From positions 1-51,788 of the forward strand of contig JALSJD010000195.1 of assembly GCA_026989535.1 (NCBI GenBank): a stretch of 51,788 bases of DNA. Reading direction: 5' to 3'. Source of the stretch: Cyclobacteriaceae bacterium. Lineage in GTDB: Bacteria > Bacteroidota > Bacteroidia > Cytophagales > Cyclobacteriaceae. Shown piece by piece: positions 1 to 51,788 of the stretch. Numbering within the stretch: the stretch's first letter is position 1; each line of letters begins with the position of its first letter. The notes beneath the pieces are model-generated. The model worked only from the letters and a program-made list of their open reading frames with translations, made no database searches and was not told where the DNA came from. The position numbers and the translations under genes were made by a program.

Positions 1-200
1 GCACTACGGTCTAAATTTAACCATTTACGGCCTCTTTTGAAACTAAACCCAATTTAAATTTGAGTGCATAATCAAGTAAATCAGACAAATAGAAAGGCTT
101 TTTAAGTTTTCGGACAGGCACTAACTACGGCTTCAATTGCAATATTTTCAAAAAAAACTATCGATTCCAATTCTAATTTCAGGCCTAAATTTTTCACCTA

Positions 201-1444
201 GTACAACGTTCCATAATTACGCTTACAATATATTGTTAAATTATAATATCCTCTAATTTATATTTCCATCTGAATATAACTGGATCCAAATTCACTTCAT
301 CTAAATATTTAAGTATCCGTTCTCGTAGCTCATCTTTTGATTTTGCCCTAATTCCACGAAGAAATGACCTTGACATTTTACTAAAAAACATTTCGATTAA
401 ATTCAACCAAGAACCATGTTTTGGTGTAAAAACAAACTCAAACCGGTTGGGATATTTTGTCAGTGCCGTCATTGTTTCTTTCGATATATGGGCTGAATGA
501 TTGTCTAATATTATCCGCAACTTCCAGTGTTTTGGATATTCTGAATCCACTTTTTCTAAGAACTCTCGACTTCTATGTCTGTTGAAGCCCTATTACTCTA
601 CCGTTATGCAAATCTATTCCAGCCAATAGGCTCAAAGTACCATGTCGTTTGTACTCATAATCACGAGACCAAGTTGTACTTTTTCCAACAACGGGGGAAA
701 GGTCAGTAGCAATGTTTTCAATTGCTTGAATACCAGGATTTTCATCATAAGAAAGTGTTGCAAAATCACGCTCAATTTCATTGTTTTCCAATTGTTCGTT
801 GTGTAGTTCTATTTCTTTATATACGTATAATATCTGTGCCATTTTCTCATCAAACTCCGGATTACGTTTTTCTAAATAGTACTTAATCTTATGTGGTTTA
901 ATAGATGCTTCATTTAGTATTCGAAAAATTGTACTTTTAGCAGCTTTACCTAAGCATGGGTGTCCTTCAACTTTGCATTTTTTTCGTATATGACTTGCTA
1001 ATTGACTAATTGTCCAAAACTCTGATGCATATCCGATATCTTTCGGTTTTTGACAAGCAAGGTTAATAACCCACATTTTTGAATCCGCTGTAATTGTAGA
1101 TGGACTTCCTTTCCTCATTAAATCTGATAAAGCCACTTCTATCCCCCCCTACTAATGCTTTATCGACACACTTTTCCACAGTAGGGCGAGACACATGATG
1201 TTTTTTGGCTATTGAGTTTATTGATTCATTTCGAGAATATGAAAGTAATATTTTTGCTCGGCTAACCCTTGAAAAGGATTCTTTCCCTGATTTTGATATT
1301 GTTTGCAGTTTTGCATTATCTAATTCTGATAATAGTAAATCGGCTCTTTTTCGTTCAAATGGCATTTGTGTTTCTTCAATTTTGTTATGCCGTAAGATAC
1401 TATTTTTAAACATCTATTGCAAACTTATATACGGAACGATGCAC
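201..1444 (-). mobile_element. Decayed IS630-family insertion sequence, 1,244 bp
   Basis: Both ends can be read directly. The left end begins GTACAACGTTCC at 201 and the reverse complement of the right end begins GTGCATCGTTCC at 1444. The similarity continues imperfectly for about 35 bp (roughly 26 of 35 positions). A TA dinucleotide abuts each end (199-200 and 1445-1446), the target duplication expected of the IS630/Tc1-mariner group. The length fits the usual 1.1-1.3 kb. The transposase inside is in three frames, so the copy is probably dead. It inserted at the very 3' end of a LuxR-type gene relic. Confidence 0.85.
236..1365 (-). pseudogene. IS630-family transposase, two frameshifts
   Basis: Three reading frames join into one IS630 transposase. 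The first (about 1365 down to 1140, starting MPFERK) is an N-terminal helix-turn-helix with SIAKKHHVSRPTVEKCVDKAL. The second (about 1140 to 580) carries a second winged-helix region and the first catalytic Asp in SYDENPG. The third (about 580 to 236) has the second Asp in ILDNHSAH and the Glu in NLIEMFFS. The first junction is a run of seven C on the plus strand (1143-1149); removing one base restores GGIEVAL. The second junction, near 576-582, leads into RHRSREFLEKV after a one-base shift. All three catalytic acidic residues survive, but two breaks make a functional product unlikely. Programmed slippage at the G7 run cannot be excluded for the first junction. Confidence 0.85.
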
Positions 1445-1447
1445 TAG

Positions 1448-1610
1448 TTAAATCATCGAAATAACCTTTTTTTAGGGCTAATTCCACCAAATGTGTTACA
1501 TTTTGGGCATTAAACTTACTCATTATTTTTTTTCGGTAGGTTTTCAGCCTTTGATAGATTCTGTACGTTAAACAATTGACTAAATTATTTTTTTTAAGTT
1601 TGTGTTTCAA
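1448..1610 (-). pseudogene. Relic of a LuxR/NarL-type HTH protein, C-terminal end only
   Basis: The minus strand just outside the IS630 element encodes YQRLKTYRKKIMSKFNAQN followed by VTHLVELALKKGYFDD. This matches the recognition helix and last helix of LuxR-type DNA-binding domains, which often read TVKTHRxNIMxKL...LVxyAlkxG. No start codon or receiver domain is left upstream. The plus-strand lipoprotein gene begins at 1631, so the rest of the gene has been lost. Removing the IS630 element and one TA copy gives a natural end of DDLTR and a TGA stop, so the insertion hit the last codons. Confidence 0.5.
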
Positions 1611-1630
1611 TATTCTTACTAACCAATAAA

Positions 1631-2167
1631 ATGAATCGTTTTTTAATAATTGTATTACTTGGGTTGTTGGGGAGCTGCTCTTTTTTAACAGAGCCCGAAG
1701 AACCACCCAAAGAAATTGTAAATAAATTGCTTATTAATGGGGTGGAGGACGAGATTAAATTTGCTGAAATGGTAAGTTATGTGAAGTTGCCTGCCAATAA
1801 AAATTATAAATTCGAATTGGTTTTTCATACAGGCACTACCGAGGCTACCTACCAACCTACTTGGTCTTACTCAGGCACAGGAAGCTACTTTAGGTTTACT
1901 TTATGGACAGAAGATGAAGCCATTGGAACGGGTACTTACACGGTTGATGGAATGGTGAATAATAACTTTTCTATAAGCAGGGCTGCTACCGAGCTTAACG
2001 TAGATTGGAGTACAGGAGCAAGTGATTTTGGCTCATATTTAGCTGGAACTGTTACCATTAAAAATAATGGAGATGGCACTTATCAAATAGATATTAACTG
2101 CACAGATTACCAAGGTAGCCCTGTAACAGCTTATTATGAAGGTGAATTTTATAAGTTGGAGGGGTAA
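1631..2167 (+). CDS. Small lipoprotein of unknown function
   Basis: The 178-residue product has an N-terminal lipoprotein signal: MNR, a hydrophobic stretch, then the lipobox LLGSC with Cys at about residue 16. It should be lipidated and anchored in the cell envelope. The mature part is rich in Thr, Tyr, Gly and Asn with alternating hydrophobic residues (for example GTYTVDGMVNNNFS and GTVTIKNNGDGTYQID), suggesting an all-beta domain like many Bacteroidota surface lipoproteins. I do not recognise a family. It converges with rlmD, with the stops only a few bases apart. The start lies next to the LuxR relic, so its promoter region may have been reshaped by the neighbouring insertions. Confidence 0.8.
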   Translation: MNRFLIIVLLGLLGSCSFLTEPEEPPKEIVNKLLINGVEDEIKFAEMVSYVKLPANKNYKFELVFHTGTTEATYQPTWSYSGTGSYFRFTLWTEDEAIGTGTYTVDGMVNNNFSISRAATELNVDWSTGASDFGSYLAGTVTIKNNGDGTYQIDINCTDYQGSPVTAYYEGEFYKLEG

Positions 2168-2171
2168 GTTG

Positions 2172-3587
2172 CTATTTCAACTCCAATAAAGCAATATTTT
2201 CAACATGATGTGTTTGCGGAAACATATCTACCGGTTGTAGTTTAGTTACCTTGTATTTCTCATCTAGTAAAGCTAAATCTCGGGCTTGGGTTGCAGGGTT
2301 GCAACTTACATACACAATTTTATCAGCTTCAACTTTTAAGAGCATATTAATTACATCTTGGTGCATACCTGCACGTGGAGGATCGGTAATAATTACATCG
2401 GGTTGGCCATGTTTCTGAATAAACTCCTCATTTAAAAGATCTTTCATATCACCCGCATAAAATTCAGTGTTGGTAATATTATTGATACTTGAATTTATTT
2501 TAGCATCTTTAATGGCATCTTCTACATATTCTAACCCAATTACCTTTTTAGCTTGGTGGGCTACAAAATTGGCAATGGTACCTGTGCCTGTATATAAATC
2601 ATAGACCAATTCATGGCCTGTTAAGTTAGCGTATTCTCTAGTTATTTTATATAATTCATAAGCTTGATGGCTATTGGTTTGGTAAAACGATTTAGGACCA
2701 ATTCTAAAGGTGAGCTTTTCAGGGGTGCCCTCTTCAATCGTCATCGCTTCTTGTATGTAAGGAGTTCCTGCATAATTATGAACAGGTAAATCATTAAAGG
2801 TTTCGTTGCGCTTATTATTAATTACATAATTTAAGGAGGTAATCTCCGAAAATTCGTTTACCAATCCCTCTAACAGTGGATTGAGCCACTCAGGTTTGTC
2901 TTTAGTTACTTGTAAAATCACCATATTTTCGCCTGTAGAAGAGGTGCGAATTATTAAGATTCTTAAATATCCCTTTTGTGAGTTTAAATTAAAAAATGGG
3001 ATATCGTTTTTTAGTGCATAATCCTTTACCCAGTTTCTAATTTTGTTAGAAGGCTCTGCTTGCAAATGACATTTGTTAATATCAACTATTTTATCAAACC
3101 TGCCTGGTATATGAAACCCAAGCCCATTTCGCTCCAGCTTGTCTGAGTTATCAATCTCTTCACGAGTAAGCCAACGAGTGTCTGAAAAAGTAAATTCTAA
3201 CTTATTTCGGTAAAACGTTTGCTCTTTAGAAGCCAAAATTGGGTTGAATGTGGGTAAATCAATTTTGCCAATTCTAACTAAATTATCTACCACCTGCTGA
3301 TTTTTAAATTGCAGTTGCAAGTTATAAGGCAGGTGTTGCCATTTACACCCCCCACATATACCAAAATATTCGCAAAAAGGGCTCACTCTATCTTTAGAGT
3401 ACTTATGAAACTTGATAGCAGTGCCTTCATAAAAACTTTTCTTTCTTCGGGTTACTCTTATGTCAACAATATCACCGGGGGCAACACCAGGTACAAAAAT
3501 TACTTTATTATCCACTCTGGCAATCGCTTTACCTTCAGCGGCAATGCCTTCGATTAAAACGTTCTCAAAAATTGGCTTTTTTCTCAT
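2172..3587 (-). CDS. rlmD: 23S rRNA (uracil-1939-C5)-methyltransferase RlmD/RumA family
   Basis: This 471-residue protein transfers a methyl group from SAM to C5 of a uracil in RNA, probably U1939 of 23S rRNA. An N-terminal TRAM domain spans about residues 5-60. An iron-sulfur cluster motif follows, with Cys72, Cys78 and Cys81 (CEYFGICGGC) and a likely fourth Cys near 174. The C-terminal Rossmann methyltransferase domain has the SAM loop DLYTGTGT, TDPPRAG, the catalytic Cys429 in SCNPATQARDL and the general base Glu463 in HHVENI. Length and motif order are typical of RumA/RlmD. Bacteroidota often have a single enzyme of this class, so dual specificity (RlmCD-like) is possible. It is transcribed alone. 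Confidence 0.9.
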   Translation of the reverse strand: MRKKPIFENVLIEGIAAEGKAIARVDNKVIFVPGVAPGDIVDIRVTRRKKSFYEGTAIKFHKYSKDRVSPFCEYFGICGGCKWQHLPYNLQLQFKNQQVVDNLVRIGKIDLPTFNPILASKEQTFYRNKLEFTFSDTRWLTREEIDNSDKLERNGLGFHIPGRFDKIVDINKCHLQAEPSNKIRNWVKDYALKNDIPFFNLNSQKGYLRILIIRTSSTGENMVILQVTKDKPEWLNPLLEGLVNEFSEITSLNYVINNKRNETFNDLPVHNYAGTPYIQEAMTIEEGTPEKLTFRIGPKSFYQTNSHQAYELYKITREYANLTGHELVYDLYTGTGTIANFVAHQAKKVIGLEYVEDAIKDAKINSSINNITNTEFYAGDMKDLLNEEFIQKHGQPDVIITDPPRAGMHQDVINMLLKVEADKIVYVSCNPATQARDLALLDEKYKVTKLQPVDMFPQTHHVENIALLELK

Positions 3588-3842
3588 TAGGTTGCAAAAG
3601 TAGGTTTATTGAGTAATATTGATTGGCTTAGCCCTAAAGTTTTTAGGCTGAACTACTCAAAATATACTTCAGGCGTTGTAAAGTGCTATAATGCGCCATT
3701 AGTACCTAAAATATTTTCAATCCGATAATAATTCGGGATAGCGATTTTTTTAACGCTTCGTATCACATCAATCTAAATGCATGTAGGCAGTTTTGATATT
3801 ATTGGTACCTACTCACCCATTAAAGCTACCTTTTTAGCCACA

Positions 3843-3876
3843 GCCTGCCTGAACTGGCAAGGCAGGCGTAGCGAAG
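3843..3876. repeat. Short REP-like hairpin repeat
   Basis: The hairpin has a 7-bp perfect stem with an 11-nt loop, then GTAGCGAAGGC. A related 36-bp sequence, GCC...GAAGGC on the opposite strand, is inserted inside the MITE-A copy at 17916-17951, which suggests a small dispersed repeat family. Confidence 0.45.
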
Positions 3877-3938
3877 GCACTAAGCCTCCAAGTTTCACAA
3901 AATTTATATGTGTTAGGTTAATACTTTGTGGTTCTTTT

Positions 3939-3954
3939 CCCGCTAGCTAGCGGG
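3939..3954. repeat. Perfect 16-bp palindrome
   Basis: CCCGCTAGCTAGCGGG is fully self-complementary. There is no adjacent T-run. It lies about 110 bp upstream of the DUF177 gene and could be a protein-binding site or a repeat remnant. Confidence 0.45.
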
Positions 3955-4038
3955 TGGTGGCTATGTTTTTTCGGCTGAATAGATACCTATTATTGCAACA
4001 ATTTTTAATTCACCTAGGTTAAATACAGTAATACTTTA

Positions 4039-4046
4039 TATCTTTG
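4039..4046 (+). promoter_or_regulatory. Candidate -7 box for the DUF177-rpmF operon
   Basis: TATCTTTG matches the Bacteroidota -7 consensus TAnnTTTG and lies 20 bp before the GTG start of the DUF177 gene. I see no clear TTTG -33 box. Confidence 0.45.
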
Positions 4047-4065
4047 TGCGCTTGAGTGAGAAGAG

Positions 4066-4578
4066 GTGGTAAGAAGGAAAGATTATAATATAGATATCTT
4101 CAAATTATCGAATAGCTCTCATCAATACGAGTTTGATTTTGATGATAGTTTTTTTAGCTTATTTGAAGGCTCTTTGGTAAGTAAGGGGAGTGGAAAAATT
4201 CACCTTAACTTGGCAAAATCAGACTCTTATATAGAGCTCAAATTTGAAATAGATGGAAAAGTAGAACTTATTTGCGACCGGAGTTTAGACCCCTTTTGGT
4301 TTAATCTTTTGGTATCTAATAAATTGCTTTTAAAATTTGGTGATGACTGGGAAGAATTAAGTGATGAAATACTTATGATGCCTAGAAATGAGCAAACCAT
4401 AAATGTAGCACAATATATTTATGAATTTATAGGGGTGGCAATTCCTATGAAAAAGCTTCATCCCAAGTTTAATAACGAAGACGATGAAGATGAATTTATT
4501 TACTCATCGGAAGAAAGCAACGAAAATGAGCAAATTGCTATGGATCCAAGGTGGAAAAAATTGAAAGAAATAAAATAA
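4066..4578 (+). CDS. DUF177/YceD-family protein, ribosome-associated
   Basis: The 170-residue acidic protein carries the family hallmark ICDRSLDPF near residue 70 and the usual beta-rich N-terminal half. YceD/DUF177 proteins are linked to 23S rRNA accumulation and ribosome assembly, and are nearly always encoded just upstream of rpmF, as here (12-bp gap). The GTG at 4066 is taken as the start because an in-frame TGA lies 9 bp upstream and the next residues (RRKDYNIDIF) look like a family N-terminus. The C-terminus has an acidic tract (NEDDEDEF) and ends in WKKLKEIK. The exact biochemical role is not established. Confidence 0.85.
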   Translation: MVRRKDYNIDIFKLSNSSHQYEFDFDDSFFSLFEGSLVSKGSGKIHLNLAKSDSYIELKFEIDGKVELICDRSLDPFWFNLLVSNKLLLKFGDDWEELSDEILMMPRNEQTINVAQYIYEFIGVAIPMKKLHPKFNNEDDEDEFIYSSEESNENEQIAMDPRWKKLKEIK

Positions 4579-4590
4579 AGAAATAATAAA

Positions 4591-4776
4591 ATGGCGCATC
4601 CTAAAAGGAAAATATCGAAATCGAGAAGAGATAAAAGGAGAACGCATTACAAGGCAACTTCTGCTACGTTTATGGAGTGTTCTAATTGTGGTTCACCTGT
4701 ACTAATGCACCGAGTTTGTGCTGATTGTGGGTATTATAAGGGCAAACCTGCTATCGAAAAAGAAGTAGCAGTTTAA
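4591..4776 (+). CDS. rpmF: 50S ribosomal protein L32
   Basis: The 61-residue basic protein begins MAHPKRKISKSRRDKRRTHY, the classic L32 N-terminus. It carries the zinc-ribbon pattern CSNCG...CADCG (two CxxC pairs). Length, charge and position after DUF177 all fit. It belongs to the large ribosomal subunit. A strong intrinsic terminator follows about 70 bp downstream, so DUF177-rpmF is probably a closed unit separate from fabH. Confidence 0.97.
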   Translation: MAHPKRKISKSRRDKRRTHYKATSATFMECSNCGSPVLMHRVCADCGYYKGKPAIEKEVAV

Positions 4777-4844
4777 CACCTTCTATTTGCTTTTAAGCAA
4801 ATAAATACCAGTACTTATGATTATCTGTAAAAGATATTAAAGCG

Positions 4845-4875
4845 AAAGCTTCCCGAAATAACGGGAGGCTTTTTG
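4845..4875 (+). terminator. Intrinsic terminator after rpmF
   Basis: The arms AAGCTTCCCG (4846-4855) and CGGGAGGCTT (4862-4871) pair over 10 bp with one G-U, close a 6-nt loop and run into a short T tract. Confidence 0.85.
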
Positions 4876-4912
4876 TGCTTGTATGCAATTCTATTTTTGC
4901 TGTTTTAGGGCC

Positions 4913-4958
4913 TCTCTATTAATTGCTTGTGTCCTCTGGTAAAATCAATTAATAGAGA
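4913..4958. repeat. 13-bp perfect inverted repeat between rpmF and fabH
   Basis: TCTCTATTAATTG (4913-4925) and CAATTAATAGAGA (4946-4958) are exact complements around a 20-nt spacer. There is no T-run. It may be a second RNA structure, an operator for the fabH operon or a repeat remnant. Confidence 0.5.
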
Positions 4959-5115
4959 CGTCTTAAGTGTAATTATATAAATATGAGTTATAAGTTTATG
5001 GTTAGTATTTCTATTATTGCCTTTAAAATAATTATGTTGATAGAATATTTTCAATATTTGCAGGCGATATATAAATAAACAGTTTACCTATCTTACCTCA
5101 ATACGGTTTTAAATT

Positions 5116-6114
5116 ATGAGTAAAATTAATGCAGCTATTACCGGAGTACATGGTTATGTGCCTGAGTATGTGTTAACCAACGATGAGTTGGCAACAATGG
5201 TAGATACGAATGACGAATGGATTGTTAGCCGAACTGGAATTAAAGAGCGTAGAATTTTAAAAGGCGAAGCGAAAGGCACCTCTATAATTGGCATTGAAGC
5301 GGTAAAAGGCTTACTTAAAAAAACTGGCACAGACCCTTTAGATGTTGATTTGGTGATTTGCGCCACCGTAACTCCCGACCATGTTTTTCCTGCAACTGCA
5401 AATTTGATTGCCGCAGGCACAGGTCTGGACAATGCATTTAATTTTGATATTGGAGCGGCCTGTTCAGGGTTTATTTATGCCCTTACTACCGGGGCAATGT
5501 ACATAGAAAGCGGCAAGTACAAAAAAGTAATTATTGTAGGTGCAGATAAAATGTCGGCCATTGTAGATTATACCGATAGAACCACCTGTATTATTTTTGG
5601 TGATGGTGGTGGAGCAGTTATGCTTGAGCCAACTACTGAAGATATAGGTGTTATAGACTCAATTCATAAAAGCGATGGCAAGGGTGTTGAATTTTTAAAT
5701 ATGAAAGCAGGTGGAAGCAAATATCCTGCTTCCGAAAAAACTATTAAAAATAGAGAGCATTTTGCTTTTCAAGATGGCAAAACGGTATTTAAATTTGCAG
5801 TAACCAATATGGCCGATTATGCTGAAAAAATAATGAAGCGAAATAACCTTACAGGGGATGATATTGCTTATTTAGTGCCTCATCAAGCCAATAAACGTAT
5901 TGTAGATGCAACTTCTAAAAGAATGGGTGTAGATGACTCCAAGGTGATGATGAACATTGAGCGCTATGGAAATACAACTTCAGGCACTATTCCTTTATTA
6001 TTATGGGACTATGAGGAGAAATTAAAAAAGGGAGACAACTTGGTTTTAGCTGCGTTTGGTGGAGGGTTCACCTGGGGAGCTATTTATCTTAAATGGGCTT
6101 ATAATCCTAAATAA
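5116..6114 (+). CDS. fabH: 3-oxoacyl-ACP synthase III
   Basis: KAS III condenses acetyl-CoA (or a branched primer) with malonyl-ACP to start fatty-acid synthesis in the cytosol. The 332-residue thiolase-fold protein has the full Cys-His-Asn triad: Cys116 in GAACSGF, His256 in VPHQANK and Asn286 in RYGNTTSG. It also has the glycine-rich C-terminal [11 protein letters not shown]. It heads fabH-efp-accB-accC with gaps of 32, 15 and 18 bp, consistent with one operon. plsX, which often sits before fabH in other bacteria, is not in this cluster. Confidence 0.95.
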
Positions 6115-6146
6115 CTCAATTAATTTTAGCAACTTTATAAGAATTT

Positions 6147-6713
6147 ATGGCTACTACCTCAGATATTAAAAACGGACTGTGTATAGAGTATAATCATGGT
6201 CTCTATGTAGTTACAGAGTTTCAACATGTAAAACCAGGTAAAGGGCCTGCTTTTGTTAGAACCAAACTAAAAAACATAGAAACTGGTAAAGTTATAGACA
6301 ATACATTTTCATCTGGACATAAAATTACTACGGCTCGCATTGAGCGCAGGGCACATCAGTATTTATACAAAGATGACCTAGGCTATCATTTTATGGATAG
6401 TAAAACGTATGAGCAAATGTCGTTAGAAGAAAGCCTTATTGTTGGGGCACAATTTTTAAAAGACGGCCAAGAGGTGGAAGTGATTTACCATGCAGAGCTG
6501 GAGAAACCATTAACTTGCGAGCTTCCAGCATTTGTAGTGCTTAAAATTACTTATACTGAACCAGGAGTTAAAGGAGATACCGCCACTAACTCAACCAAGG
6601 CAGCAACACTAGAAACAGGTGCTGAAATACAAGTGCCTTTGTTTATAAACCAAGACGAAATAATTAAAGTTGATACACGTACAGGCTCTTATGCAGAGCG
6701 TGTAAAAAATTAA
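6147..6713 (+). CDS. efp: Elongation factor P
   Basis: EF-P binds ribosomes stalled on polyproline stretches and promotes peptide-bond formation. The 188-residue product has the three-domain KOW/OB/OB arrangement. The tip loop [10 protein letters not shown] places the conserved Lys at residue 32, the position modified in many bacteria. No modification enzyme (EpmA, EarP or YmfI type) lies nearby. Its place between fabH and accB is a recurring arrangement in Bacteroidota and may couple translation capacity to lipid synthesis, although that is inference. Confidence 0.96.
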
Positions 6714-6728
6714 GACACCTAAAAAATT

Positions 6729-7199
6729 ATGAAGAGTAAAGAGATTCGAGACCTAATAGACTTTATTGCCGAAACTGGACTTAACGAAGTTAATATTGAA
6801 ACAGAAGAATTAAAACTTTCTGTGAAAAGGAGTGCCGATGTAACTCAAGTAGCTGCTGCCCCAATGGCAGTTCAAGCGCCTGCTGCCTCAGCACCACCTG
6901 CCCCTGCTGCTGCAACAGTAGCTTCAGAGCCAGCAGTACCTGCATCGGAGAATGGAAACTATATTGAAGTAAAATCTCCTATGATAGGCACTTTTTATCG
7001 TTCTACCAATCCTGAATCTCCCTCATTTGTAAATGTGGGCGACTCTGTTTCGGCTGGTCAAACAGTTTGTATTATTGAAGCAATGAAACTATTTAATGAA
7101 ATTGAATCAGAAGTAAGTGGAACAATTGTGAAAGTATTGGTTGAAAATGCGACTCCTGTTGAGTACGATCAACCATTGTTTTTAGTGGATCCTTCTTAA
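6729..7199 (+). CDS. accB: Biotin carboxyl carrier protein of acetyl-CoA carboxylase
   Basis: This 156-residue protein carries biotin that shuttles carboxyl groups between biotin carboxylase and carboxyltransferase. An N-terminal helical region (1-35) is followed by a flexible Ala/Pro-rich linker (about 42-72). The C-terminal biotinyl domain has EAMKL with Lys120 as the biotin site. The domain order is that of AccB. It lies directly upstream of accC. Confidence 0.96.
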   Translation: MKSKEIRDLIDFIAETGLNEVNIETEELKLSVKRSADVTQVAAAPMAVQAPAASAPPAPAAATVASEPAVPASENGNYIEVKSPMIGTFYRSTNPESPSFVNVGDSVSAGQTVCIIEAMKLFNEIESEVSGTIVKVLVENATPVEYDQPLFLVDPS

Positions 7200-7217
7200 A
7201 TTTAACCCAACAAATTT

Positions 7218-8561
7218 GTGTTTAAGAAAATATTAATCGCCAATAGGGGCGAAATAGCCCTTCGAATTATTCGCACATGCCGTGAGATGGGCATTAAAAC
7301 GGTAGCCGTGTACTCTAAGGCCGATAAGGAAAGCTTGCATGTAAAATTTGCAGACGAAGCCATTTGTATTGGAGAGGCTCCAAGCAGTGAGTCATACTTA
7401 AATATTACAAGAATCATTTCTGCGGCCGAAATTACCAATGCCGATGCCATCCATCCGGGGTATGGGTTCCTATCTGAAAATGCGGAGTTCTCCGAAGTTT
7501 GCCGTGAGTATGGTATTAAATTTATAGGTGCTACACCAGAAATGATTAACGGCATGGGCGATAAGGCATCTGCCAAGGCCACCATGAAAAAGGCGGGAGT
7601 GCCCGTAATCCCTGGTTCCGAAGGCTTACTTAAATCGGTTGCCGAAGGTAAAAAACAAGCTGTAAAATTAGGGTATCCTGTTATTTTAAAAGCTACTGCC
7701 GGTGGTGGTGGCAGGGGTATGCGTATTGTAAAAGAAGAATCTGGTTTTCAAAAAGCATGGGATGATGCTCGAATGGAATCAGGTGCTGCCTTTGGCAACG
7801 ATGCGCTTTATATGGAAAAATACATTGAAGAGCCGCGCCATATCGAAATTCAGATTATAGGCGATAGCAATGGTAAAGCATGCCATTTGTCTGAAAGAGA
7901 TTGTTCTATCCAACGAAGGCATCAAAAGCTAATTGAAGAAACACCTTCACCTGTTGTAACTGATAAAATACGTAAAAAAATGGGTGCTGCGGCCATTGCA
8001 GGTGCTGAAGCCATTAAGTACGAAGGAGCAGGTACCGTTGAGTTTCTGCTTGATAAACACGGTGATTTCTACTTTATGGAAATGAATACCCGTATTCAGG
8101 TAGAGCACCCTATTACAGAAGAAGTAACTGATTTTGATTTAATTAAGGAGCAAATAAAAGTAGCGTCTGGTATTCTAATTACTGGTAAAAACTATTTTCC
8201 TAAACTCTATTGTATGGAGTGTAGAATTAATGCCGAAGACCCAACCAAAGATTTTAGGCCATCGCCTGGCAAAATAACTAATTTGCATATGCCCGGTGGG
8301 CACGGAATTAGAATTGACAGCCACGTGTATGCTGGCTATACCATTCCGCCCAATTACGATTCTATGATTGCCAAACTTATTGTAAGTGGGCAAAGCAGAG
8401 AAGAAGTAATAACAAGGATGAAAAGAGCCTTGCAGGAATTTGTGATTGAAGGTATTAAAACAACCATCCCTTTTCATATTAAATTAATGGAAGATGAGCG
8501 GTTTAAGTCGGGTAAGTTTACCACGGCCTTTTTAGATACGTTTGATTTTTCTACTATCTAA
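7218..8561 (+). CDS. accC: Acetyl-CoA carboxylase, biotin carboxylase subunit
   Basis: The 447-residue ATP-grasp enzyme carboxylates the biotin on AccB using ATP and bicarbonate, the first step toward malonyl-CoA. Visible motifs are the N-terminal [14 protein letters not shown], the glycine-rich ATP lid [14 protein letters not shown], the HIEIQ strand and the catalytic block [10 protein letters not shown]. The start is GTG at 7218, 18 bp after accB, with no better ATG upstream. Length is normal. The carboxyltransferase genes accA and accD are not in the window. Confidence 0.96.
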
Positions 8562-9116
8562 CCTGCATAATTCAGGCTAAAGAACGGGTTTTCTTCTATC
8601 ATTATTATTCCAACTGGCGCAAGCTGTGCGAAAGGCGTAACTTGTGCCTTTAATGCCTTGCAACCCGTTATATTTTAAATTCTTTTAATTGTTTCGTGAG
8701 GACACGAACCAAGGATGAGTAAATGTGATAAAGTCCAGTTTTGTTTGATCTCGTATTTTATACTCATTGTTATTTTACTATTTGCCGAGTCAAAGACTCT
8801 TTTTATCATTTGTAAACACAAGTTACGCTATCGCTAAACTTGCGCTAGTGAAGAGAATGGTCAGTTAAAACAATATAGTTTATTTCTAATTGTTTCTACT
8901 ATTACTTATAGGATCGAGTTTTAAAACATATACCTTTTTTTAAGGAAAGGACAGCAGATAAACGTAAGAACGAGCTAAAACTTGCTTGAACAAATTTCCG
9001 TTCGCAAACTCTAATCCACTCAGTCTCTTGTAGAAGGTTATGATAAAACCAAAAGTTTTTTGTTGAATTTAGTAGCACACCGCTTATAAAACATCATTCA
9101 ATTTAGGGAGGAGTAA
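8562..9116. other. Gene-free 555-bp region with inverted repeats
   Basis: I see no coding signal. It contains a related pair of about 33-bp sequences in opposite orientation (8616-8648 and 8817-8849, sharing GCGCAAG and GTAACTTGTG) and a hairpin TTCGTG-AGGA-CACGAA at 8693-8708. No clear T-run terminator for accC was found. Confidence 0.5.
8616..8849. repeat. Inverted pair of GCGCAAG...GTAACTTGTG repeats
   Basis: Copy one (8616-8648, plus strand) and copy two (8817-8849, minus strand) share GCGCAAG, a short variable middle and GCGTAACTTGTG, about 80 percent identical over 30 bp. The same core (TAGCGCAAGC/GCTTGTGCTA) forms the terminator at 39540. Confidence 0.45.
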
Positions 9117-9827
9117 TTAAAATGACCCGTACAGGTAAAAATGATTGGTATGGCAGTAGGCTTCTGAAAAAACCCGGATTTTTTTACTGGTATAATGAGC
9201 CCCTTCAAGGTGCAAAACAGCCTTTCCTCGAGAAATCTGTAAAAGACTTGCTACATCTTTGTTTGCATTTTTGGCGCGAATATTTTGTTGTCCATCAATC
9301 ACATCAATACCATAATCGTTTTTAAGGGTGCTAAATAATGAGCGGTTTTCGTACTTCTTTTGGCAGAACCTAGGGATATCTACATTTACCAAATGCACAA
9401 TATCATAAATAATAGGTTTGTCGTCTAACAAACGTAGCCGTTCCATTCTAATACAGCCTAAAGATTTTTCCTCCTCTGTTAGTTCGTACATAAAATTATT
9501 AGGCCATAACCCTACCGAAGGCTTTTTAATTATTTTGGTTGTAAGACTCCCCTGAGTTCCTAAAATTTGGCTAACTCCTTTAATGGATAAAATGCCCAAT
9601 CGATGATGCACCTTTTGAACAATGCTACCTTTCCCCTGATGCCTTTTAATAAAACCATCATTTTCTAATCGGGTTAATGCCTGCCTAATGGTAGGTCGGG
9701 TAACCCCAAAAAGCACACACATTTCATTTTCGCTCGGCAATAAACTGTCTCCCGGGTACACATGCTCTTCTATGTTTTTCCGTATTGTTTCATAAACTAT
9801 CCTATGCCTTGGAGTGTTTCCTTCCAT
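9117..9827 (-). CDS. GntR-family regulator with UTRA ligand domain
   Basis: The 236-residue protein has an N-terminal winged helix (about 8-75) with the GntR pattern LLPSENEMCVLFGVTRPTIR then QALTRLENDGFI. A C-terminal UTRA domain (about 95-230) follows, with the typical YDIVHLVNVDIP and FSEAYCHTNHF stretches. HutC/NagR-type relatives sense sugar phosphates or small metabolites. It stands alone. Its targets could include the uxaCBA or the aga-type sugar operons in this window, but no site was matched, so that is a guess. A palindrome 11 bp upstream of the start suggests autoregulation. Confidence 0.88.
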   Translation of the reverse strand: MEGNTPRHRIVYETIRKNIEEHVYPGDSLLPSENEMCVLFGVTRPTIRQALTRLENDGFIKRHQGKGSIVQKVHHRLGILSIKGVSQILGTQGSLTTKIIKKPSVGLWPNNFMYELTEEEKSLGCIRMERLRLLDDKPIIYDIVHLVNVDIPRFCQKKYENRSLFSTLKNDYGIDVIDGQQNIRAKNANKDVASLLQISRGKAVLHLEGAHYTSKKIRVFSEAYCHTNHFYLYGSF

Positions 9828-9837
9828 TATAACTTAT

Positions 9838-9851
9838 CTTGTGTTTACAAG
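9838..9851. promoter_or_regulatory. Candidate GntR operator upstream of the UTRA regulator
   Basis: CTTGT-GTTT-ACAAG is a palindrome that fits the loose GntR pattern GT(N)AC, followed by a second ACAAG half-site. It lies 11 bp before the start codon on the regulator side. Confidence 0.4.
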
Positions 9852-9993
9852 TACAAGGTAAAATCAAATTTTATTATTTGCAAATATAATGCTAATCCAT
9901 CTTTGGGCAATCGTTATCCTATAGTAATCTAAATTTTAATCTAAAAATTCTTAAACCCAAGCTGTTCTTAATCAAAAAGGATTTGAAATCGAA

Positions 9994-10392
9994 ATGTATC
10001 GCAAATGGGAAAAGAATCCGGACAAGTATGGTAAAGAACTATTGCTAAAAAACGCTCCTTTTGAAACAATTTACAAGCATAAAGGAAATACAGAGTTTCT
10101 TTTAATCTCAAAAAAACACAAACTGCGTATTAGAATTGAATGTAAATGGCAACAAATGACAGGATCGGTAGATGAAAAATTGCCTTATTTATACTTGAAC
10201 ACCATTGAAGCTATGCCTGAAAAAGATATTATGATTCTGATTGATGGAGATGGTTTTAAGGCAGGAGCAAAAACTTGGCTAAGAAATGCTGTTAAAGAAA
10301 AACTTTACACAAATGACTCTAATAATGATACAAATGTGATGGTTTTCTCTTTGTCGGAATTTTTCACTTGGGCAAATAATACGTTTCAATAG
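9994..10392 (+). CDS. PD-(D/E)XK nuclease-like protein, possibly N-terminally truncated
   Basis: The 132-residue product has a central IRIECKWQ, the E-x-K strand of PD-(D/E)XK nucleases. This is followed by GSVDEKLPYLYLN and by MILIDGDGFKAGAKTWL, an arrangement I associate with small restriction-like nuclease domains. The in-frame sequence before the ATG (TQAVLNQKGFEIE) reads like more of the same protein, but a TAA closes it 15 codons upstream with no start between. The gene may therefore have lost its first helix, or may use a non-canonical start. There is no methyltransferase or other restriction partner nearby. It could be a remnant of a defence locus. Confidence 0.55.
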   Translation: MYRKWEKNPDKYGKELLLKNAPFETIYKHKGNTEFLLISKKHKLRIRIECKWQQMTGSVDEKLPYLYLNTIEAMPEKDIMILIDGDGFKAGAKTWLRNAVKEKLYTNDSNNDTNVMVFSLSEFFTWANNTFQ

Positions 10393-10430
10393 CTAGAAAA
10401 GGAATCACTAAAATACAACGGTGTTATTGG

Positions 10431-10458
10431 TCATAGCCACCCTTAGAGACGGCTATGG
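10431..10458. terminator. Hairpin between convergent genes
   Basis: CATAGCC (10432-10438) pairs with GGCTATG (10451-10457) around a 12-nt loop, between the nuclease-like gene and the pspC gene, which converge here. It lacks a T-run, so its role as terminator is uncertain. Confidence 0.4.
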
Positions 10459-10471
10459 CTCACCATACACG

Positions 10472-12937
10472 TTAATCCTCAGAAATTTGCCCCAACGAAG
10501 AGGTTTTACTTCTGGTAACGGTAGCTCCTCCTCGGTATTTTACATCGCCTAACGAGGAGGCTTTTATACTTAGTGTTTCGGTGGCATATACCTTGGCACT
10601 AGCTGCGCTGCTCACTTTTACACTTACATTTTGCACATTAAATTTATAGGCATCTAATTGTGCTGCGGACGATAATTTTGCTTCGAGCACATTTCCGGAG
10701 CCAATTAAGTGTAGGGTTGAAGCACTGCTTATCGATAAATCAATAAATTTTACATCTGAGTCAATCGTAATTTCAGATGCTGCAGAAAGCCTTACTTTCA
10801 TTTTTTCTGCTTCAAATCCTGCAATATCGCCCACAGAGGCACCTTTAATGGTAACATTAGTTAAACTCGGCATTATTATTCTTAATTTAAGTTTACGATA
10901 GCTTTTGTATAACTCAATGTTGTCTTCATCATAGGCTACGGTAAGCACACCATCGGTTTTTGCAACTTCAATTTCACTTATTTTATGGTCTTGCCCACTT
11001 ATAACCACTCGGTATTCATCACCTTGGGCAATACTTACACTAAAAGGGCCTATAATGCTTACCGCTTCAAAATCTTCGATTTTATAGGATTTGGAGTTTC
11101 CATAGGTTGAGGAACTTTCTTCGAATACCTCTTCATAATTATCTCTGCGTCTATCTATGTTGCTCTCACTGGTTAAGCAAGTGGAACAATCTAAACCCGA
11201 TTCGTTAAAATAAAAGGCATTATCTTTCATATCGGATTTATAAAACCCATACGAAGTAATTCCATAACTTAATAAATCGTTAAATTCTTCGTTCATTGTA
11301 AATTTTAGGTTGTACGGAACCATAAGCGTTAATCTCAATTTTTGATCTCTAAATACGGCACCATCTTTAAACTGAATATTAGAATCGAATCGTAGAATGG
11401 AATCGTTTTGCACCACATTATACGCAATCATCTTTGCATTTTTAGCCGCTTCATGTTTGGTGGGTCCTTGTGCAGAATATTCTGACACCAGCTTTATTTC
11501 GTTGCCGTCATACCCCTTCATTTTAAGTCGTAAACCACTATAATCTCCTAATCCTGCACTGGCTACATCAAAATACATAGCATCATAATCCGAATTATAG
11601 GTGATGGTTTCAGATACACGAGCATTTTCTTTGTACTGAAAAATCACTTTTGGTATGGTTACGACCATCATAACGGCTCCTATAATCCAAACACCAAAGA
11701 GTGCCCAGCCAAAGGTTGGAGAAATTGCAGATTTTTTTGAAAGTAACGAAATGCCCACCAATGATAATAATAGGGAAGGAATGGCAGTAACTAAAAACGT
11801 TCCTATAATACCAAAGGTTGGTAACGATTCACTAAAAATATTGAACGGAATAAAATCAACATGTATGTAATTTACACCTGAAAGAACACCCAATAAGGCA
11901 ATAATTGATACCGTAATTGAAAAGAAAAGACTAACGCCTATAATGGTAATAACTAACCCGGCAAAGATTCTTACAAGTTGAACAAAGAAACTTATTATTG
12001 GAGAAATGGCATGAGCAAACCCTTTAAAGATTTTACCTAACAACCTAAATGGGAATAAAAGCACAGTGGCCAATGTCGATTCCTCTGTTGGATTTGCTTC
12101 TTTTACTTGCGCTTTTTTAATACTGGAATTAATATTTTCAAGGGTTATTTTCTCGCCTTCCATTTGCACCCTGTCTGTAATGCTGGTGGCTTCTGGTAGA
12201 ATTATCCATAGTACGGCATACACCAATAATCCTGTGCCACCTAAAAAGATAGAGAGTACAAATAATACCCGAACAACGGTTATGTCAATGTCTAAAAATT
12301 TGGCCAGGCCTTGCGAAACACCGGCAATTACTTTGCCTTCCGGGTTTCGGTACAGCTTTTTTAGCGATTTATCTTCTTCTAATTCATCCGACCCTGGCAC
12401 GGCAATCCACATAATAATATAGGCAATAAATGCAATAGGGCTTACCGAAAAGGTGATAAATACATCGAATAACAAAACGATAAATCCTAAACGAATCCAG
12501 ACAGGATCTATGGAAAAATAGTGGGCAATACCTGCCGCAACTCCGCCCAGTAGCTTTCGCTTATTATCTCGGTATAGCCGCTTGTTAGGTGGTTGTGTAT
12601 CCCCTGCAAAGCTTTCTTGGTTAGCTTGTTTAGTAGTATCTTCTTCTTGATAATCTGGTTCAGCGTCTTCCTCCACCGCTTGAAAATCCTGAATGCTCCC
12701 CATAGTAGTTGCCAGTGCTACTACATCATTATGGGTAATGATTTGCTTATCATCTTTTAATTTTTCTAAAAATATCTCTGCAATTCTACTTTCAATGTCG
12801 GCAATAATTTCGCTGCTATCATCAAAGGTTGAAAAGTACTTATTAATAGAATCTAAATATTCTTTGAGTCGCTCATACCCATCTTCTTCTATATGAAAAA
12901 TGATGCCACTTATATTGATGCTTATATTTTTTTTCAT
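10472..12937 (-). CDS. PspC-domain membrane protein with C-terminal GIN/DUF2807 domain
   Basis: This 821-residue protein begins with a roughly 90-residue soluble domain (SGIIFHIEEDGYERLKEYL). Two PspC domains follow (about 118-180 and 190-250), each opening with RLYRDNKRKLLGGV or KLYRNPEGKVIAGV and ending in membrane helices. Several more helices lie between about 290 and 440. The periplasmic C-terminal part (about 620-800) is a repetitive beta structure of the GIN or head-domain type, rich in Ser and Asp. PspC proteins sense envelope stress; in Bacteroidota this PspC-GIN fusion commonly pairs with a PadR regulator, as here (29-bp gap). The exact signal is unknown. Confidence 0.85.
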   Translation of the reverse strand: MKKNISINISGIIFHIEEDGYERLKEYLDSINKYFSTFDDSSEIIADIESRIAEIFLEKLKDDKQIITHNDVVALATTMGSIQDFQAVEEDAEPDYQEEDTTKQANQESFAGDTQPPNKRLYRDNKRKLLGGVAAGIAHYFSIDPVWIRLGFIVLLFDVFITFSVSPIAFIAYIIMWIAVPGSDELEEDKSLKKLYRNPEGKVIAGVSQGLAKFLDIDITVVRVLFVLSIFLGGTGLLVYAVLWIILPEATSITDRVQMEGEKITLENINSSIKKAQVKEANPTEESTLATVLLFPFRLLGKIFKGFAHAISPIISFFVQLVRIFAGLVITIIGVSLFFSITVSIIALLGVLSGVNYIHVDFIPFNIFSESLPTFGIIGTFLVTAIPSLLLSLVGISLLSKKSAISPTFGWALFGVWIIGAVMMVVTIPKVIFQYKENARVSETITYNSDYDAMYFDVASAGLGDYSGLRLKMKGYDGNEIKLVSEYSAQGPTKHEAAKNAKMIAYNVVQNDSILRFDSNIQFKDGAVFRDQKLRLTLMVPYNLKFTMNEEFNDLLSYGITSYGFYKSDMKDNAFYFNESGLDCSTCLTSESNIDRRRDNYEEVFEESSSTYGNSKSYKIEDFEAVSIIGPFSVSIAQGDEYRVVISGQDHKISEIEVAKTDGVLTVAYDEDNIELYKSYRKLKLRIIMPSLTNVTIKGASVGDIAGFEAEKMKVRLSAASEITIDSDVKFIDLSISSASTLHLIGSGNVLEAKLSSAAQLDAYKFNVQNVSVKVSSAASAKVYATETLSIKASSLGDVKYRGGATVTRSKTSSLGQISED

Positions 12938-12966
12938 TGTATTAATGTTTTTGTCAGGTGCTAATG

Positions 12967-13311
12967 CTATTTAGTAGCTTTTTTGGTTCTGTTTGTAATT
13001 AGTTTGGTCGATTTTACTAAATCTGCCCAGGTGTGCTCCAAATTATTTAAGAAAAAATTGCCTTCCTTTGTAAGTGTATAATACTTACGAGGCGGCCCTG
13101 ACAATGATTCTACCCATTTATATTCTACTAATCCTGCTTTACGCAAACGGGTAAGCAAGGGGTATAATGTACCTTCTACAATCATAATTTTGGCACTGGT
13201 AAGTTCACGCAACAGGTCTGATGCATACACTTCACCTCGCGCAATAATCTGCAATATGCAGTATTCGAGTATGCCTTTTCGCATTTGAGTTTGAGTGTTT
13301 TCCAATTTCAT
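12967..13311 (-). CDS. PadR-family transcriptional regulator
   Basis: The 114-residue winged-helix protein has the PadR signature: MRKGILEYCILQIIARGEVY, then EGTLYPLLTRLRKAGLVEY, then GPPRKYYTLTKEG. It lacks the long C-terminal helix domain of larger PadR proteins, so it belongs to the short class. It is the first gene of a two-gene operon with the PspC/GIN membrane protein. PadR proteins usually repress their own operon; a palindrome in the leader could be the operator. Confidence 0.92.
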   Translation of the reverse strand: MKLENTQTQMRKGILEYCILQIIARGEVYASDLLRELTSAKIMIVEGTLYPLLTRLRKAGLVEYKWVESLSGPPRKYYTLTKEGNFFLNNLEHTWADLVKSTKLITNRTKKATK

Positions 13312-13329
13312 TTTTAAAGATTTGTGAAT

Positions 13330-13351
13330 CCATCAAGCATACATTTGATGG
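13330..13351. promoter_or_regulatory. Palindrome in the padR leader, possible operator
   Basis: CCATCAA (13330-13336) and TTGATGG (13345-13351) form a perfect 7-bp inverted repeat 19 bp before the padR start. It could be a PadR operator; a short 5' leader hairpin is the alternative. Confidence 0.35.
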
Positions 13352-13644
13352 CTTTTTAGTTAAAAATATAGCAACCTCTAATGTGATTGGACTTTGTTAC
13401 TAATAATTGATTTGAGTGGTGAGTTTTGTGGTTCATAATTTTTTATTTTGAGTTGTTGTTATGTTGTACGGTTAAAGTACCTTGTATAGCCAAGTACTAT
13501 ACGTTTATTTTTCCTGTTTTGGCAAAATACTTTATTAAATACTATTAATAATTAATAAAGTGTAATAAGTATGGCTATTTGTGATTGTTGTTGGCTCTAT
13601 AACCTTGTTGAAAGGCAAATAGTTATTATGCTCCTTCTTTACTA

Positions 13645-13692
13645 ATGATAAAATGATTTAATTTTTAGTATAGTATTCAATCATTTTATCAT
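13645..13692. repeat. 14-bp perfect inverted repeat downstream of yigZ
   Basis: ATGATAAAATGATT (13645-13658) and AATCATTTTATCAT (13679-13692) are exact complements with a 20-nt spacer. It lies 50 bp past the yigZ stop and may act as a weak terminator; it is almost purely A/T. Confidence 0.45.
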
Positions 13693-13742
13693 TCAATCAT
13701 TATTGTACTTATTAGTACCCATTTATTTTGCAGTAGTATCTG

Positions 13743-14351
13743 TTATTTTACAAGATGAATATCGTAACCGGTATCTTTTAGCAATTGAAGGTCCTTTAAA
13801 ATTGCTTCGTTTTTACTAATAATAATAGAAGCCTGTAGCGTGCATCTATCTAAAAATTCTTGATGAATGATTTTTAGATGATAACGGTCAATTAATTTCA
13901 TTACCTCATTGGTAGAACCATACCCATAGGAGAGGTGGATAGGGACGTAAATAAGTTGCTTTATTTTTTTGCTCGAATTGAGCGCTTCTTCCGCTGCTGT
14001 TTTATAGGCTGTAATTAGGCCACTTACACCTAATTTAGTGCCACCAAAATAACGAACCACTACTACCAGTGTATTGGTTAAATTAGCCGATTTTAATTGG
14101 CCTAAAATGGGGTCGCCCGCAGAGTGGTTAGGTTCTCCGTCATCATTGGCTCGCATTTGCAATCCATCTTCTCCTAAAATATAGGCGTAGCAATGATGCC
14201 GAGCATCGTGGTACTTTTTACGTAGCTCATCTAGTCTGTTATTTACCTGTTCAATAGAATTAACGGGGAAGGCAAATGCTAAAAATTTACTTCCTTTTTC
14301 TTTATAAAGACCTGTGCCGCTTGTGCCAATGGTAAAAAAATAATCAATCAA
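13743..14351 (-). CDS. yigZ: YigZ/IMPACT-family protein
   Basis: The 202-residue protein has the UPF0029 N-terminal domain with SKFLAFAFPV, the ARHHCYAYILG block, DGEPNHSAGDPILGQL and VVVVRYFGGTKLGVSGLI, which together define the IMPACT/YigZ family. A C-terminal ferredoxin-like domain (about 140-200) completes the usual length. Eukaryotic IMPACT restrains Gcn2; the bacterial role is unsettled, with nucleotide or RNA-related suggestions. It is divergent from the acyltransferase-like gene, with a shared 60-bp promoter region. Confidence 0.93.
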   Translation of the reverse strand: MIDYFFTIGTSGTGLYKEKGSKFLAFAFPVNSIEQVNNRLDELRKKYHDARHHCYAYILGEDGLQMRANDDGEPNHSAGDPILGQLKSANLTNTLVVVVRYFGGTKLGVSGLITAYKTAAEEALNSSKKIKQLIYVPIHLSYGYGSTNEVMKLIDRYHLKIIHQEFLDRCTLQASIIISKNEAILKDLQLLKDTGYDIHLVK

Positions 14352-14388
14352 TTTAGCTAAACTGTTTAGTAGGCGATGAGTTATAAAT

Positions 14389-14396
14389 CAAAAATA
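14389..14396 (-). promoter_or_regulatory. Candidate -7 box for yigZ
   Basis: On the minus strand this reads TATTTTTG, a match to TAnnTTTG, 38 bp upstream of the yigZ start in the divergent promoter region. Confidence 0.4.
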
Positions 14397-14411
14397 CTAC
14401 TTTGGTAGTAG

Positions 14412-15338
14412 ATGAACATTACTGTAAATAAATCGCTTCAAATAAAAGAAATTGCACCTGAGCAAAGTATGGTTGGAGCGCATTTTTTTAACTCAGCTCA
14501 GTTTTTGTTGAATAAGCCGTTTAAAGTAGTTGGTTGGCAATTAGTAAAAGAAAAACCCATTGCACAAATATTTTTTTATATCGATAATGGAAAAGCTATT
14601 TCGGGTTACCAATCAACTTTTGGCTCTTTTGATGTGTTGAAAAATATTAGCCAACAGGATTTAACTTGGTTTATAAAAAAAATAATTGATAATTTAAAAA
14701 CGGAGGGTGTTCTTAAAGTTAAAATTAAGCATTTTCCAATGTATATGGCCAATGCTGTGGTTATGGCCAATGCATTAGAGGAGTGTGGATTTAAAAAAAA
14801 TATAACGGAGACTAATCAGCATATAATAACCCAAAAACCCACCTTTGAAGAAGTTGCAGATCGAAGCGAGGTGATTAGATCAAATAAATGTAGCCAGTTG
14901 GGCTATAAGTTTAAGAGGGCTTCGTTACAAGATTTACCTGAAGTGTATAACTTAGTTTTAGATACGCTTGCACGAAAAAACAATGCCCCCAGTATGTCTT
15001 TTTTTAATCTTAAAAAAGCGATAGAGGCTTGCCCTGATAATTATATTTTATTTACTTTATGGGATGATGATACTTTAATAGCCGCAACCGTATCTATTAA
15101 AATAAACAATTCTGTTTTGTATAATTTTCTTCATTCAGATCACCTTAAGTACAGGAAGGTAAGTGCTTTCACCTTTTTATTAAAAAACATCTATCTTTTT
15201 TGTTTAGAGCATGATTACAAAGCTCTTGACTTGGGAATATCAAGTATAAATGGTGTAATTAATACAGGTCTTTTTAAATTTAAAAAGGCTCGTGGAGGAC
15301 TAACTAGTGATAAGAACATCTATCATTTAACATTATAG
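14412..15338 (+). CDS. Putative GNAT/FemAB-like acyltransferase
   Basis: I do not recognise a named family in this 308-residue protein. Its C-terminal half looks like an acyltransferase fold. ASLQDLPEVYNLVLDTLARK resembles the start of a GNAT domain, followed by IAATVSIKINNSVLYNFLHS. The end, ALDLGISSINGVINTGLFKF then KKARGG, is the pattern seen where FemAB and GNAT proteins finish. The N-terminal half may be a degenerate second copy of the same fold. There is no signal peptide. Only 3 bp separate it from the glycosyltransferase gene, so the two may modify the same glycan or lipid product. Confidence 0.55.
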   Translation: MNITVNKSLQIKEIAPEQSMVGAHFFNSAQFLLNKPFKVVGWQLVKEKPIAQIFFYIDNGKAISGYQSTFGSFDVLKNISQQDLTWFIKKIIDNLKTEGVLKVKIKHFPMYMANAVVMANALEECGFKKNITETNQHIITQKPTFEEVADRSEVIRSNKCSQLGYKFKRASLQDLPEVYNLVLDTLARKNNAPSMSFFNLKKAIEACPDNYILFTLWDDDTLIAATVSIKINNSVLYNFLHSDHLKYRKVSAFTFLLKNIYLFCLEHDYKALDLGISSINGVINTGLFKFKKARGGLTSDKNIYHLTL

Positions 15339-15341
15339 CCT

Positions 15342-16205
15342 ATGCAAAGCCCGTTAGTTACCATCGTATGTATTTGCTATAATCACGCAAAGTATATTTC
15401 AAAGGCGGTCCAATCTATTTGGGATTTAAACTATCCTAACATTCAATTAATTATTGCTGATGATGCCAGCACTGATGATAGCCAACATGTTATTGGCAAG
15501 CTTGTAAAAGATAAAGAGGTTGAATGGCTCCTTAACAAAGCCAATATTGGCCATTGTAAAACCTTTAATAAGGCACTTAAGCTTGCCAAAGGAGCGTTTA
15601 TTATTGATTTAGCTGCTGATGATATGCTACTGCCTAACAGTGTATCCGTGGGGGTTTTAGAGTTGCAGAAAAGAGGGGATGAATATGGGGTGTTTTTTGC
15701 GGATGCCGCTTTAGTTAACTCTGAGGGAGTCGTTCTAAGAAATCATGTAACACAATCGTTTTTTAAAAATGGCAATGTGCCTCAAGGAAATATTTATAAA
15801 CCCATTTTAGGTAAATATTTTATTAACCCGGTAACGATGATTTACCGAAAAACGATGGTAGATGCGCTCGGTGGATATAACGAAACGTTACATTACGAGG
15901 ACTTTGACTTTTGGGTGCGCTCTTCTAGGTTGTATAAGTATTGCTATGTACCCATAATTACAGTAAAAAAACGAGTTTTGAGTAACTCTGTTTCTGCTAG
16001 CCAATATATAAAAAATAGCAACATGCTAGTTTCTACCTTAGAGGTGTGCAAAACAGCCTTTAAGCTTAATGTAAATAAGCAGGAAGACTTTGCGCTCCTA
16101 AAACGATTGGCTTTTGAAGGCAAAATGTCGTTAGTATCTGGCAACTATTTAATTGGATTCTTATTTTTTATTTTGGCTATAAAAGTATTTTTTAAAATAC
16201 GATAA
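15342..16205 (+). CDS. Family 2 glycosyltransferase
   Basis: The 287-residue protein opens with PLVTIVCICYNHAKYISKAV and has the nucleotide-sugar site IIADDASTDDS near residue 40, then a DLAADDM motif near residue 91 in the place of the GT-A DxD. EDFDFW near residue 188 corresponds to the acceptor-side acidic motif. The C-terminus (LIGFLFFILAIKVFF) is a single hydrophobic segment that may tether it to the membrane. It is in tight tandem with the acyltransferase-like gene and followed 14 bp later by murI. The sugar and acceptor cannot be told from sequence. Confidence 0.88.
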   Translation: MQSPLVTIVCICYNHAKYISKAVQSIWDLNYPNIQLIIADDASTDDSQHVIGKLVKDKEVEWLLNKANIGHCKTFNKALKLAKGAFIIDLAADDMLLPNSVSVGVLELQKRGDEYGVFFADAALVNSEGVVLRNHVTQSFFKNGNVPQGNIYKPILGKYFINPVTMIYRKTMVDALGGYNETLHYEDFDFWVRSSRLYKYCYVPIITVKKRVLSNSVSASQYIKNSNMLVSTLEVCKTAFKLNVNKQEDFALLKRLAFEGKMSLVSGNYLIGFLFFILAIKVFFKIR

Positions 16206-16219
16206 TTACATCTTTGCTT

Positions 16220-17029
16220 ATGCAGAAAAATGCACCTATAGGAATTTTCGATAGTGGGATAGGAGGGCTTACAGTTGCTCATGCCATTAAAGCTGAATTG
16301 CCTAATGAAGATTTAATCTATTTTGGCGATACAGCCCATTTACCGTATGGTGATAAATCAACGGCAACCATTCAAGCTTATGCCATAAAAATAGCCGACT
16401 TTTTTTTGCAGCAGCAGTGCAAGGTAATTGTAATTGCATGTAACTCAGCCTCAGCGGCCGCCAACGAGCTTTTAAAAGAATATGTGGCCAGTAGAGCAAC
16501 CATTATTAATGTAATTGAACCCATGGTTGATTATGTGGCAGCACATCATGCCAATCAACAAGTGGGTGTAATTGGCACCAAGCAAACCATTAATTCTAAT
16601 ATTTATGCCAATTCCATAGCAAGCAAAAAGGTAGGCATACGTGTAAGTTCATTGGCAACACCCTTACTCGTACCTATGATTGAAGAAGGGTTTTTGCATA
16701 ATAATATTGCGCAAGATATCATTCAAAAATACCTTGGCGATGAGTCTCTAGCTCACATTAATTCTTTAGTATTGGGGTGTACGCATTACCCATTAATAAA
16801 GGAGGAGTTAAATATTTTTTTTGAAGGGAAGGTGGATATGCTAGATTCTTCAATAATAACAGCTAAATCGCTTAAAGAATTTCTAGCACAAAATAATTTA
16901 TTGAATGGAGCCTTAGCAGAAGGAAATAATAGCTTTTTTGTTTCTGACCTTACCGAATCTTTTAAACATTCTGCCAAATTATTTTTTGGTAAACCAGTTG
17001 TACTTCAAAAACACCAACTATGGGAATAA
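16220..17029 (+). CDS. murI: Glutamate racemase
   Basis: MurI interconverts L- and D-glutamate, supplying D-Glu for peptidoglycan. The protein has the cofactor-independent two-cysteine site: Cys74 in ACNSASAAA and Cys187 in LGCTHYPL. It also has the substrate-binding blocks FDSGIGGLTV near residue 10 and YFGDTAHLPYG near residue 34. I prefer the ATG at 16220 (MQKNAPIGIF) over the TTG six bases upstream because it gives the normal family N-terminus. It follows the glycosyltransferase by 14 bp. Confidence 0.95.
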   Translation: MQKNAPIGIFDSGIGGLTVAHAIKAELPNEDLIYFGDTAHLPYGDKSTATIQAYAIKIADFFLQQQCKVIVIACNSASAAANELLKEYVASRATIINVIEPMVDYVAAHHANQQVGVIGTKQTINSNIYANSIASKKVGIRVSSLATPLLVPMIEEGFLHNNIAQDIIQKYLGDESLAHINSLVLGCTHYPLIKEELNIFFEGKVDMLDSSIITAKSLKEFLAQNNLLNGALAEGNNSFFVSDLTESFKHSAKLFFGKPVVLQKHQLWE

Positions 17030-17061
17030 TACACTTAACCCACGAATTTTAATTTAGCTAA

Positions 17062-17709
17062 ATGGAAGAACTGAAAAATCCATTTTTGTTTTGGAGTGTA
17101 CTCATTATTGCCAATCTTTTAATGTATGTAGTTAATATGGTTATTAGCTTTTGGTGGTCGCAAACCAAGCATTTAAAAAGCTTAAAAGTTACTGGCTTAG
17201 ATGTAAAAACAAGTGTCATAACATTGGTCATTAATATCATCATTGCAATCCCTGGTTATTACCTTTTTTCTATCAACAAAATTATGTTTACTAATCACTA
17301 TTTTGTGAGGGATTTATTGCTTTTAATTATTGCTTTTGATTTTGCGATGTATGGGTTGCATTATTTATCTCATATAATGTGGCCACTTAATATCATACAC
17401 AAAAACCATCACGCACATAAATACTTTAATGAATTTAGCCTCTATGTAATGCATCCAATGGAAGCAGTTTTTTTTGGTACACTGTTAACATTATTTACCT
17501 ACTTATTTTTTTTTAATATGTATAGTTTTCTGGTTTTTATCTTTTTTAACTACTTATATGGCGTAATTGCTCATTTAAATATAAGGTCGCCCAAACAACC
17601 AATGGTATTTGGCAATAGCACTTTTCACGCAGAACATCACGAAAAATCGAACTGTAATTATGGGTTTTATACCGTGATTTGGGATAAACTATTTAAAACA
17701 AATTCTTAA
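17062..17709 (+). CDS. Fatty acid hydroxylase/sterol desaturase superfamily membrane protein
   Basis: This 215-residue integral membrane protein has about four transmembrane segments and the di-iron histidine clusters of the superfamily: H100xxxH104, H113xxHH117 with H119, and H189xxHH193. These enzymes hydroxylate or desaturate lipids with oxygen and an electron donor. The substrate could be a fatty acid, a carotenoid or another membrane lipid. It follows murI by 32 bp and probably ends that operon. A lipid-modifying enzyme beside a glycosyltransferase and an acyltransferase-like protein is suggestive of envelope lipid tailoring, which is inference. Confidence 0.85.
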   Translation: MEELKNPFLFWSVLIIANLLMYVVNMVISFWWSQTKHLKSLKVTGLDVKTSVITLVINIIIAIPGYYLFSINKIMFTNHYFVRDLLLLIIAFDFAMYGLHYLSHIMWPLNIIHKNHHAHKYFNEFSLYVMHPMEAVFFGTLLTLFTYLFFFNMYSFLVFIFFNYLYGVIAHLNIRSPKQPMVFGNSTFHAEHHEKSNCNYGFYTVIWDKLFKTNS

Positions 17710-17829
17710 TGATACGGAAATGAGGTGCTCTGTTTGTTTTATTAATTTTCTCAATCTAAAAATCATGACTATCACCATAAATACGATGAACCTACTAACT
17801 TTGCAGCAGCAATCGAAAACCCAATGAGT

Positions 17830-18025
17830 GAGTCCACTCCGAAAACACCTAAAACCAAAAAAAGTTTCTTTTGGGCATCTTTTCACCTTTTTCAATCCGT
17901 TGATACCCAGGCATCGCCTTCGCGTAGCCGCTTATGGCAGAGCAAGGCATCACCGAATCTTAAAAAATGAAAATCTACTCCATTCGCTGGCGGGATTGAA
18001 AATTGTTTGTTTTCGGAGTGGACTC
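17830..18025. mobile_element. MITE-A copy 1, 196 bp, with nested insertion
   Basis: The ends are an 18-bp perfect inverted repeat, GAGTCCACTCCGAAAACA (17830-17847) and its complement (18008-18025). The flanks ATGAGT and ATGATT look like a 6-bp target duplication with one mismatch. The interior matches the copy at 46747-46905 except for an extra 36 bp bounded by direct repeats GGCATC (17910-17915 and 17946-17951). It encodes no transposase, so it is non-autonomous. Confidence 0.85.
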
Positions 18026-18073
18026 ATGATTTTAATTTGCCAGATTTTCCTTTTTTTATCAACAGGAGTACAA

Positions 18074-18081
18074 TAGATTTG
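18074..18081 (+). promoter_or_regulatory. Candidate -7 box for uxaCBA
   Basis: TAGATTTG matches TAnnTTTG and lies 93 bp upstream of uxaC, just past the MITE-A copy. A T-rich stretch sits at the -33 distance, but without a clear TTTG. Confidence 0.4.
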
Positions 18082-18173
18082 TGTGTAGCGTTAACGAACA
18101 CGGCACTAAAAAAAGATATTTAAAAGCACCAATTAAAACATACGTTGTTTAACAAAGTAATAAATCACAAGGA

Positions 18174-19583
18174 ATGAAAAAATTTTTAGGAGAAGATTTT
18201 TTACTAACCAATAAAGTAGCCGAAGAACTCTATTTTAATCATGCGCAAAAAATGCCCATTATTGATTATCATAATCACTTATTGCCACAGCAAATTGCAG
18301 ATAATAAGCAATTTAATAATATTACTGAAGCATGGCTAGAGGGCGACCATTACAAATGGCGAGCTATGCGAGCCAATGGCATTGATGAAAAATACATTAC
18401 TGGCAATGCTACCGCAAAAGATAAATTTTTAAAATGGGGCGAAACGGCTCCTCAAACTCTTAGAAACCCACTCTACCATTGGAGCCACCTTGAATTGCAA
18501 CGCTATTTTGGAATTAAAGAATTATTAAGCCCTAAAACGGCAAGTGATATATACGATGGCACCAATGAAATGCTTCGAACAAGTGGATTTAGCTGCCAAG
18601 GTTTGCTAAACAAAATGCATGTAAAACTACTCTGTACAACCGATGATCCTGCGGATAATTTAGCCCACCACCAACAAATAGCAAAATCAAGTTTTGCTAT
18701 TAAAGTACTGCCCTCCTTTAGGCCTGATAAAGCACTTGGGGTAGATAAGCCAACTACCTATAATAAGTATCTAAATACCCTTGAAAAAAGTGCTGGCACT
18801 GCCATAAACACCCTTGATAATTTGCTCGAGGCCTTGCAAAAAAGAATAGATTTTTTTGATGCCAATGGTTGCCGTATATCAGATCTTGGCTTTAACACCA
18901 TTCCGCTACTTTCGGATAATAACTCTGACATTAGCTCAAATTTTGAGAAAGTGAGAGCCGGAAAATCACTTACAAGTTTTGAAACCGAACAACTGCAAGC
19001 CTATATTTTGCTCGAACTTTGTAAGATGTACCATGCCAAAGGGTGGACTCAACAATTTCATTTAGGAGCCTTGCGCAATAATAACGAGCGTGGCCTTAGA
19101 GAGCTGGGCCCGGATTCAGGGTATGACTCCATCGGTGATTTTAATCATGCCATCCCTTTATCAAAATTTTTAAACACACTTGATAATACCAACCAACTGG
19201 CAAAAACTATTTTATACAACCTTAACCCACGCGATAATGATTTATTTGCCACCATGACAGGCAATTTTAACGATGGCAACATTAAAGGAAAAATACAATT
19301 TGGTACAGGTTGGTGGTTTATGGATCAAAAAATGGGGATGGAAAACCAACTAAACTCTCTTTCGAGCATAGGGCTGCTTAGCCTTTTTATTGGTATGCTT
19401 ACTGACTCACGTAGCTTTTTGTCTTTCCCCAGGCACGAATATTTTAGGCGAATATTGTGCAACCTATTAGGCACAGATGTAGTAAACGGAGCACTGCCCA
19501 ACGATATGGAATTGTTGGGTACAATGGTGGAAAATATCTGTTATAATAATGCCAAAAATTACTTTGGATTTGATTTAGATTAA
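18174..19583 (+). CDS. uxaC: Uronate isomerase
   Basis: UxaC isomerises D-glucuronate to D-fructuronate and D-galacturonate to D-tagaturonate. This 469-residue amidohydrolase-fold protein begins MKKFLGEDFLLTNKVAEELY and has the metal HxH at His33/His35 in DYHNHL. Further family blocks are GDHYKWRAMRANG, QFHLGALRNNNERG with DSGYDSIGD, and the late SFPRHEYFRRILCN. It is first in a tight operon with uxaB (19 bp) and uxaA (4-bp overlap). Confidence 0.95.
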   Translation: MKKFLGEDFLLTNKVAEELYFNHAQKMPIIDYHNHLLPQQIADNKQFNNITEAWLEGDHYKWRAMRANGIDEKYITGNATAKDKFLKWGETAPQTLRNPLYHWSHLELQRYFGIKELLSPKTASDIYDGTNEMLRTSGFSCQGLLNKMHVKLLCTTDDPADNLAHHQQIAKSSFAIKVLPSFRPDKALGVDKPTTYNKYLNTLEKSAGTAINTLDNLLEALQKRIDFFDANGCRISDLGFNTIPLLSDNNSDISSNFEKVRAGKSLTSFETEQLQAYILLELCKMYHAKGWTQQFHLGALRNNNERGLRELGPDSGYDSIGDFNHAIPLSKFLNTLDNTNQLAKTILYNLNPRDNDLFATMTGNFNDGNIKGKIQFGTGWWFMDQKMGMENQLNSLSSIGLLSLFIGMLTDSRSFLSFPRHEYFRRILCNLLGTDVVNGALPNDMELLGTMVENICYNNAKNYFGFDLD

Positions 19584-19602
19584 ACAGTACTCTTACAAAA
19601 AA

Positions 19603-21033
19603 ATGCAAGAATTAAATAGAGAAACAGTTGCCACCAACAAGCTGCCTATTAAAATACTCCAATTTGGTGAAGGAAATTTTTTAAGAGCCTTTGCCGATTG
19701 GATGATTGATAAAATGAATGCTGAATATGGGTATAATAGTGGTGTAGCGGTAGTGCAGCCTATAGCACAAGGCATGGTTGATATGCTCAACAAACAAGAT
19801 AATCTTTATCATCATATTTTTCGTGGGTTAAAAGAAGGCAAGGCCATCAGCAAAACTCGTTTGATTAGCTGTATTCAAAAATCGGTTAACCCATTTAAAA
19901 ATAAAGCAGCCTATGATGCACTCGCTCTTTTGCCCGAATTGGAAATTGTTATCTCTAATACTACCGAAGCCGGTATTGTTTTTAAGGAAGATGACAAGCT
20001 AGTGGATGGTGTACTTCCATCTACATTTCCAGGAAAAGTAACCCAATTATTATGGAACAGATATAATTATTTTAATGGGGAAAAGGATAAAGGATTGAAG
20101 TTTATTCCGGTAGAATTGATAGAAAAAAATGGAGAAAAGCTAAAAGAAGCCATTTTAAATTATGCTAAACTTTGGCAGCTACCTGCTGCATTTACCTCTT
20201 GGGTAAAAAACTATAATTATTTTGCCAATACGCTGGTCGATCGAATCGTTCCGGGTTTTCCGAAGGAAGAAATTGAAGAAATAAAAACAACCATTGGTTA
20301 TAACGACAACCTGGTAGTCTCTTCTGAAATTTTTCATTTATGGGTAATCGAAGGGTCGAAAGAAATCCAAAAGGCCTTTCCGGCAGATACATGTGGGTTG
20401 AATGTGATTTATACAGATGACCTCACCCCTTATCGTACCAGAAAAGTTAGGATACTAAACGGGGCACACACCAGTATGGTGCCTATCGGGTTGCTTAATG
20501 AAATTGAAACTGTGCGAGAAAGTGTAGAAGATGAATCGCTGGGGAATTTTGTACGCCATATTATTTTTAATGAAATTGCACCCACAATAGACCTGCCCAA
20601 AAAAGCATTGGAAGCTTATGCCGAAGAAGTACTTGAACGGTTCAAAAATCCATTTATCAGGCACGAGCTAAAATCCATTTCGCTCAACTCTATATCAAAA
20701 TTTAACGTGCGGGTTCTGCCTTCAATTTTAGATTATTATAATACCCATAAGGAGTTACCAAAAGGATTGGTTTTGGGGTTCACACATCTCATCAAACTGT
20801 ATTTAACAAATAGCTTCACCATTCAGGATAGCGATGAAGTGAAGGCATTCTTTCATAGTTTAAAAGCTAGTCAAAGTAGTGTTAGGCACATTATAGATAA
20901 AGTATTAGCTAATCAACGTTTTTGGAATACAGATTTAAACCTGATAAAAGGGCTACCTGAATTAATGACAAGCCAGATGAGTCTTTTAAACTATGGAATT
21001 ACTATCTCAAATTTTATAGCTGGAGAAGCATGA
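19603..21033 (+). CDS. uxaB: Tagaturonate reductase (altronate oxidoreductase)
   Basis: The 476-residue NAD-dependent polyol dehydrogenase reduces tagaturonate to altronate. It has the family nucleotide-binding N-terminus LPIKILQFGEGNFLRAFADW (about 14-33). In the C-terminal half are RVLNGAHTSMV-type residues, here RILNGAHTSMVPIG, and RNPFIRHEL-type residues, here FKNPFIRHEL, containing the catalytic Lys/His region. It could in principle be UxuB, acting on fructuronate, but pairing with an altronate dehydratase favours UxaB. Its stop overlaps the uxaA start. Confidence 0.92.
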   Translation: MQELNRETVATNKLPIKILQFGEGNFLRAFADWMIDKMNAEYGYNSGVAVVQPIAQGMVDMLNKQDNLYHHIFRGLKEGKAISKTRLISCIQKSVNPFKNKAAYDALALLPELEIVISNTTEAGIVFKEDDKLVDGVLPSTFPGKVTQLLWNRYNYFNGEKDKGLKFIPVELIEKNGEKLKEAILNYAKLWQLPAAFTSWVKNYNYFANTLVDRIVPGFPKEEIEEIKTTIGYNDNLVVSSEIFHLWVIEGSKEIQKAFPADTCGLNVIYTDDLTPYRTRKVRILNGAHTSMVPIGLLNEIETVRESVEDESLGNFVRHIIFNEIAPTIDLPKKALEAYAEEVLERFKNPFIRHELKSISLNSISKFNVRVLPSILDYYNTHKELPKGLVLGFTHLIKLYLTNSFTIQDSDEVKAFFHSLKASQSSVRHIIDKVLANQRFWNTDLNLIKGLPELMTSQMSLLNYGITISNFIAGEA

Positions 21034-22664
21034 ACAAAGCAATAACCATAAATAGTGCCGACAACCTTGGTGTGGCCTTAACAAACCTAGTTATTGGAGA
21101 GGAGGTGACTGTAAATAATGTGCTGGTGATTTTAAAAGAACACATCACGGCAAAACATAAGTTTGCTTTAGAAAACCTAGCTACAGGAGATGAAATGTAT
21201 ATGTATGGACTGGTGGTAGGTACAGCCAAAGAAAATATTAAACAAGGGCAAGCTATTACCGTAGAAAACACAGCACATAAAGCAACCAGTTTTACCACAA
21301 AAAAAGAAGGCGTATTTCAATGGACGGCACCCGATGTAAGCAAGTTCAAAGAGAGGACTTTTAACGGATACCCTCGTAAAGACGGACAGGTAGGCACTGC
21401 CAATTACTGGCTGGTGTTCCCGCTAGTGTTTTGTGAAAACAGAAATGTTCTCACCCTAAAAAAAGCCTTTGAAAAAGCATTAGGTTACGAACAATCTAAT
21501 GCGTACGAACAATTTACCGATAACTTGGTAGCAAATTACAAAAGAGGAACACCCCTTGATAACATTGCGTTAAAGAAAAAAGAGCCCAGTCAAAAACAAC
21601 TGTTCGACAACGTAAAAATTAAATTTATCACTCATCAGGCAGGTTGTGGTGGTACCCGCGAAGACAGTGACACCTTGTGTCGGCTACTAGCTGGCTACCT
21701 TAAAAACCCCAATGTGGCAGGTGCTACCGTTTTTAGTTTAGGTTGCCAAAATGCACAGGTAAGCATTCTTCAAAATGCCATCCAAACGATAACCGGGAAG
21801 CTTGAAAAACCGCTATATATATTTGACCAACAAGAAATAGGCAATGAAACCACACTTATGCAAGAGGCTATCAGGACCACCTTTAAAGGTTTAATAGAAG
21901 CCAATAAAATCAAACGCAAACCAACTCCTTTGTCAAAATTAACCATTGGGCTGGAATGTGGTGGTTCGGATGGATTTTCGGGCATTTCGGCTAACCCTGC
22001 TTTAGGCCATGTATCGGATATGATTACCGCTCTGGGAGGCAAGGCAATACTGGCCGAATTCCCCGAGCTTTGTGGTGTAGAACAAGAGTTGATTAACCGA
22101 ACCAACAACCCTACCCATGCTGATAAGTTTATAAAACTAATGCGGGCTTATGCTAAATTGGCAAAAGATGTTGGGTCGGGTTTTGATATGAACCCTTCGC
22201 CTGGCAATATTAAAGACGGGTTAATAACCGATGCCATGAAATCTGCCGGAGCTGCAAAAAAAGGAGGCACTTCTCCAATTAATGATGTGCTTGATTATAC
22301 AGAATATGTAAAAAACGATGGACTTAGTCTTTTGTGTACACCCGGCAACGATGTGGAATCAACCACTGGATTGGTAGGCTCCGGAGCTAACATAGTTTTG
22401 TTTACTACTGGATTAGGCACACCTACCGGAAACCCAATAACGCCTGTTTTAAAGGTTTCTTCCAATAACGCCTTGGCCGAAAAAATGACCGATATTATTG
22501 ATATAAATACCGGTGAAATTATAAGTGGCAGCAAAACAATTGAAGAGATGGGCGAAGAAATGCTGGAATACATTATTAAAATTGCCAATGGCGAGCTTCA
22601 ATCAAAAGCTGAATTATTGGGGCAAGATGATTTTATTCCTTGGAAGAGAGGGATTTCACTATAG
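21030..22664 (+). CDS. uxaA: Altronate dehydratase
   Basis: UxaA dehydrates altronate to 2-keto-3-deoxygluconate. The 544-residue protein has the N-terminal SAF-like domain (about 1-100) and the large catalytic domain with HQAGCGGTRED, FSLGCQNAQ, ECGGSDGFSGISANPALG and ETPELCGVE-like AEFPELCGVE. These Cys- and His-containing blocks bind the iron centre in this family. Length is normal for the fused form. The ATGA overlap with uxaB indicates translational coupling. KDG kinase and aldolase are not in the window. Confidence 0.95.
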   Translation: MNKAITINSADNLGVALTNLVIGEEVTVNNVLVILKEHITAKHKFALENLATGDEMYMYGLVVGTAKENIKQGQAITVENTAHKATSFTTKKEGVFQWTAPDVSKFKERTFNGYPRKDGQVGTANYWLVFPLVFCENRNVLTLKKAFEKALGYEQSNAYEQFTDNLVANYKRGTPLDNIALKKKEPSQKQLFDNVKIKFITHQAGCGGTREDSDTLCRLLAGYLKNPNVAGATVFSLGCQNAQVSILQNAIQTITGKLEKPLYIFDQQEIGNETTLMQEAIRTTFKGLIEANKIKRKPTPLSKLTIGLECGGSDGFSGISANPALGHVSDMITALGGKAILAEFPELCGVEQELINRTNNPTHADKFIKLMRAYAKLAKDVGSGFDMNPSPGNIKDGLITDAMKSAGAAKKGGTSPINDVLDYTEYVKNDGLSLLCTPGNDVESTTGLVGSGANIVLFTTGLGTPTGNPITPVLKVSSNNALAEKMTDIIDINTGEIISGSKTIEEMGEEMLEYIIKIANGELQSKAELLGQDDFIPWKRGISL

Positions 22665-22737
22665 GAATCATTTTTTTAGGCTAAGTTCTAACCTGATTAA
22701 TACAACATCCGATAACCATCGAATTGAAAACAGCGTA

Positions 22738-22820
22738 ACGTCATTCATTCCAAGTACTCGGGATGAATCTGCAACTATAAAATGGACAATTAGGGGATCC
22801 TGCCTCCGAAGGAATAACGT
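22738..22820. repeat. REPIN-like repeat, copy 1
   Basis: It starts ACGTCATTC and ends GAATAACGT. The left part forms a hairpin, ATTCATTCC with GGGATGAAT, and the right part has TGCCTCCGAAGGAAT. It aligns with 47210-47287, which keeps the same inverted ends. Confidence 0.6.
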
Positions 22821-22995
22821 GTTTTCTAGCTCAGCATTGTCGATTCTTTACTTTATTGTTGTTATAACTACAACTTAGCTCTTTTTTATAAGGAATCGTT
22901 ACACTAAAGGGGTATCTAAAGTGCCCATATAAATAAACTATCATTATGAGTATAGCTATTTAACCTCTACCTTTGGTACTAGTTCTGATTGATTT

Positions 22996-23042
22996 AAAAA
23001 CTCCCCTCATGTTTTAATACTAAAATAGAGGGGAGTTTTTTG
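22996..23042 (+). terminator. Strong intrinsic terminator after the uxaCBA operon
   Basis: AAAAACTCCCCTC (22996-23008) pairs perfectly with GAGGGGAGTTTTT (23028-23040) and continues in T. It is 330 bp past uxaA, so it may end read-through or a short transcript. Confidence 0.8.
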
Positions 23043-23059
23043 TTACCTGTATTTTAGGC

Positions 23060-23133
23060 AAAAAAAGAAACGCCTCGGTCAAGGCGTTTCAAGGTCAAAA
23101 ACTCAAAATAATTCAAGCTGTCTCCACAGCCTG
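23060..23133 (-). ncRNA. Candidate small RNA: hairpin plus intrinsic terminator
   Basis: On the minus strand a 10-bp hairpin, TTCAGGCTGT-GGAG-ACAGCTTGAA (23133 down to 23110), is followed about 20 nt later by GAAACGCCT...AGGCGTTTC (23090 down to 23067) and seven T. This is a textbook terminator with no protein gene feeding it. A near-consensus -7 box TACCGTTG (23147 down to 23140) sits just upstream. The product would be about 70-75 nt. I cannot assign it to a known RNA family. Confidence 0.4.
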
Positions 23134-23416
23134 AAATAACAACGGTATAAATATAGGGAATTGAAATAATAGTTTTAACATTTTTTAACAAAATCGATTA
23201 AAAAAATGCCCGATTTTAACCCATCGAACAAAAAACTGTCCGATTTCGTTACACTTTCTTATAATGCTAAGCTAAATATCGCTTCATTTGTGGTCTATTG
23301 CCATTGCAGTTCTTTGGCACAGTTTTAACTAGTTGTCTGATTCATAAGGTCTGATATCTTAATCAGACACCGACTTTATAGACAGACGCTAACAAGCAGT
23401 AACAGTTTTTAAGCAC

Positions 23417-24790
23417 GTGGAAAATAATTTAGGAAAAATATTGATTATAGATGATGACGAGGATGTACTATTAGCAGCTAAGCTGCTTCTCAAGAAACAT
23501 GCTCAACAAGTAATCATCGAAAAAAATCCAAAAAAGATACCTTTCTTACTAAATAATGATACGTATGATGTGATTTTACTGGATATGAATTTTAGTAAAG
23601 ACACCACCAGTGGTAAAGAAGGATTTTTCTGGCTCAACGAGATTAAAGAGAGAGACCCACGTGCTGTAGTCATATTAATTACTGCTTTTGGCGATGTAGA
23701 AATGGCCGTAAAAGCACTTAAAGAAGGTGCTACTGATTTTGTGCTTAAGCCTTGGCAAAATGATAAATTATTAGCCACCTTAAATACTGCGGTAAAATTA
23801 AAGCGCTCTTATAACGAAGTTGATAAACTTAGAAAAGCAAAGAAGCAATTAGAAGAAGATATTAACCAACCCTTTAGAGATATTATAGGCAGCAGCCCTG
23901 CTATGCAGCATATCTACAAATTAGTTGATAAAGTAGCAAGCACGGAGGCAAATGTGCTAATTCTTGGCGAAAATGGTACAGGAAAGGAACTGATAGCACG
24001 TGCTATTCATCAAAAATCGTTGCGAGCTGATAATGTGTATGTAGGGGTAGATATGGGAGCCATTACCGAAACATTATTTGAAAGTGAACTATTTGGCCAT
24101 AAAAAAGGCGCCTTTACAGATGCACATTCTGATAGAATCGGTCGTTTTGAATCGGCTAACGGGGGCACTTTGTTTTTAGATGAAATTGGCAACTTAAGTT
24201 TGCCACTCCAATCAAAATTATTGGCAGCACTGCAAAATCGTGAGATTACAAAACTCGGAGACAATACGGCTAAACCTATTGATATTAGACTGGTTTGTGC
24301 TACCAATATGCCTCTATTAGAAATGGTTGAAAGCAAAAGGTTTCGGCAAGATTTGCTCTACCGTATTAATACCGTAGAAATCAAGCTTCCTCCCCTCAGA
24401 GACCGTACCGAAGACATCCCTCCCCTAGCTAGCCATTTTATTGATATGTATGCCAAAAAGTATAGAAAGGAAGTAAGAGGAATACAGGAAGGTGCGATTG
24501 AAAAGTTACAGAAATATACATGGCCAGGCAATGTGAGAGAATTACAACACGCCATAGAAAGGGCCATCATTATGTCAGAAGAAGAGGAGTTGACCACCAT
24601 GGATTTCTTTTTTTTAAGTGGCACAAGTGCTAGTTCTACCGCAGGCGATAGCTTTAATTTAGAAGAAGTGGAACGCTCGGTAATCGAAAAAGTATTAGAA
24701 AAACATAATGGCAACATTTCCAAAGCAGCCAAAGAACTGGGCCTCACACGTGCTTCGCTTTATCGAAGACTTGAGAAGTACGGTCTTTAG
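23417..24790 (+). CDS. Sigma-54-dependent NtrC/AtoC-type response regulator
   Basis: The 457-residue regulator has a receiver domain (1-125) with the acidic pocket IDDDED and phospho-acceptor Asp56 in LLDMNF. A sigma-54 AAA+ domain (about 155-385) follows, with Walker A GENGTGKE, the loop GAFTDA and Walker [12 protein letters not shown] Fis-type HTH (about 415-457) ends in [20 protein letters not shown]. The canonical sigma-54 contact loop is GAFTGA; the Gly-to-Asp change is visible here. The start is GTG. The histidine kinase gene overlaps its 3' end, so the two form one system. Its targets are not evident. Confidence 0.93.
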
Positions 24791-26132
24791 CACGTATGAT
24801 AAAACCATACTTATTAGGCTGGGAGGCATATTATTTACCATGTTTTTACTGGTGGGTACTTGGCTCAACCATTCTTTATTTATTACTATTGCTATTTTTA
24901 TTGTGCTAATGGTAGTACAAATTATAAGCCTTGTTAAATATTTGCACGAGCCTAATGCAGATGTTAAAGAGATTTTGCGCACCATTAATAATCAAAATTA
25001 TTCGCCTGATGATGAGCTAAATTTTACCAATGCCACCGCAAGCCAATTACATAACTCTATTAATAAACTACTAAAGCGGCACAAAGAGCAATCGTCTCAT
25101 AAAAGCGAGGAGTCATTATTTTTTAAAAACATTGTGCAACATGCAGGCATTGGCCTTATTGCCATTGATGAAGAAGGCAAGGTTGAAGTGATGAATAATG
25201 CGGCAAAAAAATTGCTGCAAGTGTACGATATAAAGTATATAACCGAACTCCAAAATTTGAGCCAAGAACTGGTTGATATGTTTTTTAAGCTTAAAACAGG
25301 AGGGCGTGATTTGGCTAAATTAAATATTGATGGGGAGCTCGTGCAGTTATCAGTATATGCCATTGAACTTGTACTCAAAAAGAGGGCGTATAAAATGATA
25401 ACCTTGCAAAACATCAATTCTGAATTAGAAGAGATGGAAATGACGGCATGGCAAAATTTAGTACGCGTACTAACCCACGAAATAATGAACTCGGTTACTC
25501 CCATATCATCACTGGCTGGCACGGTAGAAAGCAACCTTAAAACACTTGGTAAAGCAAAAAAAACCTTAACTCTTGAACCCGAAGACAAAGAAGATTTACT
25601 ATTGGCAATTCATACCATACAACGAAGGAGCGAAGGCTTAATTCATTTTGTAAGAGATTTTAGAAACCTAACTCATATACCTCAACCTACGTTTGAAAAA
25701 TTGAGTGTTTCAGAGATTTTTGATGGAATTAATGTACTCTTATCCAAAGAAATACTAGCCAGCAAAATTGCTTTTACCACCACCATTAAGCCACAAACAC
25801 TGGTTATTGATGCCGACAAAGCTTTAATTGAACAAGTAATCATAAACCTTATTAAAAATGCCATTCAAGCTTTTGATGAGGAAACCAACCGATTAATTGA
25901 AGTAAATGCATTTAAAGATGATAAAAACCGAGTGGTAATTTCTGTAAAAGACAATGGAAGTGGAATTGAAGAAGAAGCATTATCCAGCATATTTACACCA
26001 TTTTTTACGACTAAAAAATCAGGGTCAGGCATTGGTCTTAGCCTTTCGCGCCAAATTATGCGTAAGCATAAAGGCTCTTTAAGCGTTGTTTCTAAAATTG
26101 ATGAAGGCACAGAATTTGTGATGAGATTTTGA
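24771..26132 (+). CDS. Sensor histidine kinase, partner of the NtrC-type regulator
   Basis: The kinase has two N-terminal transmembrane helices (ILIRLGGILFTMFLLVG and ITIAIFIVLMVVQIISLV), a HAMP/PAS-like region with GLIAIDEEGKVEVMNN, and an H-box LTHEIMNSVTPIS. Its ATPase domain carries the N-box VIINLIKNAIQAF, G1 VKDNGSGI, the F-box FTPFFTTKKSG and G2 SGIGLSLS. The first in-frame ATG (24708) would overlap the regulator by 83 bp and encode residues that are a shadow of it. The TTG at 24771 (20-bp overlap) is therefore more likely. It probably phosphorylates the adjacent regulator. The two helices enclose only a few residues, so it may sense a membrane or intracellular signal. Confidence 0.88.
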   Translation: MRSTVFSTYDKTILIRLGGILFTMFLLVGTWLNHSLFITIAIFIVLMVVQIISLVKYLHEPNADVKEILRTINNQNYSPDDELNFTNATASQLHNSINKLLKRHKEQSSHKSEESLFFKNIVQHAGIGLIAIDEEGKVEVMNNAAKKLLQVYDIKYITELQNLSQELVDMFFKLKTGGRDLAKLNIDGELVQLSVYAIELVLKKRAYKMITLQNINSELEEMEMTAWQNLVRVLTHEIMNSVTPISSLAGTVESNLKTLGKAKKTLTLEPEDKEDLLLAIHTIQRRSEGLIHFVRDFRNLTHIPQPTFEKLSVSEIFDGINVLLSKEILASKIAFTTTIKPQTLVIDADKALIEQVIINLIKNAIQAFDEETNRLIEVNAFKDDKNRVVISVKDNGSGIEEEALSSIFTPFFTTKKSGSGIGLSLSRQIMRKHKGSLSVVSKIDEGTEFVMRF

Positions 26133-26178
26133 TATTACGGCTTTCCTCTATTGCTTTGTGTAAACAACCCAAAAAAAT

Positions 26179-26427
26179 ATGAAAGAGGTAGAAGTTGCCG
26201 AAAAAATAAAGCATATTTTGGTTGATAAGCTTGGTCTTGCCGAAACTGAAATTACTCTTGATGCCAATTTGGTAAAAGATTTAGGGGTCGATTCGTTAGA
26301 TTATGCAGAGCTTGTAATGGAGTTTGAACAAACTTTTGATATTCGCATACCTGATAGCGATGCCGAACAACTGGATACGATTGATGATGCTATTAATTAC
26401 ATTCACAAAAAAGCAAATAGCCAGTAG
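26179..26427 (+). CDS. Acyl carrier protein
   Basis: The 82-residue acidic protein carries the phosphopantetheine attachment motif GVDSLDYAEL with Ser39, and has the usual four-helix length. It lies 46 bp after the histidine kinase. Housekeeping ACP in Bacteroidota is usually encoded beside fabF, so this stand-alone copy is probably a second ACP serving a specialised acyl pathway. It could still be the main AcpP; the rest of the genome would decide. Confidence 0.9.
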   Translation: MKEVEVAEKIKHILVDKLGLAETEITLDANLVKDLGVDSLDYAELVMEFEQTFDIRIPDSDAEQLDTIDDAINYIHKKANSQ

Positions 26428-26475
26428 CTTAACTTTTTTCGTGAAAATTATAAAACCTTGTAATACTAACTTTAA

Positions 26476-26637
26476 CCTAAATTGAGCGATTCACTAAAGC
26501 GATAAGCACTAATGTACTGAGTTAAAAAGACTTCCAAAAATACTCGCAATACCTTTCAGGTGTTCCTGCGTTTTTTGTAAACTTTTTATTCTCAGTCTCT
26601 TAGCACTTCTCATCTCTACTGAATCGCTCAATCTAGG
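26476..26637. mobile_element. MITE-B copy 1, ~162 bp, near-palindromic
   Basis: The ends CCTAAATTGAGCGATTCA and TGAATCGCTCAATCTAGG are inverted repeats. The flanks are TTTAA on both sides (26471-26475 and 26638-26642), a perfect 5-bp target duplication. The two halves pair imperfectly along most of the length, with the tip at ACCT-TTC-AGGT. About 93 percent identical to 46948-47108. No coding capacity. Confidence 0.88.
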
Positions 26638-26820
26638 TTTAAAATTAAGGGCATCTGCTATTTTTTGCTAATCAGTATTGGGTCTTGTACAAAGTTTAAT
26701 ATAGCCCAATTCACTTTTATCATTGGTAGCTGAAACAATGGAGAATTACATGCTGCTCATTTTTTCAACAATAGTGAGCCAACTGTAATTTGGTTGGGTG
26801 GATTTAGTTACTTTTATTAT

Positions 26821-26828
26821 TAATTTTG
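26821..26828 (+). promoter_or_regulatory. Candidate -7 box for the ankyrin gene cluster
   Basis: TAATTTTG matches TAnnTTTG and lies 16 bp before the first ankyrin gene. No TTTG at the expected -33 spacing was found. Confidence 0.35.
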
Positions 26829-26844
26829 GACTCTAAAAATAAAT

Positions 26845-27975
26845 ATGAATAAAATACAAGCAGCATTATTTCAACAAGATTTTACCACAGTTTTTCAATT
26901 GCTTAATAATGGAGAGTCTTGGAATATTAATGATTCTAATACCCAACAAGCATTGCAAAACATAATTAAAACTGAAAACTTTAAATTACTACATCTTTTA
27001 ATAGAAAAGGACGTTTTTTCTCTGGATATTTTTGAATATGACCGTTTTCGTAACAGTATATTTGAGATATTTACTCAAGTTCCCTTTACAGATGGCATTA
27101 AGGCCTTTTTAGAAACCATAATTTCCGATATTGAAAATATAGATGATGAATTAGAAGGTACTACTTGGCTGGGTTTGGCAATTAGCAATAATTCTGACAA
27201 GGAATTGGTTGATTTTTTAATCGAAAATGGGTGCGATATCAATACTATTGATACCAAAGAACGAACCTATTTGTTTAAAACTGAGGATGTAAAAACTACG
27301 GAGTTTTTAATAAACCAAGGTATTGATATCAACAAAAAAGACCTTTTGGGAGAAACTGCTTTTTATGAGGTGGTTGTTTCAAAAAACACAGAGTTAATTC
27401 AATTTTATTTAGATAATGGCATTGATGTAAACTCACAAAACAACAAAGGAGAAACCGTTTATGATGTTGTTTGCTTTAAAATATTAGATGCCCAAATTTT
27501 TGAACAGTTGACAAACCATGAACCACTAAGGCTTGATTTAAAAGATACTCATGGACAATCTTTGTTTTTAAAAGTGGCTACTAATGTTTATTGTGATATT
27601 CAAATAGAAATACTCAAGATAATGTTAAATAATGGTGCTGATTTGTTTCAAGAAGAAATCGACAGGTATGGAGATACGGTAACCGTTTCTGATATCTTGG
27701 CACACAAAGAAATTAAAGTATTACAGATGTTAAACGATAACGGTTTTATAGATGTAGAAACCGCAGATAACAAAGGCAATACTTGGTTGCATAAAGTTTG
27801 TATGCAAGAATTGAATTTTGAGCAACGCAAAGCCCAGGAAATGTACAAAAAAGTAAAATTATTAACCAAAGCAGGTGCCAATCCAAATCTTAAAAATGAC
27901 GAAGATAAATCGCCAATAGATTATGCTCAAAACGACAATCTAAAAGCCAAGGTCTTACAACTATTAATGAACTAA
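26845..27975 (+). CDS. Ankyrin-repeat protein
   Basis: This 376-residue protein consists of degenerate ankyrin repeats of about 33 residues. Recognisable units include TTWLGLAISNNSDKELVDFL then IENGCDINTID, then LINQGIDINKKDLLGETAFY, FYLDNGIDVNSQNNKGETVY and a last KAGANPNLKNDEDKSPIDYA. There is no signal peptide or transmembrane helix, so it is likely cytosolic and mediates protein-protein contacts. It is 8 bp upstream of a second ankyrin gene. In bacteria such genes often accompany toxin-immunity or predator-interaction loci, but no toxin is visible here. Confidence 0.88.
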   Translation: MNKIQAALFQQDFTTVFQLLNNGESWNINDSNTQQALQNIIKTENFKLLHLLIEKDVFSLDIFEYDRFRNSIFEIFTQVPFTDGIKAFLETIISDIENIDDELEGTTWLGLAISNNSDKELVDFLIENGCDINTIDTKERTYLFKTEDVKTTEFLINQGIDINKKDLLGETAFYEVVVSKNTELIQFYLDNGIDVNSQNNKGETVYDVVCFKILDAQIFEQLTNHEPLRLDLKDTHGQSLFLKVATNVYCDIQIEILKIMLNNGADLFQEEIDRYGDTVTVSDILAHKEIKVLQMLNDNGFIDVETADNKGNTWLHKVCMQELNFEQRKAQEMYKKVKLLTKAGANPNLKNDEDKSPIDYAQNDNLKAKVLQLLMN

Positions 27976-27983
27976 GATAAAAA

Positions 27984-29348
27984 ATGTCCTTATCATTTAT
28001 ACAAGCCTGCGAAGCAGGAAAAAGAAAAATTGCAGAATTGCTATTAGATAGCGAAGTTGCAGATGTTAACTATACCGATGAAAAAGGTAGAACTGCCTTG
28101 CACTATGCTGCACACAGAGGCTATGCTGATATTGCCGAAAAGCTGCTAGCAAAAGGGGCAAAAATAGATTATGAAGAACATAATGGCGAAACGCCTTTAT
28201 TCTTTGCCTTTCTACAAAATCAGAAAAATACCGCTTTAATTTTATTAGAGAACGATGCAAATATCGAAATCAAAGATTATGAAGGAAACAGTTTATTACA
28301 CATTGCTGCCAAAAATGGTCAGATGGAGTTATGTACTAAGCTGATAGAAAAAGGCATGGAAGTAAATATTATAAACAATAATACCGAAACACCTTTGATG
28401 TTTGCTATTCTGTGTCGGAAAATGCCAACTGTAAAAATATTGGTAGAAGCAGGTGCAGATGTGAGTGCTTTAAATAAAATTGGCTATGCTCCTTTGCACA
28501 TTGCTATTGATGTTAAAAATATTCCGATAACTAAAATTTTGTTGGAAGCTGGTGCTTTTGTAGATCAGCCAACCACTGATGGAGATACACCACTTTTAAA
28601 AGCCTGTGTAGAAAAAAATAGAGTGCTGGCAAAACTTTTAATCGAAAATGGTGCCGATGTTTTTATCACCAATACAGAAGGAATGTCACCTATATATTAT
28701 GCTTGTGGCAATAATCAAAAAGAAGTCGTACAACTATTTTTAGAGCAAGGTTTAGATGTAAACTACACTTTGCCTTTATCTGGAGATCAAGATTCCATGA
28801 ACTCTTATTTAGACTGGGTTGAAACTGCTAGTAATTTGGATATGCAAAGTGCCTACACGCTAAATAGTAGTTACACCTATGGTGGCGAAAGTTTATTACA
28901 CTTGGCAGTAAAAAATGGTCATTTATATATGGTCAAACTCCTTATTGAAAAAGGTGCAAAAGTCAATATTCAAGACGAATCTGAAAATACCCCCTTACAT
29001 TATGCTGCATCTATCGGAAAAATTGATATTGCCAAACATTTATTAGAAAATAAAGCCGCAACAGATATAACTAACGTAAAATCTCAAAAAGCAATAGACT
29101 ACTCTAATATCAAAGGATTTAATGAGATTACCGAGCTCATTTTACAGTACATGCCCAAAGATACTAAAATTGAAAAGCCAAAAGTAACGGCATCTCCATC
29201 TATTGGAGAACCTGTTGTCGCAAGCAAATCTTTATCGGAAGAAGAAATAATGGCAAAGCTTAAAAAAGTTAAAAACTTGTTTGAAAACAATTTGATTGAT
29301 GAGCAAGAATACAAAGCTAAAAAAGCTAAATTGATAGAGCTATTGTAG
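27984..29348 (+). CDS. Ankyrin-repeat protein with C-terminal SHOCT domain
   Basis: The 454-residue protein has at least ten ankyrin repeats between about residues 1 and 385, many near-consensus (GRTALHYAAHRGYADIAEKL, GNSLLHIAAKNGQMELCTKL, NTPLHYAASIGKIDIAKHLL). After a short linker, the last ~35 residues (SEEEIMAKLKKVKNLFENNL then IDEQEYKAKKAKLIELL) match the SHOCT pattern, a small helical module found at protein ends and tied to oligomerisation or processing. No signal peptide. It is probably co-transcribed with the ankyrin gene before it and the lipoprotein gene after it (21 bp). Confidence 0.9.
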   Translation: MSLSFIQACEAGKRKIAELLLDSEVADVNYTDEKGRTALHYAAHRGYADIAEKLLAKGAKIDYEEHNGETPLFFAFLQNQKNTALILLENDANIEIKDYEGNSLLHIAAKNGQMELCTKLIEKGMEVNIINNNTETPLMFAILCRKMPTVKILVEAGADVSALNKIGYAPLHIAIDVKNIPITKILLEAGAFVDQPTTDGDTPLLKACVEKNRVLAKLLIENGADVFITNTEGMSPIYYACGNNQKEVVQLFLEQGLDVNYTLPLSGDQDSMNSYLDWVETASNLDMQSAYTLNSSYTYGGESLLHLAVKNGHLYMVKLLIEKGAKVNIQDESENTPLHYAASIGKIDIAKHLLENKAATDITNVKSQKAIDYSNIKGFNEITELILQYMPKDTKIEKPKVTASPSIGEPVVASKSLSEEEIMAKLKKVKNLFENNLIDEQEYKAKKAKLIELL

Positions 29349-29369
29349 TAAAACAAATCATTTAGATAG

Positions 29370-31316
29370 ATGAAAAAAACAATATTTATGTTATCTATTT
29401 GCAGTTTTATACAATCATGTACGTTCGGCAAGAAGCCAGTAGATCTAAAAAAATCTACTTCATACTATAAAAAAAGAGGGGGCATATACTATTCACCTAA
29501 AGGGAATTGGGTTGCCCATGGGTATAGCAAGTGTAATGCTGATAGCAAGTCTTTTGTAGTGCTTTCTGAGGAAATTGGCAGAGATAAAGAGTCAATATAT
29601 TATAAAGGAAAGCTGCAAAATAATGTTGATTACCCAACATTCAGAGTGGATCAAAACGGCATTCCAAAAGATAAAAACCACGTTTACACACAAACATACG
29701 CTAACGGATTAAAACCAATTCCGATACCAGCAATCGATGTTGAATCGTTTCAATACCTAAAAAAAAACGCTCAGGCCTATCCGCGATGGGCGAAAGACAA
29801 AAACTGGTACTACCTAGGATATTACTTAGGGTATATCAAACTAAACACTGATTATGAAACAACAAATATTATAGGTAGCGATTTTTTATATGACAAAACC
29901 AGATTATACATCCACTTTAACAAACCTCCTTTCATAAAACTTGTTCAAGAAATCATCGAACCTCCAAAAAAATTAACAGAAAAATACATCCAATATAAAA
30001 GCAAGCTATACTATTTAAAAACCTTTGATAAAAAAGAAAATGAGGTTAAAAAAATAAGCTACCAATCAATTAAAGTAGATAGAGTGGTAAACAACCACGT
30101 AATAATCATTAATGATACAGTCGTATATTATGGAGAAACAATCCCCTACTTTGATGCAGCAACGCTTGAAAAAATAAAAGATAATGAACTTAGCGAACAC
30201 GTAAGGTATTACAAAGATAAAAACTTTGTATATATTGATGCCAAGATTATAAAACAGGCTAAGCCTAAAACATTCACCATGCTTTGTTACAGTTTTGCCA
30301 AAGATGACAAGCATGTTTTTTACAAAGAAAAGATTTTAACAGGAGCAGATCCAAATTCTTTTAGGAAAGATAAAAACCAAGAATGGGTTGATAATAATGG
30401 CAATCGATTTGACTCAAAAGGCAAGAAAATAATTTCAGTAAAAAATAGAGCAATGAACCTTAACAAAACCTTTAAATTTAAAGAAGCAAAAAACACTGCT
30501 TGCTTTGTTTGTAGCCACGTTTTAAATAAAGAGCGGTCTATTTTGTATGCTAGTCATAGCTATATGGGCGATGTTTACGTGGATTTCAGTTCTGGTCAAG
30601 CAGACACAAGTTGGCAATTTCTCTGCGGAGAAAATAATCATACAGATGACACTATTCAAATTATTAGTTTGGAACAAGTTACCAAAATTGACCCTACAAT
30701 AAATGATTTACATGCCCTTGCTCTCGGTTTTTATGCGCAAAGAAAGGAGATTGGCAAGAGATGGGAACTCGCTTACCTGGAAGGGTCTGAAAAAATTGCC
30801 ATTATTACATCACAAGTATTAGGGCAAATGCAGCAAAGCACTGAATTTGAAGAGTACTGGGCAGCAGAGCCACAGAAACTCCCTTGGTTCAATGGCCAAG
30901 AAGTTTCAATTCAGTATACAAACTTCAATCCAAATGAAGACCTTGATTTTCTAAAAGAAGCCGATGAAGTGGCAAAAAACATATTGGCAATGACCACATC
31001 TGATCGGTTACTCACATCCAAACATGTGTATCAAAGCTACCTCGATTATTTGGAGGATGGAGGAGCTGATGAAGAACCGAGAGAGAACATAAAAAAACCC
31101 GAAGAAATATGGCATTTTATAGAGCTTGAGTCGATAACTATAAAAGAACAGAACGACACAGTATATGCAATGTTCGAGCTTATATGTCATTGGGGAGACG
31201 AAACCGATTACGTATATGAATACATTTTTCAAATGGTGTTCAATAATCAAGCAAAACTAACAAGGGTAAGTGCCGCTGATGGGGAGATTGATGGAGAGGG
31301 GATGATTACACTCTAA
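29370..31316 (+). CDS. Large DKNYY-type lipoprotein
   Basis: The 648-residue product has a lipoprotein signal (MKKTIFMLSICSFIQSC, Cys at about 17), so it should be lipid-anchored. The N-terminal ~350 residues contain repeats of the DKNYY type: KDKNHVYTQ, KDKNWYYLG, YDKTRLYIH, YKDKNFVYID and KDDKHVFYKEKILTGADPNS. The C-terminal ~280 residues, including FVCSHVLNKERSILYASHSY and YLDYLEDGGADEEPREN, form a separate domain I do not recognise. It follows the ankyrin-SHOCT gene by 21 bp. DKNYY proteins are common in Bacteroidota and enteric accessory loci, with no settled function. Confidence 0.75.
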   Translation: MKKTIFMLSICSFIQSCTFGKKPVDLKKSTSYYKKRGGIYYSPKGNWVAHGYSKCNADSKSFVVLSEEIGRDKESIYYKGKLQNNVDYPTFRVDQNGIPKDKNHVYTQTYANGLKPIPIPAIDVESFQYLKKNAQAYPRWAKDKNWYYLGYYLGYIKLNTDYETTNIIGSDFLYDKTRLYIHFNKPPFIKLVQEIIEPPKKLTEKYIQYKSKLYYLKTFDKKENEVKKISYQSIKVDRVVNNHVIIINDTVVYYGETIPYFDAATLEKIKDNELSEHVRYYKDKNFVYIDAKIIKQAKPKTFTMLCYSFAKDDKHVFYKEKILTGADPNSFRKDKNQEWVDNNGNRFDSKGKKIISVKNRAMNLNKTFKFKEAKNTACFVCSHVLNKERSILYASHSYMGDVYVDFSSGQADTSWQFLCGENNHTDDTIQIISLEQVTKIDPTINDLHALALGFYAQRKEIGKRWELAYLEGSEKIAIITSQVLGQMQQSTEFEEYWAAEPQKLPWFNGQEVSIQYTNFNPNEDLDFLKEADEVAKNILAMTTSDRLLTSKHVYQSYLDYLEDGGADEEPRENIKKPEEIWHFIELESITIKEQNDTVYAMFELICHWGDETDYVYEYIFQMVFNNQAKLTRVSAADGEIDGEGMITL

Positions 31317-31519
31317 CCTGTTTAATTTTTAATCAACCTATTTCAGAAAAGTACAGTGGAATTAATAACCATTGATTGATATTTCCTTAAAAAATTTTAT
31401 GTTTGTTTGACATAATGAAATCAGCTTGTACAAAATTAAAAAAATATTGCAAAATATTTTTTTTGATTTTGTAGCGTTTTCTTGCAGACACTACAAATAA
31501 TTAATCGTAATAAACTAAA

Positions 31520-32344
31520 ATGAATAATAAATTTTCAGATCAAGATAAGGCAGTTTTAGCAGCTTTTGGCGTATCCAACGAAACGATACAGCACTTAGAG
31601 TCTATAGGCATCAATGACAAACAAGCCATTGTTAATACTGGAGGAGCAGAAGAGCTAAGCACTCTTTCTGGAATGAATAGTAATTTAGCAACTAGCATAT
31701 TTTCTTGGGCGTCATTACTTGAATTCGATGATGATAACGAAGAGAATACTTCTGACGAAAATATTTTGATTGATTATTCAGATTCATTGCCATATACGAT
31801 AGAAGACTACAGTACCTACAAGTTTTGGGTGGAAGCTGCTGAGGCCAATGATGAACTTGATGGTGAATACATTGAAGAAGTAAAAATATATTATGATGAG
31901 CTTGTAGCAGACCCAGAAAATGCTAATGCCGTTTATAATTTTGCCATAAAGCTCCTTACATTAATAGATCCTGCAATTGACAAAATATCTAATAACGAAA
32001 CCATAAGCAAAGAAGCTATATCCTTAATTAAAACTGCAGAAGCTCATTTTAAAAAAGCTATTGAAATGTTTGATGGATTTGGTAGAGCACGTATTATGTA
32101 TTCTACATTACTATGTAGAACACATCGTTTTGAAGAATCTATTGAAATTGTAGAACCAGCCTTATCATTGCCTGAAGGGAGTGAAGATTGGATGATAGCT
32201 GCACGTTGGCATCTAACTGCCAAGGCATGCTTAAATGACACCTCTGGAGAGGCGGCAGTGGTATTTCAGAAATTTAAAGAATATGCTGTAGAAGGTTCTA
32301 GCCATCATACTTTGATACAGGATTTTTTATGCAATTATTTTTAA
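31520..32344 (+). CDS. HhH-like / TPR-like protein, function unknown
   Basis: The 274-residue acidic protein starts with a short helical segment (about 8-65, VLAAFGVSNETIQHLESIGI and ELSTLSGMNSNLATSIFSWA) that resembles helix-hairpin-helix or Rad51 N-terminal-type modules. Residues about 105-270 are helical repeats of the tetratricopeptide type (AHFKKAIEMFDGFGRARIMY, RFEESIEIVEPALSLPEG). No signal peptide or membrane helix. It has its own 200-bp AT-rich upstream region, so it may be separately transcribed from the ankyrin cluster. I cannot assign a function. Confidence 0.6.
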   Translation: MNNKFSDQDKAVLAAFGVSNETIQHLESIGINDKQAIVNTGGAEELSTLSGMNSNLATSIFSWASLLEFDDDNEENTSDENILIDYSDSLPYTIEDYSTYKFWVEAAEANDELDGEYIEEVKIYYDELVADPENANAVYNFAIKLLTLIDPAIDKISNNETISKEAISLIKTAEAHFKKAIEMFDGFGRARIMYSTLLCRTHRFEESIEIVEPALSLPEGSEDWMIAARWHLTAKACLNDTSGEAAVVFQKFKEYAVEGSSHHTLIQDFLCNYF

Positions 32345-32561
32345 ATTGTTAATTCCATTCCGATTTTTGCTCAATTTTACTTGTAAAGCAATGAATTTCT
32401 TGGGTTCAGGACTGATTGTGTTTGTATCTAACAAAAATATTTTCGACTTGATTCTGAATTTTACTTGCTTAAAACCTGCTTGCTGTCCTAATTAATTTAA
32501 TAAAGCAAAATAGCACCTAAACTGAGCGATTGGAGAGAGATGAAAAAAATGCCTAGTCTTG
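32345..32561. other. Short gene-free stretch with one MITE-B-like end
   Basis: CCTAAACTGAGCGATT at 32516-32531 matches the MITE-B terminus in 15 of 16 bases. The rest of a MITE-B is not recognisable; IS110 debris follows at once. Confidence 0.5.
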
Positions 32562-32816
32562 ATAAACATCCGATTGGACAATGTCTTGACCCATATTGAC
32601 GGAAAGTCGGGCGCTGCTGTGGTAAAAGCTATTCTTTCGGAAGAAAGAAATATGGATGAAATGGCTAAATTGTTTGACATTCGGCTAAAATCCAGTGAAG
32701 CGGACATTTAAAAGTCCCTCACCAGAAATTGGAAGCCTGAGTATGTGTTCGAACTTGGATAAGGTTTTGAACTCTATAATACGTATTGGCAAAAGACCAT
32801 GAACTTTTTTGCATAA
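32562..32816 (+). pseudogene. IS110-family transposase remnant
   Basis: The plus strand reads INIRLDNVLTHIDGKSG, then AAVVKAILSEERNMDEMAKL, then IRLKSSEADI, a TAA stop (32709), KSLTRNWKPEYVFELG, a second TAA (32760) and GFELYNTYWQKT. This matches the middle of IS110-type transposases around the xTxIxGKSGxxVixAIlxGExd motif. Two in-frame stops, and the loss of the RuvC-like N-terminus and the Ser-containing C-terminus, show it is dead. It is only visible by ignoring the stops, so no intact ORF covers it. Confidence 0.7.
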
Positions 32817-32839
32817 CATCAGTTAGTAAGCTAAAGTAT

Positions 32840-32868
32840 AAAAAAAGGAGCAGGTTTTACACTGCTCC
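32840..32868 (-). terminator. Intrinsic terminator of the vWA gene
   Basis: On the minus strand GGAGCAG pairs with CTGCTCC (32868-32862 and 32853-32847) around an 8-nt loop and is followed by a run of T. It lies 20 bp past the stop of the vWA gene. Confidence 0.85.
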
Positions 32869-32889
32869 TCTCATTCAAAACTCAATCTA

Positions 32890-34737
32890 CTACCGCTTAA
32901 CTAATAATTCGGCAGAGGCTACTAATCTTAAAAACTCTGCTCTGTACCCAAAAGCATCTTTGCCTTTAGCAGCATTTGCAAGCTCAATTACTTGGTTAAA
33001 ATTAGTAGTACCAATATATTTCGAGTTTCTCAAAATCATCCCGAATTCGGCAATGGCGGCCGACCATTTAAAATTATTTGAAGCATATTTCCAGTTTTTA
33101 TCCGTGCCTTTTACTGTTTTTACAATAAGCTTACTCGTGTCTTCGTCAGGTTTTTTATACCTTATTTTTACTGTCATCATTTCGCCTTTAAAGTTAGACT
33201 TAGGTGTTTTAGGCGTTAATTGATATTTTAAAGGATCAACTGAGCCCTGGTTAAACGCTACACCTACCGGAACGATTTCATACAAAGCAGTAACCGTGTG
33301 CCCAGACCCAAGCTCACCTGCATCTTTGGTGTCGTTATTAAAATCTTCTTTGTTTAATAACCTGTTTTCGTACCCAATTAACCGGTAGCTCTGCACAAAC
33401 TTTGGGTTAAACTCAACCTGTATTTTTACATCTTTAGCAATGGTAAACAACGTACCACCAAATTCGTTAACCAATACTTTTTTTGCTTCCATAATATTAT
33501 CGATATAGGCATAATTTCCGTTTCCTTTATCGGCCAGTATTTCCATTTTAGAATCTTTGTAATTGCCCATACCAAAACCAAGTACGGTTAAAAACACACC
33601 ACTTTCTCGTTCTCTCTCAATCAATCGTTCCATTTCGGCATTGCTCGATGCACCAATATTAAAGTCGCCATCAGTCGCAATTATTATTCGATTATTACCT
33701 CCTTTAATAAATTGCTCACGAGCAGTAGCATACGCTAACTTTATACCTGCTCCACCAGCCGTAGAGCCACCCGCTTCTAATCTATCTAAGGCCGCTATTA
33801 TCGCTCCTTTATTATCGCCACTGGTTGGTGGCAATACTAAACCAGCTGCACCTGCATACACTACAATAGATACTTTATCACCTTCTCTTAACTCATTAAC
33901 TAATAATTTTAACGCAGACTTTAAAAGTGGTAATTTTTGAGGACTGCTCATAGAGCCTGATACATCCAATAAAAAGACTAAATTCGAGTTTGGCAAATCA
34001 TCCATATCCAACTTTTTGCCCTGTATGCCAATATGTACCAGTTTATGCGACTGGTTCCAAGGCGTAGAAGCTACTTCGGTAGTAACCGAAAAAGGGGCAT
34101 CGGTTGGTGCATTAGGATAATCATAATTAAAATAATTAATCAATTCTTCTATCCTCACAGCATCTTTAGGTGGGGTTTGCCCATTCATTAAATACCTGCG
34201 CATATTACTGTAAGAAGCTGCATCCACATCAATCGAAAAAGTAGAAAGTGGATCGTTCAATGGATTTTTATAGCCGTTTTCGTGAATGGTAGCGTATTCT
34301 TCTGTATTCCAATTTGGGTAGGAATCATAGGGGGCCATACCATAGGATGCTGTTCTTATCCTTTTTGCATACGATTTTTGCGCTGGTGCTCCAACCACTA
34401 CTTCCATTAAAGCAATATCTTCCGCTTCTTTATCCTCTTTAATCATAATAAACGCTAATCGTACCTTAATAAAAGTTTGGTTGCCCACTTTAATTCTTTT
34501 GGAGGCATAGTTTTTCATTTCTACCAACAGTGTGTTATTAGAAAAGGCTTCAATAACAAACTCTCCTTTCGTATTGGTAAATACATAATTGGAGGCTCCT
34601 ACCACCGATATTTTTGCACCTATAACAGGCGTTTTAGCGGTGGCATCTTCTACAATTCCTTTAATTGTTTTGGCCGATACTGTACCTGTAATTGCCAATA
34701 GGATTACTAAAAACATTAATTTCTTTAACTTTTTCAT
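32890..34737 (-). CDS. von Willebrand factor type A protein, YfbK-like
   Basis: The 615-residue exported protein has a signal peptide (1-22, MKKLKKLMFLVILLAITGTV) and a carboxypeptidase-regulatory-like beta domain (about 23-100, GIVEDATAKTPVIGAKISVV). A vWA N-terminal segment follows, with LSTFSIDVDAASYSNMRRYL. The vWA domain starts near residue 250 and has an intact metal site DVSGSMS. A C-terminal extension (about 440-615) resembles the DUF3520 domain of YfbK proteins. These are thought to act in protein-protein interactions at the envelope. It is single-gene and ends at a strong terminator, divergent from the ECF sigma gene. Confidence 0.88.
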   Translation of the reverse strand: MKKLKKLMFLVILLAITGTVSAKTIKGIVEDATAKTPVIGAKISVVGASNYVFTNTKGEFVIEAFSNNTLLVEMKNYASKRIKVGNQTFIKVRLAFIMIKEDKEAEDIALMEVVVGAPAQKSYAKRIRTASYGMAPYDSYPNWNTEEYATIHENGYKNPLNDPLSTFSIDVDAASYSNMRRYLMNGQTPPKDAVRIEELINYFNYDYPNAPTDAPFSVTTEVASTPWNQSHKLVHIGIQGKKLDMDDLPNSNLVFLLDVSGSMSSPQKLPLLKSALKLLVNELREGDKVSIVVYAGAAGLVLPPTSGDNKGAIIAALDRLEAGGSTAGGAGIKLAYATAREQFIKGGNNRIIIATDGDFNIGASSNAEMERLIERERESGVFLTVLGFGMGNYKDSKMEILADKGNGNYAYIDNIMEAKKVLVNEFGGTLFTIAKDVKIQVEFNPKFVQSYRLIGYENRLLNKEDFNNDTKDAGELGSGHTVTALYEIVPVGVAFNQGSVDPLKYQLTPKTPKSNFKGEMMTVKIRYKKPDEDTSKLIVKTVKGTDKNWKYASNNFKWSAAIAEFGMILRNSKYIGTTNFNQVIELANAAKGKDAFGYRAEFLRLVASAELLVKR

Positions 34738-34820
34738 ATCTATAAATTTGTTGTTGTACCTTAATGATGCAAGAGTTTATTGATTTCCATAAATTAATTT
34801 CATTTTTGCAGTAACTGTAC

Positions 34821-35396
34821 ATGAATATATTAGGCAAAACATCTTCTTTAAGCGATTTGGAGCTTATTGAGCGCTACAAAAAAAAGCGTGATCAAAAGTT
34901 TTTTGCCGAGCTTTATAACCGATATACTCATCTTATTATGGGTGTATGTATAAAGTATTTAAAAAATACAGAAGCAGCTAAAGATGGAGTGATGGATTTA
35001 TACGAATCACTCTCAGAAAAAATCATAAACCATAAAGTGAATAATTTTGGTGGATGGGTTTATATAGTTACCAAAAATTATTGTTTAAGTGAGTTGAGAA
35101 AACAATCGAAAGAAGTAGTTTTCGAAAATAGTATGACCGATGCTATGGAATTTCAACTGCAACCGCATCATACCAATGTATATGAGTTGGAAGAAGAATT
35201 AACTGCCCTCGAAAAATGTATTGAGGAGCTAAATAAAGAACAAGCCAAATGTGTAAGCTTGTTTTACTTAAAAAAGAAGAGTTATAAGGAGGTAACCAAT
35301 TTAACAGGGTATAATCTAAATAAAGTAAAGAGCAGTATCCAAAACGGAAAACGTAATTTAAAAAGCTGCTTAGAAGCCAATATTGAAAAAGAATAA
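34821..35396 (+). CDS. ECF-type RNA polymerase sigma factor
   Basis: The 191-residue sigma-70-family protein has region 2 (about 12-90, LELIERYKKKRDQKFFAELY through FGGWVYIVTKNYCLSELRKQ) and region 4 (about 125-185, EQAKCVSLFYLKKKSYKEVT then KVKSSIQNGKRNLK). No region 3 is present, as in ECF factors. The gene overlaps the next one (35383) by 14 bp, which encodes a membrane anti-sigma-like protein, so the sigma factor is probably held inactive until a signal arrives. Confidence 0.92.
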   Translation: MNILGKTSSLSDLELIERYKKKRDQKFFAELYNRYTHLIMGVCIKYLKNTEAAKDGVMDLYESLSEKIINHKVNNFGGWVYIVTKNYCLSELRKQSKEVVFENSMTDAMEFQLQPHHTNVYELEEELTALEKCIEELNKEQAKCVSLFYLKKKSYKEVTNLTGYNLNKVKSSIQNGKRNLKSCLEANIEKE

Positions 35397-36441
35397 TAAC
35401 CATATTACCCAACATTTAACTCAAAGCGAGCTGTTAGATTATAATAGTGGTGTTTTGGGCAACGATGAAATGTATCGTTTAGAGCTGCATTTAAACGAAT
35501 GTGAGCTTTGCTGCGATGCACTGGATGGCATAGCCTTGGTTAAAAACCCTGAGACTGTTCTTGTTCAGTTAACCCGTGAATTATTTCCAAAACAGAAGAA
35601 ACCCTCGGCTATTAATTATAGGGCTATTGCGGCAAGTATTGCCTTAATCACAGTGTTTGGGTTATCATACTGGTTTATCACAAAACCAGACAAAACCAAC
35701 ACCATTGCACTTAACACGCCCGTTGAAAGCATAGAAGAAACGACACCAATAATAACTAAAGAAACCGCCAAACCGAGTTTGGAAGAAGTTACTGATGAAA
35801 GCGAAATAGAAACACCTTTAGAAGAAGAAAGTCCTTTACCTCTGATACCAAAGAATGAATCCTTTGCCGAAAAAGTGGCAAAAAAACCGCTTGATGAAAG
35901 CAAAAAGCAGGAAACAATTATAAAAGCCAAAGAGGAAAAACCCTCTGAAACCTTAGGCCAATCAGCAAGATCTGAAAGCCAGGCTCAGGTTATGGGAGAG
36001 ATGGAAGAAGATGCCGCTATTGAAGAAGTACTTATTGAGCCAGCAGATGCTGATATTAGCCTGTCTGAAGTGGCACAGCCTGTGTTGCGTACCTCCAAAA
36101 GGTCTAAAAAATCAGGCATCGCAACTAGCGCTCTCCCTTTAAAAGATCAAAAAGAACCCTTGCCTGTAGGTGGTATGAGTACACTTAAATCGTACATCAA
36201 TCAAAACCTGCGATACCCACAAAAAGCACTCGATAATAATATTAAAGGCACGGTGATTTTAGAAGTTAGTATTGATGCCGATGGAACCCTCAATAATATT
36301 AGTTTGGTAAAAGGAATTGGCTATGGCTGCGATGCAGAAGCCATGCGACTGATTACCAATGGCCCTAAATGGACACCAAAAGTGGAGAACGGACAAGCAA
36401 CAAAAGCAACCCAACAGGTAAAAATTAAGTTTAAGAAATAA
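35383..36441 (+). CDS. Anti-sigma-like membrane protein fused to a TonB C-terminal domain
   Basis: The 352-residue protein has an N-terminal zinc-finger-like anti-sigma segment (about 10-50) with HLNECELCC. One transmembrane helix follows (about 78-97, AIAASIALITVFGLSYWFI). A long acidic, Pro/Glu/Lys-rich periplasmic stretch (about 105-260) leads to a C-terminal TonB-type domain (about 262-352, LRYPQKALDNNIKGTVILEV and ALKLITNGPKWTPK-like AMRLITNGPKWTPK). The TTG start gives a 14-bp overlap with the sigma gene, a sign of coupling. TonB domains normally energise outer-membrane transporters; here the fusion may let envelope state reach the sigma factor. Confidence 0.82.
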   Translation: MKKNNNHITQHLTQSELLDYNSGVLGNDEMYRLELHLNECELCCDALDGIALVKNPETVLVQLTRELFPKQKKPSAINYRAIAASIALITVFGLSYWFITKPDKTNTIALNTPVESIEETTPIITKETAKPSLEEVTDESEIETPLEEESPLPLIPKNESFAEKVAKKPLDESKKQETIIKAKEEKPSETLGQSARSESQAQVMGEMEEDAAIEEVLIEPADADISLSEVAQPVLRTSKRSKKSGIATSALPLKDQKEPLPVGGMSTLKSYINQNLRYPQKALDNNIKGTVILEVSIDADGTLNNISLVKGIGYGCDAEAMRLITNGPKWTPKVENGQATKATQQVKIKFKK

Positions 36442-36464
36442 ATATTATTGTATATTTAGCCTAT

Positions 36465-37136
36465 ATGGAAACCTCTATTAATTCATTCGCATCAAAATTT
36501 TTATCTTTCAGCATTATCCTATTTTCGATTAGCAACCTGTTAATAGCACAGTCAAATGAGGTAATTATTAAAGGCAGAGTAATTGGTGATGATACTATGC
36601 AACCACTCCCTTTTGCCCATATTGTTATTGATTCCACAGGAACAACTTCTAATATTTACGGCAATTTTGTTTTAAAAATAGCAAAAACAGACACCCTGCA
36701 TTTTTCCTACATAGGTTATAAAAAGAAAGTTTATACAGTTCCTGATTCTGTAACCACCCATGAAATTGAGGTAGAAATAATTTTACTTAAAGATATTACT
36801 TATTTAAAAGCCATAACCGTAACCTCGTTACCAGCCACCTTGGGCGATTTAAAAGAAGAGTTAATGACCACCGAAGTACCCATTGATATTGAAATTAGAC
36901 ATGCAAAAGAAGGCATCGAATTGGCAACGTATCAATACTTGTATATGAAATCTTTTAAGCTAAAAATGGATGCCTATGATAACCACGCTATGTTTTTAAG
37001 AGGAAATGAGGGGCTTAACCCGGCTGGTGGAAATGTAAAAGGATTTTTGAAATTTTTGGGCAATAGAGCAAAAGGCAAGCCACTGGAGGGCACGTACGAA
37101 CATTATAAATACTATCAGAAAAACAAAGACCAGTAA
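36465..37136 (+). CDS. Secreted carboxypeptidase-regulatory-like domain protein
   Basis: The 223-residue protein has a signal peptide (about 1-29, ending LLIAQ) and a CarboxypepD_reg-like beta domain (about 33-115): EVIIKGRVIGDDTMQPLPFA, then IYGNFVLKIAKTDTLHFSYI and GYKKKV. This is the usual N-terminal domain of SusC-type receptors, but no plug or barrel follows. The C-terminal ~100 residues are unassigned. It lies 23 bp after the anti-sigma/TonB gene and may be part of the same envelope operon. Confidence 0.75.
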   Translation: METSINSFASKFLSFSIILFSISNLLIAQSNEVIIKGRVIGDDTMQPLPFAHIVIDSTGTTSNIYGNFVLKIAKTDTLHFSYIGYKKKVYTVPDSVTTHEIEVEIILLKDITYLKAITVTSLPATLGDLKEELMTTEVPIDIEIRHAKEGIELATYQYLYMKSFKLKMDAYDNHAMFLRGNEGLNPAGGNVKGFLKFLGNRAKGKPLEGTYEHYKYYQKNKDQ

Positions 37137-37158
37137 AGATATATAGAGAGATTGCCAT

Positions 37159-37166
37159 TAACTTTG
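37159..37166 (+). promoter_or_regulatory. -7 box of the Lrp regulator gene
   Basis: TAACTTTG is an exact TAnnTTTG match, 18 bp before the ATG at 37185. It supports that ATG over the upstream TTG at 37152, which would lie inside the promoter. Confidence 0.5.
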
Positions 37167-37184
37167 CGGCATCAATATAACACC

Positions 37185-37655
37185 ATGAGCAAATTTAAAT
37201 TAGATAGCATCGATCGTAATATTTTAAAAATATTGCAGAAGGATGGAAGAATAACAAATTCGCAACTATCAAAAGATATTGGTCTTTCTCCTGCACCTAC
37301 CTTAGAAAGGGTGAAAAAACTAGAGCAAACAGGGTATATTCAAAGCTATCATGCGCTACTCGACAAAGATAAACTGGGGTTGGGCGTTACAACATTCGTA
37401 ATGGTTTCGCTTAAGCAACATAATAAAGAAACGATTGAAAAATTTATTGCTTCTATTAATACATTAGAAGAAGTGGTGGAATGCCACCATACCACAGGCT
37501 CCGCAGATTTTATGCTCAAGGTTGTTTCTGAAGATATATCGGGCTACCAAAAATTAATGCTCGAAGAAATTAGCAATATTGAGGTAATTGCCGATATGCA
37601 GTCGATGGTAATTTTATCTACGTTTAAAGATAGCAAAGCTGTTCCTGTTAGATAA
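37185..37655 (+). CDS. Lrp/AsnC-family transcriptional regulator
   Basis: The 157-residue regulator has the family HTH (about 5-60, LDSIDRNILKILQKDGRITN then SQLSKDIGLSPAPTLERVKK) and the RAM/ACT-like ligand domain (about 70-150, VTTFVMVSLKQHNKETIEKF and CHHTTGSADFMLKVVSEDI). Lrp-type proteins respond to amino acids. The ATG at 37185 is preferred because the promoter box TAACTTTG sits just upstream. The stop abuts the next gene, so the regulator, phosphoribosyltransferase and panB form a unit. Confidence 0.93.
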   Translation: MSKFKLDSIDRNILKILQKDGRITNSQLSKDIGLSPAPTLERVKKLEQTGYIQSYHALLDKDKLGLGVTTFVMVSLKQHNKETIEKFIASINTLEEVVECHHTTGSADFMLKVVSEDISGYQKLMLEEISNIEVIADMQSMVILSTFKDSKAVPVR

Positions 37656-38164
37656 TGCCAAAAATACCCGACCAAATTATTGTTCTTGATGCTGTTCAAA
37701 TAGATCAGAAAATTAGGCGGATTGCCTATGAAATTTACGAGAATAATTATGGAGTTAAAGAATTAATTTTAGCAGGCATTTGCGAGCAAGGCGAAATGCT
37801 GGCTCAATTACTGGCAACCATTTTAGAGGAAATTTCTCCAATTAAAACAAAGGTTTTATTGATTAATTTGAACAAGCAGAATCCATCAGAGCCTATACCA
37901 GAAGGCAACCTTCCTACTAACCTTTCTAATAAGGTAGTTATTTTAGTAGATGATGTGTTAAATACTGGCAAAACGCTGGCCTATAGTCTAAAGCCTTTCT
38001 TGGATCAAAAAATTAAAAAAATTGAAGTGGCTGTGCTTGTTAATAGGAGCCACACAGCTTTTCCTATCAGCCCAAAATACACGGGTTATGAGCTATCCAC
38101 TACTTTATCGGAGCATATTGTGGTTAAAATGACGGGTAAACAAAAAGGAGTATATCTAACCTAA
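37655..38164 (+). CDS. PyrR-like phosphoribosyltransferase
   Basis: The 169-residue type I PRTase has the PRPP loop [14 protein letters not shown] with Asp99/Asp100 and the N-terminal [20 protein letters not shown] pattern shared with PyrR/UPRT bifunctional proteins. PyrR controls pyrimidine genes by RNA binding in Firmicutes; in Bacteroidota such proteins may act only as uracil phosphoribosyltransferases. No pyr operon is next to it. It overlaps the Lrp stop by one base and precedes panB by 2 bp. Confidence 0.85.
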
Positions 38165-38166
38165 TT

Positions 38167-38985
38167 ATGTCGGTACATAAACCAACACTTAAAAAAGTTA
38201 CCACCCACCGATTGCTCGAAATGAAGCAGAAAGGGGAGAAAATTGCCATGCTCACTGCTTATGATTATTCGATGGCTCGGCTGCTTGACAGTGCTGGAAT
38301 TGACATCCTTTTAGTGGGCGATTCGGCCTCCAATGTAATGGCGGGTCACGAAACCACTTTGCCCATTACCCTCGACCAAATGATTTACCATGCTTCTTCG
38401 GTTATACGAGCCGTAGAAAGGGCTTTGGTAGTGGTAGATCTACCTTTTGGTTCTTACCAAGGCGATTCGGGTGAGGCGCTGCGCTCTTCCATCCGCATTA
38501 TGAAAGAAGCAGGGGCGCATGCTGTTAAATTAGAAGGCGGAGCAGAAATTAAAGAATCTATTGCCCGAATTTTAACAGCGGGAGTGCCGGTTATGGGGCA
38601 TTTGGGCTTAACGCCACAAAGTATTTATAAATTTGGCACCTACACCGTTAGAGCCAAAGAAGAGGCAGAAGCCCAAAAATTAATTGAAGATGCCAAGCTC
38701 CTCGAAGAAGTAGGGTGCTTTGCCATTGTGCTGGAAAAAATACCTGCTAAATTAGCATCCAAGGTGGCTAAAGCCGTTCAAATACCCATAATTGGCATTG
38801 GTGCAGGGCAGCATGTAGATGGGCAAGTGCTTGTAATGCAGGATATGCTGGGCATTACCCAAGATTTTAAACCCCGTTTTTTACGAATGTATGCCAACTT
38901 GCAAAAAGTGATTACTGAGGCAGTAGGCAATTATATTACTGATGTAAAATCTAATGATTTTCCTAATGAGCAAGAGCAGTACTAA
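38167..38985 (+). CDS. panB: 3-methyl-2-oxobutanoate hydroxymethyltransferase
   Basis: PanB makes ketopantoate from 2-oxoisovalerate and methylene-tetrahydrofolate, the first committed step of pantothenate and CoA synthesis. The 272-residue TIM barrel has [20 protein letters not shown], the metal-binding [35 protein letters not shown] and [20 protein letters not shown], all classic PanB blocks. Length is normal. panC and panD are not nearby. The C-terminus overlaps the next gene by 20 bp. Confidence 0.96.
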
Positions 38986-39532
38986 GGTTATACAATTAGC
39001 AGAGCTAAACGAACAAGACATTACACTTGGCAAAAAGCTTTTTCCTGCGGATAAGAATTACATCCTTAAGGAAGTGCAAATGAGAACTGAAGAGGAACTA
39101 CTCGTTTGGTTAATTGATTATGTAAAAGAATATTACGAAACGTTTCATAACCCATTAGGCTTGGTGGATACTACCATTGAAACGATTCGAGCAGCGAGCT
39201 TTAATAAACTCAATTTATTTCAAGAATTTTATAATGATTTGGCGGGCATTTACCGGTATAAACACGGTGAAATTCAACTTGCCTTTTTATTTGATGGTGA
39301 TTCGCATTACACCAAATACCGATCGGAGTGGAAAGTTACTTTTATGAAATGGGTAACTCAACTGCTTTCGAACCGTGTTATTATGCGCGCTTTTTTAGAA
39401 ATTACAGTTTTTGGGATAACTAACCCCAAGCAATTAGAGCTTATCTTAAATCGCTTAAAACTGTACGTTGAAAATCATTTTCAGCTTAAAATTTATAAAT
39501 ACAAGGGGATACAAGAGGTAACAGCAGCTTAA
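38966..39532 (+). CDS. Conserved-looking protein of unknown function
   Basis: I do not recognise this protein of about 188 residues. It is soluble, mostly helical, with [35 protein letters not shown] and several aromatic-rich stretches, and has no signal peptide. The ATG at 38966 overlaps panB by 20 bp; an ATG 12 bases earlier is also possible. A terminator follows the stop directly, so it is the last gene of the Lrp-PRT-panB unit. An unseen link to CoA metabolism is possible but unsupported. Confidence 0.7.
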
Positions 39533-39539
39533 AGGCAAC

Positions 39540-39575
39540 TAGCGCAAGCATCTCGCTTGTGCTATTAATTTTTTT
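39540..39575 (+). terminator. Intrinsic terminator with GCGCAAG/CTTGTGC stem
   Basis: TAGCGCAAGC (39540-39549) pairs with GCTTGTGCTA (39555-39564) with one G-T wobble, 5-nt loop, then a run of seven T (39569-39575). The stem shares its core with the repeats at 8616 and 8817. Confidence 0.85.
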
Positions 39576-39632
39576 ACTAACAAGCCCTTTCCAACTTATT
39601 CAGCAAAGTTTATTGGAGTTTATGAACAGGCA

Positions 39633-40859
39633 CTACATATTTCCAACATAACCAATCAGCTTGCCATACATAATATAAACTAACACACATACCAAAACAA
39701 AACTGGCAATAGCCAGTATATTTTGAAACAAAGTATTTTTGTACTTGCCCATTATTTTTTTATTATTTAGCACTAGTAAAAGGCCAATGGCAATGAGCGG
39801 AACTGCCAACATAGACGAAGCCTGCGCCATAATTAAGGCATAAACAGGACTTCCGCTGCCGCTTACATACATGGCAATGGCCATTCCGGCCAATAAAATA
39901 ATGGCTGTAAAAATTTTGGGCATCTTCTCTTCCATAGACCTCCCCATACCCATACTATCGGCTAAAAGCCCACCTCCTATAACCGAATTTACCAGCAAGG
40001 ATGAAAAAGCTGCTGATATAAAGCCCAGTGCAAATACATATTTGGCATAGCTTCCTAAAAGTAACTCTAATTGAATGGCCATATCTGCGGCTGAGTTAAT
40101 GGTAATCTCCAGTGGTTTTAACGTAGCTGCTGCCGTAATAATTACTAATGAAGACATTAATGCCAGCAAAAACACACCTAAGTTGGAGTCCTTAATACTT
40201 TTATCTTTATCTACTAACTTCCAGCCCTTATCCTGCACAAGGTAGGCCTGATATATGGCACAATGAAGTACAAATGTGGTACCAACCAGAGCAGCAACTT
40301 CATTAAAATTACCTTTTGAAAAACTAGTTGGCACAAACCCAATAATAGTGGCCGTTAAATCGGGCTTGATAAAAATTAAGTTTACAAAAAATGCCATAAT
40401 CATAAACATGACCATAAACATCATTAGTTTTTCTAATGTTTTGTATAGGTTTTTAGCAAAAAAAATTAATATGATTGCCCCTGGTGTAAATAATAGCGGC
40501 CAAATTCTTGCGTCTATTCCTGTGAGGGTTTCCATACCCATACCTACCCCAAGGTTATTACCAAACTGAAAACTAAGGGCGGCTAAAAAAGAAGCGATGC
40601 CAATAACAGCAGAGAACCATTGACCATATTCTTCTGAAATTACTTTGAGTATCGATTTAGAATGCAATACACCAAAGCGAGTACTCATATTGGTATAAAC
40701 AGCCATTGAGATGGCTCCAATTAATATCACCCATAAAAATGCATAGCCATTGGTAGCCCCTATTTTTGATGAGGTAGTAATACTGCCAGGGCCTAACACA
40801 ACAGCAGCCATTATAAAGCCAGGGCCTACTGATTTTAATATTCTTTTTAATCTTACCAT
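39633..40859 (-). CDS. Nramp-family metal transporter, divergent
   Basis: This 408-residue polytopic membrane protein (about 11 helices) aligns with the Nramp pattern from residue 10 (SVGPGFIMAAVVLGPGSITT), but helix 1 carries GPGS at 23-26 in place of the metal-binding DPGN. The helix-6 region (TTFVLHCAIYQAYLVQDKG) likewise lacks the MPH motif. The rest of the fold, including the SAAFSSLLVNSVIGGGLLAD stretch, is kept. Canonical Nramps import Mn or Fe with protons. Loss of the Asp and Met suggests a different substrate, as in the Nramp-related magnesium carriers. It appears to be monocistronic. Confidence 0.85.
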   Translation of the reverse strand: MVRLKRILKSVGPGFIMAAVVLGPGSITTSSKIGATNGYAFLWVILIGAISMAVYTNMSTRFGVLHSKSILKVISEEYGQWFSAVIGIASFLAALSFQFGNNLGVGMGMETLTGIDARIWPLLFTPGAIILIFFAKNLYKTLEKLMMFMVMFMIMAFFVNLIFIKPDLTATIIGFVPTSFSKGNFNEVAALVGTTFVLHCAIYQAYLVQDKGWKLVDKDKSIKDSNLGVFLLALMSSLVIITAAATLKPLEITINSAADMAIQLELLLGSYAKYVFALGFISAAFSSLLVNSVIGGGLLADSMGMGRSMEEKMPKIFTAIILLAGMAIAMYVSGSGSPVYALIMAQASSMLAVPLIAIGLLLVLNNKKIMGKYKNTLFQNILAIASFVLVCVLVYIMYGKLIGYVGNM

Positions 40860-41028
40860 TATTTCCTTTTAGTATATAATATCCCTAATTCGGGTTTTTC
40901 ATTCATTCGAATAAGGAAAATTTGTAAATAATAGCTCATTCTATTCCACCTAAGAATTACTGTACTTTTTAGTGCTTTTGAATAGACCTCCCATTGCTCT
41001 TAAAAAAAGACATGAGTGGACTTTTTGC

Positions 41029-41925
41029 CTATGATTCACTTTCTTCTTCTGGTGCTAAAGCCAATAAGAAAGCAGCAATCACAGCTAAAACAATTCCGGC
41101 AATTTTAAAAGTTTGAGGTACAACCCCTAGTACCAACATTGCTATTATAGATGTTATAAGAGGAGCACCCGCATTAGTCATTGGTGATACAACCATCGCT
41201 TTGCCGTACCTAAAAGCATAAACCAAACATAATGCACCAATGGCATTTAATATCTGAATACCTGCTGCCAAATAAGGACCGTTACTGCCCCAATTAATTT
41301 CCTGCGAAAAATCAGTCATATAAAGAGCAGCAGGAATCAACAGTATGCCGGTTATCATCATATAGAAAAAAATACTCTCAGCATTCATTGTTTTGTTGGC
41401 AAATTTCATAAAGTAAGCCTGAATACCCCAAGCGGCCAGTACCAAAATTGCCAGCACAAACCATAAAACACCCTGTTCGGCATCTTCATTGCTCCTTGAA
41501 TACTCAAAAAGAGGCAACGCCATAAGTGCCAGTGCAATTCCAAGTGTACCTAGTTTTCCTGTTCGCTCTTTTAATAAAAAAAACGAAAGTAAAATGGTGA
41601 TAACTGGAGACAGTGAAATAATTGGAAATATTAAGTAGGTTGGCCCTACGGTAACTGCATAAAAAAGTATCATTTGGCCACCCGCCCCCAAAAAACCAAT
41701 AATGGAACCATAAAGTACCGACCTTTTATCAAATTGCAATTTCCAATTAACCAGCTTTAGTGCAAATAGCGCAGGAGCAATCATGGTAAGTGCCCATACA
41801 CAGTAAACAAGGGTATCAGGAAAGCCATTTTCAGAAGGAACACTGGTAAATGCTCCCCAAATACCCCAAAAAGCTGTAGTTATAAGAGCATATAATAGCC
41901 AGGGTTTTTTATTTATCTTTTTCAC
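41029..41925 (-). CDS. EamA/DMT-family transporter
   Basis: The 298-residue protein is very hydrophobic with about ten transmembrane helices in two EamA-like halves. The first has PWLLYALITTAFWGIWGAF and LIFPIISLSPVITILLSFFL with a LKERTGKLG link. The second has ALCLVYAFRYGKAMVVSPMT and APLITSIIAMLVLG. DMT carriers move small metabolites, sugars or nucleotide sugars. It is downstream of the aga-type operon on the same strand, but separated by about 365 bp and a terminator, so a functional link is only possible. Confidence 0.88.
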   Translation of the reverse strand: MKKINKKPWLLYALITTAFWGIWGAFTSVPSENGFPDTLVYCVWALTMIAPALFALKLVNWKLQFDKRSVLYGSIIGFLGAGGQMILFYAVTVGPTYLIFPIISLSPVITILLSFFLLKERTGKLGTLGIALALMALPLFEYSRSNEDAEQGVLWFVLAILVLAAWGIQAYFMKFANKTMNAESIFFYMMITGILLIPAALYMTDFSQEINWGSNGPYLAAGIQILNAIGALCLVYAFRYGKAMVVSPMTNAGAPLITSIIAMLVLGVVPQTFKIAGIVLAVIAAFLLALAPEEESES

Positions 41926-42290
41926 AGTTTATTTTTTTTTAAAGATTCCCAATCAGCATGACCTGAGAAGTTTCATATAGTTTCGTTATTACGTAAATTA
42001 TTAAATAAAGCTATCTAAATTATTGCAATTTTAGGCTATTTAGTAATGATAAGCAATATATATCTAATACAATAAAGCACGCTACTTTAACTAAAAACAA
42101 ACATTTAGTTAAAATAAATCCTTTTACATAAAGCAAGCAATAAATATACAGCATATTTATACCATTCTACAATAAATAAGCTTACGAAAGTAAAAACAAA
42201 TAAAACCTTTTGAAATAATAGAGGAGCTCTAAAAAAGGCAGCATAATGCCTTCTTTCGTACTTTGGGCTAAAGAAACGTAATAGAATGGG
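41926..42290. other. AT-rich intergenic region upstream of the EamA gene
   Basis: No ORF is supported. It contains the terminator of the aga-type operon at its right end and should hold the EamA promoter on the minus strand. Confidence 0.5.
42231..42252 (-). terminator. Intrinsic terminator of the aga-type operon
   Basis: On the minus strand AAGGCA-TTATGC-TGCCTT is followed by a T-run (plus-strand A-run 42231-42236). It lies about 40 bp past the aldolase stop. Confidence 0.7.
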
Positions 42291-43115
42291 TTATTGAACG
42301 TTTCGAACAATTTCCAATTTGCCTTTAACAAGTTCTATTACTTGGTTTGTTGCCACAGGAAAAACCTTGCGCAAATCAATTTCCTCATTGGTTTCAAGCT
42401 TATTTTTGAGCGTTTGCATAAAAATATTTTTAATTTCCGTAGCCAAATTAATTTTACAAATACCTCTGTCAACCGCTTGTCTTAGACTTTCTGCAGGCAC
42501 ACCTGAGCCACCATGCAATACCAATGTAACGTCCGTGGCAGCAGCAATTTCAACTAATCGTTCTAAATCTAATTTAGGTTCTTTATCATAAAAACCATGT
42601 GCCGTACCAATGGCTACTGCAAGCGCATTTACGCCTGTTGCCTCTACAAATTGCTTTGCTTGTTGGGGTTGAGTAAAACCACTTCCATCTTTTTCTTGGC
42701 CTAGTTTGGCTATATAACCCAATTCGGCTTCAACATTGGCCCCATAGCTTTGAGCCAACTTTACTACCTTACTGGTAACAGCTATATTGTCTTTAAATGG
42801 CTGTTCACTTGCATCAATCATTACTGAATCAAAGCCAATATCTAAACATTCTGCCGCTAATTCATACGTATCGCCATGGTCTAGGTGTATCCAGCCTTCA
42901 ACTCCATGGTAATTTAACATAGATTTAGCTAAATTAAGTGCAACGGGTAGCCCCATATAATCTATTGAACTCCGGGTTAGCTGTAGTATTATGGGTTGAT
43001 TAGTTGATTTTGCAGCACATAGAACACCTTCCAGTGTTTCGAAATTATAAAAATTGGTTGCTAAAATTCCCTGACGCTTATTGCGTAGCTTAATAAATTT
43101 ATCTTGTAACTTCAT
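42291..43115 (-). CDS. Class II tagatose/fructose-bisphosphate aldolase
   Basis: The 274-residue zinc aldolase cleaves a ketohexose-1,6-bisphosphate into DHAP and glyceraldehyde-3-P. Key motifs are the zinc-site WIHLDHGDTYE, VEAELGYI, AVAIGTAHGFY and LVLHGGSGVP, followed by GICKINLATEIK for phosphate binding. Its size is that of GatY/KbaY-type enzymes, shorter than FbaA. Clustering with agaS and two sugar kinases favours tagatose-1,6-bisphosphate as substrate, though sequence alone does not settle tagatose versus fructose. It is the last gene of the cluster. Confidence 0.88.
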   Translation of the reverse strand: MKLQDKFIKLRNKRQGILATNFYNFETLEGVLCAAKSTNQPIILQLTRSSIDYMGLPVALNLAKSMLNYHGVEGWIHLDHGDTYELAAECLDIGFDSVMIDASEQPFKDNIAVTSKVVKLAQSYGANVEAELGYIAKLGQEKDGSGFTQPQQAKQFVEATGVNALAVAIGTAHGFYDKEPKLDLERLVEIAAATDVTLVLHGGSGVPAESLRQAVDRGICKINLATEIKNIFMQTLKNKLETNEEIDLRKVFPVATNQVIELVKGKLEIVRNVQ

Positions 43116-43218
43116 TGTTTAGTTTTTCTGTTCTTAATTCTCACCCTTCGTAATAAGCTGCTTACTCAAATTTCTCGGGCTTATTTATCCTATAATTTAG
43201 TGATTAGACGAGCTCTAA

Positions 43219-44172
43219 TTAGCACACCAAATCATAATCAAATTTCTCTTTGGCAATTTTTATTACCGCATCAAAATCTTTAAAAGCCTGTGTGCCTCCC
43301 GGTTTTGTGGTTGAAATTGCCCCTGTCAGGTTTCCAAATATTTGGCATTCTTCGGGGCTACCGCCTTTAATAAATTTTGAGATATACCCTGCGTTAAAGC
43401 TATCTCCTGCTCCTATGGTATCTACAACATCATTATTAAAAAAAGGAGTTTTTACTATTTTTTTATTCTCATAACAAAGTATTGACCCTTTAACACCACA
43501 TTTTACTACTAGATATTTACTAAGATTTAGAACTTTATTAATGGCTAAAACCATATCTGTTTGGCCTGTTAGTTTTAAAAGTTCAACTTCATTAGGCACA
43601 AAAATATCTACAAAAGGAAGCACTTTTTCTAACTCAAGATCCCAGTTTTCAGATGGATCCCATTGCACGTCTAACGAGGTGGTTAGCCCTTCTGCTTTGG
43701 CCATTTTAAATAAACCGTCTAATGAGTTTTTAAACCCGGGCTGAAAAAAGTAAGAAGAAAAATGTAAATGTTTAGCTTTTTTTAGTTCTTCTATATTTAT
43801 ATCGTTTAAGCCTACATGCGACATAGCTCCCTGGTGGGTTACCATCGCTCGGTCTTCTCCATAACTCAGGGCTATGGTGGCTCCTGTTTTAAGGGTATCA
43901 TCAATAATTATTAATGAAGTATCAACTCCTTTTTTTTGTAACTCATCGATTATAAACCGACCGAATAAATCATTGCCCAACTTGCCTATAAATGCCACTT
44001 TTAACCCTAAAGAGCTTAGGTTACTGGCACAGATGGCAGAAGAGCTACCCAATGCAAGATCCATCTTATCTGCAAGAATTTCTTTTCCTACTTTAGGAAA
44101 ATCTTCTATTTGATTTAATATTAAATCAATGTTAAGTTCCCCCACAACGATTACGTCAAATTTTTTCTTCAA
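43219..44172 (-). CDS. PfkB-family carbohydrate kinase
   Basis: The 317-residue ribokinase-fold protein has the N-terminal DVIVVGELNIDLI, the substrate lid region with GSSSAICASNLSSLG, and the C-terminal anion hole DTIGAGDSFNAGYI with catalytic Asp. The middle section RAMVTHQGAM and DVQWDPSENWD is typical of sugar kinases of the KdgK/YdjH type. It sits between the LacC-like kinase and the aldolase with gaps of about 85 and 100 bp. Its sugar is unknown; one kinase would be enough for the tagatose pathway, so this one may serve a second sugar. Confidence 0.88.
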   Translation of the reverse strand: MKKKFDVIVVGELNIDLILNQIEDFPKVGKEILADKMDLALGSSSAICASNLSSLGLKVAFIGKLGNDLFGRFIIDELQKKGVDTSLIIIDDTLKTGATIALSYGEDRAMVTHQGAMSHVGLNDINIEELKKAKHLHFSSYFFQPGFKNSLDGLFKMAKAEGLTTSLDVQWDPSENWDLELEKVLPFVDIFVPNEVELLKLTGQTDMVLAINKVLNLSKYLVVKCGVKGSILCYENKKIVKTPFFNNDVVDTIGAGDSFNAGYISKFIKGGSPEECQIFGNLTGAISTTKPGGTQAFKDFDAVIKIAKEKFDYDLVC

Positions 44173-44257
44173 TTATTTAGTATTTAAGGTTCTTCTGTAT
44201 TTTTAATGGCAGCTAGTTGTTTTATTAATACCTAGGAAAAATTTATACAAATGCAGG

Positions 44258-45169
44258 TTAAACAAAATTTATACTACAGCGTTTCTGCAATTGTTCAACC
44301 TCTTTTTTGTAGAACATTCCCAACTCTTCTCTTATGCAATTAGCCGCTCCACAAGATGCTGCTAATTTTGCGGTTTCTACCAAATTATACCTTCTTTGGC
44401 AGGCCACAACCAAACCAGCCATTAAACTATCGCCACTACCTACTGCGCTTATTACTTTTTCTATTTTGCTTAAGGCATGAACAACCTTAGTGCCGTCAGA
44501 GAGATAAAGCCCTTTGGCTCCACAGGTAATGGCCACTATTTTGCTACTTACCCCCACTTTATGCAACAGCTCAATTGGGTTGGTGGTTTTGTATAAATCA
44601 TACCCTTCGTGGTGGTTTATATGCACCCCGTAAGGTGCTTTATCTAATGCGCTCAGGAGCATATTTCCTGAACAATCAATAAATGCCTTTTTATTAAACG
44701 CTGATGCTTTTAAAATCAGTTGTGCATAATCGACCTTTACTGTGCTTTGAGGCCAAGATCCACTCATACAAACCATCTCCGATTTTTCGATTAATTGCTC
44801 ATAATTTTTCAAAAAATCTGCATGGTTTTTAGCCCCAATCGTTGGCCCTTTACCCAACAGTTCTGTTTCGTTAAATTCATCCTCGGATTTTAGGGTAATG
44901 CAGGTTCTTGTCCAGCCTTCTACATCAGGGCCATAGCAGGCAATACCTTTGGCTTCGCACTGCTCTTTAATCCATTGCCCTGTAGAACCTCCCCAAAAGG
45001 CCAAAATAGCGACATCTTCGCCTAATTCTTTAATGCCCAGTGCAACATGAACCCCTTTGCCCCCAGGAAAAGATTGCTCATTATCGGCCCTGTTTACCTT
45101 GCCTTTTTTTAAGGTGGCAACTGTTACAAATTTATCAATTGCAGGGTTAGGGCAAACACATAAAATCAT
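44258..45169 (-). CDS. 1-phosphofructokinase/tagatose-6-phosphate kinase-type PfkB protein
   Basis: The 303-residue protein has the LacC/FruK N-terminus MILCVCPNPAIDKFVTVATL and the glycine motif FPGGKGVHVA, then MSGSWPQS. The C-terminal catalytic loop reads AVGSGDSLMAG, with Ser replacing the Ala of the usual GAGDS. This subclass phosphorylates C1 or C6 sugar phosphates, for example tagatose-6-P to tagatose-1,6-bisphosphate. It follows agaS by 8 bp, so the pair is co-transcribed and makes the tagatose-6-P kinase role the best guess. Confidence 0.87.
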   Translation of the reverse strand: MILCVCPNPAIDKFVTVATLKKGKVNRADNEQSFPGGKGVHVALGIKELGEDVAILAFWGGSTGQWIKEQCEAKGIACYGPDVEGWTRTCITLKSEDEFNETELLGKGPTIGAKNHADFLKNYEQLIEKSEMVCMSGSWPQSTVKVDYAQLILKASAFNKKAFIDCSGNMLLSALDKAPYGVHINHHEGYDLYKTTNPIELLHKVGVSSKIVAITCGAKGLYLSDGTKVVHALSKIEKVISAVGSGDSLMAGLVVACQRRYNLVETAKLAASCGAANCIREELGMFYKKEVEQLQKRCSINFV

Positions 45170-45177
45170 TTTACTAA

Positions 45178-46335
45178 TTATTGATGTTTATAAATATTAA
45201 CCCCTTTAACAACCCTATTAATAGAATTGTTTACTGAAGGAGAATCCGGATTTAAACCTAAATTTATAGATTTATGTAACCCTAGCAATTGACCCGGAAG
45301 CACTGCACATACTGCAAAGTACTCTTCGGGGATGTGATTTTTAGTTGATACCTCAATCGAAAGGTCTAAGTTTATTTTATCTTTTTTTATAAGTGCCTCT
45401 CCGATACCTATTTCATATAATTTTTCTTTTTGATCATTTATTGATCTTACCAAATCGTACTCATATTGGTTTACAAACTCATTTGAAGAAAACAAATAAA
45501 CGACTAAGGTATCATTATCAATTACCGCCTTAGGCCCGTGCCGTAAGCCCAAAAACGAATCGTATTTACAAACCACTTGCCCATCGGTAAGCTCTTGCAC
45601 TTTTAACTGCGACTCTCTGGCAATTCCTTTTAAAGCACCCGATCCTAAAAACACCACTCGCTTAAAGTTTAAAGCGGCAATAACATTTATCCTTTTCTGG
45701 TACGAAGAAATAATTTTTTCTCCATAAGCAAGCAACCGATCTACATACGCTTTATTCTTATTCAAGTTGCTCAAGTCAGAAACCAGCACTCCGGCTAGCA
45801 ACATTGTGGTAAACGAGCCTGTCATTGCCAAGGCCTTATCGTTCGCTTCTTTGGGCATTAACAACACATAAGCATTTTTCTTAGTTGCATTCTTGGCCAA
45901 TTTACCTTCGGCATTGCAAGTAATAATTAAATGAAATAGGGTTTCGCAATACTTATCTGCCAGCTCCACCGTAGCTACGCTTTCTGGGCTATCTCCTGAG
46001 CGGGCAAATGAAACCAATAAAGTTGGCTTATCTGGGCTAAAATAATCTTCTGGGTGCGAAATTAAATCGGTAGTGGCAACGGCTTCGGTTACTCTTTTAC
46101 TTTTTCGCTGAAAACTTTTGTGTAGTACGTCTCCAATATAAGCAGAAGTACCTGCTCCTGTTAATATTATATGGATGTTTTTAAAGCCTAAGACCTTATT
46201 TAAAAAAGTAGTGAGCTCCACTTTTTTATTTTCAATAATATCATACGTTTCTCGCCACAATCTTGGCTGTGCCTTAATTTCTTTAAAAGTATTACTGTTA
46301 TTAATAGCTGTACCGCTCAAGGGTTTACTTCTCAT
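45178..46335 (-). CDS. agaS: SIS-domain sugar-phosphate isomerase/deaminase, AgaS family
   Basis: AgaS deaminates and isomerises galactosamine-6-P to tagatose-6-P. The 385-residue protein has two SIS domains: the first with ILTGAGTSAYIGDVLHKSF and LLVSFARSGDSPESVATVEL, the second with VVFLGSGALKGIARESQLKV and DGQVVCKYDSFLGLRHGPKA. These match AgaS rather than GlmS, and there is no glutaminase domain. It opens the cluster agaS - LacC-type kinase - PfkB kinase - aldolase. The deacetylase (AgaA) and a PTS are not in the window. Confidence 0.9.
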   Translation of the reverse strand: MRSKPLSGTAINNSNTFKEIKAQPRLWRETYDIIENKKVELTTFLNKVLGFKNIHIILTGAGTSAYIGDVLHKSFQRKSKRVTEAVATTDLISHPEDYFSPDKPTLLVSFARSGDSPESVATVELADKYCETLFHLIITCNAEGKLAKNATKKNAYVLLMPKEANDKALAMTGSFTTMLLAGVLVSDLSNLNKNKAYVDRLLAYGEKIISSYQKRINVIAALNFKRVVFLGSGALKGIARESQLKVQELTDGQVVCKYDSFLGLRHGPKAVIDNDTLVVYLFSSNEFVNQYEYDLVRSINDQKEKLYEIGIGEALIKKDKINLDLSIEVSTKNHIPEEYFAVCAVLPGQLLGLHKSINLGLNPDSPSVNNSINRVVKGVNIYKHQ

Positions 46336-46485
46336 TTTTTTTACTAAGGTGAATTTAGCATTTTAATAATACATAAACAACAACGATATTGCAAGTTTAT
46401 GAAAGTTGTTTTGCAAATATATATTACATATCCTTTCTTTTAATCATACTGGTTTAATTTAAATTAAAACTTTCCCTACTTATAA

Positions 46486-46620
46486 TATAAAAAGTCATTA
46501 AAAGCAGTAAGCTGTGCAGTATGTGCCTATAACCTGCACAAAATAGGCCGCAAATTGCTCAAAGACCGATTAGCAAAACAGAAAAAGGAAAAAGAGCGGC
46601 TTCTTAGGTTAGCAGGCTGA
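46486..46620 (+). pseudogene. C-terminal fragment of a transposase
   Basis: The plus strand reads YKKSLKAVSCAVCAYNLHKI then GRKLLKDRLAKQKKEKERLL and RLAG before a TGA. The CAxCAYNLHKIxR pattern resembles the C-terminal end of DDE transposases of the IS1182/IS5 type. A TAA stop lies just before, so only this tail remains. Assignment to a specific IS family is tentative. Confidence 0.45.
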
Positions 46621-46746
46621 TAATAAAGCACGTTATTGCGCTCAAGGGGTAACTGACTCTAATCTGCTCTTATTTTAAGAAAATGCGAGCAATTTCCCTG
46701 ATTGTCTAGCTTTTTTCGAAACAAATAGAAATTAGACCCCAAAGTT

Positions 46747-46905
46747 GAGTCCACTCCGAAAACACCCAAAACCAAAAAAGGCTCTTTTTGCGACCTTTTC
46801 ATTTTTTCAATTAGCTGATACTCAGGCATCAACGAATATCTAAAAATGAAAATCTCATCCAAAATAACTCTTTTTGTGAAAATTGCCTGTTTTCGGAGTG
46901 GACTC
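46747..46905. mobile_element. MITE-A copy 2, 159 bp
   Basis: It has the same 18-bp perfect terminal inverted repeat as the copy at 17830. The flanks are AAAGTT on both sides (46741-46746 and 46906-46911), a perfect 6-bp target duplication. It lacks the 36-bp nested insertion. No coding capacity. Confidence 0.88.
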
Positions 46906-46947
46906 AAAGTTAGAGAAAATGTTGGCAGATAACTGGCAACATTATAA

Positions 46948-47108
46948 CCTAAATTGAGCGATTCATTACAGCGATAAGCACTAATGTACTGAGTTAAAAA
47001 GGCTTACAAAAATACTCACAACACCTTGTAGGTGTTCCTGTGTTTTTTGTAAACTTTTTATTCTCAGTCTCTTAGCACTTCTCATCTCTACTCAATCGCT
47101 CAACTTAG
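46948..47108. mobile_element. MITE-B copy 2, 161 bp
   Basis: The ends CCTAAATTGAGCGATT and CAATCGCTCAACTTAGG are inverted. The flanks are TATAA on both sides (46943-46947 and 47109-47113), a 5-bp target duplication. It differs from copy 1 at about 12 positions. At the tip, AACACCT-TGT-AGGTGTT pairs perfectly, where copy 1 has a G-T wobble. Confidence 0.88.
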
Positions 47109-47209
47109 GTATAAGTGAGTTTTACAAAACAAGGTGTTTTCTAAGAGACACTAAATAATACAGTAATCGAAACAGCATCCTCTCTGATAATAACCAAAAA
47201 AGCAACGTT

Positions 47210-47287
47210 ACGTCATTCCTGCCTTCGCAGGAATCTGTAAATATGGGATTGACCAATTAGGAATCCCCGCCTTCGAAGGAATGACGT
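47210..47287. repeat. REPIN-like repeat, copy 2
   Basis: The ends ACGTCATTCC and GGAATGACGT are inverted, each followed by its own small hairpin: ATTCCTG-CCTTCG-CAGGAAT on the left and the palindrome CCTTCGAAGG on the right. It lies just past the stop of the SASA gene. Confidence 0.65.
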
Positions 47288-47295
47288 GTTTTTTT

Positions 47296-48819
47296 CTATT
47301 CCCAGTTGTCTGTTCTAAATGGGGCTGCCGGAAAACCTTCTTTATTAAAAAAATTGGGTTCAGAAATAATACTCCAACCAAACCTAACGGCAACCGGATT
47401 TGTAACTTTATCGGATGAAACTACCACCGTAGCTCCATCAATAATAGCGGTTGCTTTAACAAACTTTTGGTCTGCACCTGCAATTTCAAAATCGGTAAGC
47501 AACTCCTCTTTACTTGTTAAGCCTGAACCAATATTATCAAAGCTTAGTCGTATAGCATTGCCTTCAATTTTCATTAGTTTATAAACTGGACTCGTATATA
47601 CCAAGTTGTCAAATTTATATGTTTTAGCCAGTGCCAGCAAGGCTAATCGACTGCCGACAGCCTGCTTATTTTTGGGGTGAATATCTTCAATATTGCCTAC
47701 ATCTGTGGTTACTATAATGCCTGTATTTGGCAGTGACAACGCTTTGGTTTGTGCTTCTCGTAAAAGAGAGGCATTAACCAAGCTTTTTTTGTAACGATAA
47801 GGGGCAATCTGCACAAAGTAAAATGGAAAATTCCCTTCACCCCACCCTTTTCGCCAACTTGTTATCATAGTTTGAAATAATTTTATGTATTGCGTAGGTC
47901 TGTTTACATTACTTTCGCCTTGGTACCAAATAACTCCTTTAATGGCAAAAGGAATAATAGGAGCTACCATTCCATTATAATTATGGCTTGGCCTTTTATG
48001 TGGCCTGTTTATTTGATGTACTGCCATTGGCCTAGCAGGTATTTTAGCTAGCACCTGCCCTTGATTTGCATCCTTTTGTTTTTGCCATAGAGCGAGTTCT
48101 TTTTGGTATTTTTTATTTACTTCAGGATATTCTGCTTCCCATTTCTTCCACATCTCAAAAATGGCATCAAAATCAGGATCAGACTTTAACACTTCCTCTG
48201 CCATCCATGATTCGATGGGTGACCCTCCTTTACTTGCACTGATTATGCCTATGGGCACATTCAGCTCATTATACAGTTTACGCCCAAAAAAATAAGCCAC
48301 GCCCGAAAACTTTTTTATGGTCTCAGGTGTGGTTTCAGCCCAATATCCGTCACAATCCTGTTGGGGTTTATCTGCCCATTTGCGGGTTACATGAAATAAC
48401 CTGATGTTAGGATAATTTGCTGTGGCTATTTCTTCATCAGCATTATTGCATTTTTCAACCGCCATTGCCATATTAGATTGCCCAGAGGCAAACCACACTT
48501 CGCCCGAGAGGATATTATCTAAAACGATGCTATTATTGCCGTTAATTATAATTTTATAAGGGCCACCTGCCGTTGGTGTACGTAGCTTTACCATCCACTC
48601 TCCTTGAGGGTTGGCTACTGTAGTTATATTATTATTGAGCCAGCTGGCACTAATGCTAATTTTTTCGCCTGCATCGGCCCAACCCCATAAGGGTGCTTGC
48701 GTGTTTTGTTGCAAAACCATATTACTGCTTATAATGGATGGCAGACTTACATCTGCAAATAGCCACGAACGGCAAAGTAACAAAACAGCCAAGAGGACTG
48801 TAATTTTAATATTTTTCAT
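47296..48819 (-). CDS. SASA-domain (sialate O-acetylesterase-like) esterase
   Basis: The 507-residue exported protein has a signal peptide (about 1-22, ending LFA). The SGNH-type carbohydrate esterase domain has the nucleophile block FASGQSNMAMAV near residue 110, then IGIISASKGGSPIESWM, VIWYQGESNVNRP and the D-x-x-H block NIEDIHPKN. It likely removes O-acetyl groups from sialic acid or plant/algal polysaccharide in the periplasm or at the surface. It stands alone, facing the mobile debris, and could add to glycan use with the aga-type cluster. Confidence 0.9.
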   Translation of the reverse strand: MKNIKITVLLAVLLLCRSWLFADVSLPSIISSNMVLQQNTQAPLWGWADAGEKISISASWLNNNITTVANPQGEWMVKLRTPTAGGPYKIIINGNNSIVLDNILSGEVWFASGQSNMAMAVEKCNNADEEIATANYPNIRLFHVTRKWADKPQQDCDGYWAETTPETIKKFSGVAYFFGRKLYNELNVPIGIISASKGGSPIESWMAEEVLKSDPDFDAIFEMWKKWEAEYPEVNKKYQKELALWQKQKDANQGQVLAKIPARPMAVHQINRPHKRPSHNYNGMVAPIIPFAIKGVIWYQGESNVNRPTQYIKLFQTMITSWRKGWGEGNFPFYFVQIAPYRYKKSLVNASLLREAQTKALSLPNTGIIVTTDVGNIEDIHPKNKQAVGSRLALLALAKTYKFDNLVYTSPVYKLMKIEGNAIRLSFDNIGSGLTSKEELLTDFEIAGADQKFVKATAIIDGATVVVSSDKVTNPVAVRFGWSIISEPNFFNKEGFPAAPFRTDNWE

Positions 48820-49247
48820 AGATTAAAACTTTAGTGGACTCAATACTTTTCCTTAAAAATGGATTTTTAATAGACGAGTTAATCAGCAAATCGACCTTTC
48901 TTTCAAAAAAAGATTCGAAAGTTTCCCATATTTCTAAGTTATTGTTTTTATATAAAACAGTCTTAGTTTTTCTGTCCCACCAAAGCTAGCAACTCCATTA
49001 TGAAGAAGTACAAATTATGCGGCATTAAAAGTTTTGGTTTTAGGGCTATTTGCAAGAATAATTATTTTACCCCTCACCAACAAATTTTTAGATAAGTAAA
49101 AATGATTGAATGAAGAGTCCAATAGAGGTGTCCTTATCAATATACCCGACATAAAATAGTTAAAACCTCAATTTTTTTATACTAATTTTGATAGCCGATG
49201 CAACCAATTAGGCACGAGTGGTATCACCTAAGTGAACGATCTGTTAA
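48820..49247. other. Divergent promoter region, SASA gene and ECF operon
   Basis: No ORF is supported in these 428 bp. It should contain both divergent promoters; a TAATTTTG box for the sigma gene is listed separately. Confidence 0.5.
49183..49190 (+). promoter_or_regulatory. Candidate -7 box for the ECF sigma operon
   Basis: TAATTTTG matches TAnnTTTG and lies about 57 bp before the sigma gene start. The -33 element is not clear. Confidence 0.4.
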
Positions 49248-49844
49248 ATGAATTTAACCATCAAAAAATCTAATACTCTTGAGTCGTTAATAGCATTATG
49301 TGTAAGGCAAGATGCCAAAGCACAACGTTTATTGTACGACAGGCTATCTCCTAAAATGATGGGCGTTTGCCGTAGATATATTGGTGACACTGCTGAAGCG
49401 GAATCTGTATTAGTCACAGGTTTTTTAAAAGTGTTTAATAAGATTAACCAGTTTTCAGGTACTGGAAACTTTGAAGGCTGGGTACGAAGAATAATGGTAA
49501 ACGAATCGTTATTATACTTGCGAAAGCACAAAAGTATGTATTTAGAAGTGGACATAGAAGAGGCTCACATTGAGCCAAATTATGGACAGGCTAATTACTT
49601 ATTTGAGGAACAAGAACTATTAGAAATGATTGAAAATCTACCCGTTGGATATCGAACTGTTTTTAACTTGTACGCTATCGAAGGCTACTCGCACAAAGAA
49701 ATAGGCGAACAGATGGGTATAAACGAAAATACGTCTAAATCGCAACTAAGCAGAGCACGCACCATTCTTAAAAACGAAGTGCTAAAAAGAGAATCTCAAA
49801 ATTTTGAGAGGGTTGAACAAAACAAAGCAACTAATGAAAAATAA
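49248..49844 (+). CDS. ECF-type RNA polymerase sigma factor
   Basis: The 198-residue protein has region 2 (about 8-90, LIALCVRQDAKAQRLLYDRL and FSGTGNFEGWVRRIMVNESL) and region 4 (about 120-185, IENLPVGYRTVFNLYAIEGY then SHKEIGEQMGINENTSKSQL). The pattern is that of the Bacteroidota ECF factors that work with a membrane anti-sigma. It overlaps the next gene by 11 bp, pointing to translational coupling. Confidence 0.94.
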   Translation: MNLTIKKSNTLESLIALCVRQDAKAQRLLYDRLSPKMMGVCRRYIGDTAEAESVLVTGFLKVFNKINQFSGTGNFEGWVRRIMVNESLLYLRKHKSMYLEVDIEEAHIEPNYGQANYLFEEQELLEMIENLPVGYRTVFNLYAIEGYSHKEIGEQMGINENTSKSQLSRARTILKNEVLKRESQNFERVEQNKATNEK

Positions 49845-50484
49845 GGAAGAACAAATTGATAAACTGTTTAATAACAGCTTGTTAAATTACGAAGAAGCCC
49901 CTGCTTCCTCTGCTTGGGACTCCATAGAGAGTGAGCTGCCAGCCGCGAAAAAATATAATAATTACTGGATTGCAGCTTCTGTGGTCGCCATTCTAATGGT
50001 TTCAACCATTGTTTGGAATAAAATATTAAATAGCACTAACCCCTTGCATTACGAAACTGCCTCCGCTCCAATCAGCCCTACCCATCCTCAAAAAGAATTT
50101 ATACCATTGCCCGTAATCTTACACACAACAACGGTTATTTATATACAATCCAACAATACAGGGGCAAGTAAGAGCGAACACAAGATAGATTTGCCAACAC
50201 ATTTAGCACCTAACTTGGTACCTAATGTTGCCATTGCACCATTAAGTGATGCCTATACATTTGATACTCAAATTAGTAGTGCGGGTTTACCCAAAGCGAA
50301 TAGCTTTACGGCTGAGCCTGTTACAATTATTTATAAAAAGGGCGACCCCAAACACCCTAAACTAGCCAAAGCAGCCAGCTATCTTAAAGAGGTTGGTGAT
50401 GGAAACCGACCTCTCATTGATTTCGAAAAAATTACTACGGGACTTATTGCCCGTAGAGGAAGCATTAATAACTCAAACAATTAA
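49834..50484 (+). CDS. Putative anti-sigma factor, single-pass membrane protein
   Basis: The ~216-residue protein starts at the ATG at 49834 (MKNKEEQIDKLFNNSLLNYE), overlapping the sigma stop by 11 bp. A cytosolic segment of about 40 residues with APASSAWDSIESEL leads to one transmembrane helix (YWIAASVVAILMVSTIVW) and a periplasmic Thr/Pro/Asn-rich part with no recognised domain. There is no zinc-finger Cys motif. Position and topology make an anti-sigma role the best reading, without direct sequence proof. Confidence 0.75.
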   Translation: MKNKEEQIDKLFNNSLLNYEEAPASSAWDSIESELPAAKKYNNYWIAASVVAILMVSTIVWNKILNSTNPLHYETASAPISPTHPQKEFIPLPVILHTTTVIYIQSNNTGASKSEHKIDLPTHLAPNLVPNVAIAPLSDAYTFDTQISSAGLPKANSFTAEPVTIIYKKGDPKHPKLAKAASYLKEVGDGNRPLIDFEKITTGLIARRGSINNSNN

Positions 50485-50487
50485 CAC

Positions 50488-51561
50488 ATGACAACGTATT
50501 ACAAATCTCTTTTAGGAGGCTTACTCATTGCCTTCTTAGCAACAGCTACGCCCATATTAGCGGTCAATAATAGTCTTAGCAATCTCAATTTTTCAGGGTT
50601 CAACTCAAACCCTGAAAGAGATACCATCATTATCAAGTTTGGTAAAAACAGCCAAATAGTACTTTATATTGATAACAAAAAGGATTTAGAAAAAATATCG
50701 CAGTACGATATTAATCAAATGCTTAAAGATTTGAATATGAGTATCTCCGAAATGGACGACTCGACCAAGGTACTAACCATTGAAGATGAAACTGGCAGTA
50801 AGTATTTAACAGATACAACTATTATCATCACTAAAATTGAACCCCAAACTGATTGGGATGATGATGAGTGGGATTCATATTCATCTGATAATGAGCGAAG
50901 CAAAAAAAAATACAACCCTCGGTCGCAGTTCTATTTTAATATTGATATTGGTTTAGATAACTACCTCGAAGATGGTAAATTTCCGAGTGGAAATGCTCCC
51001 TATGCAGTTAACCCCATTGGCTCTTGGTATTGGGCATTTGGCCCCACTTTTAGAACCCATTTGGTTGGTGCCTTTTTTATGGATTTAGGCGTGAACGCGG
51101 CACTTAATGTATATCGATTTGATGACCCCAGAACCCGACTAAACAAAACTCCCACCGGAGTAGATTTTGTTCTTGACAACTCTGCTGTAGATTTTGAAAA
51201 GAGCAAACTTTCCACGTGGCATATTCAAGCTAAAGCCATACCAATGGTATCGCTTGGGAGCAAAAAAAGAAATGGGTGGAGGCTTTGGAATAATGTTGAC
51301 AAAGGCTTTCGTTTTGGAGTAGGCCCCTATGCTGGCTACCGAATTTGGAGCCGAACAAAATACATTTATAGAGATAACGGTGACAAAAAGAAAGATAAGA
51401 ATAAGGGTAACTTCTTGCTTAACGATGTTCGTTATGGTTTACGAGGGCAAATTGGCATTAGAGGAGTAGACCTATTTATAGAATACGATATGAGCAATAT
51501 GTTTCAGGACAATAGTGGGGCTCCCGTACTTCAACGAATGCAGTTTGGTATAACTTTGTAA
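50488..51561 (+). CDS. Putative outer-membrane beta-barrel protein
   Basis: The 357-residue protein has a signal peptide (about 1-25, GGLLIAFLATATPILA), an N-terminal acidic linker region (about 40-145, rich in Asp and Thr) and then a series of amphipathic beta strands (FYFNIDIGLDNYLEDG, AFGPTFRTHLVGAFFMDLGV, KGFRFGVGPYAGYRIWSRTK, RYGLRGQIGIRGVDLFIEYD) ending in MQFGITL. This suits a small outer-membrane barrel of the type seen in Bacteroidota. It is 3 bp from the putative anti-sigma gene and is probably the third gene of the ECF operon, perhaps its target or sensor. Confidence 0.75.
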   Translation: MTTYYKSLLGGLLIAFLATATPILAVNNSLSNLNFSGFNSNPERDTIIIKFGKNSQIVLYIDNKKDLEKISQYDINQMLKDLNMSISEMDDSTKVLTIEDETGSKYLTDTTIIITKIEPQTDWDDDEWDSYSSDNERSKKKYNPRSQFYFNIDIGLDNYLEDGKFPSGNAPYAVNPIGSWYWAFGPTFRTHLVGAFFMDLGVNAALNVYRFDDPRTRLNKTPTGVDFVLDNSAVDFEKSKLSTWHIQAKAIPMVSLGSKKRNGWRLWNNVDKGFRFGVGPYAGYRIWSRTKYIYRDNGDKKKDKNKGNFLLNDVRYGLRGQIGIRGVDLFIEYDMSNMFQDNSGAPVLQRMQFGITL

Positions 51562-51570
51562 ACTATTTTA

Positions 51571-51614
51571 AAATGAGCTGCCCAAAAGTATTTTTTACTT
51601 GTATCAGCTCATTT
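51571..51614 (+). terminator. Inverted repeat after the ECF operon
   Basis: AAATGAGCTG (51571-51580) pairs with CAGCTCATTT (51605-51614) over 10 bp with a 24-nt loop, followed by a short T-rich stretch. It is a possible terminator 10 bp past the stop of the barrel gene. Confidence 0.5.
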
Positions 51615-51788
51615 GCTTTTCCGTTCATCAATTCATTTGGCTCTTATTTGGAATAACATAAATTATAATCCTAATATCAGAACAACTGACCTCAAGGGAT
51701 TTAAGATGAGACCATTTTAAAGAAAATCACGAGATTTAAGTCGGGAAAAATGGTTTTGGTTAGGTTCATTTCGTTGCAGAGTTTTTGT

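Follow-up and report, generated by a model that had tools for sequence, protein, structure and literature searches.

Between the uxaCBA operon and the genes of a two-component system, the window analyzed here (the whole stretch of DNA, 51,788 nucleotides long) carries on its minus strand what, judged from sequence, is most probably a real small RNA (sRNA) gene and not a chance hairpin (Table 1). A hairpin with a GGAG loop and a terminator with seven T had been described at this position in an earlier note as oriented to the minus strand, and all of these are present; on the plus strand no T-run follows the hairpin. The 81-nt strand folds with -29.0 kcal/mol (z = -6.2), and 0 of 200 shuffles folded equally well. 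A pattern scan taken alone was weak, with 8 terminator-like sites versus 5.5 expected (7 kb). No conserved reading frame was seen by eye in the sRNA when relatives were aligned; the gene has no ORF and combines its own predicted promoter with its own intrinsic terminator.

Table 1. Features of the sRNA locus and the adjoining two-component system, in coordinates of the window.
Feature	Position	Strand	Basis and remarks
Candidate small RNA gene	23060..23143	-	5' end near 23143, 3' end in T-run 23066-23060
Predicted promoter, conserved -7 box TATATTTA	23148..23155	-	Read 23155-23148; TATATT in aligned relatives and in the genus
5' hairpin, 10 bp, GGAG loop	23112..23135	-	Fold; compensatory changes in genus and family
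Single-stranded pairing region (seed) TATTTTGAGTTTTTGACCT	23092..23110	-	Near-invariant in 57 aligned sRNAs
Intrinsic terminator	23060..23090	-	10-bp stem (23090-23067) plus T7; stem in 57/57 aligned relatives, sequence divergent
Conserved block CGAAATCGGACAGTTTTTTGTTCG between sRNA and regulator	23225..23248	-	Identical in 4 of 5 genus loci
Possible sigma-54 -24 element TTGGCAC before response regulator	23314..23329	+	Read from sequence; -12 half weak
Response regulator, sigma-54 activator domain (NtrC type), GTG start	23417..24790	+	Pfam Response_reg, Sigma54_activat, HTH_8
Histidine kinase, partner of the regulator	24708..26132	+	Pfam HATPase_c; adjoins regulator in relatives

The locus is presumably transcribed, from a promoter that looks to be of the housekeeping type. 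The -7 box first proposed, TACCGTTG, does occur at 23147-23140 on the minus strand; it is variable even within the genus (TGCCGTTG, TGCTGTTG, and TAGCGTTG), and as a promoter box it would place the transcript start inside the 5' stem. The conserved box is instead TATATTTA, with TATATT in 42 of 57 aligned relatives and a GTTGTT start in 43 of 57. Counted from that start (~23143) to 23060, the predicted transcript measures ~80-84 nt, which replaces the ~72 nt of the earlier note, and a sequence-model match spans 23060-23143. Downstream, the sRNA is neighbored by uxaA, a convergent gene ending at 22664. A bidirectional terminator-like hairpin at 23000-23036 (23000-23008 with 23028-23036, by eye), whose loop is too long for the terminator scan, separates it from the sRNA. 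Elsewhere in the window, two neighboring ankyrin-repeat-like ORFs (26845-29348, by eye) lie downstream of a small acyl-carrier-protein-like ORF at 26179-26427 (by eye).

Conservation and structure of the small RNA

Comparative evidence supports the earlier claim of an independent sRNA. A DNA search of 59 relatives, the window's own genome included, matched 15 of them, with near-full-length matches in 4/4 other genomes of the genus; all four keep both hairpins and the T-run, the opposite of the loss in close relatives that the earlier note had named as refuting its claim. The 5' stem of the window, TTCAGGCTGT/ACAGCTTGAA, is replaced in the genus by TTAGGTTAT/ATAACCTAA, TTAGGTTGT/ACAACCTAA, and TCGGGTTAT/ATAGCCTGA, and these are true compensatory changes. 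Nine of 10 other matching genera share an exact core of 21-24 nt (one with a second, antisense match); this core is the single-stranded linker, and the hairpins around it differ from genome to genome.

Within a sample of 196 genomes of the family Cyclobacteriaceae, the pattern TATTTTGAGTTTTTGACCT with at most one mismatch was found in 67 genomes, and the reversed pattern yielded 9 matches. An sRNA gene was recognized in 63 of the 196 genomes, with one copy per genome in 62 of these 63 as labeled, and the other 133 have no recognizable copy. A scan of named genomes returned 101 stretches, nearly all from Cytophagales or unplaced Bacteroidota, among them Roseivirga, Fulvivirga, Reichenbachiella, Marinoscillum, Ekhidna, Imperialibacter, and MAGs. 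The five strays (Paenibacillus, Rhizobium, a cyanobacterial MAG, and two Bacteroidales MAGs) are exact matches of the chance type, and A-rich start regions do match the seed by chance now and then. A search of plasmids gave no match.

For alignment (A1), 60 sRNA genes were reduced to 59 by removal of near-identical sequence and to 57 by leaving out L044 and L240; a second alignment (A2) kept 43 of these 57 rows, the 14 without the standard 5' part being left out. The covariance model built from A2 came out without base pairs, with the hairpins misaligned, and was used as a sequence-only model. It matched 17 of 291 genomes of the order: 13 belong to the same family, their best scores reaching 34-67 bits, and 4, at 20-23 bits, lie outside it. 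The strict filters and limited first look of this search make absence elsewhere weak evidence.

The linker hardly varies among the 57 aligned sRNAs, and its near-invariant single-stranded stretch, 19 nt long, reads UAUUUUGAGUUUUUGACCU. A terminator stem stands directly 3' of it in every one of the 57, and stem positions 4-12 show all four Watson-Crick pair types. A 5' stem occurs in 51 of 57. Both counts come from a script that searched for stems itself and are biased towards pairing. When compared with shuffled upstream sequences, the real 5' stem score was reached in at most 10% of trials for 40 of the 57; in the other aligned sRNAs the 5' stem is weak or absent. A minority of sRNAs, from Marinoscillum, Ekhidna, and others, lack the standard 5' part. 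Upstream of the promoter of such short-form sRNAs, a palindrome like TGATAGTANTACTATCA was noticed (L098, L102, L104, L171, L180, L235, and L237). Separately, six sRNA loci have one gene group upstream on the opposite strand, TetR-like in both examples tested, which suggests TetR control of the short-form sRNA in loci with a TetR-type gene upstream.

Antisense sites at gene starts

The reverse complement of the seed occurs at the start codons of other genes: matches to the 19-mer reverse complement, AGGTCAAAAACTCAAAATA, that are not sRNA genes sit at gene starts. With at most one mismatch in 19, the 196-genome sample holds 123 distinct sites, versus 9 for the reversed pattern in the same genomes, and these divide into 64 sRNA-like sites (63 genomes) and 59 others. 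It should be noted that one site labeled sRNA-like (L065) is probably an antisense site and was counted as a target in the duplex-energy comparison. Of the 59 other sites, 55 belong to genomes that have the sRNA and 4 to the 133 without it. Forty-two of the 55 are antisense to a start region whose ORF encodes 70 aa or more, compared with 0 of 55 in a same-strand control; the remaining 13 have no start codon of an ORF of this length nearby. Within a wider set of 56 candidate targets, an ATG lies at -1 to +14 nt of the site end in 32. The sRNA carries, in other words, a conserved, accessible seed complementary to several mRNA start regions.

Duplex energies point in the same direction, with a mean of -35.5 kcal/mol for candidate targets and their own sRNA versus -18.8 kcal/mol for composition-shuffled targets. 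The sRNA of the same genome pairs modestly better than the sRNAs of other genomes (mean percentile 0.61, p = 0.004, the genomes not being independent). A 12-nt core followed by ATGAAA gave 41 distinct sites, or 37 without 4 sRNA genes read backward, and the reversed core gave 8 (the listing has 42 rows, one site, in G136, being present twice). Of the 37, 20 lie in the 63 sRNA-positive genomes and 17 in the 133 negative ones, and because of these 17 the short core alone is noisy. Looser patterns applied across the genus, including a search that allowed G:U pairs, did not rise above their controls. The site in Marinoscillum targets starts with AAGTC, and the sRNA shows no corresponding change. 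Tandem pairs of anti-seed sites in one 5' UTR were observed at L131/L211 and at L140.

Pfam was run on 50 of the 56 candidate target ORFs, leaving out L238, L133, L134, L177, L184, and L231, and 17 of these 50 proteins scored above the curated cut-off. They include MacB_PCD plus FtsX permeases (4), DUF4097 proteins (4), an ABC ATPase, an HlyD membrane-fusion protein, a PadR regulator, DUF4251 and DUF4252 proteins, a lipocalin, a CarboxypepD_reg/TonB-receptor-like protein, an alcohol dehydrogenase, and a phage tail protein. Four further candidates match outer-membrane barrel models below the cut-off, and many others are, by eye, short proteins with signal-peptide-like starts. Two target groups recur without a Pfam family, their products beginning MNTIGQKLKI and MVKNSKY. 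In two members of the genus the site in the GQKLKI gene falls in codons 4-10; no full-length GQKLKI orthologue was found in the window's genome.

That genome (G000) has only one good site, G000:C155:29210 (L256, 1480-1655), with one G:U pair; a second site, in the window, is at chance level. The C155 site is preceded by a sigma-54-like promoter, TTGGCAC-N5-TTGG, and followed by ~150 nt without a clear ORF and then a terminator-like hairpin. Its duplex, at -30.6 kcal/mol, does not go beyond the best of 200 shuffles (-33.3 kcal/mol). The transcript could be a sponge RNA or the message of a small protein.

An exact anti-seed site 7 nt before an ATG was also observed in viral contigs (L399, L402, L403, and L404) and in L225, a phage-tail-like gene in a Roseivirga MAG; these may be chance matches or real phage targets. 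No sRNA gene was recognized by eye in the 8 viral contigs with antisense-type matches.

The two-component system and sigma-54 elements

The position between uxaCBA and the two-component system given in the earlier note is correct, and the linkage seen in relatives is with the two-component side and not with the uxa operon. Of 57 loci with enough sequence, 29, the window among them, have a homologue of the response regulator at most 1.4 kb from the sRNA, and in all 29 it is divergent from the sRNA; its identity is at least 66% in 28 of these loci and 40% in one. The regulator is itself widespread, matched at E <= 1e-150 in 30 of 36 relatives, including genomes without the sRNA. Since many sRNA-negative genomes keep it, regulator and sRNA are not inseparable. 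No seed-like match with fewer than 4 mismatches that could mark a replacement sRNA was found beside the regulator in 11 loci without the sRNA or in loci with the sRNA elsewhere. Terminator-like hairpins next to the regulator in L385, L387, and L379 end a protein gene; another such hairpin, in L386, is without explanation.

Before the response regulator, TGGCA(C/T)AGTTTTAA is kept in the genus, and the conserved block between sRNA and regulator (Table 1) is a possible regulator binding site. The window's genome encodes sigma-54. Among 74 antisense sites, 16 have a strict sigma-54 element at most 70 nt upstream, against an expectation of 0.0008 per site; the set of 74 includes 5 sites from non-Cytophagales records and orthologous pairs (L065/L068 and L066/L069). 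In 10 of the 16 the element stands 27-32 nt from the site, which places the message start at or just before the site. Because the sRNA promoter looks housekeeping-type, the sigma-54 activator is not expected to drive the sRNA. The two-component system may belong to the same circuit.

On the downstream side of the sRNA, 21 of 65 loci carry a HlyD-group ORF in the same orientation, mostly ~200 nt away. It is accompanied in ~15 of the 21 by an ABC ATPase (Pfam on one example each) and, in another example, by an outer-membrane efflux protein (Pfam). A sigma-54-type element, TGGCAY-N5-TTG, separates the terminator from the HlyD-type ORF in 18 of 18 loci checked. GTACA-type repeats were observed before this element in loci with such an HlyD/ABC/OEP efflux operon (e.g., L219 and L180) and may be regulator sites.

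Proposed mechanism and relation to known systems

We consider it likely that the sRNA is a trans-acting repressor of envelope genes that base-pairs with A-rich translation-initiation regions. Such an sRNA, ~80-84 nt long, would have a housekeeping-type promoter and a terminator of its own, and the U-rich linker between its two hairpins would remain single-stranded. The linker would pair over ~16-19 nt with an A-rich initiation region, mostly just 5' of the ATG and sometimes in the first codons; pairing would exclude the ribosome and translation would be repressed, probably followed by mRNA decay, all in bacteria where Hfq was not found. The targets would serve largely envelope functions, namely MacB/FtsX-type ABC permeases and their partners, DUF4097 and DUF4251/4252 proteins, and small secreted proteins. 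Roughly one site in five would follow a sigma-54 promoter, and in most of these cases the site would form the very 5' end of the message. A U-rich seed facing an A-rich initiation region may do in Bacteroidota what seeds covering a Shine-Dalgarno sequence do elsewhere. The direction of the effect is what we infer from relatives in function: we commit to translational repression because GibS and FopS of Bacteroides thetaiotaomicron repress through extended single-stranded seeds at start regions (PMC7366714, PMC11697453).

A more far-reaching reading, which we put forward as speculative and rather doubtful, would make the sRNA a dedicated post-transcriptional arm of the sigma-54 two-component system. 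Several sigma-54 messages would have evolved 5' ends that begin with the antisense site, one RNA would gate part of the sigma-54 envelope regulon, and some sigma-54 transcripts without a clear ORF, such as that of G000:C155, would titrate the sRNA as sponges while the system is active.

The same sRNA could also have the opposite effect, with pairing protecting 5' ends and stabilizing or activating the target mRNAs. Sites at the first ~20 nt of the message, as in the 10 sigma-54 cases above, would suit this, since pairing there could block decay from the 5' end; the start codons found so close to the duplex end, however, lie where known Bacteroides sRNAs repress (PMC7366714, PMC11697453), and we regard activation as unlikely. 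Very improbable, in our estimate, is that the 19-mer is a transcription-factor binding site shared by the sRNA gene and the target genes, with incidental hairpins. A sequence that recurs near promoters, and follows sigma-54 elements, could be an operator, but the strand of the 19-mer is fixed at start regions, as the same-strand control shows. A start codon falls within ~45 nt, yet the sites occupy both leaders and first codons, in different frames (GQKLKI and VKNSK), and in every aligned sRNA the 19-mer runs directly into a terminator. Equally hard to credit is a cis-acting leader or attenuator whose terminator controls read-through into the downstream gene, for which the same-strand HlyD-type ORFs might speak, but these have, in the 18 loci checked, a sigma-54-type element of their own after the terminator, the window's downstream gene is convergent, and the invariant part is the linker with its matches in trans and not a terminator/antiterminator switch.

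Trans-acting repression by base pairing, the preferred reading, can be compared with several known systems. Targets are known for few trans-acting sRNAs of Bacteroidota. Among the matches listed in searches of the open-access literature (some listings being dominated by unrelated papers), there was no description of a Cytophagales sRNA, and nothing relevant on an sRNA with Fulvivirga or Cytophagales or on sigma-54 with MacB. The enterobacterial envelope-stress sRNAs MicA, RybB, and CpxQ, as is proposed for the present one, are tied to an envelope regulator and pair near the start codons of envelope mRNAs. They depend on Hfq, use short seeds, and are under sigma-E or Cpx control, and a sequence relation to the present sRNA is not expected. 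Assignment as an Hfq-dependent sRNA was rejected: Hfq was found in none of 36 genomes by a search that was positive in 5 of 14 control genomes.

Rfp18 of Flavobacterium psychrophilum is likewise a conserved Bacteroidota sRNA with one pairing region and several predicted secreted or surface targets, whose deletion lowers the mRNA of two metalloproteases. It is set apart by a pairing region in its third stem-loop and by its reported conservation in the genus Flavobacterium (PMC9723704). We read the present sRNA as an analogue of GibS and FopS, which are trans-encoded Bacteroidota sRNAs with a conserved extended single-stranded seed and a terminator hairpin, work without Hfq, and pair at translation-initiation regions, many of them of outer-membrane proteins (PMC7366714, PMC11697453); FopS also has a housekeeping-type promoter (PMC11697453). 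The differences are that their seed is at the 5' end whereas here it lies between two hairpins, that FopS has 14 paralogs whereas a single copy is the rule here, and that the present sRNA has other targets, sigma-54 messages among them, and is linked to a sigma-54 two-component system. FopS has been deposited in Rfam according to its authors (PMC11697453), if not necessarily in the release searched here. The Rfam search suggested in the earlier note returned no match at the gathering score in the window or in 5 relatives, to Flavo-1, 6S, or any other family. At a permissive cut-off it gave 10 weak matches to scattered, unrelated families and none named FopS.

One short region, traceable with its predicted targets through dozens of genera, offers a directly testable regulon. 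It suggests how sRNAs may silence genes without Hfq, through a U-rich seed of 16-19 nt at A-rich initiation regions, and it points to RNA regulation being connected with sigma-54 control of the envelope. On this comparison the sRNA appears to be a new family of a known kind, similar to GibS and FopS in its presumed working and not to be filed under them.
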